DNA of 46,973 nt from a virus, in IMG/VR virus record IMGVR_UViG_3300048914_000039, positions 1-46,973 of that record. One strand, written 5' to 3'. The translations under genes were made by a program, and so were the position numbers. Below are positions 1 to 46,973 of this stretch, piece by piece. Positions within the stretch are counted from its first letter, which is position 1, and each line of letters starts with the position of its first letter. The notes beneath the pieces are model-generated. The model worked only from the letters and a program-made list of their open reading frames with translations, did not search any database and was not told the DNA's origin.

Positions 1-11
1 CACTCCAAGGT

Positions 12-542
12 ATGAATCAATTTGATCTTGTTCATCTCGACAACGCGGACAAAGTGTATGGCGTTCTTGCTGAACTTGGTTTTGACACAAACAAAGCTGT
101 GCATGTTTATGCTGCACAACACAGGACGTTGAAAGGTGAAGTAAAGGTTGGCTATTTGTTTGCAGGCGAGTATAATTTCGCTCGGAAGCATATCAAAGGG
201 CCGTATAGTACGCTAGAAGATGTGATGTTGGCCGCTCAAGCACAGGATAAGAGTCTTTTCGAAGAACTGTATGCTATGGGCCATACGTGCCCACAATATG
301 GGGGTTCGCATGCTCTTGACGATAACATTCCTACCAAGGAAGCTGAAGAGTACAAGGCAGAGGAACTTGAGATTGTTGAGCAGATCAATCAATTAGAAGC
401 TATTCTGTTTCATATTCGGGGTGATCAACGGAATCACGATGGATCGTTCAAGACATTGGAAGATTATCGTAATCCCAAGCCCGCTGAGAAGAAGAGGAAG
501 AAACACAAACGTAAGAATGTAGAAGGGAGTGTTAATGACTGA
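12..542 (+). CDS. Hypothetical protein upstream of nrdA
   Basis: I do not recognise this 176-residue protein. It has a mixed alpha/beta N-terminal half and a charged C-terminal tail rich in Lys and Arg (KKRKKHKRKN), which suggests nucleic-acid contact. Its stop overlaps the start region of nrdA, so the two are probably co-translated. The frame is open to the left edge of the window and the only purine-rich stretch (AAGG) lies one base before the ATG, so the true start could be upstream of this window. Confidence 0.7.
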   Translation: MNQFDLVHLDNADKVYGVLAELGFDTNKAVHVYAAQHRTLKGEVKVGYLFAGEYNFARKHIKGPYSTLEDVMLAAQAQDKSLFEELYAMGHTCPQYGGSHALDDNIPTKEAEEYKAEELEIVEQINQLEAILFHIRGDQRNHDGSFKTLEDYRNPKPAEKKRKKHKRKNVEGSVND

Positions 543-2772
543 GAAGCATATTATGGTTACTAAACGGGATGGTTCTGTTGTTCCGTTTGATCCAGAGAAG
601 CTTACTCGTTGGGCGAAGTGGGCAGGTAACATTGGTGTGGATTGGTTCGGCATTGTTGCTGATACGTATCAAAAGCTGCCTGACACTTGCACGACTAAAG
701 ATTTGCAGCAAGCAATGATTCAGGCATGTATGGATTATGAAGATACTCCTCATATGCTGATGGCTGGCCGTCTGCTGGTTGGTGATGTGTATAAGCAAGC
801 GTTTGGTGGACATGACAAGATTCCCACTGTTTCACAGATGGCTGTTGCCATGATGACCCTCGGACTGTGGGAACAGATGAATTACACGATTGAGGAACTT
901 GATGAGGCTGAATCCTTCATCAACCATGAGCGTGACCTGAATAGCGTCTACTCTGTCATCAATCAGATTACGACTAAGTACGCTATCAAGGATATCGAAA
1001 AGAATATTGTTCTTGAATCGCCTGCATTTGTATGGATGCGTATGGCTCTTGGTGTGTGCAAAGATGAGCCTAAAGAAACTCGCATGCAGGAAGTGCGGAA
1101 ATTTTATGAGGATTATGCAACTGGGCGTATCAATGCACCTACACCTAACATCAACAATCTCGGCACTCCTAAGCGCACTTATGCGTCTTGCTGCGTGTTC
1201 AAGGCAAATGACACGTTAGGTAGTCTGGACGCTGCGAATCACATTGCACGTATTATGACGGCAGCCAGCGCTGGTATTGGCGGAATGATGATGACCCGAA
1301 GTAAAGGGGATGGGGTTCGTAAGAATACTATTCGCCACGGCGGTAAGCTGCCCTATTACAACTCGCAAGCAACTGCTGTCAACGAGAACTTGCAAGGTGG
1401 TCGTGGGGGAGCAGAGACGATGCACATCAACGCCATCGATCCCGAGATTGAGACGCTGCTGCGTCTTCGTCACCCGACAACGGTTGCATCGAAAGCAGAA
1501 CGCCGATTGGATTATAGCTTTGGCTTCCACCCGCTGCTTGCTGAGAAGGCTGCTAAGAATGAACAGTGGATGAATATTAGCTATAAGGTTAATCCCGATT
1601 TATGGGAAGCAATGTACCGTGCAGATGGTAGCTTTGAGAAGCTGTACGACGAACATGAAAAGAGCAGTAAGCGTAAGAAGTTTATTCCTGCGCGCAAGCT
1701 GGCTCTAGAGTTCCTTCGTATGCAAGAAGAGACAGGTCGGATGTACGAGCACAACACACTTGAGATGAATCGCCACACGCCGTTCAAAGACCCCGTGTAT
1801 AGCTCCAATCTGTGCCAAGAAATCGGTTTGCCGACTCAAGGATACAAGGATGTTACCGAGCTTTACCGGATGGATGACGATGTGCAAGGTGAGATTGGGT
1901 TGTGCAACCTCGGCGCTATTGTTGCTGGACGTGTTACGCCTGAGATGTATGAGGAAGTGGCATATCGTACTCTCAAGATGGTAGATAACGTCATCAGCAT
2001 AATGGACTACCCGTTCCCACATTTGAAGTACACTGCACAGGCTCGTCGCTCCGCTGGTATTGGCATCACCAATCTTGCGCATGATATGGCTGTTAAGGGC
2101 TTGCGATACGACACGGCAGAGGGCAAAGCTTATATGCATAGGTTGGCTGAGATGCACTCCTACTGGCTTCACAAGGCTAGTGTGCGTCTTGCTAAGGAGC
2201 GGGGCAAGTGCGATTGGTTCCATAAGACGAAGTATGCAGATGGTTGGTTGCCTATTGACACGTACTGCAAACACATCGATAATGTTACGGATCAACCTCT
2301 TCTGTGCGATTGGGAAGGTCTTCGTAAGGAGATTGCAGAGCACGGCATGCGTAATAGCGTTCTTGAAGCGTACATGCCTGTGGAGTCGAGCAGCATCGCT
2401 GGCAACACTACCAACAGCATTTACCCTGTTCGTGAGCTTGTGGTTGTTAAGACAAGTGGTACGAATAAGAACGTGTTCCTTGCCCCCGATTTGGAAGAAC
2501 TTAAAGATGCGTATCAATTGGCATGGGATGTCTCAGCCAAGGACATTACGGAAATGTACGGCATCTTCCAAAAGTTCTGCGGACAAGCTATTAGCGCAGA
2601 CAAGTATCGCGCCTTCCGTGCAGGCGTGACGCCCAAGATTAGTGCAACGGAAATGTTTGAAGACTGGCTCTATCGTATTACGTGCGGCCTTAAGTCTGGA
2701 TATTATTCCAACACGAAAGCTGGCCTCACGCTTGAAGAAGATGAAGCTGATTGCGAAAGCTGCAAATTGTAA
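535..2772 (+). CDS. nrdA: Ribonucleoside-diphosphate reductase, large (alpha) subunit
   Basis: Reduces ribonucleoside diphosphates to deoxyribonucleotides with NrdB as radical generator. About 745 residues, close to the 761 of E. coli NrdA. The N-terminus looks like an ATP-cone (VTKRDGSVVPFDPEKL). The three active-site cysteines are placed as in class Ia enzymes: YASCCVF, the NLCQE motif that carries the thiyl radical, and GLCNLGAI. The tyrosine pair for radical transfer (GYYSNTKAG) and the C-terminal redox cysteines (CESCKL) are present. I chose ATG 535 because AAGGGAG lies five bases before it; a GTG at 529 is the alternative. The gene overlaps the preceding one and is followed eight bases later by nrdB. 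Confidence 0.97.
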   Translation: MTEKHIMVTKRDGSVVPFDPEKLTRWAKWAGNIGVDWFGIVADTYQKLPDTCTTKDLQQAMIQACMDYEDTPHMLMAGRLLVGDVYKQAFGGHDKIPTVSQMAVAMMTLGLWEQMNYTIEELDEAESFINHERDLNSVYSVINQITTKYAIKDIEKNIVLESPAFVWMRMALGVCKDEPKETRMQEVRKFYEDYATGRINAPTPNINNLGTPKRTYASCCVFKANDTLGSLDAANHIARIMTAASAGIGGMMMTRSKGDGVRKNTIRHGGKLPYYNSQATAVNENLQGGRGGAETMHINAIDPEIETLLRLRHPTTVASKAERRLDYSFGFHPLLAEKAAKNEQWMNISYKVNPDLWEAMYRADGSFEKLYDEHEKSSKRKKFIPARKLALEFLRMQEETGRMYEHNTLEMNRHTPFKDPVYSSNLCQEIGLPTQGYKDVTELYRMDDDVQGEIGLCNLGAIVAGRVTPEMYEEVAYRTLKMVDNVISIMDYPFPHLKYTAQARRSAGIGITNLAHDMAVKGLRYDTAEGKAYMHRLAEMHSYWLHKASVRLAKERGKCDWFHKTKYADGWLPIDTYCKHIDNVTDQPLLCDWEGLRKEIAEHGMRNSVLEAYMPVESSSIAGNTTNSIYPVRELVVVKTSGTNKNVFLAPDLEELKDAYQLAWDVSAKDITEMYGIFQKFCGQAISADKYRAFRAGVTPKISATEMFEDWLYRITCGLKSGYYSNTKAGLTLEEDEADCESCKL

Positions 2773-2780
2773 GGATAAAC

Positions 2781-3875
2781 ATGACTGTATTTAACCAAGA
2801 TAATGACGAATGGAAGACTGGCAAGTACAGTTTGTTTCTAGGGCAAGCCCCCGGACTGTACGACAGCATCAACGTAACACACCCTAAGCTTTTTAAATAT
2901 TACAAAGACCAAAAGTCTGCTGATTGGTCCGAAGATGAAATTGATCTTGAGCAGAGTCGTATCGACATGCTCACTTGCAAGCCTGAAGCACGAGAAATTA
3001 TGCTTGAGAATCTTGCGCTTCAGTGGGAAACTGATAGCTTTGCTGCCCGGAGCATTGCACCTTTGTTCGCACCGTTTGTTACCAATAGTGAGTACTGGGC
3101 TGCACTGTTGAAGATTAGCGAAATTGAAGTGCTGCACGCTCTAACCTACTCGGAAATTGTTCGTGTGTGTATGGAGAATCCGAAAGATATCTTTGAGCGC
3201 ATCATGAAAAACGATGCCATCATTGGTAGGCTTGAAGCTGTCTCTAGGGCATTTAACGAATTGAAGTATGCAGGTGCTGCTTACACTTTGAGTTTAATTG
3301 CAAAAGAGGATGCCTACCCTGTTGTGATGCGTGCTGTGGTGGCGTTGTATTGTCTTGAACGTCTTCAGTTTGTAGATTCGTTTGCTGCAACGTTCGGTGT
3401 AGTGGAGGGCGAGCAATGTTTCCAAGGCATCGGCAAGCTAGTTCAGAAGATCATGCAGGACGAACGTTTTATCCACGCCGAAGCTGGTAAGTATGTTATC
3501 AAGCATGAACTGTCTACTGAACGTGGTGCGGCGTGGTTTGAGAAAGATAAAGAAATCGTTCGTGCTATGCTGGATGAGGTTGTTCAGGCAGAGTACAAAT
3601 GGAATACTCACCTATTCAGCAACGGTCGCAAATGTGTCGGCTTCACTGAGCAAAGTGGGATCGACTGGATCGATTATAACGCACAAGAAGTGTACGAGGT
3701 ATTTGGCTTTGAGCCACCTCGTAAGATTGAGAAGAATCCTCTGAAGTACATGGAGAACTGGCTTGATCTAAACAAAACTCAGAATGCCAACCAAGAGGGC
3801 GATCAAGCAAATTATCGCCTGAATATTATTGTTGACGATCTTGGAGACAAGATCATTGAATGGAGCTACCGATGA
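2781..3875 (+). CDS. nrdB: Ribonucleoside-diphosphate reductase, small (beta) subunit
   Basis: Supplies the tyrosyl radical for NrdA. 364 residues (376 in E. coli). Visible di-iron ligands are an early Asp/Glu segment (SEDEIDLEQSRID), the EVLH helix, the Glu in ALYCLERLQF and the late DERFIH helix. The radical tyrosine sits four residues after the first His (HALTY), as in E. coli Y122. The last helix is odd: Glu and His are separated by three residues (E-RFI-H) where E. coli has two (E-AL-H). The start ATG 2781 follows AAGGATAAAC; an in-frame start at 2751 would run back into nrdA. The stop overlaps the glutaredoxin start (ATGA). Confidence 0.95.
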   Translation: MTVFNQDNDEWKTGKYSLFLGQAPGLYDSINVTHPKLFKYYKDQKSADWSEDEIDLEQSRIDMLTCKPEAREIMLENLALQWETDSFAARSIAPLFAPFVTNSEYWAALLKISEIEVLHALTYSEIVRVCMENPKDIFERIMKNDAIIGRLEAVSRAFNELKYAGAAYTLSLIAKEDAYPVVMRAVVALYCLERLQFVDSFAATFGVVEGEQCFQGIGKLVQKIMQDERFIHAEAGKYVIKHELSTERGAAWFEKDKEIVRAMLDEVVQAEYKWNTHLFSNGRKCVGFTEQSGIDWIDYNAQEVYEVFGFEPPRKIEKNPLKYMENWLDLNKTQNANQEGDQANYRLNIIVDDLGDKIIEWSYR

Positions 3876-4114
3876 TTGTTGTATATAGTAAGAATAACTG
3901 CCCTGAGTGCACGAAAGCTATGTCACTTCTTGACTCAAAAGGATTGACGTACACTGTTGTAAAAATTGATGAAAAACCTGATGCGCGAGATTTCTTGATT
4001 GCTGCTGGGCATAAATCGGTTCCACAGATTTACAATGACAATGGGCTTGTTGTAGAAGGTGGGTACAAAGCCCTTACCAAGCTTACCGACGAACAGTGGG
4101 CCGCACTGAAATAA
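3872..4114 (+). CDS. Glutaredoxin / NrdH-like thioredoxin-fold protein
   Basis: An 80-residue redoxin that probably re-reduces the NrdA C-terminal disulfide. The active-site CPEC follows the first beta strand, the cis-proline segment is SVPQIY and the GGY turn precedes the last helix, all as in glutaredoxins and NrdH. The start codon overlaps the nrdB stop in an ATGA, which fixes the start and implies translational coupling. Whether it takes electrons from glutathione or from thioredoxin reductase cannot be told from the sequence. Phages with class I reductases often carry such a partner. Confidence 0.9.
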   Translation: MIVVYSKNNCPECTKAMSLLDSKGLTYTVVKIDEKPDARDFLIAAGHKSVPQIYNDNGLVVEGGYKALTKLTDEQWAALK

Positions 4115-4127
4115 TTTAAACTTGTTG

Positions 4128-4156
4128 TTGACAGGCAGGATTGTTAAGCGTAATAT
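4128..4156 (+). promoter_or_regulatory. Sigma-70 promoter
   Basis: TTGACA (4128-4133), 17-bp spacer, TAATAT (4151-4156). The inverted repeat GACAGG / CCTGTC (4130-4135 and 4161-4166) spans the promoter, with a nested TAAG / CTTA, and could be an operator or a 5' hairpin. It would drive the small gene starting at 4212. Confidence 0.75.
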
Positions 4157-4211
4157 CTTACCTGTCGCAGCAAACAACGCAACGACAATTTAAATCTTAA
4201 GGAGAAATCGT

Positions 4212-4394
4212 ATGAACATCGTTAAACAAATCGCTGACCGTGTGAACGCCATCCTGCGTACGGGCGCATCGAAAGAGAAAGCTGCCCGTTACATCAATGC
4301 TGAGTTCCACGCTTGTGCATATGTTGGCAAAGGCAAGCTGTGGGCTTCGTACACTGGCGAAGATGGTAAGCAGCGTGTGCAGGTTTTTGCATAA
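4212..4394 (+). CDS. Small hypothetical protein
   Basis: 60 residues, basic and helical at the N-terminus (MNIVKQIADRVNAILRTG) with a beta-rich end. Strong ribosome site AAGGAG eight bases before the ATG. It stands alone between two strong promoters. No family recognised. The following 16 bases are an alternating (TA)n run (about 4399-4412). Confidence 0.75.
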   Translation: MNIVKQIADRVNAILRTGASKEKAARYINAEFHACAYVGKGKLWASYTGEDGKQRVQVFA

Positions 4395-4432
4395 GGGATA
4401 TATATATATATAAACGTTGCGTTAGACTAAAC

Positions 4433-4461
4433 TTGACACAATGCAACCTCTGCTCTATAAT
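4433..4461 (+). promoter_or_regulatory. Perfect consensus sigma-70 promoter
   Basis: TTGACA (4433-4438), exactly 17 bp, TATAAT (4456-4461). Start of transcription expected near 4468, only a few bases before the ribosome site (TTAGGAG) of the GIY-YIG endonuclease gene. Confidence 0.88.
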
Positions 4462-4480
4462 TCAGTTTTAGGAGAATACA

Positions 4481-5188
4481 ATGGAAAAGGCAGGTTGCAT
4501 CTACAAGATTACTAACACAGCAAACGCAAAAGCCTACATAGGCAAGACAGTGCAAAGTCCAGACAGGCGTTGGTATCTCCATAAATATTACGCCAAGAAT
4601 GGTCACGGAGGAGCACTGTATAATGCCATTAGAAAATATGGGGAAGATAAGTTTGTGTTTGAAGTTGTAGAGTCAGACATCCCGGAGGCGTTACTTGCAG
4701 AAAAAGAGATTCACTATATCGCCACGTTTAACACTTGTATCGTAGATGGAAATGGGTACGGCTACAACATGACTAGGGGCGGTGATGGGGGAGATAGCGA
4801 GCTTTCGTACAAACTGCAAATGGACAAAGTGGCAAGCGGTACTCATCATTTTCAGGGAGAACAGGGAAGGAAGCTCCAGATGGATCGTATTGCTAACGGG
4901 ACGCACAATTTCACACCTGAGAATCGTAGCGAATACCAGAAAGGTAAAAAGCTTAGTCAGGAGCACAAAGATAAAGTAGGTGCTGGTACGAAAGCAAGGG
5001 TTGAAGCCGGGACACATCCTTGGGTGGGCGGAGAGCACACCAAACGTCTAATCGAGCAAGGGCTGCACTCTTCATGCAAATGCTACACCTGCCCCTATTG
5101 CGGAGTTGAAGGAAAAGGCGGCGCTATGCGAAGATGGCATTTTGAAAATTGCAAACATAAGGAGGGAAAAGTTGAATTTGGCAATTGA
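4481..5188 (+). CDS. GIY-YIG homing endonuclease
   Basis: A 235-residue free-standing nuclease likely to spread by cutting unoccupied alleles. The N-terminal GIY-YIG domain (residues 1-95) shows CIYKITN, AYIGKT, the catalytic Arg region (SPDRRWYLH), the metal-binding Glu (LLAEKEIHYI) and the conserved Asn in GYGYNMTRGG. The middle has DNA-binding repeats (two KLQMD...GTH units) and the end a Cys/His cluster (CYTCPYCGVEG...HFENCKH) that may bind zinc. It has its own perfect promoter. Its last 17 bases overlap the following HAD gene and carry that gene's ribosome site, so the element fits tightly against its neighbour. Confidence 0.92.
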   Translation: MEKAGCIYKITNTANAKAYIGKTVQSPDRRWYLHKYYAKNGHGGALYNAIRKYGEDKFVFEVVESDIPEALLAEKEIHYIATFNTCIVDGNGYGYNMTRGGDGGDSELSYKLQMDKVASGTHHFQGEQGRKLQMDRIANGTHNFTPENRSEYQKGKKLSQEHKDKVGAGTKARVEAGTHPWVGGEHTKRLIEQGLHSSCKCYTCPYCGVEGKGGAMRRWHFENCKHKEGKVEFGN

Positions 5189-5474
5189 CTATGACGAAAC
5201 CTACACACGCGACCCTCACACATGGGACAAAGTGTTGAAGGTGTTTCGTGAAGCTGGTCACAAGATTTACCTCGTAACATGGCGCAATGAGAATATGATG
5301 CCTCCTGTGTACGAAGCACTTTACGGTAAAGTGCACGGCTTCTTCGCAACCGACTTGGAAGCTAAGAAGGATTACATGGAGAAGCAGCGTATCTTTATTG
5401 ATGTGTGGATTGACGATATGCCTTGGGCGATTATCAATTCTAGTGAATATAAATATGAAGGATGTTTTGAATGA
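5172..5474 (+). CDS. HAD-superfamily phosphatase-like protein
   Basis: About 100 residues. Motif I is LAIDYDETYT (Asp nucleophile plus Asp), motif II the Thr in YLVTWR, motif III a Lys in EAKKDYMEK and motif IV WIDDMP, in the right order for a minimal capless HAD fold such as a nucleotidase or polynucleotide 3'-phosphatase. The substrate is unknown. The best start is TTG 5172, because AAGGAGGG (5159-5166) lies five bases before it and an Asp nucleophile close to the N-terminus is usual; the frame opens further upstream inside the endonuclease gene without a good ribosome site. The stop overlaps the next start (ATGA). Confidence 0.8.
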   Translation: MNLAIDYDETYTRDPHTWDKVLKVFREAGHKIYLVTWRNENMMPPVYEALYGKVHGFFATDLEAKKDYMEKQRIFIDVWIDDMPWAIINSSEYKYEGCFE

Positions 5475-5674
5475 ACGATAAAATCGTTAAGGCGGAATGC
5501 CTCGACAAGAAATATTTGCTATACAGTGCAAAAGGTAAACTCGCACGGGTGTTTGACACTAACGGCAACGGCGATCTAATCCCTGTTGCATACGATAAGT
5601 GTCACGGCACAGACGGAGACTTCTATTTACACTTCGCGCCTCACGGAATTATCTACGCACAAGTAACTTACTAA
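5471..5674 (+). CDS. Small hypothetical protein
   Basis: 67 residues, translationally coupled to the HAD gene by ATGA. Predicted mostly beta (VKAECLDKKYLLYSAKGKLA at the start). No family recognised. It is followed after 18 bases by the next gene. Confidence 0.7.
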   Translation: MNDKIVKAECLDKKYLLYSAKGKLARVFDTNGNGDLIPVAYDKCHGTDGDFYLHFAPHGIIYAQVTY

Positions 5675-5692
5675 TCTTAAGGAGAAACAACA

Positions 5693-5956
5693 ATGACCAA
5701 AACCGTTACCATCGATCAAGCAACCTTCAACACCGACGACCTGACTGGCTTCCTGCGCCGAGCAATCAATGTGCAAGCCGAAGAAGAGGCGAACAAGGAA
5801 GACTTCAAAGCTCTTGTGCAAGAAGCGGCAGATGCAACCAAGTTGGACAAGAAGATTGTTCGCAAGTTTTTCAAGGCACGCTACAAAGCCACCACGAAAG
5901 ACATCGTTGCTGAAGCAGAAACTCTGGACGCACTGAGCAAAGCTGTCGACGAATAA
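5693..5956 (+). CDS. Small acidic hypothetical protein
   Basis: 87 residues, helical and acidic, with Ala/Glu/Lys-rich helices (EEEANKEDFKALVQEAADA) and a short basic stretch in the middle (KKIVRKFFKARYK). Strong ribosome site AAGGAG nine bases before the ATG. No family recognised; possibly a DNA- or protein-binding accessory factor of the reductase operon. Confidence 0.75.
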   Translation: MTKTVTIDQATFNTDDLTGFLRRAINVQAEEEANKEDFKALVQEAADATKLDKKIVRKFFKARYKATTKDIVAEAETLDALSKAVDE

Positions 5957-6261
5957 TCACAGGCGATTCAATAGCACACAGCTATTAGCACACCAGTTGG
6001 TTTGTGGCAAGCGACGTTGTCAGTGCAACATTGTCACAAGATAATTTATATGTGGTGTGCATGGTACGCAATAAATCACGCACATTTCTTGACAGCATGA
6101 GTTTCCTAAGGATATCCTTACACACATGCTGATCCAGAACAAGGATTTCCCTAGGAATCAGCCAACAAGAAGAGTTGAAAAACCACAAACCTAAGCACGT
6201 TGCATATAAGCAAATCTACCAAGGCGGGAATACTCGCCGCACATAAAAGGAAAGTACAACA
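5957..6261 (+). promoter_or_regulatory. 305-bp non-coding region with hairpin, palindrome and promoter-like elements
   Basis: No convincing gene. It holds a hairpin AATAGC-ACACA-GCTATT (5970-5986), a repeated TTGTCA around 6015-6040, and a promoter-like TTGACA (6089-6094) with TATCCT after 18 bp (6113-6118). A perfect 14-bp palindrome TAAGGATATCCTTA (6107-6120) lies across this -10. A related sequence, TTTCCCTAGGAAT, follows about 40 bp downstream and resembles the left half of the first (TTTCCTAAGGAT). The arrangement suggests a repressor- or activator-controlled promoter for the gene at 6262. Confidence 0.45.
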
Positions 6262-6534
6262 ATGAACGTAATCGCAACCGCACAAGTTATTCTCGCCCTG
6301 CTGCCCGTTATCAGCGACACTGTAAAGAACGTAGAAGCTGTTGTTGGTGCAGGCAACGGCCAACACAAGCTGGCTCTGGCCCTCGATATCATCAAGCCAA
6401 TCTACAATGCGTCCAATCCCCCTGTCCCTTTCGACAACATTGTCTCGCATATCACGGAAGTGATTGCTGCTCTGGTTACGTTCTATAATCAGATCAAGGC
6501 ATTCACCAAGTCGGCACTGCAAGCAGCCGCCTAA
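6262..6534 (+). CDS. Hypothetical helical protein
   Basis: 90 residues, hydrophobic and helical (MNVIATAQVILALLPVISD at the start), with a loop of NASNPPVPFDN and an Ala-rich end. It may associate with membranes but lacks a clear 20-residue transmembrane segment. Ribosome site AAAGGAAAG. It is the last gene of the left rightward region and is followed by the converging terminators. Confidence 0.7.
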   Translation: MNVIATAQVILALLPVISDTVKNVEAVVGAGNGQHKLALALDIIKPIYNASNPPVPFDNIVSHITEVIAALVTFYNQIKAFTKSALQAAA

Positions 6535-6571
6535 CAAATAAAAATGCCCCAACACCAAAAGGTGAAGGGGC
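6535..6571 (-). terminator. Rho-independent terminator of the late (leftward) transcription unit
   Basis: Reading leftward: GCCCC / GGGGC and CACC / GGTG stems (6546-6571) with a four-base loop, followed by CATTTTTATTT. The T run lies only on the left side, so it stops leftward transcripts before they enter the early genes. Confidence 0.8.
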
Positions 6572-6601
6572 GAAAAGCGCAACTCTACCAAGTTGCTAAG
6601 G

Positions 6602-6640
6602 AAAGCGTGGGTGCCGGATAAGGACTGTCCACGCTTTTAT
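6602..6640 (+). terminator. Rho-independent terminator for rightward transcription
   Basis: Stem AAAGCGTGG / CCACGCTTT (6602-6610 with 6629-6637), loop of 18 bases, then TTTTATTCT. It faces the leftward terminator 31 bp away, so the two transcription units end back to back. Confidence 0.75.
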
Positions 6641-6682
6641 TCTACTCGACATTTCATCGAAATGTCAATTCCTCTGATGCCT

Positions 6683-7159
6683 TCAAGCATCATTTGAGAG
6701 ATTGTTCGTTGCTGAATTGCATCTGGCAACACTGTGCTGTCTTGCCCACTCAATGGCTCGGGCACGTACATCATCATCAATTGACGAATCAACATTTCCT
6801 CTTCCAGCATCAGGTGTGCCTTCAGCTTGCACGCGGGTTGGTTCTTCTGCGGCAGCTTGTTCATCACTTCGCACAGACGGTTCGGCTTCTCGTACGATTC
6901 CCGATGACAGGCCGTGCCCTTTGGATGTGGCAACGGTGAAGCCGACGTTTGCCAAGGCCAGCAGGCCAATACTAATATCAGCGCATGTCTGCATGTCAAT
7001 TCCAAGATCATAACCGCAAGCCTTTGCAAGAGAAACAATAGCGAACAAGAACGCCGCAATGGCGTTGGCATTGATTTGATGCGTCCGCCATTTCTGTTTG
7101 TCTGCCACAGCCTGTCCGGCCTGAAACACTGCCCAAAAGGCTTTCATCTTCTCTAACAT
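6683..7159 (-). CDS. Holin-like membrane protein
   Basis: About 158 residues. Two hydrophobic segments (AIAAFLFAIVSLAKACGYDLG near residues 30-50 and ISIGLLALANVGFTVATS near 59-76) follow a short charged N-terminus (MLEKMKAFWAVFQAGQ), and a long polar C-terminal tail follows. Size, topology and position right after the endolysin fit a holin or lysis regulator. I start at ATG 7159 (ribosome site GAGAGGT) rather than upstream starts inside the endolysin. It overlaps the endolysin stop by seven bases. A second reading frame within it also codes a lipoprotein-like sequence. Confidence 0.65.
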   Translation of the reverse strand: MLEKMKAFWAVFQAGQAVADKQKWRTHQINANAIAAFLFAIVSLAKACGYDLGIDMQTCADISIGLLALANVGFTVATSKGHGLSSGIVREAEPSVRSDEQAAAEEPTRVQAEGTPDAGRGNVDSSIDDDVRARAIEWARQHSVARCNSATNNLSNDA

Positions 7160-7686
7160 TTCAATACCTCTCTTGCTTTGTTGTACAGGGTAAGACGATC
7201 TTCCCATCCGTTCATCCCGCCATTGATAATTTTTGTAATACGTTTGTACGAGTCTTGCGTGCCAAGGTCTGCCAACTGGTTCAGGCCATGATCCGTCCAC
7301 CACCACGCAGATGCCCTACACGCGTTTTCAGGCTGTTCCAGCAGTTCAGGATGCTCTAAGCAATCAATCCCTAGTGCGAGCATCACCTTGACATAGTTAG
7401 TCCTGCCTGTTACTTGGATCAACCCGCGCCCTTTGAATCTCTCACCGTCACCCGGTATTGTGTTACCAAGATCGACCCTTCCGTTGTACGCTTTACCAGA
7501 AGCAATCTCTTCCGTGTAAAGAAGCTGCCCGCTTTCATGCCCGGTCTGCCCTAAGAATGCCGCTACCCTCAAAGGGGTGTTAATCTCAAACTCTACCATA
7601 GCCGCATTCAGCGGAGCCAAGAAAACACTTGCACGATTCTTGGCATATGGCATAATAGCTGTAAGTTGTGCAAGTGCGATTTCCAT
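7153..7686 (-). CDS. Endolysin, GH19 chitinase-type muramidase
   Basis: 177 residues, a single GH19 catalytic domain that cleaves peptidoglycan glycan strands. Seen directly: the catalytic Glu in GQTGHESGQLLYTEE, the substrate-loop GERFKGRGLIQVTGRTNY, and the ENACRASAWWW helix. No signal peptide or wall-binding domain, so release depends on a holin. The start overlaps the stop of the preceding gene (TAATG). Family assignment is firm; the exact bond cleaved is inferred from relatives. Confidence 0.92.
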   Translation of the reverse strand: MEIALAQLTAIMPYAKNRASVFLAPLNAAMVEFEINTPLRVAAFLGQTGHESGQLLYTEEIASGKAYNGRVDLGNTIPGDGERFKGRGLIQVTGRTNYVKVMLALGIDCLEHPELLEQPENACRASAWWWTDHGLNQLADLGTQDSYKRITKIINGGMNGWEDRLTLYNKAREVLKC

Positions 7687-7970
7687 TACTTGTCAGCCTT
7701 TCTATCAAGCTTCTCTTCGACCTTGTCGAAGCGCTGTCCAAGAGAGTGCCCAAGAGATTCAATAGACCTAGAGATGGTGTCAAAAGCTCTTGTCAACTCC
7801 GTCTTGGTCATGTATGTTTCAGATGTATGCAGCTTGTGATCCGCAAGTTCTTTTTCCACTTGCAACGTAGCCTCTTTAGCTTTACCTAGTTCGTTGTACA
7901 TATGTCGACACCATGCTACCAGTAACAGTTGAATCAATCCGATTGCATACTTCAAAACTTCTAGTTCCAT
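7686..7970 (-). CDS. Membrane-anchored coiled-coil protein, possible inner-membrane spanin or lysis accessory
   Basis: 94 residues: one N-terminal membrane segment (VLKYAIGLIQLLLVAWC) followed by a long charged coiled coil ending RFDKVEEKLDRKADK. This N-in membrane helix plus coiled coil is the layout of inner-membrane spanins, but I see no sequence hallmark, so the role is inferred from topology and from its place before the endolysin. I chose ATG 7970 with AAGGGA four bases before it; a TTG at 7985 is an alternative. Confidence 0.65.
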   Translation of the reverse strand: MELEVLKYAIGLIQLLLVAWCRHMYNELGKAKEATLQVEKELADHKLHTSETYMTKTELTRAFDTISRSIESLGHSLGQRFDKVEEKLDRKADK

Positions 7971-7971
7971 G

Positions 7972-8481
7972 TCATCCCTTTTCAATGAACTTCAATGTGT
8001 AGCCCAAAGAAAGGGCGCGTTGTACTACGGCGGCAGGAGTCGCTTTCTCCCCTAAATCGAGTCCGGATAACTTCCTCATACAAATGGTAAGCTCTGCGCA
8101 TTCCCATTTAGGAGAACAGCCGATACGCAGCAAATCAAGCTGGCCTTCAATTGCTTCGATTTTACTGTAGTCTTCATTAAGCTTAGACATTCCGTAAGAC
8201 TCTTCTTCTTGCGTCATAGGTTTGTCTGGCGTTTGGATAAGAAAGAATCCGTAATCCAGATACTTTTCTAGGGGGCTTACAGTGACACAAGGTACAACAG
8301 CTTCGATAAGATGCGGATCGCCGTTAGGAGCAACCCACACCACAGCAACATGGCTGTATTCCGATTCGCACATGATTCTTACAATATGTGATTCTATATC
8401 GGAAACACTTGCCCAAGGCTGATGGGAACATGCTATAATGTTCCCTGACTTTAAGCTGCTTCTAATTTCGGAGTATCGCAT
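7972..8481 (-). CDS. YiiX-type permuted NlpC/P60 amidohydrolase-like protein
   Basis: 169 residues. The order of likely catalytic residues is His (SEYSHVAVVW), Glu (PHLIEAV) then Cys (KWECAEL), as in the circularly permuted papain-fold YiiX/YebB group, which includes lipid- and peptide-amide hydrolases. It starts with GNIIACSHQPW, matching the family's opening strand. Its position in the lysis and tail-end region suggests a role in wall or envelope degradation, or a virion enzyme. Its first 31 bases overlap the upstream homing endonuclease gene. Confidence 0.7.
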   Translation of the reverse strand: MRYSEIRSSLKSGNIIACSHQPWASVSDIESHIVRIMCESEYSHVAVVWVAPNGDPHLIEAVVPCVTVSPLEKYLDYGFFLIQTPDKPMTQEEESYGMSKLNEDYSKIEAIEGQLDLLRIGCSPKWECAELTICMRKLSGLDLGEKATPAAVVQRALSLGYTLKFIEKG

Positions 8482-9170
8482 TGTTGTGCTTCCTTTAGTT
8501 TTTGAGCTTTCTTATTTTCCCAGTAGAGCTTTTTCGCTTCGGACATTTTCTTCTTTGTTTCTTCAGAGTATTTCTTGCCCTTGTGGGATTCAGACATGTT
8601 CTTGCGCCACTCTTCTGAAAACTCGGATCGCTTCTTACCGAGCTTAGATTTAGAAACCTTTTCCTTCGCAGATTGCTTGTGTTTACGGCCAGTTGATTGT
8701 TGCCTCTTCTGTTCAATCATATCAGGGTTATTTTTGTAAAACTCTATCATCCCAGCAGATATATTTTTCTTACCCTCTTCAGTGTGAGTTATACCCATCT
8801 TAGCTTCCGAGAGCCTCGCTTTACTTTCCTCAGACCAAACCATACCTGTGGTTCTTCCAGCGACAGGAGAATTGTTATATCCACACACTTTGTCACAGAC
8901 GTTAAGGGTGTCAATCCAAAACTGCTCTGCGCGTAATAGGTCATCTTCTAAGTCCACCACTTGTAGTTCCCCAAAAACGAAGGCAGACTCTCCATATAAA
9001 TTCCAAGCGTTTTGAAGGTGCTTGTTCTTATGATTGCCTTTGCGGAGATATGTAATATGTTGGTATCGTCTGCGAGCCATGTTGGTAGAGCACCCGACAT
9101 AAGATTTACTGTTAAGAGTGTTGAATATTATGTATACCCCACGACGGCTAGTCAATTTATTATGAAACAC
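8451..9170 (-). CDS. GIY-YIG homing endonuclease with NUMOD3 repeats
   Basis: 239 residues. N-terminal catalytic domain: GVYIIFN, SYVGCS, Arg in NMARRRYQH, Glu in LLRAEQFWIDTLN and Asn in GYNNSPVAGR. The C-terminal half is a string of NUMOD3-type DNA-binding repeats (for example SEESKARLSEAKMG and SEETKKKMSEAKK). Likely start GTG 9170, with AGGAGG ten bases before it inside the end of the upstream tail gene. It is wedged between that gene and the YiiX-like gene, overlapping the latter. Confidence 0.92.
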   Translation of the reverse strand: MFHNKLTSRRGVYIIFNTLNSKSYVGCSTNMARRRYQHITYLRKGNHKNKHLQNAWNLYGESAFVFGELQVVDLEDDLLRAEQFWIDTLNVCDKVCGYNNSPVAGRTTGMVWSEESKARLSEAKMGITHTEEGKKNISAGMIEFYKNNPDMIEQKRQQSTGRKHKQSAKEKVSKSKLGKKRSEFSEEWRKNMSESHKGKKYSEETKKKMSEAKKLYWENKKAQKLKEAQQCDTPKLEAA

Positions 9171-9175
9171 AGACG

Positions 9176-10012
9176 TTAAACCTCCTCGATTTCTAATGTC
9201 GCTGCCGCGTACGAAAAATACGGAGTTTGCATCACTGGCGACGTAACAAGCTTCCCATACAACATGTGTGCAGCTTCTAGATTTGCATCTGCATTATCGG
9301 GAAACAAAGAAAGAAACACAGGATTGCTCAAACCGTTAGTCCACATAATGTTCCAGAGATGCTTCCTAGAGCTTGGCTCAATACTTGGCATGTTCAACAC
9401 TTGTTTACGATGTTTTGTCCCCACATACGTGTGAAGATCGCCAGCATCCGTACGAGTGTGACTGCTTGTGTCTACAACAGTGAGCGTAGTGTTTTGAACA
9501 TCAGCACCCATAGTTGGACACCAATAATCCCCAATTACAAGCTTACCTGCCTCAATATAACCTGCAAGATTACTGACATCCGTAATATCGATCACAACTT
9601 TACACACTTGAGCGGGAGTAGAAATCCACACCCTTCCATAGTTACCGCCACCATATGCAAAAGCGTTTACACCCATGCCCGCTTCACCCCAAGCCCAATT
9701 TCCAAGCGGGTCTGTAGGCACAACATTTACAACACCCGTATCAAAAATTGGTGTAGAATCAGTTGTTGCCACATAGCCCCTAACTCTTGCTGTTGCTTGC
9801 GAGGTGAGGTTGCAAAATGGAAGTGCGATTACGGCAACAGGTTCCGCAGTTGTCCAAGTTGCAGTGATAGTGGCTGTTGTGGACGTAGACCGCCACACTT
9901 GACTCTTGATTTGAGTCTTGAGATTATTTACGCCAAGACTGCCTGCTGTAGTAGATGCAGAAAGTGTTGCTCTGTCAGCAGCGTTATCATATACAATACG
10001 AATGTTTGACAT
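9176..10012 (-). CDS. Virion protein, probable tail tip or fibre-associated
   Basis: 278 residues, beta-rich, with a jelly-roll-like N-terminal half (WRSTSTTATITATWTTAEPV) and a mixed C-terminal half (KHLWNIMWTNGLSNPVFLSLF). It resembles carbohydrate-binding or fibre-associated minor structural proteins of siphophages, but I cannot name a family. It is the last structural gene of the tail fibre group, eight bases after the large fibre gene in transcription order. Confidence 0.6.
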   Translation of the reverse strand: MSNIRIVYDNAADRATLSASTTAGSLGVNNLKTQIKSQVWRSTSTTATITATWTTAEPVAVIALPFCNLTSQATARVRGYVATTDSTPIFDTGVVNVVPTDPLGNWAWGEAGMGVNAFAYGGGNYGRVWISTPAQVCKVVIDITDVSNLAGYIEAGKLVIGDYWCPTMGADVQNTTLTVVDTSSHTRTDAGDLHTYVGTKHRKQVLNMPSIEPSSRKHLWNIMWTNGLSNPVFLSLFPDNADANLEAAHMLYGKLVTSPVMQTPYFSYAAATLEIEEV

Positions 10013-10020
10013 GCTGTTCC

Positions 10021-11511
10021 TTATACAGGTTTAACTCGGACGTTGGCTCTGCCATCAGGAAGAATGTTCTGAACAATACCAACTGCTTTTCTATATTGGG
10101 TAAACGTGATGTCTTCATCATTAACTAGAGTACCGTTGATGCCTTCGCCGTCTTGTATAGGGATGACATATTGACCCGGTGTGGCGCCGGTAATGTTCAC
10201 CGGAACTTGTCCACAGTAGGCGATACGATCTACCTTCTGACGGGCTGCTTCTAGGGCTGTGTTGAAATCAACAAGTGCGGATTGATATGCTGGCATCGTC
10301 ACAGTGTCAAACTCGTTCCGAGCATTTTCAACTAAAGAATCGTACTCAGCTTGAGAAGCTTCAATTTCCTCCTGCGTAGCATCGTCGTTAAGCTGATCAC
10401 GTTCAGGAGTAACGAATACAGGTTCCTGAGGACGAGACAGGCCGATAGCTTCCTTATTTCCCCACGTATCACCCCCTACATATGACGGATCGGTTGATTT
10501 GATCAGGAACGACACGGCGTTGGCCCATTTGTCAGTCAATTTGCCATCGGCATCGACCCCGACAATCTGACCTTTGTCGATCACTCCACACGCTTCTGCC
10601 TTGGTCATGTATTCGGCGTAGTCGTTGCCCGAGGCTGCGTTTGTACCAGATGAACGAAGTGAGTACCCAGTCACACCATCCTTACCCAGTTTCACGGCGG
10701 AATTGCCAGCATTAGCTCCACTTGATCCCGATGTCGTCGAGTAAACTTGTAAGATCGGCCCGGCACTATTGTTCTGCACAGTGAGTGTAGGGTTACCCTG
10801 ATCGGCAGTTGAGTTCTTCTGGAAGATGTGCCCGGTTCCGCTCGTCACACCGGCCAACACGTTTCCGTTACCATCAATGCGCATTCGCTCTTGGGTGTTT
10901 GTACCTATGGTGAAAAAAGCATGCCCATAGAATTGGCCGCTACCATCTGATGCTCCGTACATGTACGCAGCTTGTCCTCCAGAAGTTGTACATGCAACGA
11001 TTGCTCCTCCTGTTGTCCCATCAACTTCGATAACATGCCGGTTCGCCGCGTTCCACAGCGGAGATGTTTTACCTACCAAGAAATTACCACTGGTATCGAT
11101 ACGTACTCGCTCAGTGCCATTTGTGCCGATGACAACATGCGCATTGGCGCGGTTCCAAAGATACCCAACTGACGCTTGGTCCTGCCCGTACAACATGCTG
11201 GTGGTACCAATAACATTGTTGTTTGCACCCATTTCTATGTATGCCACTGCCCCAGTACCATTACGTATAGATGGAGACCCTGTGAAAGATGGCGATGCTA
11301 AAGGCGCTGCCGCGATGTTAGCCCTTGCGTTCGCCTGCTGCGTTGTTGTAAGACCCTGTGTATTCGTGTCTGTGTGTACCACATTAGCCAAGGTGGAAGC
11401 TGCTGCTGCTGCGGAGGCTGCGGCACTTGTTGCACTGGCAGTGGCGATATCATCCATCAAATTAAGCTGAACGATATAATCTTTTTGTCCGTAATAAAAA
11501 CGTGTTGACAT
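10021..11511 (-). CDS. Tail fibre protein with possible C-terminal autoproteolytic (G2-like) domain
   Basis: 496 residues. A short N-terminal anchor is followed by an Ala-rich helical stretch (ATSAAASAAAAASTLANV), a repeat-rich beta shaft with recurring RVRIDTSGNFLVG / RMRIDGNGNVLAG motifs, and a C-terminal module beginning NDYAEYMTKAEACGVIDKGQ. That last motif resembles the intramolecular chaperone/autocleavage domains (peptidase G2 type) of phage fibres. It is preceded by its own promoter and is likely the main receptor-binding fibre. Confidence 0.75.
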   Translation of the reverse strand: MSTRFYYGQKDYIVQLNLMDDIATASATSAAASAAAAASTLANVVHTDTNTQGLTTTQQANARANIAAAPLASPSFTGSPSIRNGTGAVAYIEMGANNNVIGTTSMLYGQDQASVGYLWNRANAHVVIGTNGTERVRIDTSGNFLVGKTSPLWNAANRHVIEVDGTTGGAIVACTTSGGQAAYMYGASDGSGQFYGHAFFTIGTNTQERMRIDGNGNVLAGVTSGTGHIFQKNSTADQGNPTLTVQNNSAGPILQVYSTTSGSSGANAGNSAVKLGKDGVTGYSLRSSGTNAASGNDYAEYMTKAEACGVIDKGQIVGVDADGKLTDKWANAVSFLIKSTDPSYVGGDTWGNKEAIGLSRPQEPVFVTPERDQLNDDATQEEIEASQAEYDSLVENARNEFDTVTMPAYQSALVDFNTALEAARQKVDRIAYCGQVPVNITGATPGQYVIPIQDGEGINGTLVNDEDITFTQYRKAVGIVQNILPDGRANVRVKPV

Positions 11512-11543
11512 ATGTTTTATTCCTGCATTTAATATTAATATGA

Positions 11544-11572
11544 ATTATAGCATTGCAACAGTATTACGTCAA
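11544..11572 (-). promoter_or_regulatory. Leftward sigma-70 promoter of the tail fibre gene
   Basis: On the minus strand: TTGACG, 17 bp ending in TGC, TATAAT followed by T. It belongs to the late-promoter group with an extended -10 (TGC before TATAAT) and lies just before the fibre gene. Confidence 0.8.
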
Positions 11573-11574
11573 AA

Positions 11575-12129
11575 TTACCAACTTATGGCAGCAACTTCTT
11601 CTGCTGTGGATGCTTCAGCCAATTCTTGTTTCAACTGTTGGGCTTTTGCGAAATTGGCTTGGCCTTGATCTACCATTGCCCCATAAAACGCTTTCCAATC
11701 GTCTAGAGAGTTAATTGGCACATACGTGTTGTCAACAGCCTTCCACGCACCGGGCCAACCTCCTCTGAAGCTTCCTGTAAGAGTGACATAACCGTTAACC
11801 GCATCAATGTCACCCCTACTGAGAGTGTCGCAAGAGATTTGTTTTCCTTGGTATGTAAAAAAGCTTAGATTCGCAAGCAGCCTCGCAGCATTTATTTCTG
11901 CGTTTTTAGCGATCCTCAACTCTTCCAACGAAGTAGTTACTTCCCAATAATAAGAAGACTCCCCCTCCAACCACTTAAGAACATGTTTGTCCGAAGGTGC
12001 TTGCGGAAAATGTTGTACCGGTTCTGACATAGGATACACGTCGTACCCCTCTCGTGTAGGTAATTCATCACTCGCCGCGAATCCCTCAACAACTCGGGTG
12101 TTCTTGATAATAAATGCATATTGTGTCAT
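11575..12129 (-). CDS. Tail fibre assembly-like protein (DUF4376 type)
   Basis: 184 residues. The N-terminal part (YAFIIKNTRVVEGFA) resembles tail fibre accessory proteins. The C-terminal ~110 residues (NAEINAARLLANLSFFTYQG, ISCDTLSRGDIDAVNGYV, ending EEVAAISW) match what I know of DUF4376, common in phage tail-tip or assembly genes. The start overlaps the stop of the large fibre/tip gene (ATGA), so the two are co-translated. Confidence 0.75.
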   Translation of the reverse strand: MTQYAFIIKNTRVVEGFAASDELPTREGYDVYPMSEPVQHFPQAPSDKHVLKWLEGESSYYWEVTTSLEELRIAKNAEINAARLLANLSFFTYQGKQISCDTLSRGDIDAVNGYVTLTGSFRGGWPGAWKAVDNTYVPINSLDDWKAFYGAMVDQGQANFAKAQQLKQELAEASTAEEVAAISW

Positions 12130-14378
12130 GGGTTATACGTTCCGTGTGTTACAGAGTGTGAGCGGTATGCTGTGGCGGTTCTGCCATCTGTAAAGGTTAC
12201 AGTACATGTAATAGTTGCATCAAGCCGGTTGTTTGTTGCATTACCTTGGAAATAAGCGGTATCCGTGTTTTGACCCCCACTAATGCTGTAGGAGGCACTG
12301 ATTGACCCTTCGGGATACCAAGAAACGGACCAAGTGTAGGATTGTGGAGTCCCGCCGCTTGTATTTACTGTAAGCCCACCGTACCCAACAAGCCCGTTGG
12401 AAACTGTCGTGTAAAGTGTTCCTGATGTGGTTGCGGTAAGTTGGACAAACACAGGGCTATTAATATACAGGTTGGTGCCGTCCCACAGCAAACTTGAACC
12501 ACCTGCTTGACCGATACTTAACACAGGAGTGCTACCACTGTAACCTAAGAAAAAACCTGTGCCAGAATTGTACGCAGTTTGTCCTGATTTAAAAGAACCA
12601 CCAGAGGCGAGTGTAACCCCCCCAAATGAACCTGTTACCGCACTTAGCGAGCCTGCAAATGTTCCTGTGGCTGCACTCAAAGTGCCAGAGAACGACGCAC
12701 TGCCTGTCGTCGCGTCAAGCGAGAACGTGTTCGTGCCACTACTGTTGTAAGCCGCAATACCGTTCTTGTTCATCACGACACCATAACCACCCGTGCGGTT
12801 GCCCGTAGTGGCGTCATATGTCAGCGTACCTGCTGTAAAACCTGCACCACCAGACAACACATTGACTGTGTTATTGCGCATGCGGAAATTCAAACCAGTT
12901 GTACCATCGTTGACAGCATTTGTCGCGCTTGCCACTGTATCGGCTGACACGCTACCTACATTTGTGCCGGACGGGGCACCTACCGTAGCATTGTCTGCGG
13001 GCTTTGCAGAGCCCCCCACATAAGACCAGTTAAGTTGCCCACCTACGGCAAGAACCGTAGTTCCACTAGAATCTTTAAGTGTCCATGATTTAGCAATCAT
13101 GTTACCGCTGCTGTCTACCGACCAATTACCGCTAGCATCTGAAACTGTGCCGCTTACGGTTAAATCACCTGTATTAACTGTAATAGCAGACAGATTTCCC
13201 ACTTTCAACGACGACCAATAAGGGATGGACCAAGTCACAAGATTAGTGGTTGGATCGTAAATGCCATCGGATTGATAAAGGTATTGTCCTGTCGAGAGTG
13301 AGGGTACAGTAGCAGACCACGTTCCAGTGATGCCCCCACTGTTCGTGGCAGGAAGACTGGTTTTACCTGTTGTCTGTGATGGCGCTGTACTCGTTGCCCC
13401 TGTAGACGACGCGCAATACGCCGTAACATATGATGCGCCTGAAACTCCTGCCGCGCCATTAGAACCAGACGAGCCTACAGCGATAATTGCGCTTGATGTC
13501 CAGTTAATTGTTGTTTGAGTAGCTGTGGCAGAGTCCGTAACATACACCCTAGCAGCCCACAGCGTTATTCCTTGAGAAGGGGCTGTACCGGGAGTCGCTG
13601 TCCAACCCGAAGGAACAGACCCTAATGCACCACTGCTCCATGTATAGGTCGTGGTTCCAGCAGGTGCAGACGGAATCGACGCTGCCCATTGATTCACTAA
13701 AACAGTTGCGGATTGTACCCCACTTACCCCGTTAGCCCCGTTCTGTGTCCAAGCTTGTACAGATGCCGAAGAATAAGAAACTACCGTCGATACTGTTCCA
13801 GCTACAGCTGTAATCTGGACCGTCGCAACATATAGCTTGAGTGTGGGCGTACCCGGATTACTCGGAACGGAAACGCTCCAACCATCTGCTCCATTATAAG
13901 TACTATTTACTCCTGTGGCCCAAGTGTACCCAGACGTTCCAGACGGAGTGGAAGGTGTAGATGCACTCCATTGGTACAGAAACACAGTAGCGTACTGATT
14001 CCCACTGGTGCCGGACGAACCGGGAGTACCGTCAGTCACTTTTCCAATTACAACGTTACTGGAGAACGCTTGCCCATTTACAGTGATGGATGCCGTAACA
14101 GTACAGGAAGCTCCGGTAAGGCTGGAATAAGCCAGCGTTGCTGTGTTATCATGGTTGTCTGTGACTGTGGCCCCAGTTGCAGTGAATGCGACGGTGCCAG
14201 AAATTCCAATAAGATTGGCCTTGACAGTAATGGTTGTTGGTAGGGCATTCCCACTTGTGTCCACTTTAAATCCTGCGGGAGCATTTGTCTGTAGCAGGAT
14301 TCCTGCGTTGAGAGGATTCAACGCCCTCTGGCTGCTACCAAGCAGCAAAACATCTCTGTCTCCAATTACTGTTGCCAT
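12126..14378 (-). CDS. Large Ser/Thr/Gly-rich tail tip or fibre protein
   Basis: 750 residues of low-complexity beta structure rich in Ser, Thr, Gly and Ala. Several segments repeat a similar unit: QYATVFLYQWSASTPSTP, QSATVLVNQWAASIPSAP and SYVTAYCASSTGATSTAP, spaced about 100 residues apart, each starting a repeat. A Gly/Ala/Ser stretch near residues 545-600 (AATGTFAGSLSAVTGSFGG) forms a beta-helix-like shaft. It is most likely a central tail fibre or the C-terminal part of a tip complex whose hub is the next upstream gene. Ribosome site AAGGATAATAG. Confidence 0.7.
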   Translation of the reverse strand: MATVIGDRDVLLLGSSQRALNPLNAGILLQTNAPAGFKVDTSGNALPTTITVKANLIGISGTVAFTATGATVTDNHDNTATLAYSSLTGASCTVTASITVNGQAFSSNVVIGKVTDGTPGSSGTSGNQYATVFLYQWSASTPSTPSGTSGYTWATGVNSTYNGADGWSVSVPSNPGTPTLKLYVATVQITAVAGTVSTVVSYSSASVQAWTQNGANGVSGVQSATVLVNQWAASIPSAPAGTTTYTWSSGALGSVPSGWTATPGTAPSQGITLWAARVYVTDSATATQTTINWTSSAIIAVGSSGSNGAAGVSGASYVTAYCASSTGATSTAPSQTTGKTSLPATNSGGITGTWSATVPSLSTGQYLYQSDGIYDPTTNLVTWSIPYWSSLKVGNLSAITVNTGDLTVSGTVSDASGNWSVDSSGNMIAKSWTLKDSSGTTVLAVGGQLNWSYVGGSAKPADNATVGAPSGTNVGSVSADTVASATNAVNDGTTGLNFRMRNNTVNVLSGGAGFTAGTLTYDATTGNRTGGYGVVMNKNGIAAYNSSGTNTFSLDATTGSASFSGTLSAATGTFAGSLSAVTGSFGGVTLASGGSFKSGQTAYNSGTGFFLGYSGSTPVLSIGQAGGSSLLWDGTNLYINSPVFVQLTATTSGTLYTTVSNGLVGYGGLTVNTSGGTPQSYTWSVSWYPEGSISASYSISGGQNTDTAYFQGNATNNRLDATITCTVTFTDGRTATAYRSHSVTHGTYNP

Positions 14379-14387
14379 CTATTATCC

Positions 14388-15854
14388 TTAAATTAAAATT
14401 TGTACAGTGACAGTGCCCTTGAACCAATTTGGCGAAAGAGATACAATCGTTCCAGTTTTACCTCCAGATAGCCCAAATCTAGGGTGTGTCAATGTGGCTG
14501 CACAGCCCAACGACAACGATCCAATCAAGTCGGCTGTACCTTCAAATTGAAACACTGTACGAGGCACACTCCAAAGAGCTACACGCCTGTTGGCTTCTGC
14601 ATCAGCATCCGTACGACGCTTAAGCATTGTGTCTGTTTGAGGGGGTGCATCGTTAAGCTTGTAGTCTGCTTTGGCTTGCAGGTTTGTAGAAGTAGAAGTC
14701 AGCCATTCTGTTGCGAACATGCTTTTATGTGCTTCTGGAATACCTGTAAGAAGATTATCCTGCACAGTCCAGTTTTTGTCAAATCCCAGCATGACAGCAG
14801 CTTTAACAAATGGGCGATCACTAATCTGTAATGACTTCTCAATGATCTGAGAAGGTCCAATTTGAACAGCAGTTCCATATCCCGGCACACTTACTTGGAT
14901 AAGCTGTAGAAGACCTGCACGAGACATAACAACCCTTGCATCAACACTTGCAGCAATATCCTGACAGAGAGTAAGAAGATTTGTATTACCATCTGCAAAT
15001 ACGCCAATGGGTTGCGGGCATGCCGTGTCAAATTGGGCAAGATTCGTTGCGTCTAAATCCGCGCTTGTGAATCTTGAAGAAGAGTTTCCATACCCTGTAA
15101 CAAGGCGCTGGATTACCTTTGAAATGGTGTTTACATACGTGCCATTTTTATCTCCCTGCACAGAGGTTGTAATCTCTCCTGCGGAAGCCTGATTCAGCGT
15201 GAAAGTTCCTGTGGCGTTATCGACGGTTACGCTTACAGGTTGACCATTATCTCTAACCTCAAGGATTCCCTCAATTGGTCCATTGTGGACTTGATACTTA
15301 AGAGTGGCTGCATCTGCAAGTTGTGGAGATACGTTATGTGCTTCACCAAACGTTAAACTGACAACGTTATCCTTGTTAGTGCCTGTTCCTCCAATCTTTG
15401 CATCCGTGACAGGGGAATTAAGTTGTTGAAGCTTATCCCTAATAGTTAGAGTGAAGGCGTCTCGTGAATTACTTACAAGAGTGGCTACAACCCCGTTAAA
15501 AATCAACTGGAAATCGGACCTTGCCCAAGTAGGATCACCTATCCAAGCTTTAATACTACGGTTATCCCAGATGTCGTCCAACCAACCATCCCGTTCGCCA
15601 TTGTAATTTGCAATATCAATGTCACCCCCAGACATACCCCCTGTACCTGCAATGTCCAGCACTTCTGTGTATTGGATTCCTCCAACAACAATAGGATCAT
15701 AATACTGGTTAGCAGGGGTGTCTGTTGCTGATGTAACATAAGGTCTTGTAGAGAGATAGCGGGTAATTTCTTGCCCGCCACTCTTCACATTCACTTCAAC
15801 AATTACAATTCGTGGAACGGTAGGATTACTAAGCCAAGCAGTAAAATCTACCAT
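14388..15854 (-). CDS. Tail hub / baseplate-like protein
   Basis: 488 residues. It lies directly after the tape measure gene, where siphophages place the distal tail and hub proteins. The N-terminus (RIVIVEVNVKSGGQEITRYL) and the section with paired beta domains (FQLIFNGVVATLVSNSRDA) look like a tail-associated hub. The C-terminal half (QIIEKSLQISDRPFVKAAVM) resembles hub domains that hold the fibre. Family not named from sequence alone; the role is inferred from position and fold-like patterns. Confidence 0.65.
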   Translation of the reverse strand: MVDFTAWLSNPTVPRIVIVEVNVKSGGQEITRYLSTRPYVTSATDTPANQYYDPIVVGGIQYTEVLDIAGTGGMSGGDIDIANYNGERDGWLDDIWDNRSIKAWIGDPTWARSDFQLIFNGVVATLVSNSRDAFTLTIRDKLQQLNSPVTDAKIGGTGTNKDNVVSLTFGEAHNVSPQLADAATLKYQVHNGPIEGILEVRDNGQPVSVTVDNATGTFTLNQASAGEITTSVQGDKNGTYVNTISKVIQRLVTGYGNSSSRFTSADLDATNLAQFDTACPQPIGVFADGNTNLLTLCQDIAASVDARVVMSRAGLLQLIQVSVPGYGTAVQIGPSQIIEKSLQISDRPFVKAAVMLGFDKNWTVQDNLLTGIPEAHKSMFATEWLTSTSTNLQAKADYKLNDAPPQTDTMLKRRTDADAEANRRVALWSVPRTVFQFEGTADLIGSLSLGCAATLTHPRFGLSGGKTGTIVSLSPNWFKGTVTVQILI

Positions 15855-15866
15855 TTAATACCTTTC

Positions 15867-18800
15867 TTATCTATCAACTACTTCGTACAGTTTTCCGGAT
15901 TTTTTCAAGAGTGATACAGCGGCGTTAATACCTTCGCTAATGGTACTTGCAGCAGCCTGTTGCCCATCGTAGTTTGCGGCAGCCACATTGTTAAGAGCAG
16001 CACTGTTGTTCTCATCACTCTTTTGAACCGTACCAACAAGTTGATTAAGTGCAGCCAATAACTCATTGTTTGTAGACGTGCTGCTTGTCGCCGTAGTTGC
16101 TGGAGACGTTCCACTAACAAGATTGTTCAAGCTGTTGAGAATGTCTGTAGCAGTCCCATTCAGCGTGTTCAAACTAGTCAACTGGTCTGTCATTGTATCC
16201 AACTGTTTTTGAGCATCGGACACGCCGTTATCAGCAAAATCCTGAACCTTGGCCAACTCATCTTCAACCTTTTGGAACACAGCAGTGTAGGCATCGCCAC
16301 TTGCATACATCGTACGAGCAGCATCCAAATACGATTGAGCAATATCAGTAACATTGCCTTGAGCAGTTGCATCACCTGCCATAGCCTTCTTGATTGTTGT
16401 CTCAAACTGGCTTGCAGCAGCAGCGAGTTGTTGTTGCGGAGTCAGCGGAGAAGATGTACTCAATACCAACCCGTCTCGGAATTTCCTGATGTTGTCGGAG
16501 AATTGCTTAAGCTTATCGATTACACTTTGTATAGAATTCTTTGTGTTTTCGTTTGTCTTCGCAATACCATCAATAGCAGTCCCAAACGTAGGAGCAAGCG
16601 TCATTAGCTTATTGAACAAGGCTACGCCAGAATCAGAAGTCAGATCAAGGCTGTCAACAACCAACTTGAAATCTTCTTTCGTTTTGATACTGGAAAGCCC
16701 CATCGAAGCTAAGGAGTCCTGCACCGACTTAATCACAGGGACAAGCTTTTCGCTGTCAGTGTAGATGGAGTCTTCGTACGTCTTGACGGCTTTAGTAAGT
16801 GCGTCAGAACTACCAAAGCTTTCAACCAATTTTTCTGCTTGCGCAATACCCGCAGCAGCGGTTGGTATCGTCCTGCCAAGTACCTTGAATACGTCATTCA
16901 CTTGCATCAAATCATTGGCAATACGAACAACAGTCTCCATTAACCCTTCGCCAACTCTCTGATACTTCTGAAGGTCGGAAAATGCGTATTGAGCCATTTG
17001 GTCGCCCAGCTTTGAGAACACGTTTTGCAACGTTTTTTGAATCTCGTCGCCAGTCATACCTTTGAAGCTTACATTACCAACGTCAATAACGAAGTTTTTC
17101 AGTTTATTATTGAAGGCGTCACTGTCCATACCAAGGCCCTTAGCAGCCACTTTCAATGTATCGGACATGCTTAGAATAACTTTAGCAAACTGATCGTTCG
17201 TATCAGCCCCAAGAGACGACAACTGAGTGTTGTGCTTATCACTGCGGAACCAACCGCCTGACGTTGTGATATTCGCGTAAGATTTAGCGTCAATCCCATT
17301 TGCCATCACATTACCAAGACTTGTCTTGGTAATCGTAAATCCTGAGTCGTCCAAAGATTGCTTGCCGCCAAATACTGACGTAGCAATTTTTCCAACAACA
17401 TTGTTTAGCACAGGCATCTTAGCTACAAGAGTACCAATCGGCCCTGCAACCATAGAGATTATTCCAAGAGCAAAGTTCGTTGCTGCACCGTTGTTTGTGT
17501 TTAGGTTTACACTTGGATTTGAGATGTTTGTAGACTTTACAATCTCTGCTGCAAAATTACTGATGTTGTTGTTCAACTGCTGCAAAGCTGTGAGCATATC
17601 GTTCTGCACCACCAACCCAAGTCCAGAATTCTTCTCAGCAATCTTCAACGAATTTGCAATCGAATTACTCTTTTCACCGACAAGAACAACCTTAGTGCCA
17701 TCTGTAATCGTCGGAGAGCCAAGCACCGTTCCAGTGCCTTGAATCTTTTGTTGATCCGCAGAAGAGAAACTTCCGCCACCTCCACCAAACGAGCCAGAAA
17801 TAGCGACGCCCAACCCCGCAACGATTGCAGCCATTGCTGCCATACGCGCAAATGCCGAGTACGGATCACCAGAACCTTGTGTAAGGATTGCGTTGACGCC
17901 TTTGATGACGCTCAGCGCAACTTCCGCAGTGTGGAGCACTTGAGCGGCTTTAGTCATCGCTTGATAGCCTGTAGAGCCTTTCTCAAAGAACATGCTCGCG
18001 GCATCAGCCATACCCCCATACATACCTACTTCATTCTGAGCACGTTGGATGTTAATATCTTTAAGCTGTTTTGATTTCTCAATTTCGCTCAACGATTTGT
18101 TTTCTCCAATCACACGAGCTTTGTCTGTCAGGCTAATTGCATCAGCTTGTCCTTCTGCGAACGCTTTGAACATCTTGCCAGCGGCTGCTCCAGAGTTACC
18201 AAATGCTGTTGTCAACGACTTCTCAATCTCACTTCCGATGTCCTTCCACATACGAGTTTGTTCTGTGGCGATTTTCGTAAGGGCAGAGGAACGTCCAAGA
18301 GCAGCGTTGTTTTGCTTGTCGTTCTTCTCTTTTGCTTGCTCAGAAGCTTGCAGCTTTTTGCGTGCGGCAATCTGTTCGTCAATCTGGTTGATACGACGCT
18401 GATTGACAATCGTGTACATCGCATCCATATCAAGAAGATTGGCTTTCTCCGCTTCCAGAGAGTCAATCAAAGATTGTTCGACTTCACTCGCCATTTCTTT
18501 CTGATGAACACCAGCAGCTTTCACAGCATCAGGCAAACGGTTGTATGCCTCAACTTGCGCATCAACTGTTGCAGTTTGCTTTTCAATCTGCTTGAGGATA
18601 TTGTCTTGCTCTTTTTGTTGCTTAACCTGTTCCAAAGCAGCGTTGACATCTGGTACAAGGTCGTTCATTTGCTGTTTTAGTTTAATGTCGCTTTGAACTC
18701 GACCAAGCTGTTTTTCGATATTCTCTTTTTTACTTGCAGCGTCCTTCATCAATCGAATATCGTTAGAATGGAAAGCCTCAATAGCTTTTTTTGCAGCTTC

Positions 18801-21215
18801 AAGGTGGGCTTCTTCCAGCTTTAACTCGGCATCAAGAATACTTTCTTTTTCGACTTGAGCTTCCTCATCAGATTTAAGTCCAAACTTGTTGGTGTAATCA
18901 ATCAGTTTAATACGATTGTCCATCACGCGCTTCTGGACTTCGTATGTGTTATTCAAGGCGTTAAGATCGGCATCTAAGCCGGACAAACCTTCTGTGTGCG
19001 GCTTTGGTTGTTTCTTTGAGTAGTAGTCAGTGATGAGCTTGTTTCGTTTTGCGATAGCTTCGTCTGTGAATCGTGCTTCAGCTTGTTCCGCTGCCGCGCG
19101 AACATTAGCGTCCTCAGAAAGCTTATTATGAGCAATGGCTTGTTTTGCAAGCTCATCGTTCACCTTTTGCTCTGCAAGAGCTTGTGCAAGTGCAGATTCC
19201 TTAGAAACTTGACGCTCTACAGCCATTGTACGAGCAATAGCGTGCATACCTGCTGTTTGTTCTTGTTGCTCTTTGCCTTTATTGATCGCCTCCGCATCCG
19301 CTTTATTCTTTTCAATAACAGCGGCAGTCAGTGCTTGCACAATCCTCATACGAGATTCGTCAAACTGCTTTTGTGCACCGCCCCCTTGATCCCTACCAGA
19401 GAACCATGCTGGACGAGAATCCATCGTCTCAAGGATGCCCTTCAGTCGCTCAATCGTATCCGAAGCTGTTGCTTTCTTTCCTATGCCAAGCATAGCATCC
19501 CAAGCAGAGCCAGCAGCTTCTTTTATATCCATCCAGATTGTTTGGATGGTGCCCAAATTACCTTTAATCTCCTCTGCCCGCTCTTTCAATTTTCTGGCAT
19601 AAGCTTCTTCAGCCATGTTGATAGCCTCTTGAGCTTCACCCTGCTTTTCCAGCATAGAAATCTGCTCAAACTGAGATGCTGTCAAAAAGTGGTACTGATC
19701 GTTAAGTTTCAGTACGTGTTGGGAGATTTGATCCGTGGAACGCTTTGTAGATGTCACAGCCAACGTTGCCATATTTTCAAATTGATGAACCATGTCATCT
19801 GTGGACTTACCTGTAACGTGTGCAACTTCTGTGATGGCTGGGGCGATGAAAGCAATCTGCTCAGCAGTGAACCTTCCAGACTCTGCAAGTTGCAACACAA
19901 CCTTCTTTGCATCTCCAATACTGCCCGCAGAGCGACCGATATCAACAGCCATTTTGTTCAGGCTGTCTCCTGTTACACCTGCATAGTTCCCTGTCAAGAT
20001 TAGAGCGTTGTTAAAGTGCTTCTGTTCACTCGCCCCTTTGTAAAAAGCTACACCAAGAGCAGCAATAACTGCAATAACTGCTGTAACACCTGTCGCAAAT
20101 AATCCAAAGCTCATGCCAAGCGAATTTGCAGCAGACGCCCCTTTCTCAAGCAAGCTGGGGAGAAAATTGATGCGCTCACCAAGCACGATAAGAGAGCCAC
20201 CAAACCGTTGAAATTGACCTTGGCTAAGCTCGTGACCCAACACCATCAATTCTCGTGCAGAACCTGCTGTCAGAAGGTTAAAGCTTTCGTGTGGACCTTT
20301 TGTATTCCTGATTGTATTAATGTAACTGTTGATCTGCTTTTCACTGTCAGAACCGGCTTTCATCAAACCTAGTTGTGCTGCTTGCGTTCGCGTCAATTCG
20401 GCTTGATAGTCACGAAGTTTTTGACCGTGCAGGCCAGTTGCTTCAGCCTGCCGCTTAAGAGAGTTAATAAATGCTTCTGCTGTTTGCGCACGACTCGCGT
20501 TTTCTTTTTGTTCAGCAGCTTCAGCAGCAGCCAAACGTTCAGTTTCTTGACGCAAAGCCCTCTGCGCATCAGCAAGCTTCTTAGCATCTTCAGATGCCTG
20601 TGCTTTAGCTTTATTTGCATAAAACTTATCAGCATCAGCAGCAAGCTTTTTCTCCGAAGCGTAGTATTCGTCAGCAGCTTTGGCAAGGGCTTTCCACTCA
20701 GCCTCTTCTTGCTTCATGGCTTGAATCTTAGCAGCATTCTCTTGCTTTTTATCGAATGCAGCATTCATGCGGTTAGCCATCTCTTGTTGAGCAGCATACC
20801 AAGCTTGTGCAGCCTCCATCTGCTGCTGTTGCTTGGCTCGGATATCAGCACTTTCTTTCTCACGCATTGCTGCACGATCTGCTTGACTCTGTTGGATGAT
20901 TGCCGACAGTTTATCAGCAAGAGCCATTCCTTCAAACAACTCTTGTTGCGAAGCCAAAGCAGCCTGCATGGCTTTGTTCTGGTAGAACGTATTAGACTTC
21001 TCCGTCATCATGTCGATGATGGCATTGTAGGCAGAGGCAGCTTCTTGGGCTGCATCCACTTGTGCTTTGGCAGAGGCTTTCGCCCCTGATCCAATGTTAG
21101 ATGTTTTCTTCTCAGCTTTCTCGCCAGCAGCAGCAAGATCGTTGAGGGCTTTTGTGGCATCGGTTATGCCTTCGCTGATAACGCGGACGGTCAACGAGGA
21201 TGCTTCAAGACTCAT
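15867..21215 (-). CDS. Tape measure protein
   Basis: 1782 residues. It sets tail length and probably helps pass DNA through the envelope. The first ~280 residues are charged coiled coil (KKLAADADKFYANKAKAQAS). A TMP_2-like domain follows (LVLGHELSQGQ, LAESGRFTAEQIAFIAPAI) with a hydrophobic helix near residues 375-395 (GLFATGVTAVIAVIAALGVA). Long coiled coils come next, then a second hydrophobic patch near 1130 (MAAMAAIVAGLGVAISGSFG) and a Ser/Thr-rich end. At about 1.5 angstrom per residue, as in lambda, the tail would be near 270 nm. It overlaps the tail chaperone gene by 11 bases. Confidence 0.95.
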   Translation of the reverse strand: MSLEASSLTVRVISEGITDATKALNDLAAAGEKAEKKTSNIGSGAKASAKAQVDAAQEAASAYNAIIDMMTEKSNTFYQNKAMQAALASQQELFEGMALADKLSAIIQQSQADRAAMREKESADIRAKQQQQMEAAQAWYAAQQEMANRMNAAFDKKQENAAKIQAMKQEEAEWKALAKAADEYYASEKKLAADADKFYANKAKAQASEDAKKLADAQRALRQETERLAAAEAAEQKENASRAQTAEAFINSLKRQAEATGLHGQKLRDYQAELTRTQAAQLGLMKAGSDSEKQINSYINTIRNTKGPHESFNLLTAGSARELMVLGHELSQGQFQRFGGSLIVLGERINFLPSLLEKGASAANSLGMSFGLFATGVTAVIAVIAALGVAFYKGASEQKHFNNALILTGNYAGVTGDSLNKMAVDIGRSAGSIGDAKKVVLQLAESGRFTAEQIAFIAPAITEVAHVTGKSTDDMVHQFENMATLAVTSTKRSTDQISQHVLKLNDQYHFLTASQFEQISMLEKQGEAQEAINMAEEAYARKLKERAEEIKGNLGTIQTIWMDIKEAAGSAWDAMLGIGKKATASDTIERLKGILETMDSRPAWFSGRDQGGGAQKQFDESRMRIVQALTAAVIEKNKADAEAINKGKEQQEQTAGMHAIARTMAVERQVSKESALAQALAEQKVNDELAKQAIAHNKLSEDANVRAAAEQAEARFTDEAIAKRNKLITDYYSKKQPKPHTEGLSGLDADLNALNNTYEVQKRVMDNRIKLIDYTNKFGLKSDEEAQVEKESILDAELKLEEAHLEAAKKAIEAFHSNDIRLMKDAASKKENIEKQLGRVQSDIKLKQQMNDLVPDVNAALEQVKQQKEQDNILKQIEKQTATVDAQVEAYNRLPDAVKAAGVHQKEMASEVEQSLIDSLEAEKANLLDMDAMYTIVNQRRINQIDEQIAARKKLQASEQAKEKNDKQNNAALGRSSALTKIATEQTRMWKDIGSEIEKSLTTAFGNSGAAAGKMFKAFAEGQADAISLTDKARVIGENKSLSEIEKSKQLKDINIQRAQNEVGMYGGMADAASMFFEKGSTGYQAMTKAAQVLHTAEVALSVIKGVNAILTQGSGDPYSAFARMAAMAAIVAGLGVAISGSFGGGGGSFSSADQQKIQGTGTVLGSPTITDGTKVVLVGEKSNSIANSLKIAEKNSGLGLVVQNDMLTALQQLNNNISNFAAEIVKSTNISNPSVNLNTNNGAATNFALGIISMVAGPIGTLVAKMPVLNNVVGKIATSVFGGKQSLDDSGFTITKTSLGNVMANGIDAKSYANITTSGGWFRSDKHNTQLSSLGADTNDQFAKVILSMSDTLKVAAKGLGMDSDAFNNKLKNFVIDVGNVSFKGMTGDEIQKTLQNVFSKLGDQMAQYAFSDLQKYQRVGEGLMETVVRIANDLMQVNDVFKVLGRTIPTAAAGIAQAEKLVESFGSSDALTKAVKTYEDSIYTDSEKLVPVIKSVQDSLASMGLSSIKTKEDFKLVVDSLDLTSDSGVALFNKLMTLAPTFGTAIDGIAKTNENTKNSIQSVIDKLKQFSDNIRKFRDGLVLSTSSPLTPQQQLAAAASQFETTIKKAMAGDATAQGNVTDIAQSYLDAARTMYASGDAYTAVFQKVEDELAKVQDFADNGVSDAQKQLDTMTDQLTSLNTLNGTATDILNSLNNLVSGTSPATTATSSTSTNNELLAALNQLVGTVQKSDENNSAALNNVAAANYDGQQAAASTISEGINAAVSLLKKSGKLYEVVDR

Positions 21216-21669
21216 TGGTATTCCCTCTCAAAAGACGCATTTGCTCCCTGAATTGCAAAGCTTGTGCGATGTGGTCAATCTCATCTTCCTCCTTCTCTGC
21301 AACATACGGAGCAGGGCGTTGAGGGTCTGTTGCTTTATGAGACTCGGCACAATAAGCTTCAGACATTTTCTTAAGCAGTTCTTTTTCGTAGAGCATTAAG
21401 TCTAGTTCATTGACCTCAATAAAAGCCTTAATCTCTTGCCAACTCAAAGGTATTAATCCAAATCCAGATTGAGTGCACTGTCCAGAATTGAAAAAAAGTC
21501 CAAGCAGATAAGTCCACTGCTCCGGGACTTCCGGTAATTGGACCTCCACTTGGACTTTGATTAGATTGCCTTCATCGTCACGCTCACCCAAAGAATTACC
21601 TTGGGCATGCTCAATGCGACTTTTCTTGGACTTTTCTGGCACGGCCCCTAGCCAAGCCAGTTGCCGCAC
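21205..21669 (-). CDS. Tail assembly chaperone, frameshift extension (G-T type T domain)
   Basis: 154 residues from GTG 21669, but the frame is open up to the slippery site at 21699-21705, so it is probably made mainly as the C-terminal part of a ~300-residue fusion with the upstream chaperone. Helical, with PEQWTYLLGLFFNSGQ and EKEEDEIDHIAQALQFREQM. Its place just before the tape measure gene and the -1 arrangement match gpG-gpT of lambda. Independent translation from the GTG has little ribosome-site support. Confidence 0.85.
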   Translation of the reverse strand: MRQLAWLGAVPEKSKKSRIEHAQGNSLGERDDEGNLIKVQVEVQLPEVPEQWTYLLGLFFNSGQCTQSGFGLIPLSWQEIKAFIEVNELDLMLYEKELLKKMSEAYCAESHKATDPQRPAPYVAEKEEDEIDHIAQALQFREQMRLLRGNTNES

Positions 21670-21689
21670 ATAGAGAATAAGAGAACTGC

Positions 21690-22106
21690 TTAGCGCTTCA
21701 AAAAAGCTTCTGTGTCTCCAACCAGTTCATTTGCTTGATCTTTGATCCAATCCAGATGCGGATCGGAATAAATCTTACGGAACATTTCAGGAGTGTTTAC
21801 TGGCTCACCATCCAGAGTCATGTTATCAATTTTAACCGAAAGAGCAACGAGAAAGTCAACACTCTGTTCGCGGATTTCTTCAGGGGATGCGTCCCGCTTA
21901 CCACGCTTGGCAGCTTTCTTCATCATTGCATCAACAGCACGGCGGTGAGCAGCGCTTGCAGTGCCTCGCATAGTAATAGTAACCGGCTTCGATTCAGGGT
22001 CTTCGCCCGCTGCAACAGGTGCAAAAAGGGGCATATCGTTACCCGGATCGCGCAGTTGCGCAGTAGCTTCTTCTTCAAGTGCCAGTTTTTTCAGTTCAAA
22101 AGTCAT
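21690..22106 (-). CDS. Tail assembly chaperone (gpG analogue)
   Basis: 138 residues, acidic and helical (MTFELKKLALEEEATAQLRD). It sits two genes after the tail tube (one homing gene intervenes) and before the tape measure. It ends FLKR-stop; the T TTT TTG slippery heptamer lies in the zero frame just before this stop, giving a longer -1 product. Ribosome site AAGGAACTC. In lambda such proteins coat the tape measure during tail assembly. Confidence 0.88.
   Translation of the reverse strand: MTFELKKLALEEEATAQLRDPGNDMPLFAPVAAGEDPESKPVTITMRGTASAAHRRAVDAMMKKAAKRGKRDASPEEIREQSVDFLVALSVKIDNMTLDGEPVNTPEMFRKIYSDPHLDWIKDQANELVGDTEAFLKR
21699..21705 (-). promoter_or_regulatory. Programmed -1 ribosomal frameshift site (T TTT TTG)
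   Basis: Leftward, codons GCT TTT TTG AAG CGC TAA of the upstream chaperone contain X XXY YYZ as T TTT TTG in the correct register. After a -1 slip the reading continues GAA GCG CTA without a stop into the downstream chaperone ORF. The six-T-plus-G heptamer is one I recall from the P2 tail chaperone genes. Confidence 0.85.
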
Positions 22107-22156
22107 GGTAGAGTTCCTTAAGATTATTAAAAATTAGAGCTATGTTGCTCTTAGTG

Positions 22157-22903
22157 TTATGCAGCTTGTGCTGCGGTTTGTGATGCTATTAATTCTTCGA
22201 TGAGGGCTAGGAGTGTTGGGATGTCTACGTCGTAGAAGCACTCGGTGCTGCCATCAAATTTAAAATCAGGTTTCCTGTAGGTTAAAGACAATTCTTGCAA
22301 AAGAACAGTTTCTATATAATCGGCTGTTGCACCAACTTGAAATTCTTGTTGCCACAACACGCTAAACCTCTTGCCGAAAGATCGTGAAACTTTAGTGCAG
22401 CGATGCTCAGGTTTGTTATTTGTAATACCCACTTTAGTGATGTTGTCACACTGCAAGATGTACAGAAAACCTTTTGCGTTTCGGTTATAACCTGTCTTAG
22501 CACAATGTGGGCAACCCCTACCTCTAAGATGGTTATTCGGAGTAACATAGAAGTCTCCATGTTCCATGCATGTAACCGTAACGTTTTCACGAGCGCCCTT
22601 GTATTCCACTTTGTCGTAGGAATAATTGCGATTCCTGTGTTTGTACACAAGCTTTGCTGCTACAATGAACTTCTTAGCAGCATTCCTCTGTTTGACAATC
22701 GGCCGCGATTCCTTAGCACAGTCTCTACACCCTTTGCCTACTATGTGATTCGCCGCACGTTGTTGGAACGCACCATGCTTAGGGCAGATAATCGTCAAGA
22801 CCGAGAATTGGTTTCTATACTCTAAAAGAGAGTAGTCGTAGAAGTAGTTATGCAGATTGCTACAAATTTCTTTGTATTCTTGTGTTGTAAATGATTTACT
22901 CAT
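22157..22903 (-). CDS. GIY-YIG-like homing endonuclease with two zinc-ribbon-like repeats
   Basis: 248 residues. The N-terminal half has two copies of a Cys/His unit: CPKHGAFQQRAANH with GCRDC, and CMEHGDFYVTPNNH with GCPHC, typical DNA-binding modules of phage endonucleases. The C-terminal half looks like a divergent GIY-YIG domain of the T5orf172/MUG113 kind: GFLYILQCDNITKVGITNN, Arg in PEHRCTK, and a Glu in DYIETVLLQEL. It stands between the tail tube and tail chaperone genes, a place not needed for tail assembly, so a selfish gene is likely. Confidence 0.75.
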   Translation of the reverse strand: MSKSFTTQEYKEICSNLHNYFYDYSLLEYRNQFSVLTIICPKHGAFQQRAANHIVGKGCRDCAKESRPIVKQRNAAKKFIVAAKLVYKHRNRNYSYDKVEYKGARENVTVTCMEHGDFYVTPNNHLRGRGCPHCAKTGYNRNAKGFLYILQCDNITKVGITNNKPEHRCTKVSRSFGKRFSVLWQQEFQVGATADYIETVLLQELSLTYRKPDFKFDGSTECFYDVDIPTLLALIEELIASQTAAQAA

Positions 22904-22937
22904 AAAGCCTTTCTTAAATGCTCTTGTAAGAACTCTT

Positions 22938-22964
22938 AAGAAAGTGCTTTACCGACACTTTCTT
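22938..22964 (-). terminator. Hairpin after the major tail protein gene
   Basis: Nine-bp perfect stem AAGAAAGTG / CACTTTCTT with a nine-base loop, 13 bases after the tail tube stop. The U tract is short and interrupted, so it may be a partial terminator or a 3' stabiliser that lets the tube gene be expressed above its downstream neighbours. Confidence 0.55.
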
Positions 22965-22976
22965 GATACTTAGGTG

Positions 22977-23438
22977 TTACGAACCAGAGACCGTGATAAC
23001 CGGAGAATCCAGTTCAATTTCAATATTGCTTTGCAGAATCTGGTCTGCGTTACCTACGTTGGTCTGAATCGACGTGCAGAGGCCAGTGAAGTAATCCGTA
23101 TCACCCAGTGCAGTAGGCAGAACGACTTTAAACGAACCCGAAGCACGTGCAGCAAACGCTGTTTTCAGTGCAGTGATGTCTGCTCCAGTGTGACGTGCAG
23201 CGGTGATCGACATCGTGCCGTAATCCACCGAACCAGCACGCTTAACAACAGTAGCAGTGTCAATAGGGATATGCTTTTGAACCGAAGTCTTGCCGCCGTA
23301 CGTACCAAGCGACGAAACTTCGCCAATCAGAACCCAGCCAGTAACAGCGGTATAACCAGTGTTATCGAACGTGGCAGGCAGTGTGGGCGAAAAGTACAGC
23401 TTTGTGGTGGCCGAAGTAATAGCCGAAGAACCGCTCAT
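22977..23438 (-). CDS. Major tail (tube) protein
   Basis: 153 residues, beta-rich, with the usual size and place of a siphophage tube protein. Typical features are SSAITSATTKLYFSP at the start, VTGWVLIGEVSSLGTYGG, and KTAFAARASGSFKVVLP. Strong ribosome site AAAGGAAATACAAT. It is preceded by a structured leader and followed by a hairpin, in keeping with high expression. Identification rests on context (tail completion genes before, chaperones and tape measure after) plus fold-like pattern. Confidence 0.85.
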   Translation of the reverse strand: MSGSSAITSATTKLYFSPTLPATFDNTGYTAVTGWVLIGEVSSLGTYGGKTSVQKHIPIDTATVVKRAGSVDYGTMSITAARHTGADITALKTAFAARASGSFKVVLPTALGDTDYFTGLCTSIQTNVGNADQILQSNIEIELDSPVITVSGS

Positions 23439-23463
23439 ATTGTATTTCCTTTAAAATTAAGTT

Positions 23464-23526
23464 ATCTTTTGCAAAAGATGCTTGTTATACGGCTTCTAAC
23501 CGTATTCTTGTTGTGAGCTAGAAGCC
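23464..23526 (-). promoter_or_regulatory. Structured leader of the major tail protein gene
   Basis: Three stems in 63 bp: a perfect 16-bp palindrome ATCTTTTGCAAAAGAT (23464-23479), ATACGG / CCGTAT (23487-23505) and GGCTTCTA / TAGAAGCC (23491-23526). The last two share bases and cannot form together, so the leader can switch between two folds, or the palindrome may stabilise the mRNA. Confidence 0.45.
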
Positions 23527-23527
23527 C

Positions 23528-23926
23528 TTAAAACTCTTGTCTATATTGCACTCTAACCGCAGCAACCCTAAACGCCGCATCCGTCATAGGAGGACTAATA
23601 TTCGCCGGTTGCTCTACGCTGAACGTGTTGTACAGTGACTTGTCATACACTGGAAAGAGTGCAGCAATTTCACTTGTAAGCGTATCAAGTTGTTTCATTC
23701 CCTTACCATCCGGCACATAAACCATGATTTGGAAGGAGCCGTAGACTCGTTGCCTTTCAGCATCCACTGTAGCATTTGTAACAGCGTTACTGAGAAACAC
23801 AACTTGCAGATACGGAGAGCTTGTAGGCTTGTTGAAAGCTACACCTTCGTACGCGACAGGGATCGCAGGACTTTGTGCAGAAGCGAATGCTGCGATAGCA
23901 CTCTCTACTTCTTGTCTAATATTCAT
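23528..23926 (-). CDS. Tail terminator / completion protein
   Basis: 132 residues with the pattern of tail terminator (gpU-like, DUF4128-like) proteins: N-terminal helix (MNIRQEVESAIAAFASAQ), a PYLQVVFL strand after a Pro/Thr turn, and RQRVYGSFQIMVYVPDG. It sits directly between the neck protein and the tail tube gene, the usual place. The start overlaps the stop of the neck gene (ATGA). Confidence 0.82.
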   Translation of the reverse strand: MNIRQEVESAIAAFASAQSPAIPVAYEGVAFNKPTSSPYLQVVFLSNAVTNATVDAERQRVYGSFQIMVYVPDGKGMKQLDTLTSEIAALFPVYDKSLYNTFSVEQPANISPPMTDAAFRVAAVRVQYRQEF

Positions 23927-24366
23927 AGCTGCCCCTTAATGAAAGCAAACGTTGTAGCCACCGGAGCGTAGAATCGCCTCATGCCTGTCCAAGTCCAACC
24001 ACTAATCGGGTCTTTACCAGCAGGCCACCCAAGGTATTCCACCCTCTGAGCGTAATTAAGATTGTTAGACAGAGTTACGAAGCCATCCTTTTGAAAGAAC
24101 GCCGTACTTGGCTTAATGATGCTTTCGACCCTTGCCAAGCTGTCGCTTCCGTTGCTTGTCGCTCCAGTGATGGACGTGTCGAAACCGTTAACAGCAGGGA
24201 ACCAGTTGGCAACAAAGTGCCCTGCTACGTATGGTCCATCACCAACGTGAGGGGAGTTATTTACGATGCGGGTGAAGAGGTTGTAGGCAACAGCATTAAT
24301 CTTAAAGTTAACTTCTGTCTGCACTCTTGTTATGTTTTGTTTGAGAGAATCCGTGAAGCTTCCCAT
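23923..24366 (-). CDS. Neck / minor tail protein (HK97 gp10-like)
   Basis: 147 residues. The helical N-terminus (FTDSLKQNITRVQTEVNFKI), a conserved-looking VGDGPYVAGHFVANW patch and LNYAQRVEYLGWPAGK with an aromatic repeat near the end match the HK97 gp10-type head-tail completion family. It has its own promoter (24388-24416) and a strong AAGGGAGG site. Confidence 0.78.
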   Translation of the reverse strand: MGSFTDSLKQNITRVQTEVNFKINAVAYNLFTRIVNNSPHVGDGPYVAGHFVANWFPAVNGFDTSITGATSNGSDSLARVESIIKPSTAFFQKDGFVTLSNNLNYAQRVEYLGWPAGKDPISGWTWTGMRRFYAPVATTFAFIKGQL

Positions 24367-24387
24367 ACACCTCCCTTACAGAAAAGA

Positions 24388-24416
24388 ATTATAGCACCGG
24401 TACAGTATCTTGTCAA
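24388..24416 (-). promoter_or_regulatory. Perfect leftward late promoter for tail genes
   Basis: On the minus strand: TTGACA, AAGA at the start of the 17-bp spacer, TGC at its end, TATAAT followed by T. Both hexamers match consensus exactly. It starts transcription of the tail completion, tube, chaperone and tape measure genes independently of the head genes. Confidence 0.88.
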
Positions 24417-24418
24417 TT

Positions 24419-24823
24419 TTACGACATCTTAACCACGTAAGAGCCAGAGAGAATACTTTCAGAATAATCTTTCGCTCTTACGGATATATCGTAGGAATAG
24501 AAGCCAATCGGTAATAGTCCCACCTTGAAAGAAACCACACCTTTGATGTCAGAGTTGATCTTTCCTTTAACTTCCACAGACAGTTTGTCAGAATTAGAAA
24601 TTGAAATAAAGATCGCCATTCCTGTGATGTCTGCTGGCATATTGGTGACTGCGTCAAACACAGAAAACACATCTTGCCCTTCCGTCTCAAATGTACGCAC
24701 CAATTGTTTTTTCACAGAGCCGTACGGCACAGCACGAAGCTGTACCTTTGGCTTTGCCGCAAATGTTACGTCGTCCCTGCTAAGGGATTCGTTTATTACG
24801 TGCACAGTACATGAGTTCATCAT
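24419..24823 (-). CDS. Hypothetical virion-associated protein
   Basis: 134 residues, all-beta in appearance (AIFISISNSDKLSVEVKGKI and YSYDISVRAKDYSESILSG), resembling a small immunoglobulin-like or baseplate upper-protein-like domain. The start overlaps the preceding gene (ATGA) and the stop lies next to the tail promoter. It closes the adhesin and esterase gene group, so it is probably attached to the same structure. Confidence 0.6.
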   Translation of the reverse strand: MMNSCTVHVINESLSRDDVTFAAKPKVQLRAVPYGSVKKQLVRTFETEGQDVFSVFDAVTNMPADITGMAIFISISNSDKLSVEVKGKINSDIKGVVSFKVGLLPIGFYSYDISVRAKDYSESILSGSYVVKMS

Positions 24824-25569
24824 TCATCCGCAATATCTATATAGACAGTACGTTCGTCTGTCCGCTGTGGAGTTGTAAGAGTTTTGATTTTGCATGAAAC
24901 CGTAGCAGCGCTGCCGGGAGTTCCCCCGGAAACAAACACTGTCACAACAGTCCCGTCAGAAAAGCTACCAACACTACTTACTCCATTTACGGTAAAAGTA
25001 ACGTCAGAAATCGTAACGGAACCAATGTCATCAAGCCACGATGTCCAGTCGAAAGAAATATCGATAACTGCATCAGGGTCTTTCAGCCCACGAGGTTTTT
25101 TAGGATCGTTAAGATTCCACCACTTACCTCCTGTGAATAATGGAGATGTGGCTTGGACATTAATAGTTCTTGCAAGACTTGGTGTAAACATTGGTGCCAC
25201 CTGTGCTGAGGTTAGTTGTGCAACCACTGAAGCTACAGATGTAAGTGGTGCTACAAAATATGTTGTATTAGAAATAGCAGCCGTTAAATTTGGTGCTGAC
25301 TGAAGATTAGCCTGCAACCTAATTGCTGTAGTTAAGTTTGATACAACACTCTGGGCACATACTATATTGCACGACAATTGTGCACTGCCTCCAGCCAATG
25401 TGGCAGTTAGCAGCGAGGTTGAAACAAAGGCTGCAAGAAGGTTGATAGCTGTTGTAAGTGTAGAGGAAGTGGAGGATGAACCTGAAATAGAACACGCCAA
25501 GGAAGCACCGCCTTGCGAAGTAGCTTCCATTCCTACAGCATTCATACCTACCGCATTATAGGATAGCAT
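24820..25569 (-). CDS. Ala/Ser/Thr-rich structural protein
   Basis: 249 residues. The first ~130 residues are low-complexity Ala/Ser/Thr with four imperfect repeats (SSTLTTAINLLAAFVSTSLL, SNLTTAIRLQANLQSAPN and similar) that look like a shaft. The rest (ISFDWTSWLDDIGSVTIS onward) looks like one Ig-like beta domain. Strong AAGGAGG ribosome site. Probably a minor virion fibre or spike component of the esterase module; no family assigned. Confidence 0.6.
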   Translation of the reverse strand: MLSYNAVGMNAVGMEATSQGGASLACSISGSSSTSSTLTTAINLLAAFVSTSLLTATLAGGSAQLSCNIVCAQSVVSNLTTAIRLQANLQSAPNLTAAISNTTYFVAPLTSVASVVAQLTSAQVAPMFTPSLARTINVQATSPLFTGGKWWNLNDPKKPRGLKDPDAVIDISFDWTSWLDDIGSVTISDVTFTVNGVSSVGSFSDGTVVTVFVSGGTPGSAATVSCKIKTLTTPQRTDERTVYIDIADE

Positions 25570-25578
25570 TTTTCCTCC

Positions 25579-27264
25579 TTAATCTACTTTGATCGCATCA
25601 GGGGTTGGAAGCAGCGGTAACCCAACATATACATCTGCGCCCGTTGCGTTGGTCGGATATGAGAAATTGTCATAAATCAGATTACTCACATCTGGTGCGT
25701 AACTGTTACGAGTACCAGCTTTCCCTCCGCAATGTTTGACATAGAACGTACCTGTAGCCGGATTACCTCCCGCATCTGTCACCGTAAGAACGATAGAATT
25801 TGGTTGTTGAATAGCCACACTTTGTACGATAAGGTCTGTACCAGAAAAATCAGCTGATGTGTTAGCGAACCATCCCGTGATTGGAGACCCTGAGTTTTTA
25901 GCAGCAAGGGCAGTTCCCCCATCGTGGGATACCGTCAACGTGACAGTTCCTCCGCTTCTTACAACACTTCCAGATAATTTCGGACCACGGGCACCATAAG
26001 GTACACCAGTAGGGTTCAACACATTCATACACGCTTGAGCCATACGGTATAGGCCAATGCGCTGCACCTCGTCTACAAAGTGCAAGCCGGGGTTTCCGCT
26101 AGCGTCGTTTGGAGGGGCCATGTCAATACAATTCCACCCAACTCGAATGTCAGCACCCATCGCAACAAGGTCTGGATCAGCAATCAGATCCAAAACAGCC
26201 CCGCGCAGTATTTCCATATGTGCTGGACTCCCAACACCCATGATTGCATACAGGAACGTCAGCTTACTTGCAGGGCGTCCGAATTTCGCCACTTGCGCGA
26301 TATGTGCAAGAGTAAACCGTTTAAGTTCAGCAGTGCGTTGCGCGCGTGTTGTGGTGAACCAATCAAGTGTCTCGCCCTGATGCCAGAGGACGATACGGTA
26401 ATCTCCATTAGCGAGAATTGGCCCAGTAGGAGTCGAAAAACCAATAGCACCACTGGTGACACCACTCTGTGCCAACATCGCGATATTATTGTTGTTGTCG
26501 ATAAACTGGCCCATTGCCGTGCCGTTCCTCGCCCATGGATTGATCGCTGCACCGGCCTTGCGGCCAAATTTCTGTGTCAACGTGTTGCCAACAAATCGCA
26601 GCAATGCGAGCGTACCTTGTTCATAGGCATACCAGCTTCCTAAGGAATAGGCGTTGGTACCACCCGCCACGAAACCCTGCATCGTAAAAAGGCCACCAGT
26701 TTTATTGGCGAGGAAATATGTGGTCTCATTCTGTGCGGTTCCCGGCACATTCGGCGGGGTATATGTCCCACTGCTTCCACCATTAAGAAGGCCAACCATA
26801 TTAGACTGGCCCCATGGAAGGATCATAGGGCCGACCATGAAGTCGGCGGTGTCTACACTCTTAATAGCGTCATTAGTACCTACACGGACTTGACGTTTGT
26901 AAGTTCCAACAGGAACGTTGCGAAGGAAACCTAAACCGGTACTTCCGTTGACGGTCACAGACTGGGTAATATCAGTCCAGTCGAAACCACTCACAACTGT
27001 GCCGGTAGAATCAACCAAACGAGCTTGTACCGAAGTCGGTTGACCACCAGCGAACGTAAAGATAACTGGTACATCTGCTGCCGTATCGTTGCTCGCGGCT
27101 GTCGGTTGGATTACGAAGGTGCCAGTGTATTGACCTGTCTGTGCCACCTGAAACGGTGTCATCGTAATAGCAGTAGTGGGCATTGCTACTGCACTCACTT
27201 GAAGCGGCTTACCACCTAACAACAGAAGCTTGCCGCTTGCGCCCAAAATAAATTGGGTAGCCAT
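25579..27264 (-). CDS. Virion-associated SGNH/GDSL esterase (SASA-like, CE6-type)
   Basis: 561 residues. The central domain has the SGNH hallmarks: block I GQSNMVG (Ser154), WHQGETL around residue 295 and the late His395 in GLHFVDEVQRIGLYRMAQA, a layout close to sialic-acid 9-O-acetylesterases. An Ig-like N-terminal domain (~30-145) and a C-terminal beta domain (~430-550) flank it. Such enzymes in phages strip acetyl groups from surface polysaccharide during adsorption. Its start overlaps the stop of the Ig-repeat gene (TAATG). Substrate unknown. Confidence 0.82.
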   Translation of the reverse strand: MATQFILGASGKLLLLGGKPLQVSAVAMPTTAITMTPFQVAQTGQYTGTFVIQPTAASNDTAADVPVIFTFAGGQPTSVQARLVDSTGTVVSGFDWTDITQSVTVNGSTGLGFLRNVPVGTYKRQVRVGTNDAIKSVDTADFMVGPMILPWGQSNMVGLLNGGSSGTYTPPNVPGTAQNETTYFLANKTGGLFTMQGFVAGGTNAYSLGSWYAYEQGTLALLRFVGNTLTQKFGRKAGAAINPWARNGTAMGQFIDNNNNIAMLAQSGVTSGAIGFSTPTGPILANGDYRIVLWHQGETLDWFTTTRAQRTAELKRFTLAHIAQVAKFGRPASKLTFLYAIMGVGSPAHMEILRGAVLDLIADPDLVAMGADIRVGWNCIDMAPPNDASGNPGLHFVDEVQRIGLYRMAQACMNVLNPTGVPYGARGPKLSGSVVRSGGTVTLTVSHDGGTALAAKNSGSPITGWFANTSADFSGTDLIVQSVAIQQPNSIVLTVTDAGGNPATGTFYVKHCGGKAGTRNSYAPDVSNLIYDNFSYPTNATGADVYVGLPLLPTPDAIKVD

Positions 27265-29690
27265 TACGAGATAACCCAGACAACTGGCGTTCCGGTATTG
27301 TCATCAAACGCTTTAGATGATCCATCCGAGAACATAATCCACAGGATGTAGTTGCCCGCCGTACCGTAAGCGTTGAACGAGTTGGCAGGCCAGAACGTAC
27401 CAAAATACTGACTAGACGCATCACCCCAGCTACCGTAGCGTCCAGCGCCTTGGATAGTCGTAGCATTTCCGTTCGCGTTGTTGCCGTTACCAGAGTTAGC
27501 CAGAACTGCCAAATCCCCAAATGCGGATGGGCAGGCATTTCCTTGTTTACCCCACACAAATCTGACATCGGAAGCATTCGCTACAGCACCTGCACTAGCC
27601 GATACCGTACTAGTACGGATATTAATTCGTGGTGTAACAGAGCCACAATAGCTGTTAGGCGGTGTGCCTCCAAAGGTGCCAGCTGCGAACGACCCTGTGC
27701 CGCTGTTCGTTGAAGTCAGCAAATACTGACTTGCCATTGTTGTTCCCGCGTTCGGAGTTGTTGTGTAAATATTCTTCGTAAGAGATGCTGTATTGTTCGC
27801 GGCATCAACAAACACAAAGTACACGTAATATGTAGAAACAGGATTCAAACCACTAAATGTGAATGCTTGCCCGCCTGCTGCATTATTCGCCACCGAAGTA
27901 CCATTCGTCTTAACAGTCGTGACCGTTTCGCTGTAACTCGTACTCACCAACCGGTATAATGTACCGCCAGCTTTGTTAGTTGTAGCAGTTGCCGTGATAG
28001 AACTACTTGTCGCAGAGAACGCGGAAGTAGTCAAAGTTGGTGCAGGGTCACTTGCAGGAGTTGCGAAGGACGCACTATCTACAACATTAGAGTTTTGTGA
28101 CAAGCTATCCGCATGCACGAAGTGCGCGTAGTATGTGGTTGACGCCGTCAAACCTGTTCCATAAACGTATTGTACACCGCTAGTTGTGACAGATTTCGTC
28201 AAATTAGCTGCTTTAATAGTTGAAGACGTTTCAGTTGCATTAGTTGAGAACAAATAGTACAACGTACCAGTGCCAGAAGTCGTAGTGACCGAGCCAACCG
28301 CTGTAGTATTGCCACTATTCACACCTGTTGGCGAGGAAAGTACAGGTGCTGCCGGTACAGCATTAACAACATAGGCTGTTGACGTGCCGGAAACTAACGA
28401 TGTGTGGTCACGTACAGAGATTGTACGGCTAGTGCTTGCAGAGCTTGGAGTAATGTTGAAAGACCATGTGCCATTCGCATTAATAGTCGGACTAGCTGCC
28501 GCTGTCCATGCTCCGGGAGTACCACCATTGTCTGTGGTTTGGTAGTCTAGTGCTGTAGGTTGTGTGACAGTCCACGTACCAGACAGTGTGTACTGAGTAC
28601 CAACAGTTTGCGTTCCGGGATTGTTGACAGTGATAGTTTGCGTGCCGGGTGCCGTAACTGAGAACGATCCAGATGTAGCGGTAACTGTTTGGTTGTTACG
28701 ATCCCGCACAGTAATGGTTCGACTTCCAACAGCAGTGCCCGGAGTGATGGTAAAAGAATACGAACCTTGGCTAATAGTAGGGGAAGTTACTTGAGTCCAC
28801 ACACCTGCTGTATCATCACTAAAGCGATAATCCAGCGCTGTAGGAGTGCCGTTTGTGTAGCCACCTAATACAGTAAACGATTGACCCACAGTTTGCGCAG
28901 ACGGTGTATTAACAGTAATAGCGTACGCAGCATTTACAACAAACGATGCAGACGTTCCAGACACAAGCGTGGAGTGGTCCCGCACCATAACGGTTTGCGA
29001 TGCGTTTGCACTAGGAACGGTTACACCAGTGATGGCAAAGCTACCCGCGCTAATGGTGGGAGCCACAGCAGCATTCCAAGAACTACCGCCGTTGATCGAC
29101 CAATCAAGGGCTGTCGGCGTTCCGTTGGCATAAGTTCCAGTAACCGAGAAGGACGTACCAGCCGTTTGCGTACTCGGAGTTGCTACAGTAACAGTCTGTG
29201 CCGGAGCGCCTGCAAATAGTGTTTTCAAAGCCGCTACTGTGATGCTGTAATTCAAGCCAGTGCTCGGGTCTTGAATTAACATGACACAAGAGTCAGACGG
29301 CGTTCCGCTAAATGCAGTAAGGCCACTAACAGCAACCCCATCAGTGCTGATCACAACTTTGCGAAGGAAATCTCCCGGAACAGTGTTATATGCTGTTGGC
29401 AGTGCACCAGAAAATGTAACAGCGCTAGTTCCGTTAGAACCAGAGATGATTTGGGTAATGGTGATTTGTGTGGTAGAGGTAATGGTGCAATATGCATCCA
29501 TCCAGTTTGTACCATCATCAAAAGCAAAAGGTACGTTGGTGTCACCTACAACAATTGCGCCATCCGTAATTGATTGTGCAAGCGTGCGGCAATTTGTAGC
29601 TGCTGCACCCATAGTAACCACAACACCAACAGAGAGTGTCGTAGAACTCAAGTTGCTTACTGTTTGTTTAAGTCGGCTTGCAAATTTCAT
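27264..29690 (-). CDS. Ig-like / fibronectin-like repeat virion protein
   Basis: 808 residues. Three tandem ~90-residue Ig-like repeats at about 165-255, 257-345 and 351-445 each open with TV-NTPS-QTVG-type motifs and contain TPTALD and S-T-I-VRD segments. Two fibronectin-III-like units follow (about 450-540 and 545-640, with STTYYAHFVHAD and VSTYYVYFVFVD). A C-terminal globular domain has two cysteines (NSYCG...GNACPS). Such repeats on virions usually bind surface glycans. It is co-translated with the esterase, suggesting one adsorption organelle. Confidence 0.82.
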   Translation of the reverse strand: MKFASRLKQTVSNLSSTTLSVGVVVTMGAAATNCRTLAQSITDGAIVVGDTNVPFAFDDGTNWMDAYCTITSTTQITITQIISGSNGTSAVTFSGALPTAYNTVPGDFLRKVVISTDGVAVSGLTAFSGTPSDSCVMLIQDPSTGLNYSITVAALKTLFAGAPAQTVTVATPSTQTAGTSFSVTGTYANGTPTALDWSINGGSSWNAAVAPTISAGSFAITGVTVPSANASQTVMVRDHSTLVSGTSASFVVNAAYAITVNTPSAQTVGQSFTVLGGYTNGTPTALDYRFSDDTAGVWTQVTSPTISQGSYSFTITPGTAVGSRTITVRDRNNQTVTATSGSFSVTAPGTQTITVNNPGTQTVGTQYTLSGTWTVTQPTALDYQTTDNGGTPGAWTAAASPTINANGTWSFNITPSSASTSRTISVRDHTSLVSGTSTAYVVNAVPAAPVLSSPTGVNSGNTTAVGSVTTTSGTGTLYYLFSTNATETSSTIKAANLTKSVTTSGVQYVYGTGLTASTTYYAHFVHADSLSQNSNVVDSASFATPASDPAPTLTTSAFSATSSSITATATTNKAGGTLYRLVSTSYSETVTTVKTNGTSVANNAAGGQAFTFSGLNPVSTYYVYFVFVDAANNTASLTKNIYTTTPNAGTTMASQYLLTSTNSGTGSFAAGTFGGTPPNSYCGSVTPRINIRTSTVSASAGAVANASDVRFVWGKQGNACPSAFGDLAVLANSGNGNNANGNATTIQGAGRYGSWGDASSQYFGTFWPANSFNAYGTAGNYILWIMFSDGSSKAFDDNTGTPVVWVIS

Positions 29691-29700
29691 GCATCACCTC

Positions 29701-30144
29701 TTAGTTATCAATTTGAATGGACAGTGCAGCAGCAGAGAAAGAAGGGGCGGCGTCACCGCTATTAACAGTCTTAGGCGTTGCCAACGCACCGTACCAAAGT
29801 TCGTTACCGCCAGTCAGGGCGTCAAAAATACCCATACCTTGCACAGTACCCCAGTTAGCCGTAGGAGCAGCAAAAGTAATAGCGCCGTTATTAGACGTAG
29901 TACCACTAGTGCCACTGGAAGCAACTGTAGTTCCTGCACCCTGAGTGCCAGCCCAATTTGTCAGCGATGATGTGACTGGAACACGGGCATATGAGCCACC
30001 ACTTACTTCAACACGAGCGCTACCTGCGTCGTTATCAGCAGTCGTAAAAAGGGCAATGTACAGCGTTGCCGGGGGCGTGAACGTTTGACCTCGAAACACG
30101 AAGTCGATAATCTTGTTTTCCAAATAGTCCGACATAGCCGACAT
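29701..30144 (-). CDS. Small virion protein, often labelled tail fibre-like
   Basis: 147 residues starting MSAMSDYLENKIIDFVFRGQ, then PATLYIALFTTADND, a Gly/Ser/Thr-rich middle and a closing beta segment (AAALSIQIDN). This sequence type is widespread in siphophages and is labelled tail fibre or virion protein, without a proved function. Ribosome site AAAGGAAAATGAT. It leads the group with the Ig-repeat and esterase genes. Confidence 0.65.
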   Translation of the reverse strand: MSAMSDYLENKIIDFVFRGQTFTPPATLYIALFTTADNDAGSARVEVSGGSYARVPVTSSLTNWAGTQGAGTTVASSGTSGTTSNNGAITFAAPTANWGTVQGMGIFDALTGGNELWYGALATPKTVNSGDAAPSFSAAALSIQIDN

Positions 30145-30168
30145 ATCATTTTCCTTTAGTTTATTGTG

Positions 30169-30564
30169 TTATTCACGGATGTACAGTTCGTACAAAACGC
30201 AAGAATCTTGTGACAAAGCAGGGTTAAGCTGTTTTACAGTTATGATTTTGTAAGTTTTGCTCCCGATCTTGAGCATATCGCTGTTAGCGTTTAAATGAGG
30301 CAACGCTAGTCCCACTTCAGTTTTCTGCGGAGGCTGGACATAAACTTGCTTGTCGCCAGTTTTGATAAGAGTATCTTTCTCAGTACCTTCCCCTTCCGTC
30401 TTACGTACATAGTCAAATACCATAATGTTCACAAGGTAATCCTGATATGTAACCGTATTTTCTGAGGTAGAGGGGTCGTACACTTCGGAGATAGCTGCAC
30501 TGATATAGGCTGTCGTTCCAAACTTGGACATCATGGATGCCACGGTGCGGTCAAACGCATTCAT
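30169..30564 (-). CDS. Head-tail connector / stopper protein
   Basis: 131 residues. N-terminal helix (MNAFDRTVASMMSKFGTTAY), central strands with the KTGDKQVYVQPP turn and a C-terminal strand pair (GSKTYKIITVKQLNPA) match the head completion stopper type by size and order. The start overlaps the preceding adaptor stop (TAATG). Confidence 0.7.
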   Translation of the reverse strand: MNAFDRTVASMMSKFGTTAYISAAISEVYDPSTSENTVTYQDYLVNIMVFDYVRKTEGEGTEKDTLIKTGDKQVYVQPPQKTEVGLALPHLNANSDMLKIGSKTYKIITVKQLNPALSQDSCVLYELYIRE

Positions 30565-31025
30565 TATTGAGGCTCCACGCCACCGTTCGCAACAGGGCCG
30601 CTATATGGATCGAAAGGGCCAACCGCAATCTGATGAAGGCGCTCATCAGACGTAGGGCGATTTTGCGCGTTAGTGAAATCCTCTTTAAATTGCAGAATAG
30701 GATGCAATTCGTCTGCACCTGCAACATAAGGAAGAGGGCACACTCCATTGAAAGCTGGGTCTTTGATAACAAGCTTAAGGAATTGCAAGTACTGATTGAA
30801 TGCTTGGTGTCCGTACACTTCAACGATACCCATCTTTTGCTGAGTGTCGAAAGCAAGCCCTGCAAGAATATATTGCCCACACAAGATTGTAGCTGCGCGA
30901 AGATTCCCGTTAGTGTCTGACAGGGCACTTTCGTAGACTTCATCAGGAAGCCGTGGAATATCTAAATAATCACCAAGACGGTAGCGCAGCTTACCGACAT
31001 TGGAGTTAAGATCAATAAGGGGCAT
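30564..31025 (-). CDS. Head-tail adaptor protein
   Basis: 153 residues, helical (NVGKLRYRLGDYLDIPRLPD and ALSDTNGNLRAATILCGQYI), a typical adaptor that binds under the portal. I start at ATG 31025 with AGGAGAG before it; the longer frame to 31070 runs into the terminator. First gene after the capsid terminator. Confidence 0.75.
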   Translation of the reverse strand: MPLIDLNSNVGKLRYRLGDYLDIPRLPDEVYESALSDTNGNLRAATILCGQYILAGLAFDTQQKMGIVEVYGHQAFNQYLQFLKLVIKDPAFNGVCPLPYVAGADELHPILQFKEDFTNAQNRPTSDERLHQIAVGPFDPYSGPVANGGVEPQ

Positions 31026-31048
31026 CTTCTCTCCTAGTAGAATTGACA

Positions 31049-31072
31049 AAATGCCCTCCGAAGAAGGCATTT
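31049..31072 (-). terminator. Partial terminator after the major capsid gene
   Basis: Ten-bp stem AAATGCCTTC / GAGGGCATTT with one wobble pair and a UUCG tetraloop, then TTTTGTC. Placed 14 bp after the capsid stop and before the adaptor, it probably lowers expression of the downstream connector genes relative to the capsid. Confidence 0.8.
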
Positions 31073-31086
31073 CAGCTATACCACTA

Positions 31087-32139
31087 TTAGTTGGAGCTAG
31101 ACACAGACCACAGCGAAGCAGGGCGAGTGCAGAACATCAGCGGAGCCGCTTCCAGTTCAAACTCAACATACTCGTCACGCTGGTCAACATACGAGCGGAC
31201 AAACAGTTCTTGTCCCGGCTGGTTAGCTTCCGACAGTTTAGCCGAAGGGCCATTGTAACCACGGAACAGGTCTTTCACGCCGTCTGCATAAGCGATACCA
31301 GTCGAATCTGCGAAAGCAACTTCCGTCGTACCATTCGGCAGATTGAAAGTTGCATCGTACGACACGAACGTAATGCCACGGTGCGTGAAGTGATCCATGA
31401 TGCCCCACTTCATGTACTCTGTAGTGTCGTCGCGCAGAGCTTGGTTGCCAGCACCATTAGCCATATAGAACTGATAAGCAGCTTTCATGTTCGGGTGCGA
31501 AATCAGTTTGTCAAAAAACACCGGGTCAACCAGAACCTTAACACCGCCAATTGCGCCACCATTCATAACACTCTTGGCAATACCAGACTTCAGCAGACGA
31601 ATCTTCTGGTCAACGTTAGTCGTCGAAGTGCCAAGAACAAAGTCAACCGAGCTTTGGGTGATATTGAATTGTGCAAACATGTCAGCCATCACAACGCCGT
31701 CAGGCGACTTCGTAACACCTTTCAGAGCTTGCAGACGCATGTATTCCGTGGTTTGGTCCCAAGCAAGACGCATATCAGCCATTTTTTCAGCGGTAGCGTT
31801 GCCGTACGTTTCGTTGTCGGTCGAACCCGGTTTACGCCAACCTTGGATATCTTCGTTCGTGATTCGGTCAGCATGCTTGAAGTAAGCCAGCGGAATCGAG
31901 AACGTATCCGCTTTACGCTCGTGACCTTGCGTAGAAGCATGAGCACCACGATTCACTTGAGGCAGCAGGGTAACGGTTTGATAGTCCTTGTCAAAGATGA
32001 TCGCCGTTTGATTGGTCGATTTCGTGTTGAACAGGTTTTGGCTGTTGATGTAGCCGTATTGCAGTGGGGTTTGGGTAATGCCGTCAACGAAATCGGCATT
32101 TTTAAAACTATTGAAATAGTCGCGAATAGTCATGCTCAT
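31087..32139 (-). CDS. Major capsid protein (lambda gpE-like)
   Basis: 350 residues. It shows the pattern of the phage major capsid protein E family (HK97 fold): LLPQVNRGAHASTQGHERKA, FKHADRITNEDIQGW, an elongated helix (AEKMADMRLAWDQTTEYMRL), and IGGVKVLVDPVFFDKLIS. Strong ribosome site AAAGGAACC. The decoration and scaffold genes precede it, the order of lambda. Confidence 0.93.
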   Translation of the reverse strand: MSMTIRDYFNSFKNADFVDGITQTPLQYGYINSQNLFNTKSTNQTAIIFDKDYQTVTLLPQVNRGAHASTQGHERKADTFSIPLAYFKHADRITNEDIQGWRKPGSTDNETYGNATAEKMADMRLAWDQTTEYMRLQALKGVTKSPDGVVMADMFAQFNITQSSVDFVLGTSTTNVDQKIRLLKSGIAKSVMNGGAIGGVKVLVDPVFFDKLISHPNMKAAYQFYMANGAGNQALRDDTTEYMKWGIMDHFTHRGITFVSYDATFNLPNGTTEVAFADSTGIAYADGVKDLFRGYNGPSAKLSEANQPGQELFVRSYVDQRDEYVEFELEAAPLMFCTRPASLWSVSSSN

Positions 32140-32158
32140 TGCAAGGTTCCTTTAATTA

Positions 32159-32554
32159 TTAAACTTGAGTGCGGATGTGGATGTTCTTAGCGCGCAGAGC
32201 ATTTTGAACGATGGTTTGATTACCCGACGTGACGGTATCTTTGTACAGCAGACCTTTATCGGTGACACCGGCATGACCTTTGTACAGAACCACCAGTTGA
32301 TAATCACCAGCAGCCAGCGAAGGAACGTCCAGAGTCGATTCGATCAGAACAGCGACATCAGCATTCAGCGTTGCAACGTCAGCATTTGCAACCCATTTAT
32401 ATTTGCTCGTACCATCAAATTGCAGAACAGCGCCAACATCCATACCAGCAGCCACAGTGACCGTGACAACTTTGCGGCAGACACCATGTTCCGGCATTTC
32501 TTCAAATGCCAGTACGCCCGACAGCCTATTACTACGCGAAGCAAGCTTTGCCAT
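32159..32554 (-). CDS. Head decoration protein (lambda gpD-like)
   Basis: 131 residues. The N-terminal segment (MAKLASRSNRLSGVLAFEEM), VVTVTVAAGMDVGAVLQFDG and the AVLIESTLDVPSLAAGDYQL section match head decoration (HDPD) proteins that trimerise on expanded capsids. It lies immediately before the capsid gene in transcription order. Ribosome site AGGAAATAAAT. Confidence 0.85.
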   Translation of the reverse strand: MAKLASRSNRLSGVLAFEEMPEHGVCRKVVTVTVAAGMDVGAVLQFDGTSKYKWVANADVATLNADVAVLIESTLDVPSLAAGDYQLVVLYKGHAGVTDKGLLYKDTVTSGNQTIVQNALRAKNIHIRTQV

Positions 32555-32556
32555 AA

Positions 32557-33054
32557 TTATTTATTTCCTTTGATAAATTGTTTGAAATGAGTAACTTTAG
32601 GCTCCTCTTTAGCGTCTGCCTTAGTCTCAACGCCGACTTCATTAAACATCTCGCTTTTTGCCTCGGCAGCAGCATTAGTAGCGAAAATTTGCAGGAACGA
32701 TTTGACTTTTGCGTCGTCCATACCTTCAGTTGCAGCCATAAAAGCAGTAGCCTTTTCAGTGCCCATTTGAGCTTCAACTTCTTTACGGCGGGCTTCCAGT
32801 TTTGCAGCAATTGCTGCTGCTTCCACTGCTGCTTTTTCTTCTGCGACAGCAGCCAGAGCAGCTTGAGCCTTTTCCAGATCAGCCTTAGTTGCAGCCAGAG
32901 TTTCCGAAACCTGAGCAAAACTTGCTTTAATTTCAGAGAGTTCTGCCGCCAGTGCAGTCACTTCGACATTAGCCTCAGCAACCGGAACAGTTTCGGTAGT
33001 CATATTGACTTCTTCCTCTTCTTGGTTAAAAAACTTTTTAAGATGATTCAGCAT
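32557..33054 (-). CDS. Scaffold-like coiled-coil protein
   Basis: 165 residues, highly charged, Ala/Glu/Lys-rich coiled coil (SETLAATKADLEKAQAALAA, AAVEAAAIAAKLEARRKEVE) with a basic end (VTHFKQFIKGNK) that could bind the capsid. Start ATG 33054 overlaps the protease stop (TGATG). A downstream ATG near 33003 also has a ribosome-site-like GAGGAAGAAG. In lambda the scaffold is nested in the protease; here the two are separate but coupled. Confidence 0.82.
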   Translation of the reverse strand: MLNHLKKFFNQEEEEVNMTTETVPVAEANVEVTALAAELSEIKASFAQVSETLAATKADLEKAQAALAAVAEEKAAVEAAAIAAKLEARRKEVEAQMGTEKATAFMAATEGMDDAKVKSFLQIFATNAAAEAKSEMFNEVGVETKADAKEEPKVTHFKQFIKGNK

Positions 33055-33893
33055 CACGCTTTTCCTTTATGCTTGTCGGCTACATACGCCGAGAATTGTT
33101 TATGATCCATAACCTGATTAACAAGACCCAGCTTTAGTGCCTCATCTGCATGAAACATCTTAGCGTCCCACGAAAGAATATCGGCCACAGGAATGCCGGT
33201 ATAAGAACTGACATGCTCTGCAAAAACTGTTCCCAATCTAGTAACTTCATCCTGCATTTCAGTCAGAAACTCTTTAGAGAAACTTCCATCTTCAGCAAAA
33301 GGTGTTTTACCGGGAGTGCTTGCAATATAGATAGGCTTCAACCCAGCCATTTCGTACGCTTTGGATTTGTCCATGAGTGCTACAACACAACCTACAGAGC
33401 CTGTCTCTGCGTCAGGGTGAATGATTACTTCGTCAGCAGCAACATTGAGGGCCAGCGATGCAGATGCAGACATCGTGTCGATATATGCAAACCACTGAAC
33501 ACCAGCTTCATCGCACATAGCCCGCAGATCGTTGGCCGTACTGAAGACATGCGATGCTTGACCACCGGGGCTGGAATGCACTGTGATAAGCGTAGTAACG
33601 CCGTCATCAATCAGCATCTGAGCTTGCTCAAGAATTCCTTGATACGAGCAACCTTGGACATCCCCACAAGCACCAACAACAGGTTTGTAAGAGAGAGCGC
33701 CATCAATGGCAATCTCTCCGATTTTATTCATCTGTTTGGCCTTGACAGGCTCTTTAGAACCTTCTACAATTTTAGAAAATTCAACAGAGTTGCGATGGGT
33801 GAGGTATTCAAGAATAGACTGAGCGGCTTCGGCTCGGATGAGGTGTGGAGTGTTATAAAGGCTCTCCGTGAACCTGAAAAGACTATGTGCCAT
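33054..33893 (-). CDS. Head maturation protease (S49 / SppA-like, gpC-type)
   Basis: 279 residues. The S49 fold is clear: TTLITVHSSPGGQASHVFST, the Ser nucleophile in IDTMSASASLALNVAADEV, and the Lys in ALMDKSKAYEMAGLKPIYIA, giving a Ser-Lys dyad. It cleaves scaffold and portal-bound proteins during head assembly in lambda-type phages. The stop overlaps the scaffold start. Strong AAGGAG ribosome site. Confidence 0.9.
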   Translation of the reverse strand: MAHSLFRFTESLYNTPHLIRAEAAQSILEYLTHRNSVEFSKIVEGSKEPVKAKQMNKIGEIAIDGALSYKPVVGACGDVQGCSYQGILEQAQMLIDDGVTTLITVHSSPGGQASHVFSTANDLRAMCDEAGVQWFAYIDTMSASASLALNVAADEVIIHPDAETGSVGCVVALMDKSKAYEMAGLKPIYIASTPGKTPFAEDGSFSKEFLTEMQDEVTRLGTVFAEHVSSYTGIPVADILSWDAKMFHADEALKLGLVNQVMDHKQFSAYVADKHKGKA

Positions 33894-33901
33894 GTAACTC
33901 C

Positions 33902-35386
33902 TTATGCGGCGTTTTCATTATTACCAGTACTAGCGTCTTTAGGTCCGGGCTTTTTGGCCGTTCCCTCCCCGGCTGTCTGCATGCCTTCACCTGCATTACT
34001 AGATTCCATAGTGAACTCAAGGTCTTCAACCTTCGTATCTTCAGGGAACTCTTCAACACCGATTGCCTTACGAAGCCGATTGATCGTCTTAATATCTTTG
34101 ACAATCAGACCTATCGAGCCAGAACGTTGAATAATCTTGCCCAATTCATCAGCAGACATTTCAGAGATGTCGCCCGGAACAAACTTAGGAAGACGTTCAA
34201 GACTCCAAGAGTTGAGTTTAAAAAGTTGGGGGATAAGGTCGTTGTTCAGGACATCGGCGATTTCGTTCAGACGATGACTCATTGCGAGCGACACAAGATT
34301 TGTGTTAGAATCAGCAAGAGAGAACGAGCCAAGTTCAGTAACATCTTTAAGGATGTCGACACCCAACGCAGCGTAAATTTCATCGTGATAGCGCTTAATG
34401 ACATTATCAATGTTCGCACCATTCACACCCTTCTTTTCCAGAAGGCTGATGTCGAAAAGGTCTTGCTTGCTCACTTCGTCAATACGACGAGGGAAGATGA
34501 TGCCTTTGTTTGTACCTGCTTGAATCGTGTCCAGAAGCTTCTGGCAAGCTGTGTAAACAGCTTTCATATCGTCTGGTGCGTCTGCTGCCATGTACTCTGG
34601 CGGAAGTCGCAAGAGTGGAAGTCCGTTGGATTCTTTAGCAATGCCAAGCAGTTCTTGATCGCGAAGCATGTCAAGCTGCTTCCACGCCTTGTACGCACCT
34701 TTCAGGATAGAGTTACCAGTGGGGTCGCCCTTTGTGGCGTCAGCAGTGAAGAGTAAAAACTTCTCACGTTTAATTGGGATAAGGCCATGCTCGTTAGCTT
34801 GGCTCTGGAACATTGCGCCATATTCAAGGTTGGTGATAGACTGCTCGCATCCAAGCAATTCGCGACCATCTTCAGAGAATGTCCAGCGTGCGATAGTGTC
34901 TTGTCCACGAGGGGAGAGCTTGCGAATGCCCACCAAACCATCATTAAACTTGCTGCCGTTCTTATAGAGTCGGCGACGAAACACTTTTTCTTCTACAGCG
35001 AAGCCGTACGAGAGATATGTGATAACATCAGAGAGGAAAGCAGGCCAGCTATGCTCCATGTCGTCCATGCAGGACTGGATAAACTTGGCACGCTCTTTAT
35101 CTTGTTCTGTAGCGTCCTCTGGAGGCTGTACACACCATTTCACACGAGAGAGAAGCATTCGATATGTATTGAATGCCGATGCAATCACTGCATCGTTCAT
35201 CATTTCTCGCACTGTGCGGTAGAAATTAGGCCAGTGGAAGGCGCGCTGGGGATCGTCGATTACTTTGCCCCACACGCTGCGCAAACCTACGAAGCCTTGC
35301 TCTCCTAACGAAATTCTTGGAACGGGCATGCCGTCATCAGCCGCAAGAGCAGCAGCCGAATTGTCTTTTGGCTTTTTAGCTGCCAT
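33902..35386 (-). CDS. Portal protein
   Basis: 494 residues with the portal pattern: an N-terminal wing (FHWPNFYRTVREMMNDAVIA, WCVQPPEDATEQD), helices around DVITYLSYGFAVEEKVFRRR, and the long stem/crown part. An Ala/Gly/Pro-rich C-terminal tail (GEGMQTAGEGTAKKPGPKDA) is probably disordered. It lies after the large terminase and before the protease. It has a promoter directly upstream and an AAGGAG site. Confidence 0.93.
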   Translation of the reverse strand: MAAKKPKDNSAAALAADDGMPVPRISLGEQGFVGLRSVWGKVIDDPQRAFHWPNFYRTVREMMNDAVIASAFNTYRMLLSRVKWCVQPPEDATEQDKERAKFIQSCMDDMEHSWPAFLSDVITYLSYGFAVEEKVFRRRLYKNGSKFNDGLVGIRKLSPRGQDTIARWTFSEDGRELLGCEQSITNLEYGAMFQSQANEHGLIPIKREKFLLFTADATKGDPTGNSILKGAYKAWKQLDMLRDQELLGIAKESNGLPLLRLPPEYMAADAPDDMKAVYTACQKLLDTIQAGTNKGIIFPRRIDEVSKQDLFDISLLEKKGVNGANIDNVIKRYHDEIYAALGVDILKDVTELGSFSLADSNTNLVSLAMSHRLNEIADVLNNDLIPQLFKLNSWSLERLPKFVPGDISEMSADELGKIIQRSGSIGLIVKDIKTINRLRKAIGVEEFPEDTKVEDLEFTMESSNAGEGMQTAGEGTAKKPGPKDASTGNNENAA

Positions 35387-35414
35387 TTGTGCTCCTTTTT
35401 ATTTACTAAAACGA

Positions 35415-35443
35415 ATAATAACATTGAGTAACAGTCTTGTCAA
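35415..35443 (-). promoter_or_regulatory. Leftward late promoter for portal and head genes
   Basis: On the minus strand: TTGACA, AAGA at the spacer start, 17 bp ending in TGT, TATTAT followed by T. Placed between the large terminase and portal genes, it gives head genes extra transcription independent of the terminase. Confidence 0.82.
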
Positions 35444-35473
35444 CTTTGTGGCACTATTCGGATTATTGTGGTA

Positions 35474-36910
35474 TTATAGGGAGGGGATTGGTGAGGGTTG
35501 AGTGTTTACAGAGAGAGTAAATGATGGAATTGTTATCTGCTTCATAACAGCCTTGCACGCAGTGGCAGTCGCATCCCACATATCATCCTTCTGATTTCTG
35601 TTGCCGTCGATATAATCCTCAAGCTCGTTGAACCACATTTCATTCCACTCGCCGCGAACCACCCTGACTAATCCTGCTTCAGCTAGGGAGAGGAAAGGCT
35701 GCATCCTAGAGAGTTTGCCAGAGTGGCCTGTTACTACCTCTGTGCGGGCGTCTACGCCGTTCTCCACAAGAGTTTTAATGAAGAACATATTAGCTGCGGC
35801 ACCTGCTGCGCCGGGGTCTTTCGGGATGAATACCGGAACCTGCTGCCCTAATTCATCTCTGTCCTTAATAGCACAACGGGCTACTTCCTCCAGAACACCG
35901 TGTGTAAGCTTCCTGTATCGCTCGACATGCTCTACATAATAGAACCCGTCTTTACCTTTAGACACTCGTACAGTTGCCGTCCAGTCGGGATTAGGATTAC
36001 TTTCAGATCGAAGTGTGCTTGCTAAATCCATTCCACGTGCGCGATTACTAACCTGCATAGGAACTTTATCGACAATCTCACACCAATCTCGTTTAAAATA
36101 ACCAGAGGACTCTTCCTTGGCAAACCACGATCCAAGCAACAAACGCTCACGCTCAACACGCTTAAGGTTCTCAAGACGAGCCACGTATCCGGGGTTGAGC
36201 ACCTTCATACGAGGGTTGTCCCGAATAGTGGCGCTGATAAACGTATAGCTCTGTGGACGTACGCCCGGATAAGTTTCAATCAGTTCTTCTTTGGTATCAG
36301 CAAAAACCATCGTACCGTTGTATGAAGCGTAGTAACGCTCAACGCCAGAACGCTCGGGAATCGGAATACCCGTCTCTTGGTCAAGATACCAATTCACGAA
36401 TGGCATCAGGTGCGAGTCTCGACGCGGGTTACAGGTTGCGATAAGCTGATGCGGCCCTTTGGCCTGAGAACGAATACGAGACTCAAGATATCGAATCTGC
36501 ACGTCCGTGTGGTTCTGTGCCTCGTCAAATACGACTAGGGAGAATTGTCCACCGTCGTAGTTAGAAATATCTCTATCTGCACCACAAACTTTGAACTGCA
36601 CCTGCGCCCCGCTAGGAAAAACTGCGGTCATTTGTGGGTGCGTCTTAAACTTCGCACCAAATTGTTTCCACATCTTCTCAGCTTCTTGGTACAATCCCCC
36701 TGCCTGAGAAAGTTGCGTAGAAGTTTCGCGGATAAAAACCGCACGGAAATTTGGATCGTCCTTGTACTTAAGTACCAACAAAAGCGCTTGGTGGGATTTC
36801 CCACAACCAGCGCCGCCGCCAAAGATGATATAATTAGACTTGCAGTCTAGGAAGCGCTTGTGTGTAGGTGAGTCTGGACCAAGCACTATCTTCTGTTTTT
36901 TATTAGTCAT
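35474..36910 (-). CDS. Terminase large subunit
   Basis: About 478 residues. The ATPase domain has Walker A GGGAGCGKS (residues 31-39), the adenine-motif region RAVFIRETSTQLSQ, Walker B LVVFDEA (Asp129/Glu130) and the coupling segment LIATCNPRRD. The nuclease domain has acidic residues in ARGMDLASTL and in the closing QKDDMWDATATAC. It pumps DNA into the head and cuts it. I start at ATG 36910 with AAGGG before it; the frame extends to 36943 without support. Confidence 0.95.
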   Translation of the reverse strand: MTNKKQKIVLGPDSPTHKRFLDCKSNYIIFGGGAGCGKSHQALLLVLKYKDDPNFRAVFIRETSTQLSQAGGLYQEAEKMWKQFGAKFKTHPQMTAVFPSGAQVQFKVCGADRDISNYDGGQFSLVVFDEAQNHTDVQIRYLESRIRSQAKGPHQLIATCNPRRDSHLMPFVNWYLDQETGIPIPERSGVERYYASYNGTMVFADTKEELIETYPGVRPQSYTFISATIRDNPRMKVLNPGYVARLENLKRVERERLLLGSWFAKEESSGYFKRDWCEIVDKVPMQVSNRARGMDLASTLRSESNPNPDWTATVRVSKGKDGFYYVEHVERYRKLTHGVLEEVARCAIKDRDELGQQVPVFIPKDPGAAGAAANMFFIKTLVENGVDARTEVVTGHSGKLSRMQPFLSLAEAGLVRVVRGEWNEMWFNELEDYIDGNRNQKDDMWDATATACKAVMKQITIPSFTLSVNTQPSPIPSL

Positions 36911-36923
36911 AGTGCCCTTAATA

Positions 36924-36962
36924 TAAACAACAAAAAGCCACACAGCATTTCTGCCGTGCAGC
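36924..36962 (-). terminator. Strong rho-independent terminator before the large terminase gene
   Basis: Eleven-bp stem GCTGCACGGCA / TGCTGTGTGGC (three G-T wobbles) with a GAAA tetraloop, then TTTTTGTTGTTT. It ends 14 bases before the terminase ATG and would stop most leftward transcripts arriving from the tRNA region or the candidate RNA. Confidence 0.85.
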
Positions 36963-37094
36963 CTCCTATAAATTGGTGAGTGGGCGCCACGCTACCTTGC
37001 CCCACTTCTCTAGCGTCCATACTGACGCCCTCAGCCTCTTGCCCGCTTTCGCGGTTATGCCCAATCGGAGCAAAGTCCCTCTAGGCAAATTATT
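36930..37094 (-). ncRNA. Candidate ~165-nt structured RNA just upstream of the large terminase gene
   Basis: No gene of normal size fits here. Read leftward, the region has a TATAAT (37101-37106) followed by a chain of stems: TGCCTA / TGGGCA (37082-37087 with 37058-37063), CCGC-GAAA-GCGG (37043-37054), GCGTC-N6-GACGC (37013-37028), AGTGGGC pairing with GCCC-C-ACT (36979-37006), and a strong terminator. The whole looks like a self-contained small RNA. No good -35 is visible, and I match it to no known RNA family. A 37-codon ORF (36907-37020) is an alternative reading. Confidence 0.4.
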
Positions 37095-37108
37095 ACGTGT
37101 ATTATAGG

Positions 37109-37357
37109 TCAGCCCACGTTGGCTTCTTGACCGTCCGACGATGGTGCTACAACCAGATTCTGTACAGAGCCATCAGCTTGCTTCAGCCCACAATATTGAC
37201 AACGCATCTCGACATCTCGTGGACACTTGATACAAGTTTTGTCTTTCTTACCGAAGATTGCATCGAAATTACTATAATACTTATCCCAACCAGTTCCACG
37301 CGGGCGTGACCCCTTACCTGCGTCCGCATAAAATGTCTTAGTATTGTTATCACTCAT
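37109..37357 (-). CDS. Small hypothetical protein with a CxxC...CxxC zinc-ribbon-like core
   Basis: 82 residues. The core DKTCIKCPRDVEMRCQYCG has two CxxC pairs, suggesting a zinc-bound fold, preceded by a basic segment (AGKGSRPRGTGWDKYYSNFD). Start ATG 37357 lies one base after the endonuclease stop, with GGAG nine bases before it. Its place among terminase genes suggests a DNA-binding packaging or transcription accessory, but nothing in the sequence proves it. Confidence 0.65.
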   Translation of the reverse strand: MSDNNTKTFYADAGKGSRPRGTGWDKYYSNFDAIFGKKDKTCIKCPRDVEMRCQYCGLKQADGSVQNLVVAPSSDGQEANVG

Positions 37358-37358
37358 A

Positions 37359-37946
37359 CTATGGCTCCACAACATATTTCATTAATGCCAAATAGCACTC
37401 ATCAGATATCCTACCAACGTATCTGCCAGCAACCTCTTTGACTTGTTTCTCTTTTCTCGTTTTATACGCTTGAAATGCGATTTCTGGAGTGTCGTAGTAT
37501 CCAATATGTGTTGCTATACCGTCTACACGAATAGATGCCCTAAACTTCTCTCTGCGCTTATTCCAAGCGACTCCCACGGGGTAAATGCCTTTGTTAGACT
37601 TGTTATGAGTAAACAACGAATTAATTTGTGTGGGCACAAACACACAAGTGTCGGGAGAGTAGACCTTTCGCCCTTTACCCAAAATGTCTTTATCGATGTG
37701 CCATCCGTCCTCAAGATAACCTTTTTGGTAATTAGCCCAATCAGCAAATTCTGCAAAATCCTTGAAACCTACTGTACAACCTTCGTAGTTCGGATTGTTC
37801 TTGCGAAAATAGGTATCTTCTGTACCTCTACGACGTAACGCTTGCCAAAAATTTCCTGCTCGGGTCAGCATTTGCACACCGTTGATCGATTTTGACTGCA
37901 CCCATGCCCCAAGCTCATCCTTGAAGTCTTCAATAGTTCTCTTCAT
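37359..37946 (-). CDS. Homing endonuclease of the AP2/HNH-related type
   Basis: 195 residues from ATG 37946 (AGGAATAAAA before it); the frame stays open to 38063 through a hairpin-rich non-coding stretch, which I exclude. The central part (YEGCTVGFKDFAEFADWANY ... GRKVYSPDTCVFVP) is like the nuclease core of phage AP2-type homing proteins, and the end (AWNKRREKFRASIRVDG...THIGYYDTPEIAFQAYK) is an AP2-like DNA-binding domain. It is clearly paralogous to the protein at 45643-46542. Confidence 0.82.
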   Translation of the reverse strand: MKRTIEDFKDELGAWVQSKSINGVQMLTRAGNFWQALRRRGTEDTYFRKNNPNYEGCTVGFKDFAEFADWANYQKGYLEDGWHIDKDILGKGRKVYSPDTCVFVPTQINSLFTHNKSNKGIYPVGVAWNKRREKFRASIRVDGIATHIGYYDTPEIAFQAYKTRKEKQVKEVAGRYVGRISDECYLALMKYVVEP

Positions 37947-38099
37947 TTTTATTCCTGTCTGAATATTATTGGTGTAGGCTATCCACTGAGACAGCAGTGG
38001 AAGGTGTTGCAACACGGTTCGCTCTACGTTGAATGCCGTCTTTCCGGCTGTCAACCTGTGCAAGCAGGATTTGATCTTCAGGTAGCGACCTTCAGATTC
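37947..38099 (-). other. Run of five short hairpins between tRNA-Gly and the endonuclease gene
   Basis: Within 109 bp lie AGGT-CGCT-ACCT (38080-38091), CCTG-N6-CAGG (38055-38068), GCCG-N6-CGGC (38035-38048), the palindrome GTGTTGCAACAC (38004-38015) and CCACTG-N6-CAGTGG (37983-38000). They are spaced every 20-30 nt. No tRNA or gene is recognisable. Confidence 0.5.
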
Positions 38100-38175
38100 T
38101 GGAGCGGGATGTCGGTTACGATCCGACTACCTCTTACTTGGAAGGAAAGCGCTCTGCCGATTGAGCTAATCCCGC
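38100..38175 (-). tRNA. tRNA-Gly (anticodon TCC)
   Basis: 76 nt including a coded CCA. Acceptor GCGGGAT / ATCCCGC, D stem GCTC / GAGC, anticodon loop CTTCCAA (TCC, Gly), T stem GTCGG / CCGAC. Odd points: a T-T mismatch in the anticodon stem and an ATCGTAA T-loop in place of the usual TTCRANN. Confidence 0.88.
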
Positions 38176-38334
38176 ATTAATAGGGTGCCTCGCTGTAGCT
38201 ACGAGGACTTTGGCGATAGACCGGGTATTCAGCCCGTCACTATCTACCGCTACGACTTGTACGTATTCACAGCGTTTTGTGTGACAGCCTCGAATCATGC
38301 CGAGGTGACTAAGCTCGGTCTTCGCTACACTTTC
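38176..38334 (-). other. 159-bp structured spacer between the two tRNAs, possible tRNA relic
   Basis: Too long for a normal spacer and no complete tRNA fits. It contains GATAG-TGA-CGGG-loop CTGAATA-CCCG-GT-CTATC (an anticodon-arm-like hairpin with a GAA triplet), TACG-TACAAGT-CGTA, CGCTGTG pairing with TACAGCG, and CCTCG-N8-CGAGG. The 3' end of tRNA-Thr (GCGAGGCACC) is repeated exactly next to tRNA-Gly (38184-38193). Confidence 0.45.
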
Positions 38335-38408
38335 TGGTGCCTCGCAACTGAATTGAACAGTTGATGCCGGGTTACAAAGCCGGAGTTATACCACTTAACT
38401 AGCAAGGC
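38335..38408 (-). tRNA. tRNA-Thr (anticodon TGT)
   Basis: 74 nt with coded CCA. Acceptor GCCTTGC / GCGAGGC (one G-T), D stem GTTA / TAAC, anticodon loop TTTGTAA (TGT, Thr), T stem AACTG / CAGTT with T-loop TTCAATT. The top anticodon-stem pair is C-C. Confidence 0.88.
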
Positions 38409-38598
38409 AAAAATCATTTTAGGAGGCACTCAATCCCGCAAATCTTCCGAGGAGGGGCAGCGTCATTGCAGAAGAATGCCTTCTAAAACGGCCTCTTGTG
38501 AAAGCCGATTGCCAATTCTGAAAGAGCTAAAGGCGTGCTCTAAATATTGATGCACCTGATGGAGTGGTGTGTCAGTGCGTTCAATCTCAACAAAACAA
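38409..38598 (-). other. ~190-nt structured leader between the stable-RNA promoter and tRNA-Thr
   Basis: It follows a strong promoter and precedes tRNA-Thr. Stems seen: GCACTGA / TCAGGTGC with one bulge (38553-38579), AGAGC-N9-GCTCT (38525-38543), CGGC / GCCG near 38490-38508, and a long pairing of TTAGAAGGCA (38478-38487) with TGCCTCCTAA (38420-38429), nine of ten bases. No tRNA T-loop is present, so it is either a separate RNA or decayed tRNAs. Confidence 0.4.
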
Positions 38599-38627
38599 AT
38601 TGTAGCAGCAGATTAGATTCTTGTCAA
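38599..38627 (-). promoter_or_regulatory. Leftward promoter of the tRNA / stable-RNA cluster
   Basis: On the minus strand: TTGACA, AAGA at the spacer start, 17 bp ending in TGC, TACAAT followed by T. The -35 overlaps the stop codon of the gene at 38624, so it reads directly into the RNA cluster. Confidence 0.85.
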
Positions 38628-38995
38628 ATCTTATTTACGTTACCCATATCTACAACTTGAACGTCCTGCGCAAACTCTGGTGAAATGTTGTCAAAATCCA
38701 ACGCTGGAGTATTGTCATCATCTGCCGTACTACCCTGCCCGATAAGACCTGTCACTTTAATATCCAGCAACATTGCTTTAATCTCGTCAGCCCTTTGAGC
38801 CTCTGCACTATCCATGTAGAACTTCAGCAGCTTCTCAGCAGCGATCATCCGTACACGCTCGTCCTCGCTAGACAGCCCTGCTTCCAGCACTTCCACAGCC
38901 TTCTTACTAATCTTATTAAGCTGCTTCACCAGCTTCGCAAGCTCGTGAGCCTTCTTAAATAGTGGCTTTGGCGTTGCACTCACCACATCAGTCAT
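38624..38995 (-). CDS. Helical protein, possible terminase small subunit
   Basis: 123 residues, almost all helical: KKAHELAKLVKQLNKISKKA then LSSEDERVRMIAAEKLLKFY, with an acidic tail (STADDDNTPALDFDNISPEF). Size, first position in the late operon and a helical oligomerisation-like segment fit a small terminase, though I see no clear HTH, so the assignment is inference. Start ATG 38995 has AAGGAGG before it; upstream in-frame sequence overlaps the late promoter. Confidence 0.6.
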   Translation of the reverse strand: MTDVVSATPKPLFKKAHELAKLVKQLNKISKKAVEVLEAGLSSEDERVRMIAAEKLLKFYMDSAEAQRADEIKAMLLDIKVTGLIGQGSTADDDNTPALDFDNISPEFAQDVQVVDMGNVNKI

Positions 38996-39025
38996 GCTAC
39001 CCTCCTTAAAATTCTTAACAGGCAA

Positions 39026-39054
39026 ATCATAGCACTTGTCACTATTCTTGTCAA
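39026..39054 (-). promoter_or_regulatory. Leftward late promoter at the early/late junction
   Basis: On the minus strand: TTGACA, AAGA, 17 bp ending in TGC, TATGAT followed by T. It drives the gene at 38624-38995 and abuts the rightward early promoter, the two -35 boxes being only nine bases apart. Confidence 0.82.
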
Positions 39055-39063
39055 TTTTAGGGC

Positions 39064-39092
39064 TTGACAGCAACGCCAACAGACTCTACAAT
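39064..39092 (+). promoter_or_regulatory. Rightward early promoter at the early/late junction
   Basis: TTGACA (39064-39069), 17 bp, TACAAT (39087-39092). Opens the operon of five small genes from 39124 to 40089. Confidence 0.85.
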
Positions 39093-39123
39093 TCACTCAC
39101 AACCAACTTTCAAGGAGGAAACA

Positions 39124-39297
39124 ATGCTTAAAAATGTCAAGATGTACTACCGTGAAAACGGTAAGATGGTTTGCGTCAATCTCGACTATGCGGACAGCTA
39201 CAATCGTGCTATCTGGTGTGTACGAGAGCAAGTGCTTGGCTGTACTGACAACTGGTTTGATGTCAAAGGTCCAGTTATGGCTCTGGTGCAGAAATGA
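39124..39297 (+). CDS. Small hypothetical protein
   Basis: 57 residues from ATG 39124 (AAGGAGG eight bases before it); an in-frame start at 39064 would lie within the promoter. Sequence NVKMYYRENGKMVCVNLDYA then REQVLGCTDNWFD suggests a compact alpha/beta fold. No family recognised. The stop overlaps the next start (ATGA). Confidence 0.75.
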   Translation: MLKNVKMYYRENGKMVCVNLDYADSYNRAIWCVREQVLGCTDNWFDVKGPVMALVQK

Positions 39298-39473
39298 ACG
39301 AGCTTGACCACTACATTGAAGAAGTAGAGCGGCACGAACAGAATCTTGCAGATTTTGAAGACTTACGCTTCGCAGAGATTTTTCTGACTGATAAGGAGAA
39401 TAAAAGTGAAAGGATTGCCCTACAAGGACACGTTCGCAGCAAAAGGAAGCGCACTGTACGAAGCGCTAACTGA
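39294..39473 (+). CDS. Small hypothetical protein
   Basis: 59 residues, start overlapping the previous stop (ATGA). An acidic helical first half (MNELDHYIEEVERHEQNLAD) and a strongly basic end (GHVRSKRKRTVRSAN) suggest nucleic-acid or protein binding. Its 3' third overlaps the next gene in another frame. Confidence 0.6.
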   Translation: MNELDHYIEEVERHEQNLADFEDLRFAEIFLTDKENKSERIALQGHVRSKRKRTVRSAN

Positions 39474-39564
39474 GAAAGACATGGCGAAAGCTAAGAAAAT
39501 TTACGACGACACAACACAGAGATTTTATCAACTTTATAACAACTTTTTTAAGGAGAAACAATGA
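39406..39564 (+). CDS. Small hypothetical protein, GTG start
   Basis: 52 residues from GTG 39406, with AAGGAG eight bases upstream. Helical and charged (ALTEKDMAKAKKIYDDTTQR). It overlaps 68 bases of the preceding gene and its stop overlaps the next start (ATGA), so coupling on both sides supports it. Confidence 0.6.
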   Translation: MKGLPYKDTFAAKGSALYEALTEKDMAKAKKIYDDTTQRFYQLYNNFFKEKQ

Positions 39565-39878
39565 GCGACATCATCGAAACTGAAATCAAAGAAGGTGCAA
39601 CCGAGTACAAAACTATTGTGACGCCAAACTTCCACGAAGTTGCAGAGGAAATTGCACGCCATGTGGCATACGGTTGGAAGCTTGATCCGAATCGCCCACC
39701 GTTCTACAACTTCTTCCTGTACGAGATTCATCTTATCCGCGATGCTCGCACTATCGCAGCTATTAAAGAGACTGTAGATTCTGGACGTGAACCCATCACC
39801 ACGGAGAAGCGTCGCGAAATCATGGCTAATGCGCGTGCTGCTAAGAAGATTAACAAGGGTGCGCAAGATGAAAGTTAA
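39561..39878 (+). CDS. Hypothetical protein
   Basis: 105 residues. The first half is alpha/beta (NFHEVAEEIARHVAYGWKLD), the second a charged helix with basic residues (EKRREIMANARAAKKINKG). AAGGAG lies six bases before the ATG. No family recognised. Confidence 0.75.
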   Translation: MSDIIETEIKEGATEYKTIVTPNFHEVAEEIARHVAYGWKLDPNRPPFYNFFLYEIHLIRDARTIAAIKETVDSGREPITTEKRREIMANARAAKKINKGAQDES

Positions 39879-40089
39879 GTTTGCTAATGCGGAAGTGGAA
39901 ATTTGGAAGCTTCGTAAAGGAACTCCGCTGATGCTTAGTGGCAGTGGAGATATTGTTCACTTGAAGTCCATCGACGCCAACATTGGTAAGAATGGTTTGA
40001 AAGTGTACGGTATTGTGACCTCACATTACGACGGATACGACAAAGAGTTTTCATCCGAGTATTACACTTGGCTTGAACCCCATGATTGA
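39868..40089 (+). CDS. Hypothetical protein
   Basis: 73 residues from ATG 39868 (AAGGGT before it), overlapping the previous gene. Beta-rich (VKFANAEVEIWKLRKGTPLM, GIVTSHYDGYDKEFSSEYYT). No family recognised. It ends within the -35 of the PhoH promoter. Confidence 0.7.
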   Translation: MKVKFANAEVEIWKLRKGTPLMLSGSGDIVHLKSIDANIGKNGLKVYGIVTSHYDGYDKEFSSEYYTWLEPHD

Positions 40090-40114
40090 CAGAAGGCAAC
40101 CGGCATAGTATATT
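40086..40114 (+). promoter_or_regulatory. Promoter of the PhoH - ClpP operon
   Basis: TTGACA (40086-40091), 17 bp, TATATT (40109-40114). The predicted start near 40121 leaves a ~48-nt leader before the PhoH ATG. Confidence 0.8.
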
Positions 40115-40168
40115 GGAGTGTCTAACTTCTTGTTGGGCATTCTATTAACATTTTTACTGAGGATCAAT

Positions 40169-40915
40169 ATGCGCAAAACACATCGCGGACGCAATGCCCA
40201 GCATCCGGTTGAGAAAGAAGAACGTGTGATTAAAGACAAGTTCAAGGAGCAACGCGCAGAAAAACTAGAAGCGAAACCAATCTACCCTCTCAATGATCGC
40301 CAGCGGGAGTATTTTGAGGCTATTCGCGCCAAAGACCTTATCGTCGCTACAGGCTATGCGGGCACCAGCAAGACATTCGTAGCAACAAGCCTTGCAGCAG
40401 ATGCGTTCTACAGGGGTGAATGCCAACGCATTGTCCTTGCACGACCAGCGGTGTCTAACTCGCAGAGTTTGGGTTTTTTCGCAGGCGACTTGAACCAGAA
40501 GATGTCTGTATGGTTGATGCCTCTGCTATCTGTGCTGTATCAGCGCCTTGGTCGCACTGTTGTTGACCTCGCAATCCAAGAAGGTAACATTGTTATGCAG
40601 CCTCTTGAGACTATCAAAGGTATGAGCTACGGCAAAGGCACTTGGGTGATTGCAGACGAGGTGGAAGACTGTACGATTGAAGAAATCAAAAGTATTGTTA
40701 CTCGTAACGGCGGGGCAAAGATGATCTTGTGCGGTGACGTACTTCAGTCTGCACTGCATGAGAAAAGCGGACTTGCAATCTTCGCTGACATTCTCTACAA
40801 CTCACGTCCCCTGCAAGAATACGCCACATTGATCGAGTTTGATTCTTACGACTACATTGTTCGCGGTAAGCTTTGCAAGAGTCTTATTGTAGAATTTGAT
40901 AAGGCGGGGTATTAG
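40169..40915 (+). CDS. PhoH-like ATPase
   Basis: 248 residues. The PhoH P-loop is GYAGTSKTFVATSLA, followed by ARPAVSNSQSLGFFAGDL (the family's R-P-x-V signature), Walker B WVIADEVEDCTIEEIKSIVT, and MILCGDVLQSALHEKSGL. PhoH proteins are predicted RNA/nucleotide-processing ATPases common in phages; their exact job is not settled. Start ATG 40169 follows TGAGGATCAAT; the open frame back to 40118 lies in the leader. Confidence 0.93.
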   Translation: MRKTHRGRNAQHPVEKEERVIKDKFKEQRAEKLEAKPIYPLNDRQREYFEAIRAKDLIVATGYAGTSKTFVATSLAADAFYRGECQRIVLARPAVSNSQSLGFFAGDLNQKMSVWLMPLLSVLYQRLGRTVVDLAIQEGNIVMQPLETIKGMSYGKGTWVIADEVEDCTIEEIKSIVTRNGGAKMILCGDVLQSALHEKSGLAIFADILYNSRPLQEYATLIEFDSYDYIVRGKLCKSLIVEFDKAGY

Positions 40916-40916
40916 C

Positions 40917-41618
40917 ATGAGCTATATCGGATTGAGATTTGGTAGGTACGTAGTAAAGGAAAAGATAACGTATAGAAAGTATTCTTGCGTATGTGACTGT
41001 GGTACTGTAAAAACGGTAAGTATTTATCATCTCAGAGATGGGAAAATCAGAAGTTGCGGATGCTTGCATAGCGAGACTCTTTCAAAGAGAAACTCAAAAC
41101 ACGGTCTAAGTGAGTCATCTGAATATGCAGCTTGGTGCAAAATAAAAAGAAAAACAACGAATCCCGACGATGACGATTGGTACTTGTATGGTGCACGAGG
41201 TATCAAGATGTCTGAAGAGTTTTATAACTCCTTTGAGTGTTTCTATAGCTACTTAGGGCCGAAACCTACAGATGGGGTAAGGTATTCTGTAGGACGTATT
41301 GATAACAACAAAGGGTACGAACGAGGTAACATTCGTTGGGAAACTGACTCACAGCAAGCTCAAAACCAGAGAAAAAGGTGCACCAACAAGTCTGGCGAAA
41401 CAGGTGTGTTACTTGCCACAAAGGTTATCAATGGACGCAAGTATTCTGCTTGGGTGGCTTATTGGTGCCCTGTAGTAGGTGTCAAAAGAACTAAAAACTT
41501 TAGTACGAATAAATATGGGTATGATGAAGCTTTTAAGATGGCAACTGATTATCGAGCAAAAATGATTGAAGAGCTTAACCGACTTGGTGCTAGTTACGCC
41601 GAGACACATGGTAAATAA
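40917..41618 (+). CDS. AP2/HNH-type homing endonuclease
   Basis: 233 residues, one base after the PhoH stop. N-terminal Cys cluster (YSCVCDCGTVKTVS then SCGCLHSE) is typical of free-standing phage endonucleases. A core with YLYGARGIKMSEE and YSVGRIDNNKGYERGNIRWE resembles an HNH-like nuclease part. The C-terminal NKSGETGVLLATKVINGRKY and NFSTNKYGYDEAFKMATDYR region is AP2-like. Probably a selfish insertion in the PhoH-ClpP operon. Confidence 0.82.
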   Translation: MSYIGLRFGRYVVKEKITYRKYSCVCDCGTVKTVSIYHLRDGKIRSCGCLHSETLSKRNSKHGLSESSEYAAWCKIKRKTTNPDDDDWYLYGARGIKMSEEFYNSFECFYSYLGPKPTDGVRYSVGRIDNNKGYERGNIRWETDSQQAQNQRKRCTNKSGETGVLLATKVINGRKYSAWVAYWCPVVGVKRTKNFSTNKYGYDEAFKMATDYRAKMIEELNRLGASYAETHGK

Positions 41619-41629
41619 GGAGAAACAGA

Positions 41630-42283
41630 ATGTCAGACCTGATGAAACTACTTAAGCGCGAACCTACACAATTTGAAGTGAAAGCTATACCGCTCAATCA
41701 GTGTTACCAATGTGTGATTGATGATGTGTTTGAAGAAGTACACCAATTTTCCGAGCTTGTTGACTATCTGAATAACGCAGTAGAAGGGGATGTTGCACAC
41801 ATTAAAATTTCTACGCCCGGAGGTGCGCTGCATAGTATTATTCCTCTAATGAATGCTATGCGCAACACTGACGCGCACATTGCAATGCATGTGGAATCAG
41901 ATACAGCTTCCTGTGGGACGATTCTGATGATGTTGGCAGACGAAGTTTACATCAATCCGTACACATCTATTATGATCCATACAGCAAGTTATGGGTATTA
42001 CAACCACGCAGGTAACATGGAAGCGCACGTTAATCACAGTACAGTTGCAATTAAGAAACTTGTTGGTGAAATTTACAAGGGTTTCTTGACACCTGAAGAA
42101 ATCTTGCGCGTTCAAGACGGATTAGAAGTGTACCTCACTGACGAAGATTGTTACGAACGTTTCAAACACCGCAACGAGATGCGTATGAAGGAAATCGAGC
42201 AAGCCAACAAACCTGCTAAGAAGCCTCGTACGAAGCGTGTTAAAGTTGTTCCTGCGGAGCCACAACAAGAGTTTGTAGAATAA
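41630..42283 (+). CDS. ClpP-like (S14) protease
   Basis: 217 residues. ClpP fold markers: GDVAHIKISTPGGALHSIIP, the Ser nucleophile in SDTASCGTILMMLADEVYIN (ClpP has a GASMA-like turn), and His in SIMIHTASYGYYNHAG. The C-terminus is basic (KPAKKPRTKRVKVVPAEP). It is separate from the head maturation protease (an S49 enzyme), so it probably acts on host or phage regulatory proteins. Ribosome site AAGGAG. Last gene of the PhoH operon. Confidence 0.88.
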   Translation: MSDLMKLLKREPTQFEVKAIPLNQCYQCVIDDVFEEVHQFSELVDYLNNAVEGDVAHIKISTPGGALHSIIPLMNAMRNTDAHIAMHVESDTASCGTILMMLADEVYINPYTSIMIHTASYGYYNHAGNMEAHVNHSTVAIKKLVGEIYKGFLTPEEILRVQDGLEVYLTDEDCYERFKHRNEMRMKEIEQANKPAKKPRTKRVKVVPAEPQQEFVE

Positions 42284-42288
42284 TGGAC

Positions 42289-42319
42289 GCCTCAGCTTCG
42301 GCTGAGGCATTTTTATTTG
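42289..42319 (+). terminator. Terminator of the PhoH - ClpP operon
   Basis: Perfect 8-bp stem GCCTCAGC / GCTGAGGC with a TTCG tetraloop, then ATTTTTATTT. Confidence 0.93.
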
Positions 42320-42329
42320 TACAAAGCGC

Positions 42330-42358
42330 TTGCATTCTTATGGAAAATGGGCTACCAT
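42330..42358 (+). promoter_or_regulatory. Promoter of the HD - metallophosphoesterase operon
   Basis: TTGCAT (42330-42335), 17 bp, TACCAT (42353-42358). Weaker than the others but directly after a terminator and 30 bp before the first gene. Confidence 0.6.
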
Positions 42359-42387
42359 AGATTCGTCAACAAATTTAAGGAGGAAGT

Positions 42388-42567
42388 ATGTTTAAGTCAA
42401 AGATTCCAGATAAGAAGCTTGCTGAAGATTTACGCAACAAGGTAAAGGAATTAAACGATGTTGCACAAGTATTGATGGCAAGGGGTTGGTTCATTGATTA
42501 CAAAATGGAATACGGCAGCAGCACGCTAAACTGTGTAGTAAAGAAAACCTTTGTAGAGGAAATCTGA
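42388..42567 (+). CDS. Small hypothetical protein
   Basis: 59 residues from ATG 42388 with AAGGAGG nearby. Helical N-terminal half (KKLAEDLRNKVKELNDVAQV), then WFIDYKMEYGSSTLN. Its TGA overlaps the next ATG (TGATG), so it leads a tightly coupled operon. No family recognised. Confidence 0.7.
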   Translation: MFKSKIPDKKLAEDLRNKVKELNDVAQVLMARGWFIDYKMEYGSSTLNCVVKKTFVEEI

Positions 42568-43085
42568 TGAACTCCACATCCATCAGCCTTCTTAACGGAG
42601 GGCATTTCGACTACGAAGCCCCTGAGCGTAGCCGATATGGCATCGAAGACATCGCTCGTGGCTTGTGCAAAATGCCTCGCTTCTCGGGGCAGACTAATCG
42701 TACGTACACTGTCGCACAACACTGCGTTCTTGTAAGCAAGCTTGTACCAGAGGAACACGCACTTGAAGGGCTTCTCCACGATGGTGCGGAAGCATTCATG
42801 GCAGACCTTCCAAGCCCTCTTAAGCGCATGCTGCCGGGTTATGTAGAGCTTGAGAAACGAGCGGAAGCCGATATGTGCAAGCGCTTCAAGATGAAGTTTC
42901 CCTTTCATCCGTGCATCAAGGAGGCTGACATTCGTGTATTTCTTGCAGAGCGTAGGGACATGCAGCCATGTGTAACGGAAGTTTGTTATGAGGGTTATGA
43001 GCCTTATCCAAACAAAATCATTGCATGGGACAGCCACATGAGTTATATTTATTTTATGCGTCGTTTTAAGGAGCTTACAAAATGA
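42567..43085 (+). CDS. HD-domain phosphohydrolase (YfbR-like nucleotidase)
   Basis: 172 residues. HD motifs in order: TYTVAQHCVLVSKLV (first His), LEGLLHDGAEAFMADLPSPL (His-Asp), and the late Asp in IIAWDSHMSYIYF. Similar phage HD proteins cleave dNMPs or other nucleotides. It fits with the reductase genes at the other end of the window in nucleotide-pool control. The stop overlaps the next start. Confidence 0.88.
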   Translation: MNSTSISLLNGGHFDYEAPERSRYGIEDIARGLCKMPRFSGQTNRTYTVAQHCVLVSKLVPEEHALEGLLHDGAEAFMADLPSPLKRMLPGYVELEKRAEADMCKRFKMKFPFHPCIKEADIRVFLAERRDMQPCVTEVCYEGYEPYPNKIIAWDSHMSYIYFMRRFKELTK

Positions 43086-43267
43086 ATTCCAAACTTTTAA
43101 TTTGTGTATGTACTCTGCTGACAGCATGTAGCCAACAGAGCTACACTGAGAGCATCGACAGGCAATACGTGAAAGACTGCAATGATCGGGGTGGGAAGGT
43201 GGAGCGAATTGATTACACTGATGTACTACAATGTATTGGTGCTACGACTAAGGACATTTCAAAATGA
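43082..43267 (+). CDS. Small predicted lipoprotein
   Basis: 61 residues. The signal peptide is MNSKLLICVCTLLTAC with a lipobox LTAC, and a short polar tail (CSQQSYTESIDRQYVKDCND). Expected in the host envelope, as for superinfection-exclusion or cor-like lipoproteins, though none is matched. It overlaps the HD gene (ATGA-like) and the next gene. Confidence 0.7.
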   Translation: MNSKLLICVCTLLTACSQQSYTESIDRQYVKDCNDRGGKVERIDYTDVLQCIGATTKDISK

Positions 43268-43356
43268 AACTGGACGATTTTCTATACTGCGCTGCTATTG
43301 TTCTTATCATGCTGCTCGTCGGCGTTGGCATTATTCCTGATATGGTGGATGTATGA
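43264..43356 (+). CDS. Tiny one-helix membrane peptide
   Basis: 30 residues: MKLDDFLYCA then a hydrophobic helix (AIVLIMLLVGVGIIP). Start overlaps the lipoprotein stop (ATGA). Its own stop overlaps the next start. Probably inserted in the inner membrane. Confidence 0.6.
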   Translation: MKLDDFLYCAAIVLIMLLVGVGIIPDMVDV

Positions 43357-43424
43357 ATATTTATGTTATGTGGCTTATTTGTGGATACATGATTGGGCAA
43401 GTGCTAATTGAGATTTATTGTTAA
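43353..43424 (+). CDS. Tiny hydrophobic peptide
   Basis: 23 residues, mostly hydrophobic (MNIYVMWLICGYMIGQVLIE). Coupled to the previous gene by ATGA. Too short for homology-based assignment; kept because it continues the ATGA chain. Confidence 0.45.
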   Translation: MNIYVMWLICGYMIGQVLIEIYC

Positions 43425-43433
43425 GGAGATGTT

Positions 43434-43658
43434 ATGAAATACGAAGACATGATGCCGCATCAACGACGTGTAGTGGATGAGAAGCTTGAGCTTGATGCTA
43501 AGATTGGTAAACTTGATGAGTTTATTGAGCGATCACCAATGTTCTATAAGGTGGGTCTTAAGGAGATGAAGCGTCTATGCAGGCAGTTTGACGCAATGGA
43601 GGAGTATAGCAATATTCTTGGTGAACGTATTGAAGCTTTTGGGGAGTATGAGTGCTAA
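43434..43658 (+). CDS. Small helical hypothetical protein
   Basis: 74 residues, charged coiled-coil-like (VVDEKLELDAKIGKLDEFIE, EMKRLCRQFDAMEEYSNILG). Good AAGGAG site seven bases before the ATG. No family recognised; the pattern is common in phage accessory proteins. Confidence 0.75.
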   Translation: MKYEDMMPHQRRVVDEKLELDAKIGKLDEFIERSPMFYKVGLKEMKRLCRQFDAMEEYSNILGERIEAFGEYEC

Positions 43659-44203
43659 CAATCCTTGAACACACAAGCAGCAGCTACGGTCCGCGTACAT
43701 ATGCCAATGCTGCAAAGGGCGATGTTACGATTGCTATTGCTGTAGACTACAACACAGCAGGAGAAAGGCTGACACACAAAGCTGCTGGAGATAAGTATTT
43801 GAAGCTTGATCCTGACGTGAGTTATGTGGAGAACGCGCGAGAGTTGTGGTGCAGGCTGAAAAAGCTTGGCAAACCTAGTCCTGTTATTAACGTTGCAGGC
43901 AATGGCATCTACACTCTCACAAAGCACAGATTGCCACAAAAGTATGCCAACCTCTATGTCTATGATCTGCTGGTGCTTGTGCATAGACACTACCCTATTG
44001 GAGAAATCGTCTCTGGAGGACAAACAGGAATCGATATTGCGGGAGGGGTTGCAGGGTATGTTCTAGGCATTCCAACAACGATGCTTCTGCCGAAAGGATT
44101 CAAGCAACGTTTTGAAGATGGCATTGACATTGTTCAGACAGAGCAAGATGTTAGGAATCAGGTAGAATGTTGGGCTAAGAAACTTAAGGAGGAAACTAAA
44201 TGA
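43652..44203 (+). CDS. SLOG-like Rossmann-fold protein (YpsA / molybdenum-carrier-like)
   Basis: 183 residues. The SGGQTGIDIAGGVAGYVLGI motif after VGEI-like strands matches the nucleotide-binding loop of the SLOG/YpsA superfamily, and the tail repeats IPTTMLLPKGFKQRFEDGID. The N-terminal ~60 residues are extra. SLOG proteins bind nucleotide-like ligands and appear in defence and counter-defence settings. Start GTG 43652 with GGGGAG five bases before it. Confidence 0.72.
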   Translation: MLTILEHTSSSYGPRTYANAAKGDVTIAIAVDYNTAGERLTHKAAGDKYLKLDPDVSYVENARELWCRLKKLGKPSPVINVAGNGIYTLTKHRLPQKYANLYVYDLLVLVHRHYPIGEIVSGGQTGIDIAGGVAGYVLGIPTTMLLPKGFKQRFEDGIDIVQTEQDVRNQVECWAKKLKEETK

Positions 44204-44394
44204 TTAAGCGGCAATATGTTGTAGATTGTGAAGTTATGCAAGCACACCGTAAATGGTCAACGATCAGTTTTGAACTGACAAGTTGGTTTCCGGTAGAAGC
44301 TGGCAAGTTCTCAAAGTATGTACGCGATGAAGTTGCAGACTACCATAACTGCGATGCTGGAGATGTTCGTATTATCGGAGTGTTCAAGCTATGA
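44200..44394 (+). CDS. Small hypothetical protein
   Basis: 64 residues, basic, with MIKRQYVVDCEVMQAHRKW then EAGKFSKYVRDEVADYHN. Both ends overlap neighbouring genes (ATGA). AAGGAGG lies before it. No family recognised. Confidence 0.7.
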   Translation: MIKRQYVVDCEVMQAHRKWSTISFELTSWFPVEAGKFSKYVRDEVADYHNCDAGDVRIIGVFKL

Positions 44395-44945
44395 GTAACA
44401 CATTTATTATTTCGGATACCCACTTCGGGCACGTAGGAGTGACTAAGTTTCTCACACACTCGGGCGAGAAGATGCGCCCTTGGGGTAACATTGAAGAAAT
44501 GGATGAAGCTCTTGTAGAGAACTGGAACAAAGTTGTACGTCCAAAAGACAAGGTGATTCATCTTGGGGATGTTGTAATCAACCGTAGAGCCTTGCCCACT
44601 CTTGCCAGCCTCAATGGCACTAAGATTCTTGTAAAAGGCAATCACGATGTATTCCGTCTGGAAGAGTACACGCCATACTTCAAAGACATCCTCGGCTGCA
44701 AGCAATTTGACGACTACATTCTTAGCCACATTCCTGTACATGAGAATCAACTTTACAGGTTTAAGGGGAATGTGCATGGACATATGCACAATGAATGTGT
44801 GCAAAAGGAAGTGTCGGATGGTTCTTGGTATGGGCAGCACATGGAAGATGATGAGCGATACTTCTGTGCTAGTGTTGAGAGGATTGACTACACGCCTATT
44901 GCTTGGGAAGATGTTAAGAAGATTATGGAGGGGAGTGGGAATTGA
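44391..44945 (+). CDS. Calcineurin-like metallophosphoesterase
   Basis: 184 residues. The motif set is complete: ISDTHFGH, HLGDVVIN, VKGNHD, a later His (LSHIPVH) and HGHMHN. Acts on phosphoesters, possibly nucleotides or RNA. Similar single-domain enzymes occur in many phages. Start overlaps the previous stop (ATGA). Confidence 0.92.
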   Translation: MSNTFIISDTHFGHVGVTKFLTHSGEKMRPWGNIEEMDEALVENWNKVVRPKDKVIHLGDVVINRRALPTLASLNGTKILVKGNHDVFRLEEYTPYFKDILGCKQFDDYILSHIPVHENQLYRFKGNVHGHMHNECVQKEVSDGSWYGQHMEDDERYFCASVERIDYTPIAWEDVKKIMEGSGN

Positions 44946-45139
44946 TGGCTATTATTGGTTTTATTTTTCTTATGTTTGTAGGGCTGTGGCTAGTTGCGAT
45001 TGCAGGGACAATCTTCTTCGGCAGTGCAATGTTCGGTGGCACAGGTGTGGAAGCTGTTGTACCAGCAATCTTTGCAGGGTTGATCTTTTGGGCAGCGTTC
45101 CACTTTGCACCGTTTACAATTTTGTTTGTGGGAGGGTAG
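44945..45139 (+). CDS. Two-helix membrane protein
   Basis: 64 residues. Two hydrophobic segments (AIIGFIFLMFVGLWLVAIAG and AVVPAIFAGLIFWAAFHFAP) around a short loop. ATG 44945 overlaps the preceding TGA (TGATG). Possibly a holin-like or superinfection-type inner-membrane protein; no sequence support for either. Confidence 0.65.
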   Translation: MAIIGFIFLMFVGLWLVAIAGTIFFGSAMFGGTGVEAVVPAIFAGLIFWAAFHFAPFTILFVGG

Positions 45140-45313
45140 ATGAGGGAGTTTGATAGGTATTATGTTCGATACGAAAGCGAGTACCTTGAGCATGATGTAG
45201 AAGGCAAGTTCATGCTTGTTGAAGATCATCTTTCGATTGTTGAGAAGTTGAAGGCTGAGATTAAAGATTTAGAAGGTCACTTAGTAGACGCAATGTATCG
45301 TATTGGGTTTTGA
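45140..45313 (+). CDS. Small hypothetical coiled-coil protein
   Basis: 57 residues, acidic N-terminal half (MREFDRYYVRYESEYLEHDV), helical end (VEKLKAEIKDLEGHLVDAMY). Starts directly after the preceding stop with GGAGGG upstream. Last gene before the terminator. Confidence 0.65.
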   Translation: MREFDRYYVRYESEYLEHDVEGKFMLVEDHLSIVEKLKAEIKDLEGHLVDAMYRIGF

Positions 45314-45318
45314 CATAG

Positions 45319-45349
45319 GCTCGCTGACGGAATCGTTAGCGAGCTTTTT
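45319..45349 (+). terminator. Rho-independent terminator of the HD - metallophosphoesterase operon
   Basis: Eleven-bp stem GCTCGCTGACG / CGTTAGCGAGC (one wobble) with a GAAT loop, then TTTTTGTTTG. Confidence 0.93.
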
Positions 45350-45365
45350 GTTTGTGTGCGCGGAT

Positions 45366-45394
45366 TTGACAAGATATCATAAGAATGTTATAAT
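45366..45394 (+). promoter_or_regulatory. Perfect rightward promoter for the HTH gene
   Basis: TTGACA (45366-45371), AAGA at the spacer start, 17 bp ending in TGT, TATAAT followed by T. It is the only rightward promoter with the motif of the late leftward ones. Confidence 0.88.
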
Positions 45395-45422
45395 TAGTAG
45401 GTTATAGATAGGAAAGGAAAAC

Positions 45423-45641
45423 ATGGCAAACGTTAAAAAATTTAATAGGGAAGAGGCGCTGGCACTGCGGGAGCAAGGCTACTCGCACAAACAAATATCT
45501 ATTGCACTCGGGTGTTCTAAAGCTTGGGTGGCAAAAGAGTTGATGGGTGTAGAGAAGGGTGAGGGATTGGCAGTTGATGGCACTAAGGTGCAGGCGATTG
45601 CGATTCTGGAGGAAGCTCTGGCGAAGGTGAGGGCACTGTAA
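45423..45641 (+). CDS. Small HTH DNA-binding protein
   Basis: 72 residues. A helix-turn-helix like that of serine resolvases is visible: FNREEALALREQGYSHKQIS then IALGCSKAWVAKELM. The remainder is helical. Probably a phage transcription regulator; it is the first product of its own strong promoter, which matches the late-promoter pattern. The next gene follows after one base. Confidence 0.72.
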   Translation: MANVKKFNREEALALREQGYSHKQISIALGCSKAWVAKELMGVEKGEGLAVDGTKVQAIAILEEALAKVRAL

Positions 45642-45642
45642 T

Positions 45643-46542
45643 ATGAAGAAAACTAAAGTCTACTATGACAATCTTACTGTCGATCAGATTGTAGAATACT
45701 GGAAAGCTAATCTCCGATGGAGAATGATTCAATCTGTCGTTGCAAGAATCAGAAAGACCTGCAAGAACAACGAGAGAGTTGCAAAAATTAATTCGGCGTT
45801 TGACAAATATGTTGAGCTTGGCTACAAACCCGCTAACGGTAGCATGACAGAAGGCGACTACTCAGAGTCTTACGGTAAGAGTGCAGAGAAGCCAAAGTAC
45901 GGTAAGAAGATGCGATCTACGCTTGTGTGGGGAGTTGGGGTTTGCGAGCGAGGGAAATATAAGATGTCATATGTGGACCCCGCAGATGGCAAGAAAAAGA
46001 ACACTGCTGAGTATAGGCTGTGGTGTGATATGATTGCTAGATGCTACGATGAGAAGCGACGTTCTAAATGGCCTGCTTATGCCGGATGCACTGTGTCTGA
46101 TAACTTCCTTAACTTTCAATGGTTTGCGGAGTGGTGCAATAACCAAATTGGTTTCAAAGTTAAAGATGAGAATGGCACTTGGCAAATGGATAAGGATATG
46201 CTTGTTAAAGGGAATCGAGTATATTCTGAAGATACATGTGTTTTCATTCCTAGATGCTTGAATCTTGTCGCGCATAAAAACAAACATCAGCGAAATGGCC
46301 TGCCTATAGGTGTCAGTCTATACAAAACTGCTGAGAAGACTCGATACAAAGCTAGGTGTTCTCTTGGTGAGAAAGGTAAAGAAGCCAATCTTGGCTACCA
46401 CTCTACAGTAGAAGAGGCATTCGCAGCGTATAAGAAGTTTAAAGAATCGTTCATCAAAGAGCGTGCAGACCAGTTCAAAGGAAAGATCGATGATCGGGTG
46501 TACAACGCCTTGATGTCCTATGAAGTGCGTATTGACGACTGA
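45643..46542 (+). CDS. AP2/HNH-related homing endonuclease
   Basis: 299 residues, longer paralogue of the protein at 37359-37946. Shared: YAGCTVSDNFLNFQWFAEWC, WQMDKDMLVKGNRVYSEDTC then VFIPRCLNL, and the C-terminal AP2-like repeat (LGYHSTVEEAFAAYKKFKES). It also has an N-terminal ~100-residue extension (WKANLRWRMIQSVVARIRKT). It lies directly after the HTH gene and before a terminator, so it may be a cargo of that operon. Confidence 0.85.
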   Translation: MKKTKVYYDNLTVDQIVEYWKANLRWRMIQSVVARIRKTCKNNERVAKINSAFDKYVELGYKPANGSMTEGDYSESYGKSAEKPKYGKKMRSTLVWGVGVCERGKYKMSYVDPADGKKKNTAEYRLWCDMIARCYDEKRRSKWPAYAGCTVSDNFLNFQWFAEWCNNQIGFKVKDENGTWQMDKDMLVKGNRVYSEDTCVFIPRCLNLVAHKNKHQRNGLPIGVSLYKTAEKTRYKARCSLGEKGKEANLGYHSTVEEAFAAYKKFKESFIKERADQFKGKIDDRVYNALMSYEVRIDD

Positions 46543-46551
46543 ACGACATGA

Positions 46552-46573
46552 CCCGCTCACGCGGGCTTATTTT
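46552..46573 (+). terminator. Terminator after the homing endonuclease gene
   Basis: Stem CCCGC / GCGGG with a TCAC loop, then CTTATTTT. Confidence 0.8.
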
Positions 46574-46577
46574 CCTG

Positions 46578-46606
46578 TTGACTTATAAACTCCAAACGTC
46601 TATACT
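46578..46606 (+). promoter_or_regulatory. Promoter of the serine recombinase gene
   Basis: TTGACT (46578-46583), 17 bp, TATACT (46601-46606). Confidence 0.75.
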
Positions 46607-46634
46607 TCAGCCATCACTAAACACGGAGGACAAC

Positions 46635-46973
46635 ATGACTAAATCTTTCATTGGCGTTTGCCGAGTCAGTACCCGCGAACAAGGCGTCTCTAAGAATGGT
46701 CTTGACAGTCAGCGGGCAGAAATCGAACGGTGGGCAAAGCACCACGGCTACAACCTCATTACCATTATGGACGAGGTGATTTCTGGCAGCACACCTTTGA
46801 AAGAGCGTCCTGTGATGTCTATGGCGCTGGCGATGGCTAAGAAGATGAAAGCTCAAGTTGTGGTCACTAAGAGCGACAGGTGTTCGCGCGACTTCGATAT
46901 TTCCCGTGAGTTGGTGCAAAAGAAGAAGTTGGTTGTTGCAATCGATCTTGGGGCTGAGCACGACGAGTTTGTT
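46635..46973 (+). CDS. Serine recombinase (resolvase/integrase family), truncated by the window end
   Basis: 113 residues visible; the frame is still open at the edge. The catalytic N-terminal domain is clear: GVCRVSTREQGVSKNGLDSQ with the Ser nucleophile in RVS, and VVVTKSDRCSRDFDISRELV with the conserved Arg residues. The C-terminal DNA-binding domain is missing, so it cannot be told whether it is a large integrase, an invertase or a resolvase. Strong ribosome site GGAGGACAAC. If it is an integrase the phage may be temperate. Confidence 0.85.
   Translation, partial: MTKSFIGVCRVSTREQGVSKNGLDSQRAEIERWAKHHGYNLITIMDEVISGSTPLKERPVMSMALAMAKKMKAQVVVTKSDRCSRDFDISRELVQKKKLVVAIDLGAEHDEFV

Follow-up and report, generated by a model that had tools for sequence, protein, structure and literature searches.

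A covariation-supported RNA family upstream of the terminase large subunit gene of tailed phages

Introduction

What occupies the short stretch of DNA that precedes the terminase large subunit gene (terL) in the viral record IMGVR_UViG_3300048914_000039? A preliminary description of this DNA (46,973 nucleotides, all of which was analyzed and is called the window here) proposed that positions 36924–37106 hold a self-contained structured RNA, with its own −10 element, at least four stems, and a terminator. A packaging-linked RNA and a regulator of terminase expression were both considered. We asked whether such an RNA is conserved, where it begins and ends, how it is transcribed, and which roles best fit its distribution.

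Results

Fold and boundaries of the element

Over most of its length the stretch contains no protein-coding gene, and the terL ATG lies directly downstream, as had been described. The minus strand, which is that of terL, folded from 37108 to 36912 with a predicted energy of −70.9 kcal/mol (z −3.33), and 1 of 200 shuffled sequences was equally good. In contrast, the plus strand of the same stretch gave a z of only −1.1. The stems of the preliminary description (H1, the GAAA-capped H2, P2, and P3) and the terminator were all present in the minus-strand fold, between 37087 and 36930 (Table 1). The stability of the 75-nt core alone was unexceptional, with a mean z of −0.4 among 29 homologues. As these thermodynamic scores are unremarkable, the case for an RNA is carried by covariation and not by energy.

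Alignment with relatives moved one boundary. The element is a compact structured RNA that ends in a terminator before terL, but its 5′ end lies about 50 nt further upstream than first drawn, near a conserved GGUUGYA box at ~37154, where it overlaps the 3′ end of an 82-codon ORF. Four relatives (L012, L013, L032, and L039) lack this ORF upstream of the RNA or have something else in its place. Within the added segment, a 5′ hairpin presents the loop sequence ACGUG (37119–37115), which pairs with CACGU (37099–37095) to form a pseudoknot. The proposed −10 string, TATAAT, is indeed found at 37106–37101. However, it is part of the 3′ pseudoknot strand CUAUAAUACACGU, for which relatives read CUAAUUCUCGU, AAAUACUCGU, and others, and it is not a conserved promoter element. 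At the other end, about 20 nt separate the terminator from the terL start (36910) in the window. In most relatives the RNA is likewise followed by a hairpin of the terminator type and a T tract, often of different sequence.

Table 1. Features of the element and of its surroundings in the window
Feature	Position	Strand	Remarks
terL, terminase large subunit	35474..36910	-	Pfam Terminase_6N 5.8e-24, Terminase_6C 5.9e-12
Intrinsic terminator, long stem, UUUUUGUUGUUU	36925..36969 (stem 36969-36930)	-	seen in fold and relatives
75-nt core	36969..37043	-	junction GAGGG, P2, P3, short closing helix; unit common to all relatives
P3 hairpin, loop AAGGUAGCGUG	36979..37006	-	double changes in 7 of 8 pairs
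P2 hairpin, loop AGUAUG (37023-37018)	37013..37028	-	double changes in 4 of 5 pairs
GAAA-capped hairpin H2 (CCGC/GCGG)	37043..37054	-	tetraloop and stem vary in relatives, pairing retained
Hairpin H1 (UGCCUA...UUGGGCA), inner GGA/UCC pairs	37058..37087	-	CG/UA/UG and AU/GC exchanges
5′ hairpin GGUCA-AGAA-GCC / GGC-UGACC	37107..37132	-	loop in pseudoknot
Full structured RNA element	36971..37154	-	184 nt before terminator; 22 homologues aligned
82-codon ORF (MSDNNTKTF...)	37109..37357	-	3′ end over RNA 5′ end
tRNA-Gly(UCC)	38100..38175	-	ARAGORN and Rfam
tRNA-Thr(UGU)	38335..38408	-	ARAGORN and Rfam
Predicted sigma-70-type promoter TTGACA-17-TACAAT	38599..38627	-	11/12; overlaps terS stop; equivalents in relatives
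Probable small terminase gene terS	38624..38995	-	by position only; no Pfam hit

Covariation across homologues

Homologues were collected by a TerL search (17 loci) and an alignment query (30 loci), with further loci added by searches for terminator and core patterns. They are viral contigs of metagenomes, many of 80–93 kb, and represent about 28 related phage contigs. The full element from 22 homologues was aligned by sequence only with MAFFT (alignment A2) and evaluated against a 37-pair structure that included the pseudoknot. Standard pairs filled 89.2% of the cells. Changes on both sides were seen in 20 of the 37 pairs (12.3 in shuffles) and amounted to 94 double-change cells (27.1 in shuffles), and sliding the partners by 1–3 columns cut pairing to 28–44%. 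The variable pair of the pseudoknot was A-U in 12 sequences and U-A in 10, inside a CGWG/CWCG frame.

The core behaved similarly. Another sequence-only MAFFT alignment (A4) was 91.9% paired, with 50 double-change cells compared to 13.4 when shuffled. The alignment of 29 loci to our covariance model R1, which is itself fitted to the structure, was 94.4% paired, with 90 double-change cells compared to 21. Altogether 12 of the 16 core pairs had changes on both sides. The changes in these counts are not all independent events, as several seed contigs came from related metagenomes and the contigs are partly redundant. Compensatory changes, the check proposed in the preliminary description, were present in all three alignments. 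Cells with G-U outnumbered those with A-C by 64 to 8, which points to selection on RNA read in the same direction as terL.

An all-against-all scan of alignment columns brought up a candidate contact between the P2 and P3 loops (U37019–A36993 and G37018–U36994 in the window). Among 28 distinct sequences, the pair formed by the fifth P2-loop base and one P3-loop base was UA in 13, AU in 11, and GU in 1 (one exception, two gapped), and its neighbor was GU in 23 and GC in 2 (two exceptions, one gapped), a signal open to inflation by sequence relatedness. The pairing was maintained in the distant members L040, L043, and L079, while L041 has a gap at this position in the model alignment. The junction and the P3 loop contain invariant unpaired nucleotides. 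The alignments show that compensatory changes maintain the helices, the pseudoknot, and the P2–P3 loop contact, and on this evidence it is the folded shape, and not any protein, that selection preserves. The pseudoknot and the loop contact, both of which covary, had been missed in the preliminary description.

Range of the family

No match emerged when the region was compared by blastn with 50,697 named phages. The named phages closest in TerL (~42% identity) infect Pseudomonas and belong to Nankokuvirus and Pakpunavirus. R1, a model with rough E-values, was built on 18 sequences and scored the window core at 76.6 bits. Outside its seed it detected L040, L043, L046, and L079 at 4e-8 to 1e-10 and L213 at 9e-11. 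Each of 16 phage records held one significant copy, and that of L068 had an extra hit at E 0.18. R1 searches of PAK_P3, wV8, a barbavirus, and a pakpunavirus found none. With filters off, the best E was ~1 against PAK_P3, KPP10, wV8, HK022, and the T4 tRNA region.

Members with the full form (pseudoknot, H1, and H2) extend out to L039 (TerL 63%), while L040, L041, L043, L079, and L213 appear to have the core only. This distribution suggests a core that is probably essential, with the 5′ parts added to it. A TerL-based scan starting from L041 recovered only L041. We also tried a loose pattern scan of genome contigs and abandoned it as uninformative, since it returned at least 118 matches in unrelated bacteria; among the matches listed, only two passed a crude hairpin filter, and both looked coding.

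Rfam scans of the window at gathering and permissive thresholds reported only tRNAs, and the earlier impression that the element fits no known RNA family holds for Rfam 15. The phi29 packaging RNA model found nothing in the window at the gathering threshold, and relaxing the limit to E 10 gave no match in positions 36900–38700 of the window, in L003, or in L041. The GOLLD and ROOL models likewise had none up to E 10 in the same window positions, L012, L003, and L041. Judged by its alignments, the element is a new, conserved family of structured phage RNAs, absent from Rfam 15, ranging in size from a core of ~75 nt to a full form of ~190 nt.

Genomic context

In all loci where terL was covered, the RNA lay on the terL strand, just upstream of either terL or a homing-endonuclease gene followed by terL. 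About every second locus had a homing-endonuclease gene between terminator and terL. Many relatives have HNH/AP2-like genes in this position, and in L007, L013, and L037 such genes have their own perfect sigma-70 promoter. The window has a 195-aa ORF between tRNA-Gly and the RNA (37359–37946, minus strand) that looks like an AP2-type homing endonuclease by eye but has no Pfam hit, and a 240-aa ORF (40896–41618, plus strand) whose AP2-domain match is weak and falls short of the Pfam cut-off. In several relatives terL is split near codon 33 by a small group I intron (L009 3319–3538, L012 6052–6269, and L013 1535–1752; RF00028 at 78–87 bits for the three tested), and length gaps similar to those of intron-bearing terL occur in L007, L011, L036, L037, and L039. 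The window terL is uninterrupted.

Two arrangements depart from that of the window. Seven loci (L003, L006, L031, L060, L063, L066, and L078) carry a second structured module of ~130 nt between core and terminator (L003 5827–5935; GAGCG...CGCUC-UUAAA-AUAGG...CUAGUC). It has a likely pseudoknot whose strands covary by eye (GUGC/GCAC vs GACGA/UCGUC), and searches for it elsewhere placed it only in this RNA family, between core and terminator. The most distant members, L079 and L213, have no terminator, and their core stands 15–20 nt before the terL start, adjoining the ribosome-binding site.

Upstream, the interval between the promoter at 38627 and the terminator holds further structured spacers besides the two tRNAs. 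Relatives have other tRNAs here (Ser, Pro, Tyr), and some loci have small genes or homing endonucleases. In L012 this stretch consists of two tRNAs and the RNA without a clear gene. The interval as a whole resembles a stable-RNA operon. A long hairpin recurs in the region (window 38410–38530, minus strand; L009 1255–1350; L040 3590–3655; L213 1498–1575). Its sequence varies and the hairpin seems retained by eye; the upper part, CCUCCU / CCCCUCCUU(A), is like the 3′ end of 16S rRNA (anti-Shine-Dalgarno). The spacer after tRNA-Gly (window 38020–38100, minus strand; CUGAAGGUCGCUACCUGAAG...) is conserved in L001 and L012. A hairpin loop of this spacer has GGUCGCUACC in common with T4 rnaD (NC_000866; L230 1554–1672), possibly by chance.

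Promoters and the supply of terL

Promoters are reported here as sigma-70 consensus matches, not as mapped starts. The RNA had been described as self-contained with its own promoter. We abandoned this view, as the −10 is not conserved and the window has no sigma-70 site of at least 10/12 near the element. Instead, a strong and conserved promoter is predicted at the terS stop (38627), 1.6 kb upstream, and is probably the start of a tRNA/RNA operon that would end at the element's terminator. A second near-consensus site, TTGACA-17-TATGAT, precedes the terS-like gene at 39054; downstream of the 38627 promoter, the first such site comes after terL, at 35443. Every locus with at least ~1 kb of upstream sequence had an upstream promoter of at least 10/12, except L063 (1.1 kb), and a second promoter after terS was usual among them. 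Where terminator and terL abut, the gap contained no site of at least 9/12. With no promoter in between, the window terL should be reached only by read-through. Elsewhere in the window, perfect TTGACA-17-TATAAT sites (12/12) occur at 24416 (minus strand), 4433 (plus), and 45366 (plus), and their recurrence suggests that the phage relies on host sigma-70 polymerase.

Discussion

We tentatively favor, at somewhat short of an even chance, the reading that the element is the 3′-terminal stable RNA of a tRNA/RNA operon, acting outside terL, with a terminator that throttles terL incidentally. Transcription would start at the terS stop (~38592 in the window), pass the two tRNAs and the other structured spacers, and stop at the terminator near 36930. 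Maturation beside the tRNAs would free the element as a stable small RNA, which may act on something other than terL, probably a host RNA or protein. Having no promoter of its own, terL would be expressed by read-through only, which would hold terminase at low levels compared with the stable RNAs. We favor this stable-RNA reading because of the dedicated promoter, the tRNA neighbors, the terminator, the inserted modules, and the precedent of PAK_P3. Against it stand the complete synteny with terL wherever terL was covered, the absence of an R1 match in the PAK_P3 small RNAs, and the layout of L079 and L213, which fits a cis-acting leader better.

Such a leader is the main rival and a real possibility, though we rate it below the stable RNA. 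The core would sense or bind a partner, be it a small molecule, RNA polymerase, or a protein of phage or host, and set terminator read-through or terL translation, so that regulation of terminase, as raised in the preliminary description, is possible. This reading includes a put-like variant in which polymerase passes the terminator without a dedicated protein. Its appeal lies in the constant position ahead of terL, with or without an intervening homing-endonuclease gene, in a core that adjoins the terminator or the terL ribosome-binding site (L079, L213) like cis-regulatory RNAs, in a terL without its own promoter where the terminator abuts, and in a core that stays while the terminator sequence changes. 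The leader is harder to reconcile with the ~130-nt module that parts core from terminator in seven loci, with the homing-endonuclease genes that part terminator from terL in about half, and with a dedicated second promoter and tRNA neighbors, which suggest an RNA made for itself; nor is pairing between core and terminator apparent by eye. Compared with a riboswitch, a terminator or ribosome-binding site does follow the core, but inserted modules or genes break the coupling in many loci. A bolder and unlikely form is a new autonomous RNA that binds the host transcription machinery co-transcriptionally and so enables read-through into terL. If true, apparently lytic large tailed phages would have a put-like, protein-free late switch of unrelated sequence and fold.

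Other roles appear more remote. A structured spacer without a function of its own, whose stems protect or process tRNA-operon transcripts or guard the terL mRNA, would agree with the many further structured spacers in the interval. We consider it improbable, as invariant unpaired nucleotides and a covarying pseudoknot and loop–loop contact exceed what a generic hairpin needs. The location between the terminase genes invites a packaging RNA, a terminase cofactor, or a DNA-level packaging site, which we rate as slightly less probable still. A terminase-specific packaging RNA is unlikely, because it should, like an autoregulatory site, change in step with TerL, and the two evolve discordantly. 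L047 and L001 agree by 98% in the RNA, but the terminases behind it share only ~40% identity (TerL of L047 is 39.5% and that of L001 96% identical to the window's), and the window and L001, at 96% in TerL, share only 68% in the RNA. The G-U pairs indicate selection on RNA and not on DNA, and neither the phi29 packaging RNA nor another Rfam family matched. Finally, that the 37-codon frame across the stretch encodes a short protein instead of an RNA is scarcely credible. The P2 loop of the window does have an ATG after GAGGG, but most homologues lack it, and stops and length changes of 1–3 nt fall at differing places; the frame, mentioned in the preliminary description, is not conserved as protein. 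We accordingly rejected the idea that the P2 loop contains a conserved start codon.

Returning to the stable RNA, the closest parallels are analogies only, and on the tests made the element belongs neither to the known phage stable RNAs nor to put RNA. The P. aeruginosa phage PAK_P3 (Nankokuvirus) produces two abundant late small RNAs, sRNA1 and sRNA2, between a terS-like gene and terL, with sRNA2 between tRNAs (PMC4933390). Its TerL is 42% identical to that of the window and its small RNAs occupy the equivalent interval near tRNAs, but by eye its sRNA2 resembles a degenerate tRNA. T4 rnaD and rnaC (species 2 and 1) are also 3′-terminal stable RNAs of a phage tRNA operon, one that contains a homing endonuclease gene, yet they have no R1 match and a different genome place, not upstream of terL. 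GOLLD, conserved in its 3′ part and variable in its 5′ part (PMC12286853), and ROOL are phage-encoded structured RNAs near or around tRNAs. These RNA nanocages are far larger (GOLLD often >800 nt) than the 75-nt core and ~190-nt full form seen here, a difference that by itself speaks against membership. The put RNA of HK022 is ~70 nt with two interacting stem-loops and lies upstream of terminators in the phage transcript (PMC9378689). Our core has two hairpins with a covarying loop contact, but its sequence differs, it precedes terL where put follows early promoters, and the HK022 genome held no significant R1 match (best E ~1).

The element adds a covariation-supported family to a short list of structured RNAs from phages that includes T4 rnaC/D, the PAK_P3 small RNAs, GOLLD, and ROOL. 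With a 75-nt core, a loop contact of two bases, and a defined pseudoknot, it is compact enough for mutate-and-compensate genetics, which GOLLD and ROOL are not. The placement of terL behind a terminator, without a promoter of its own, suggests how the dose of terminase could be set in these phages.
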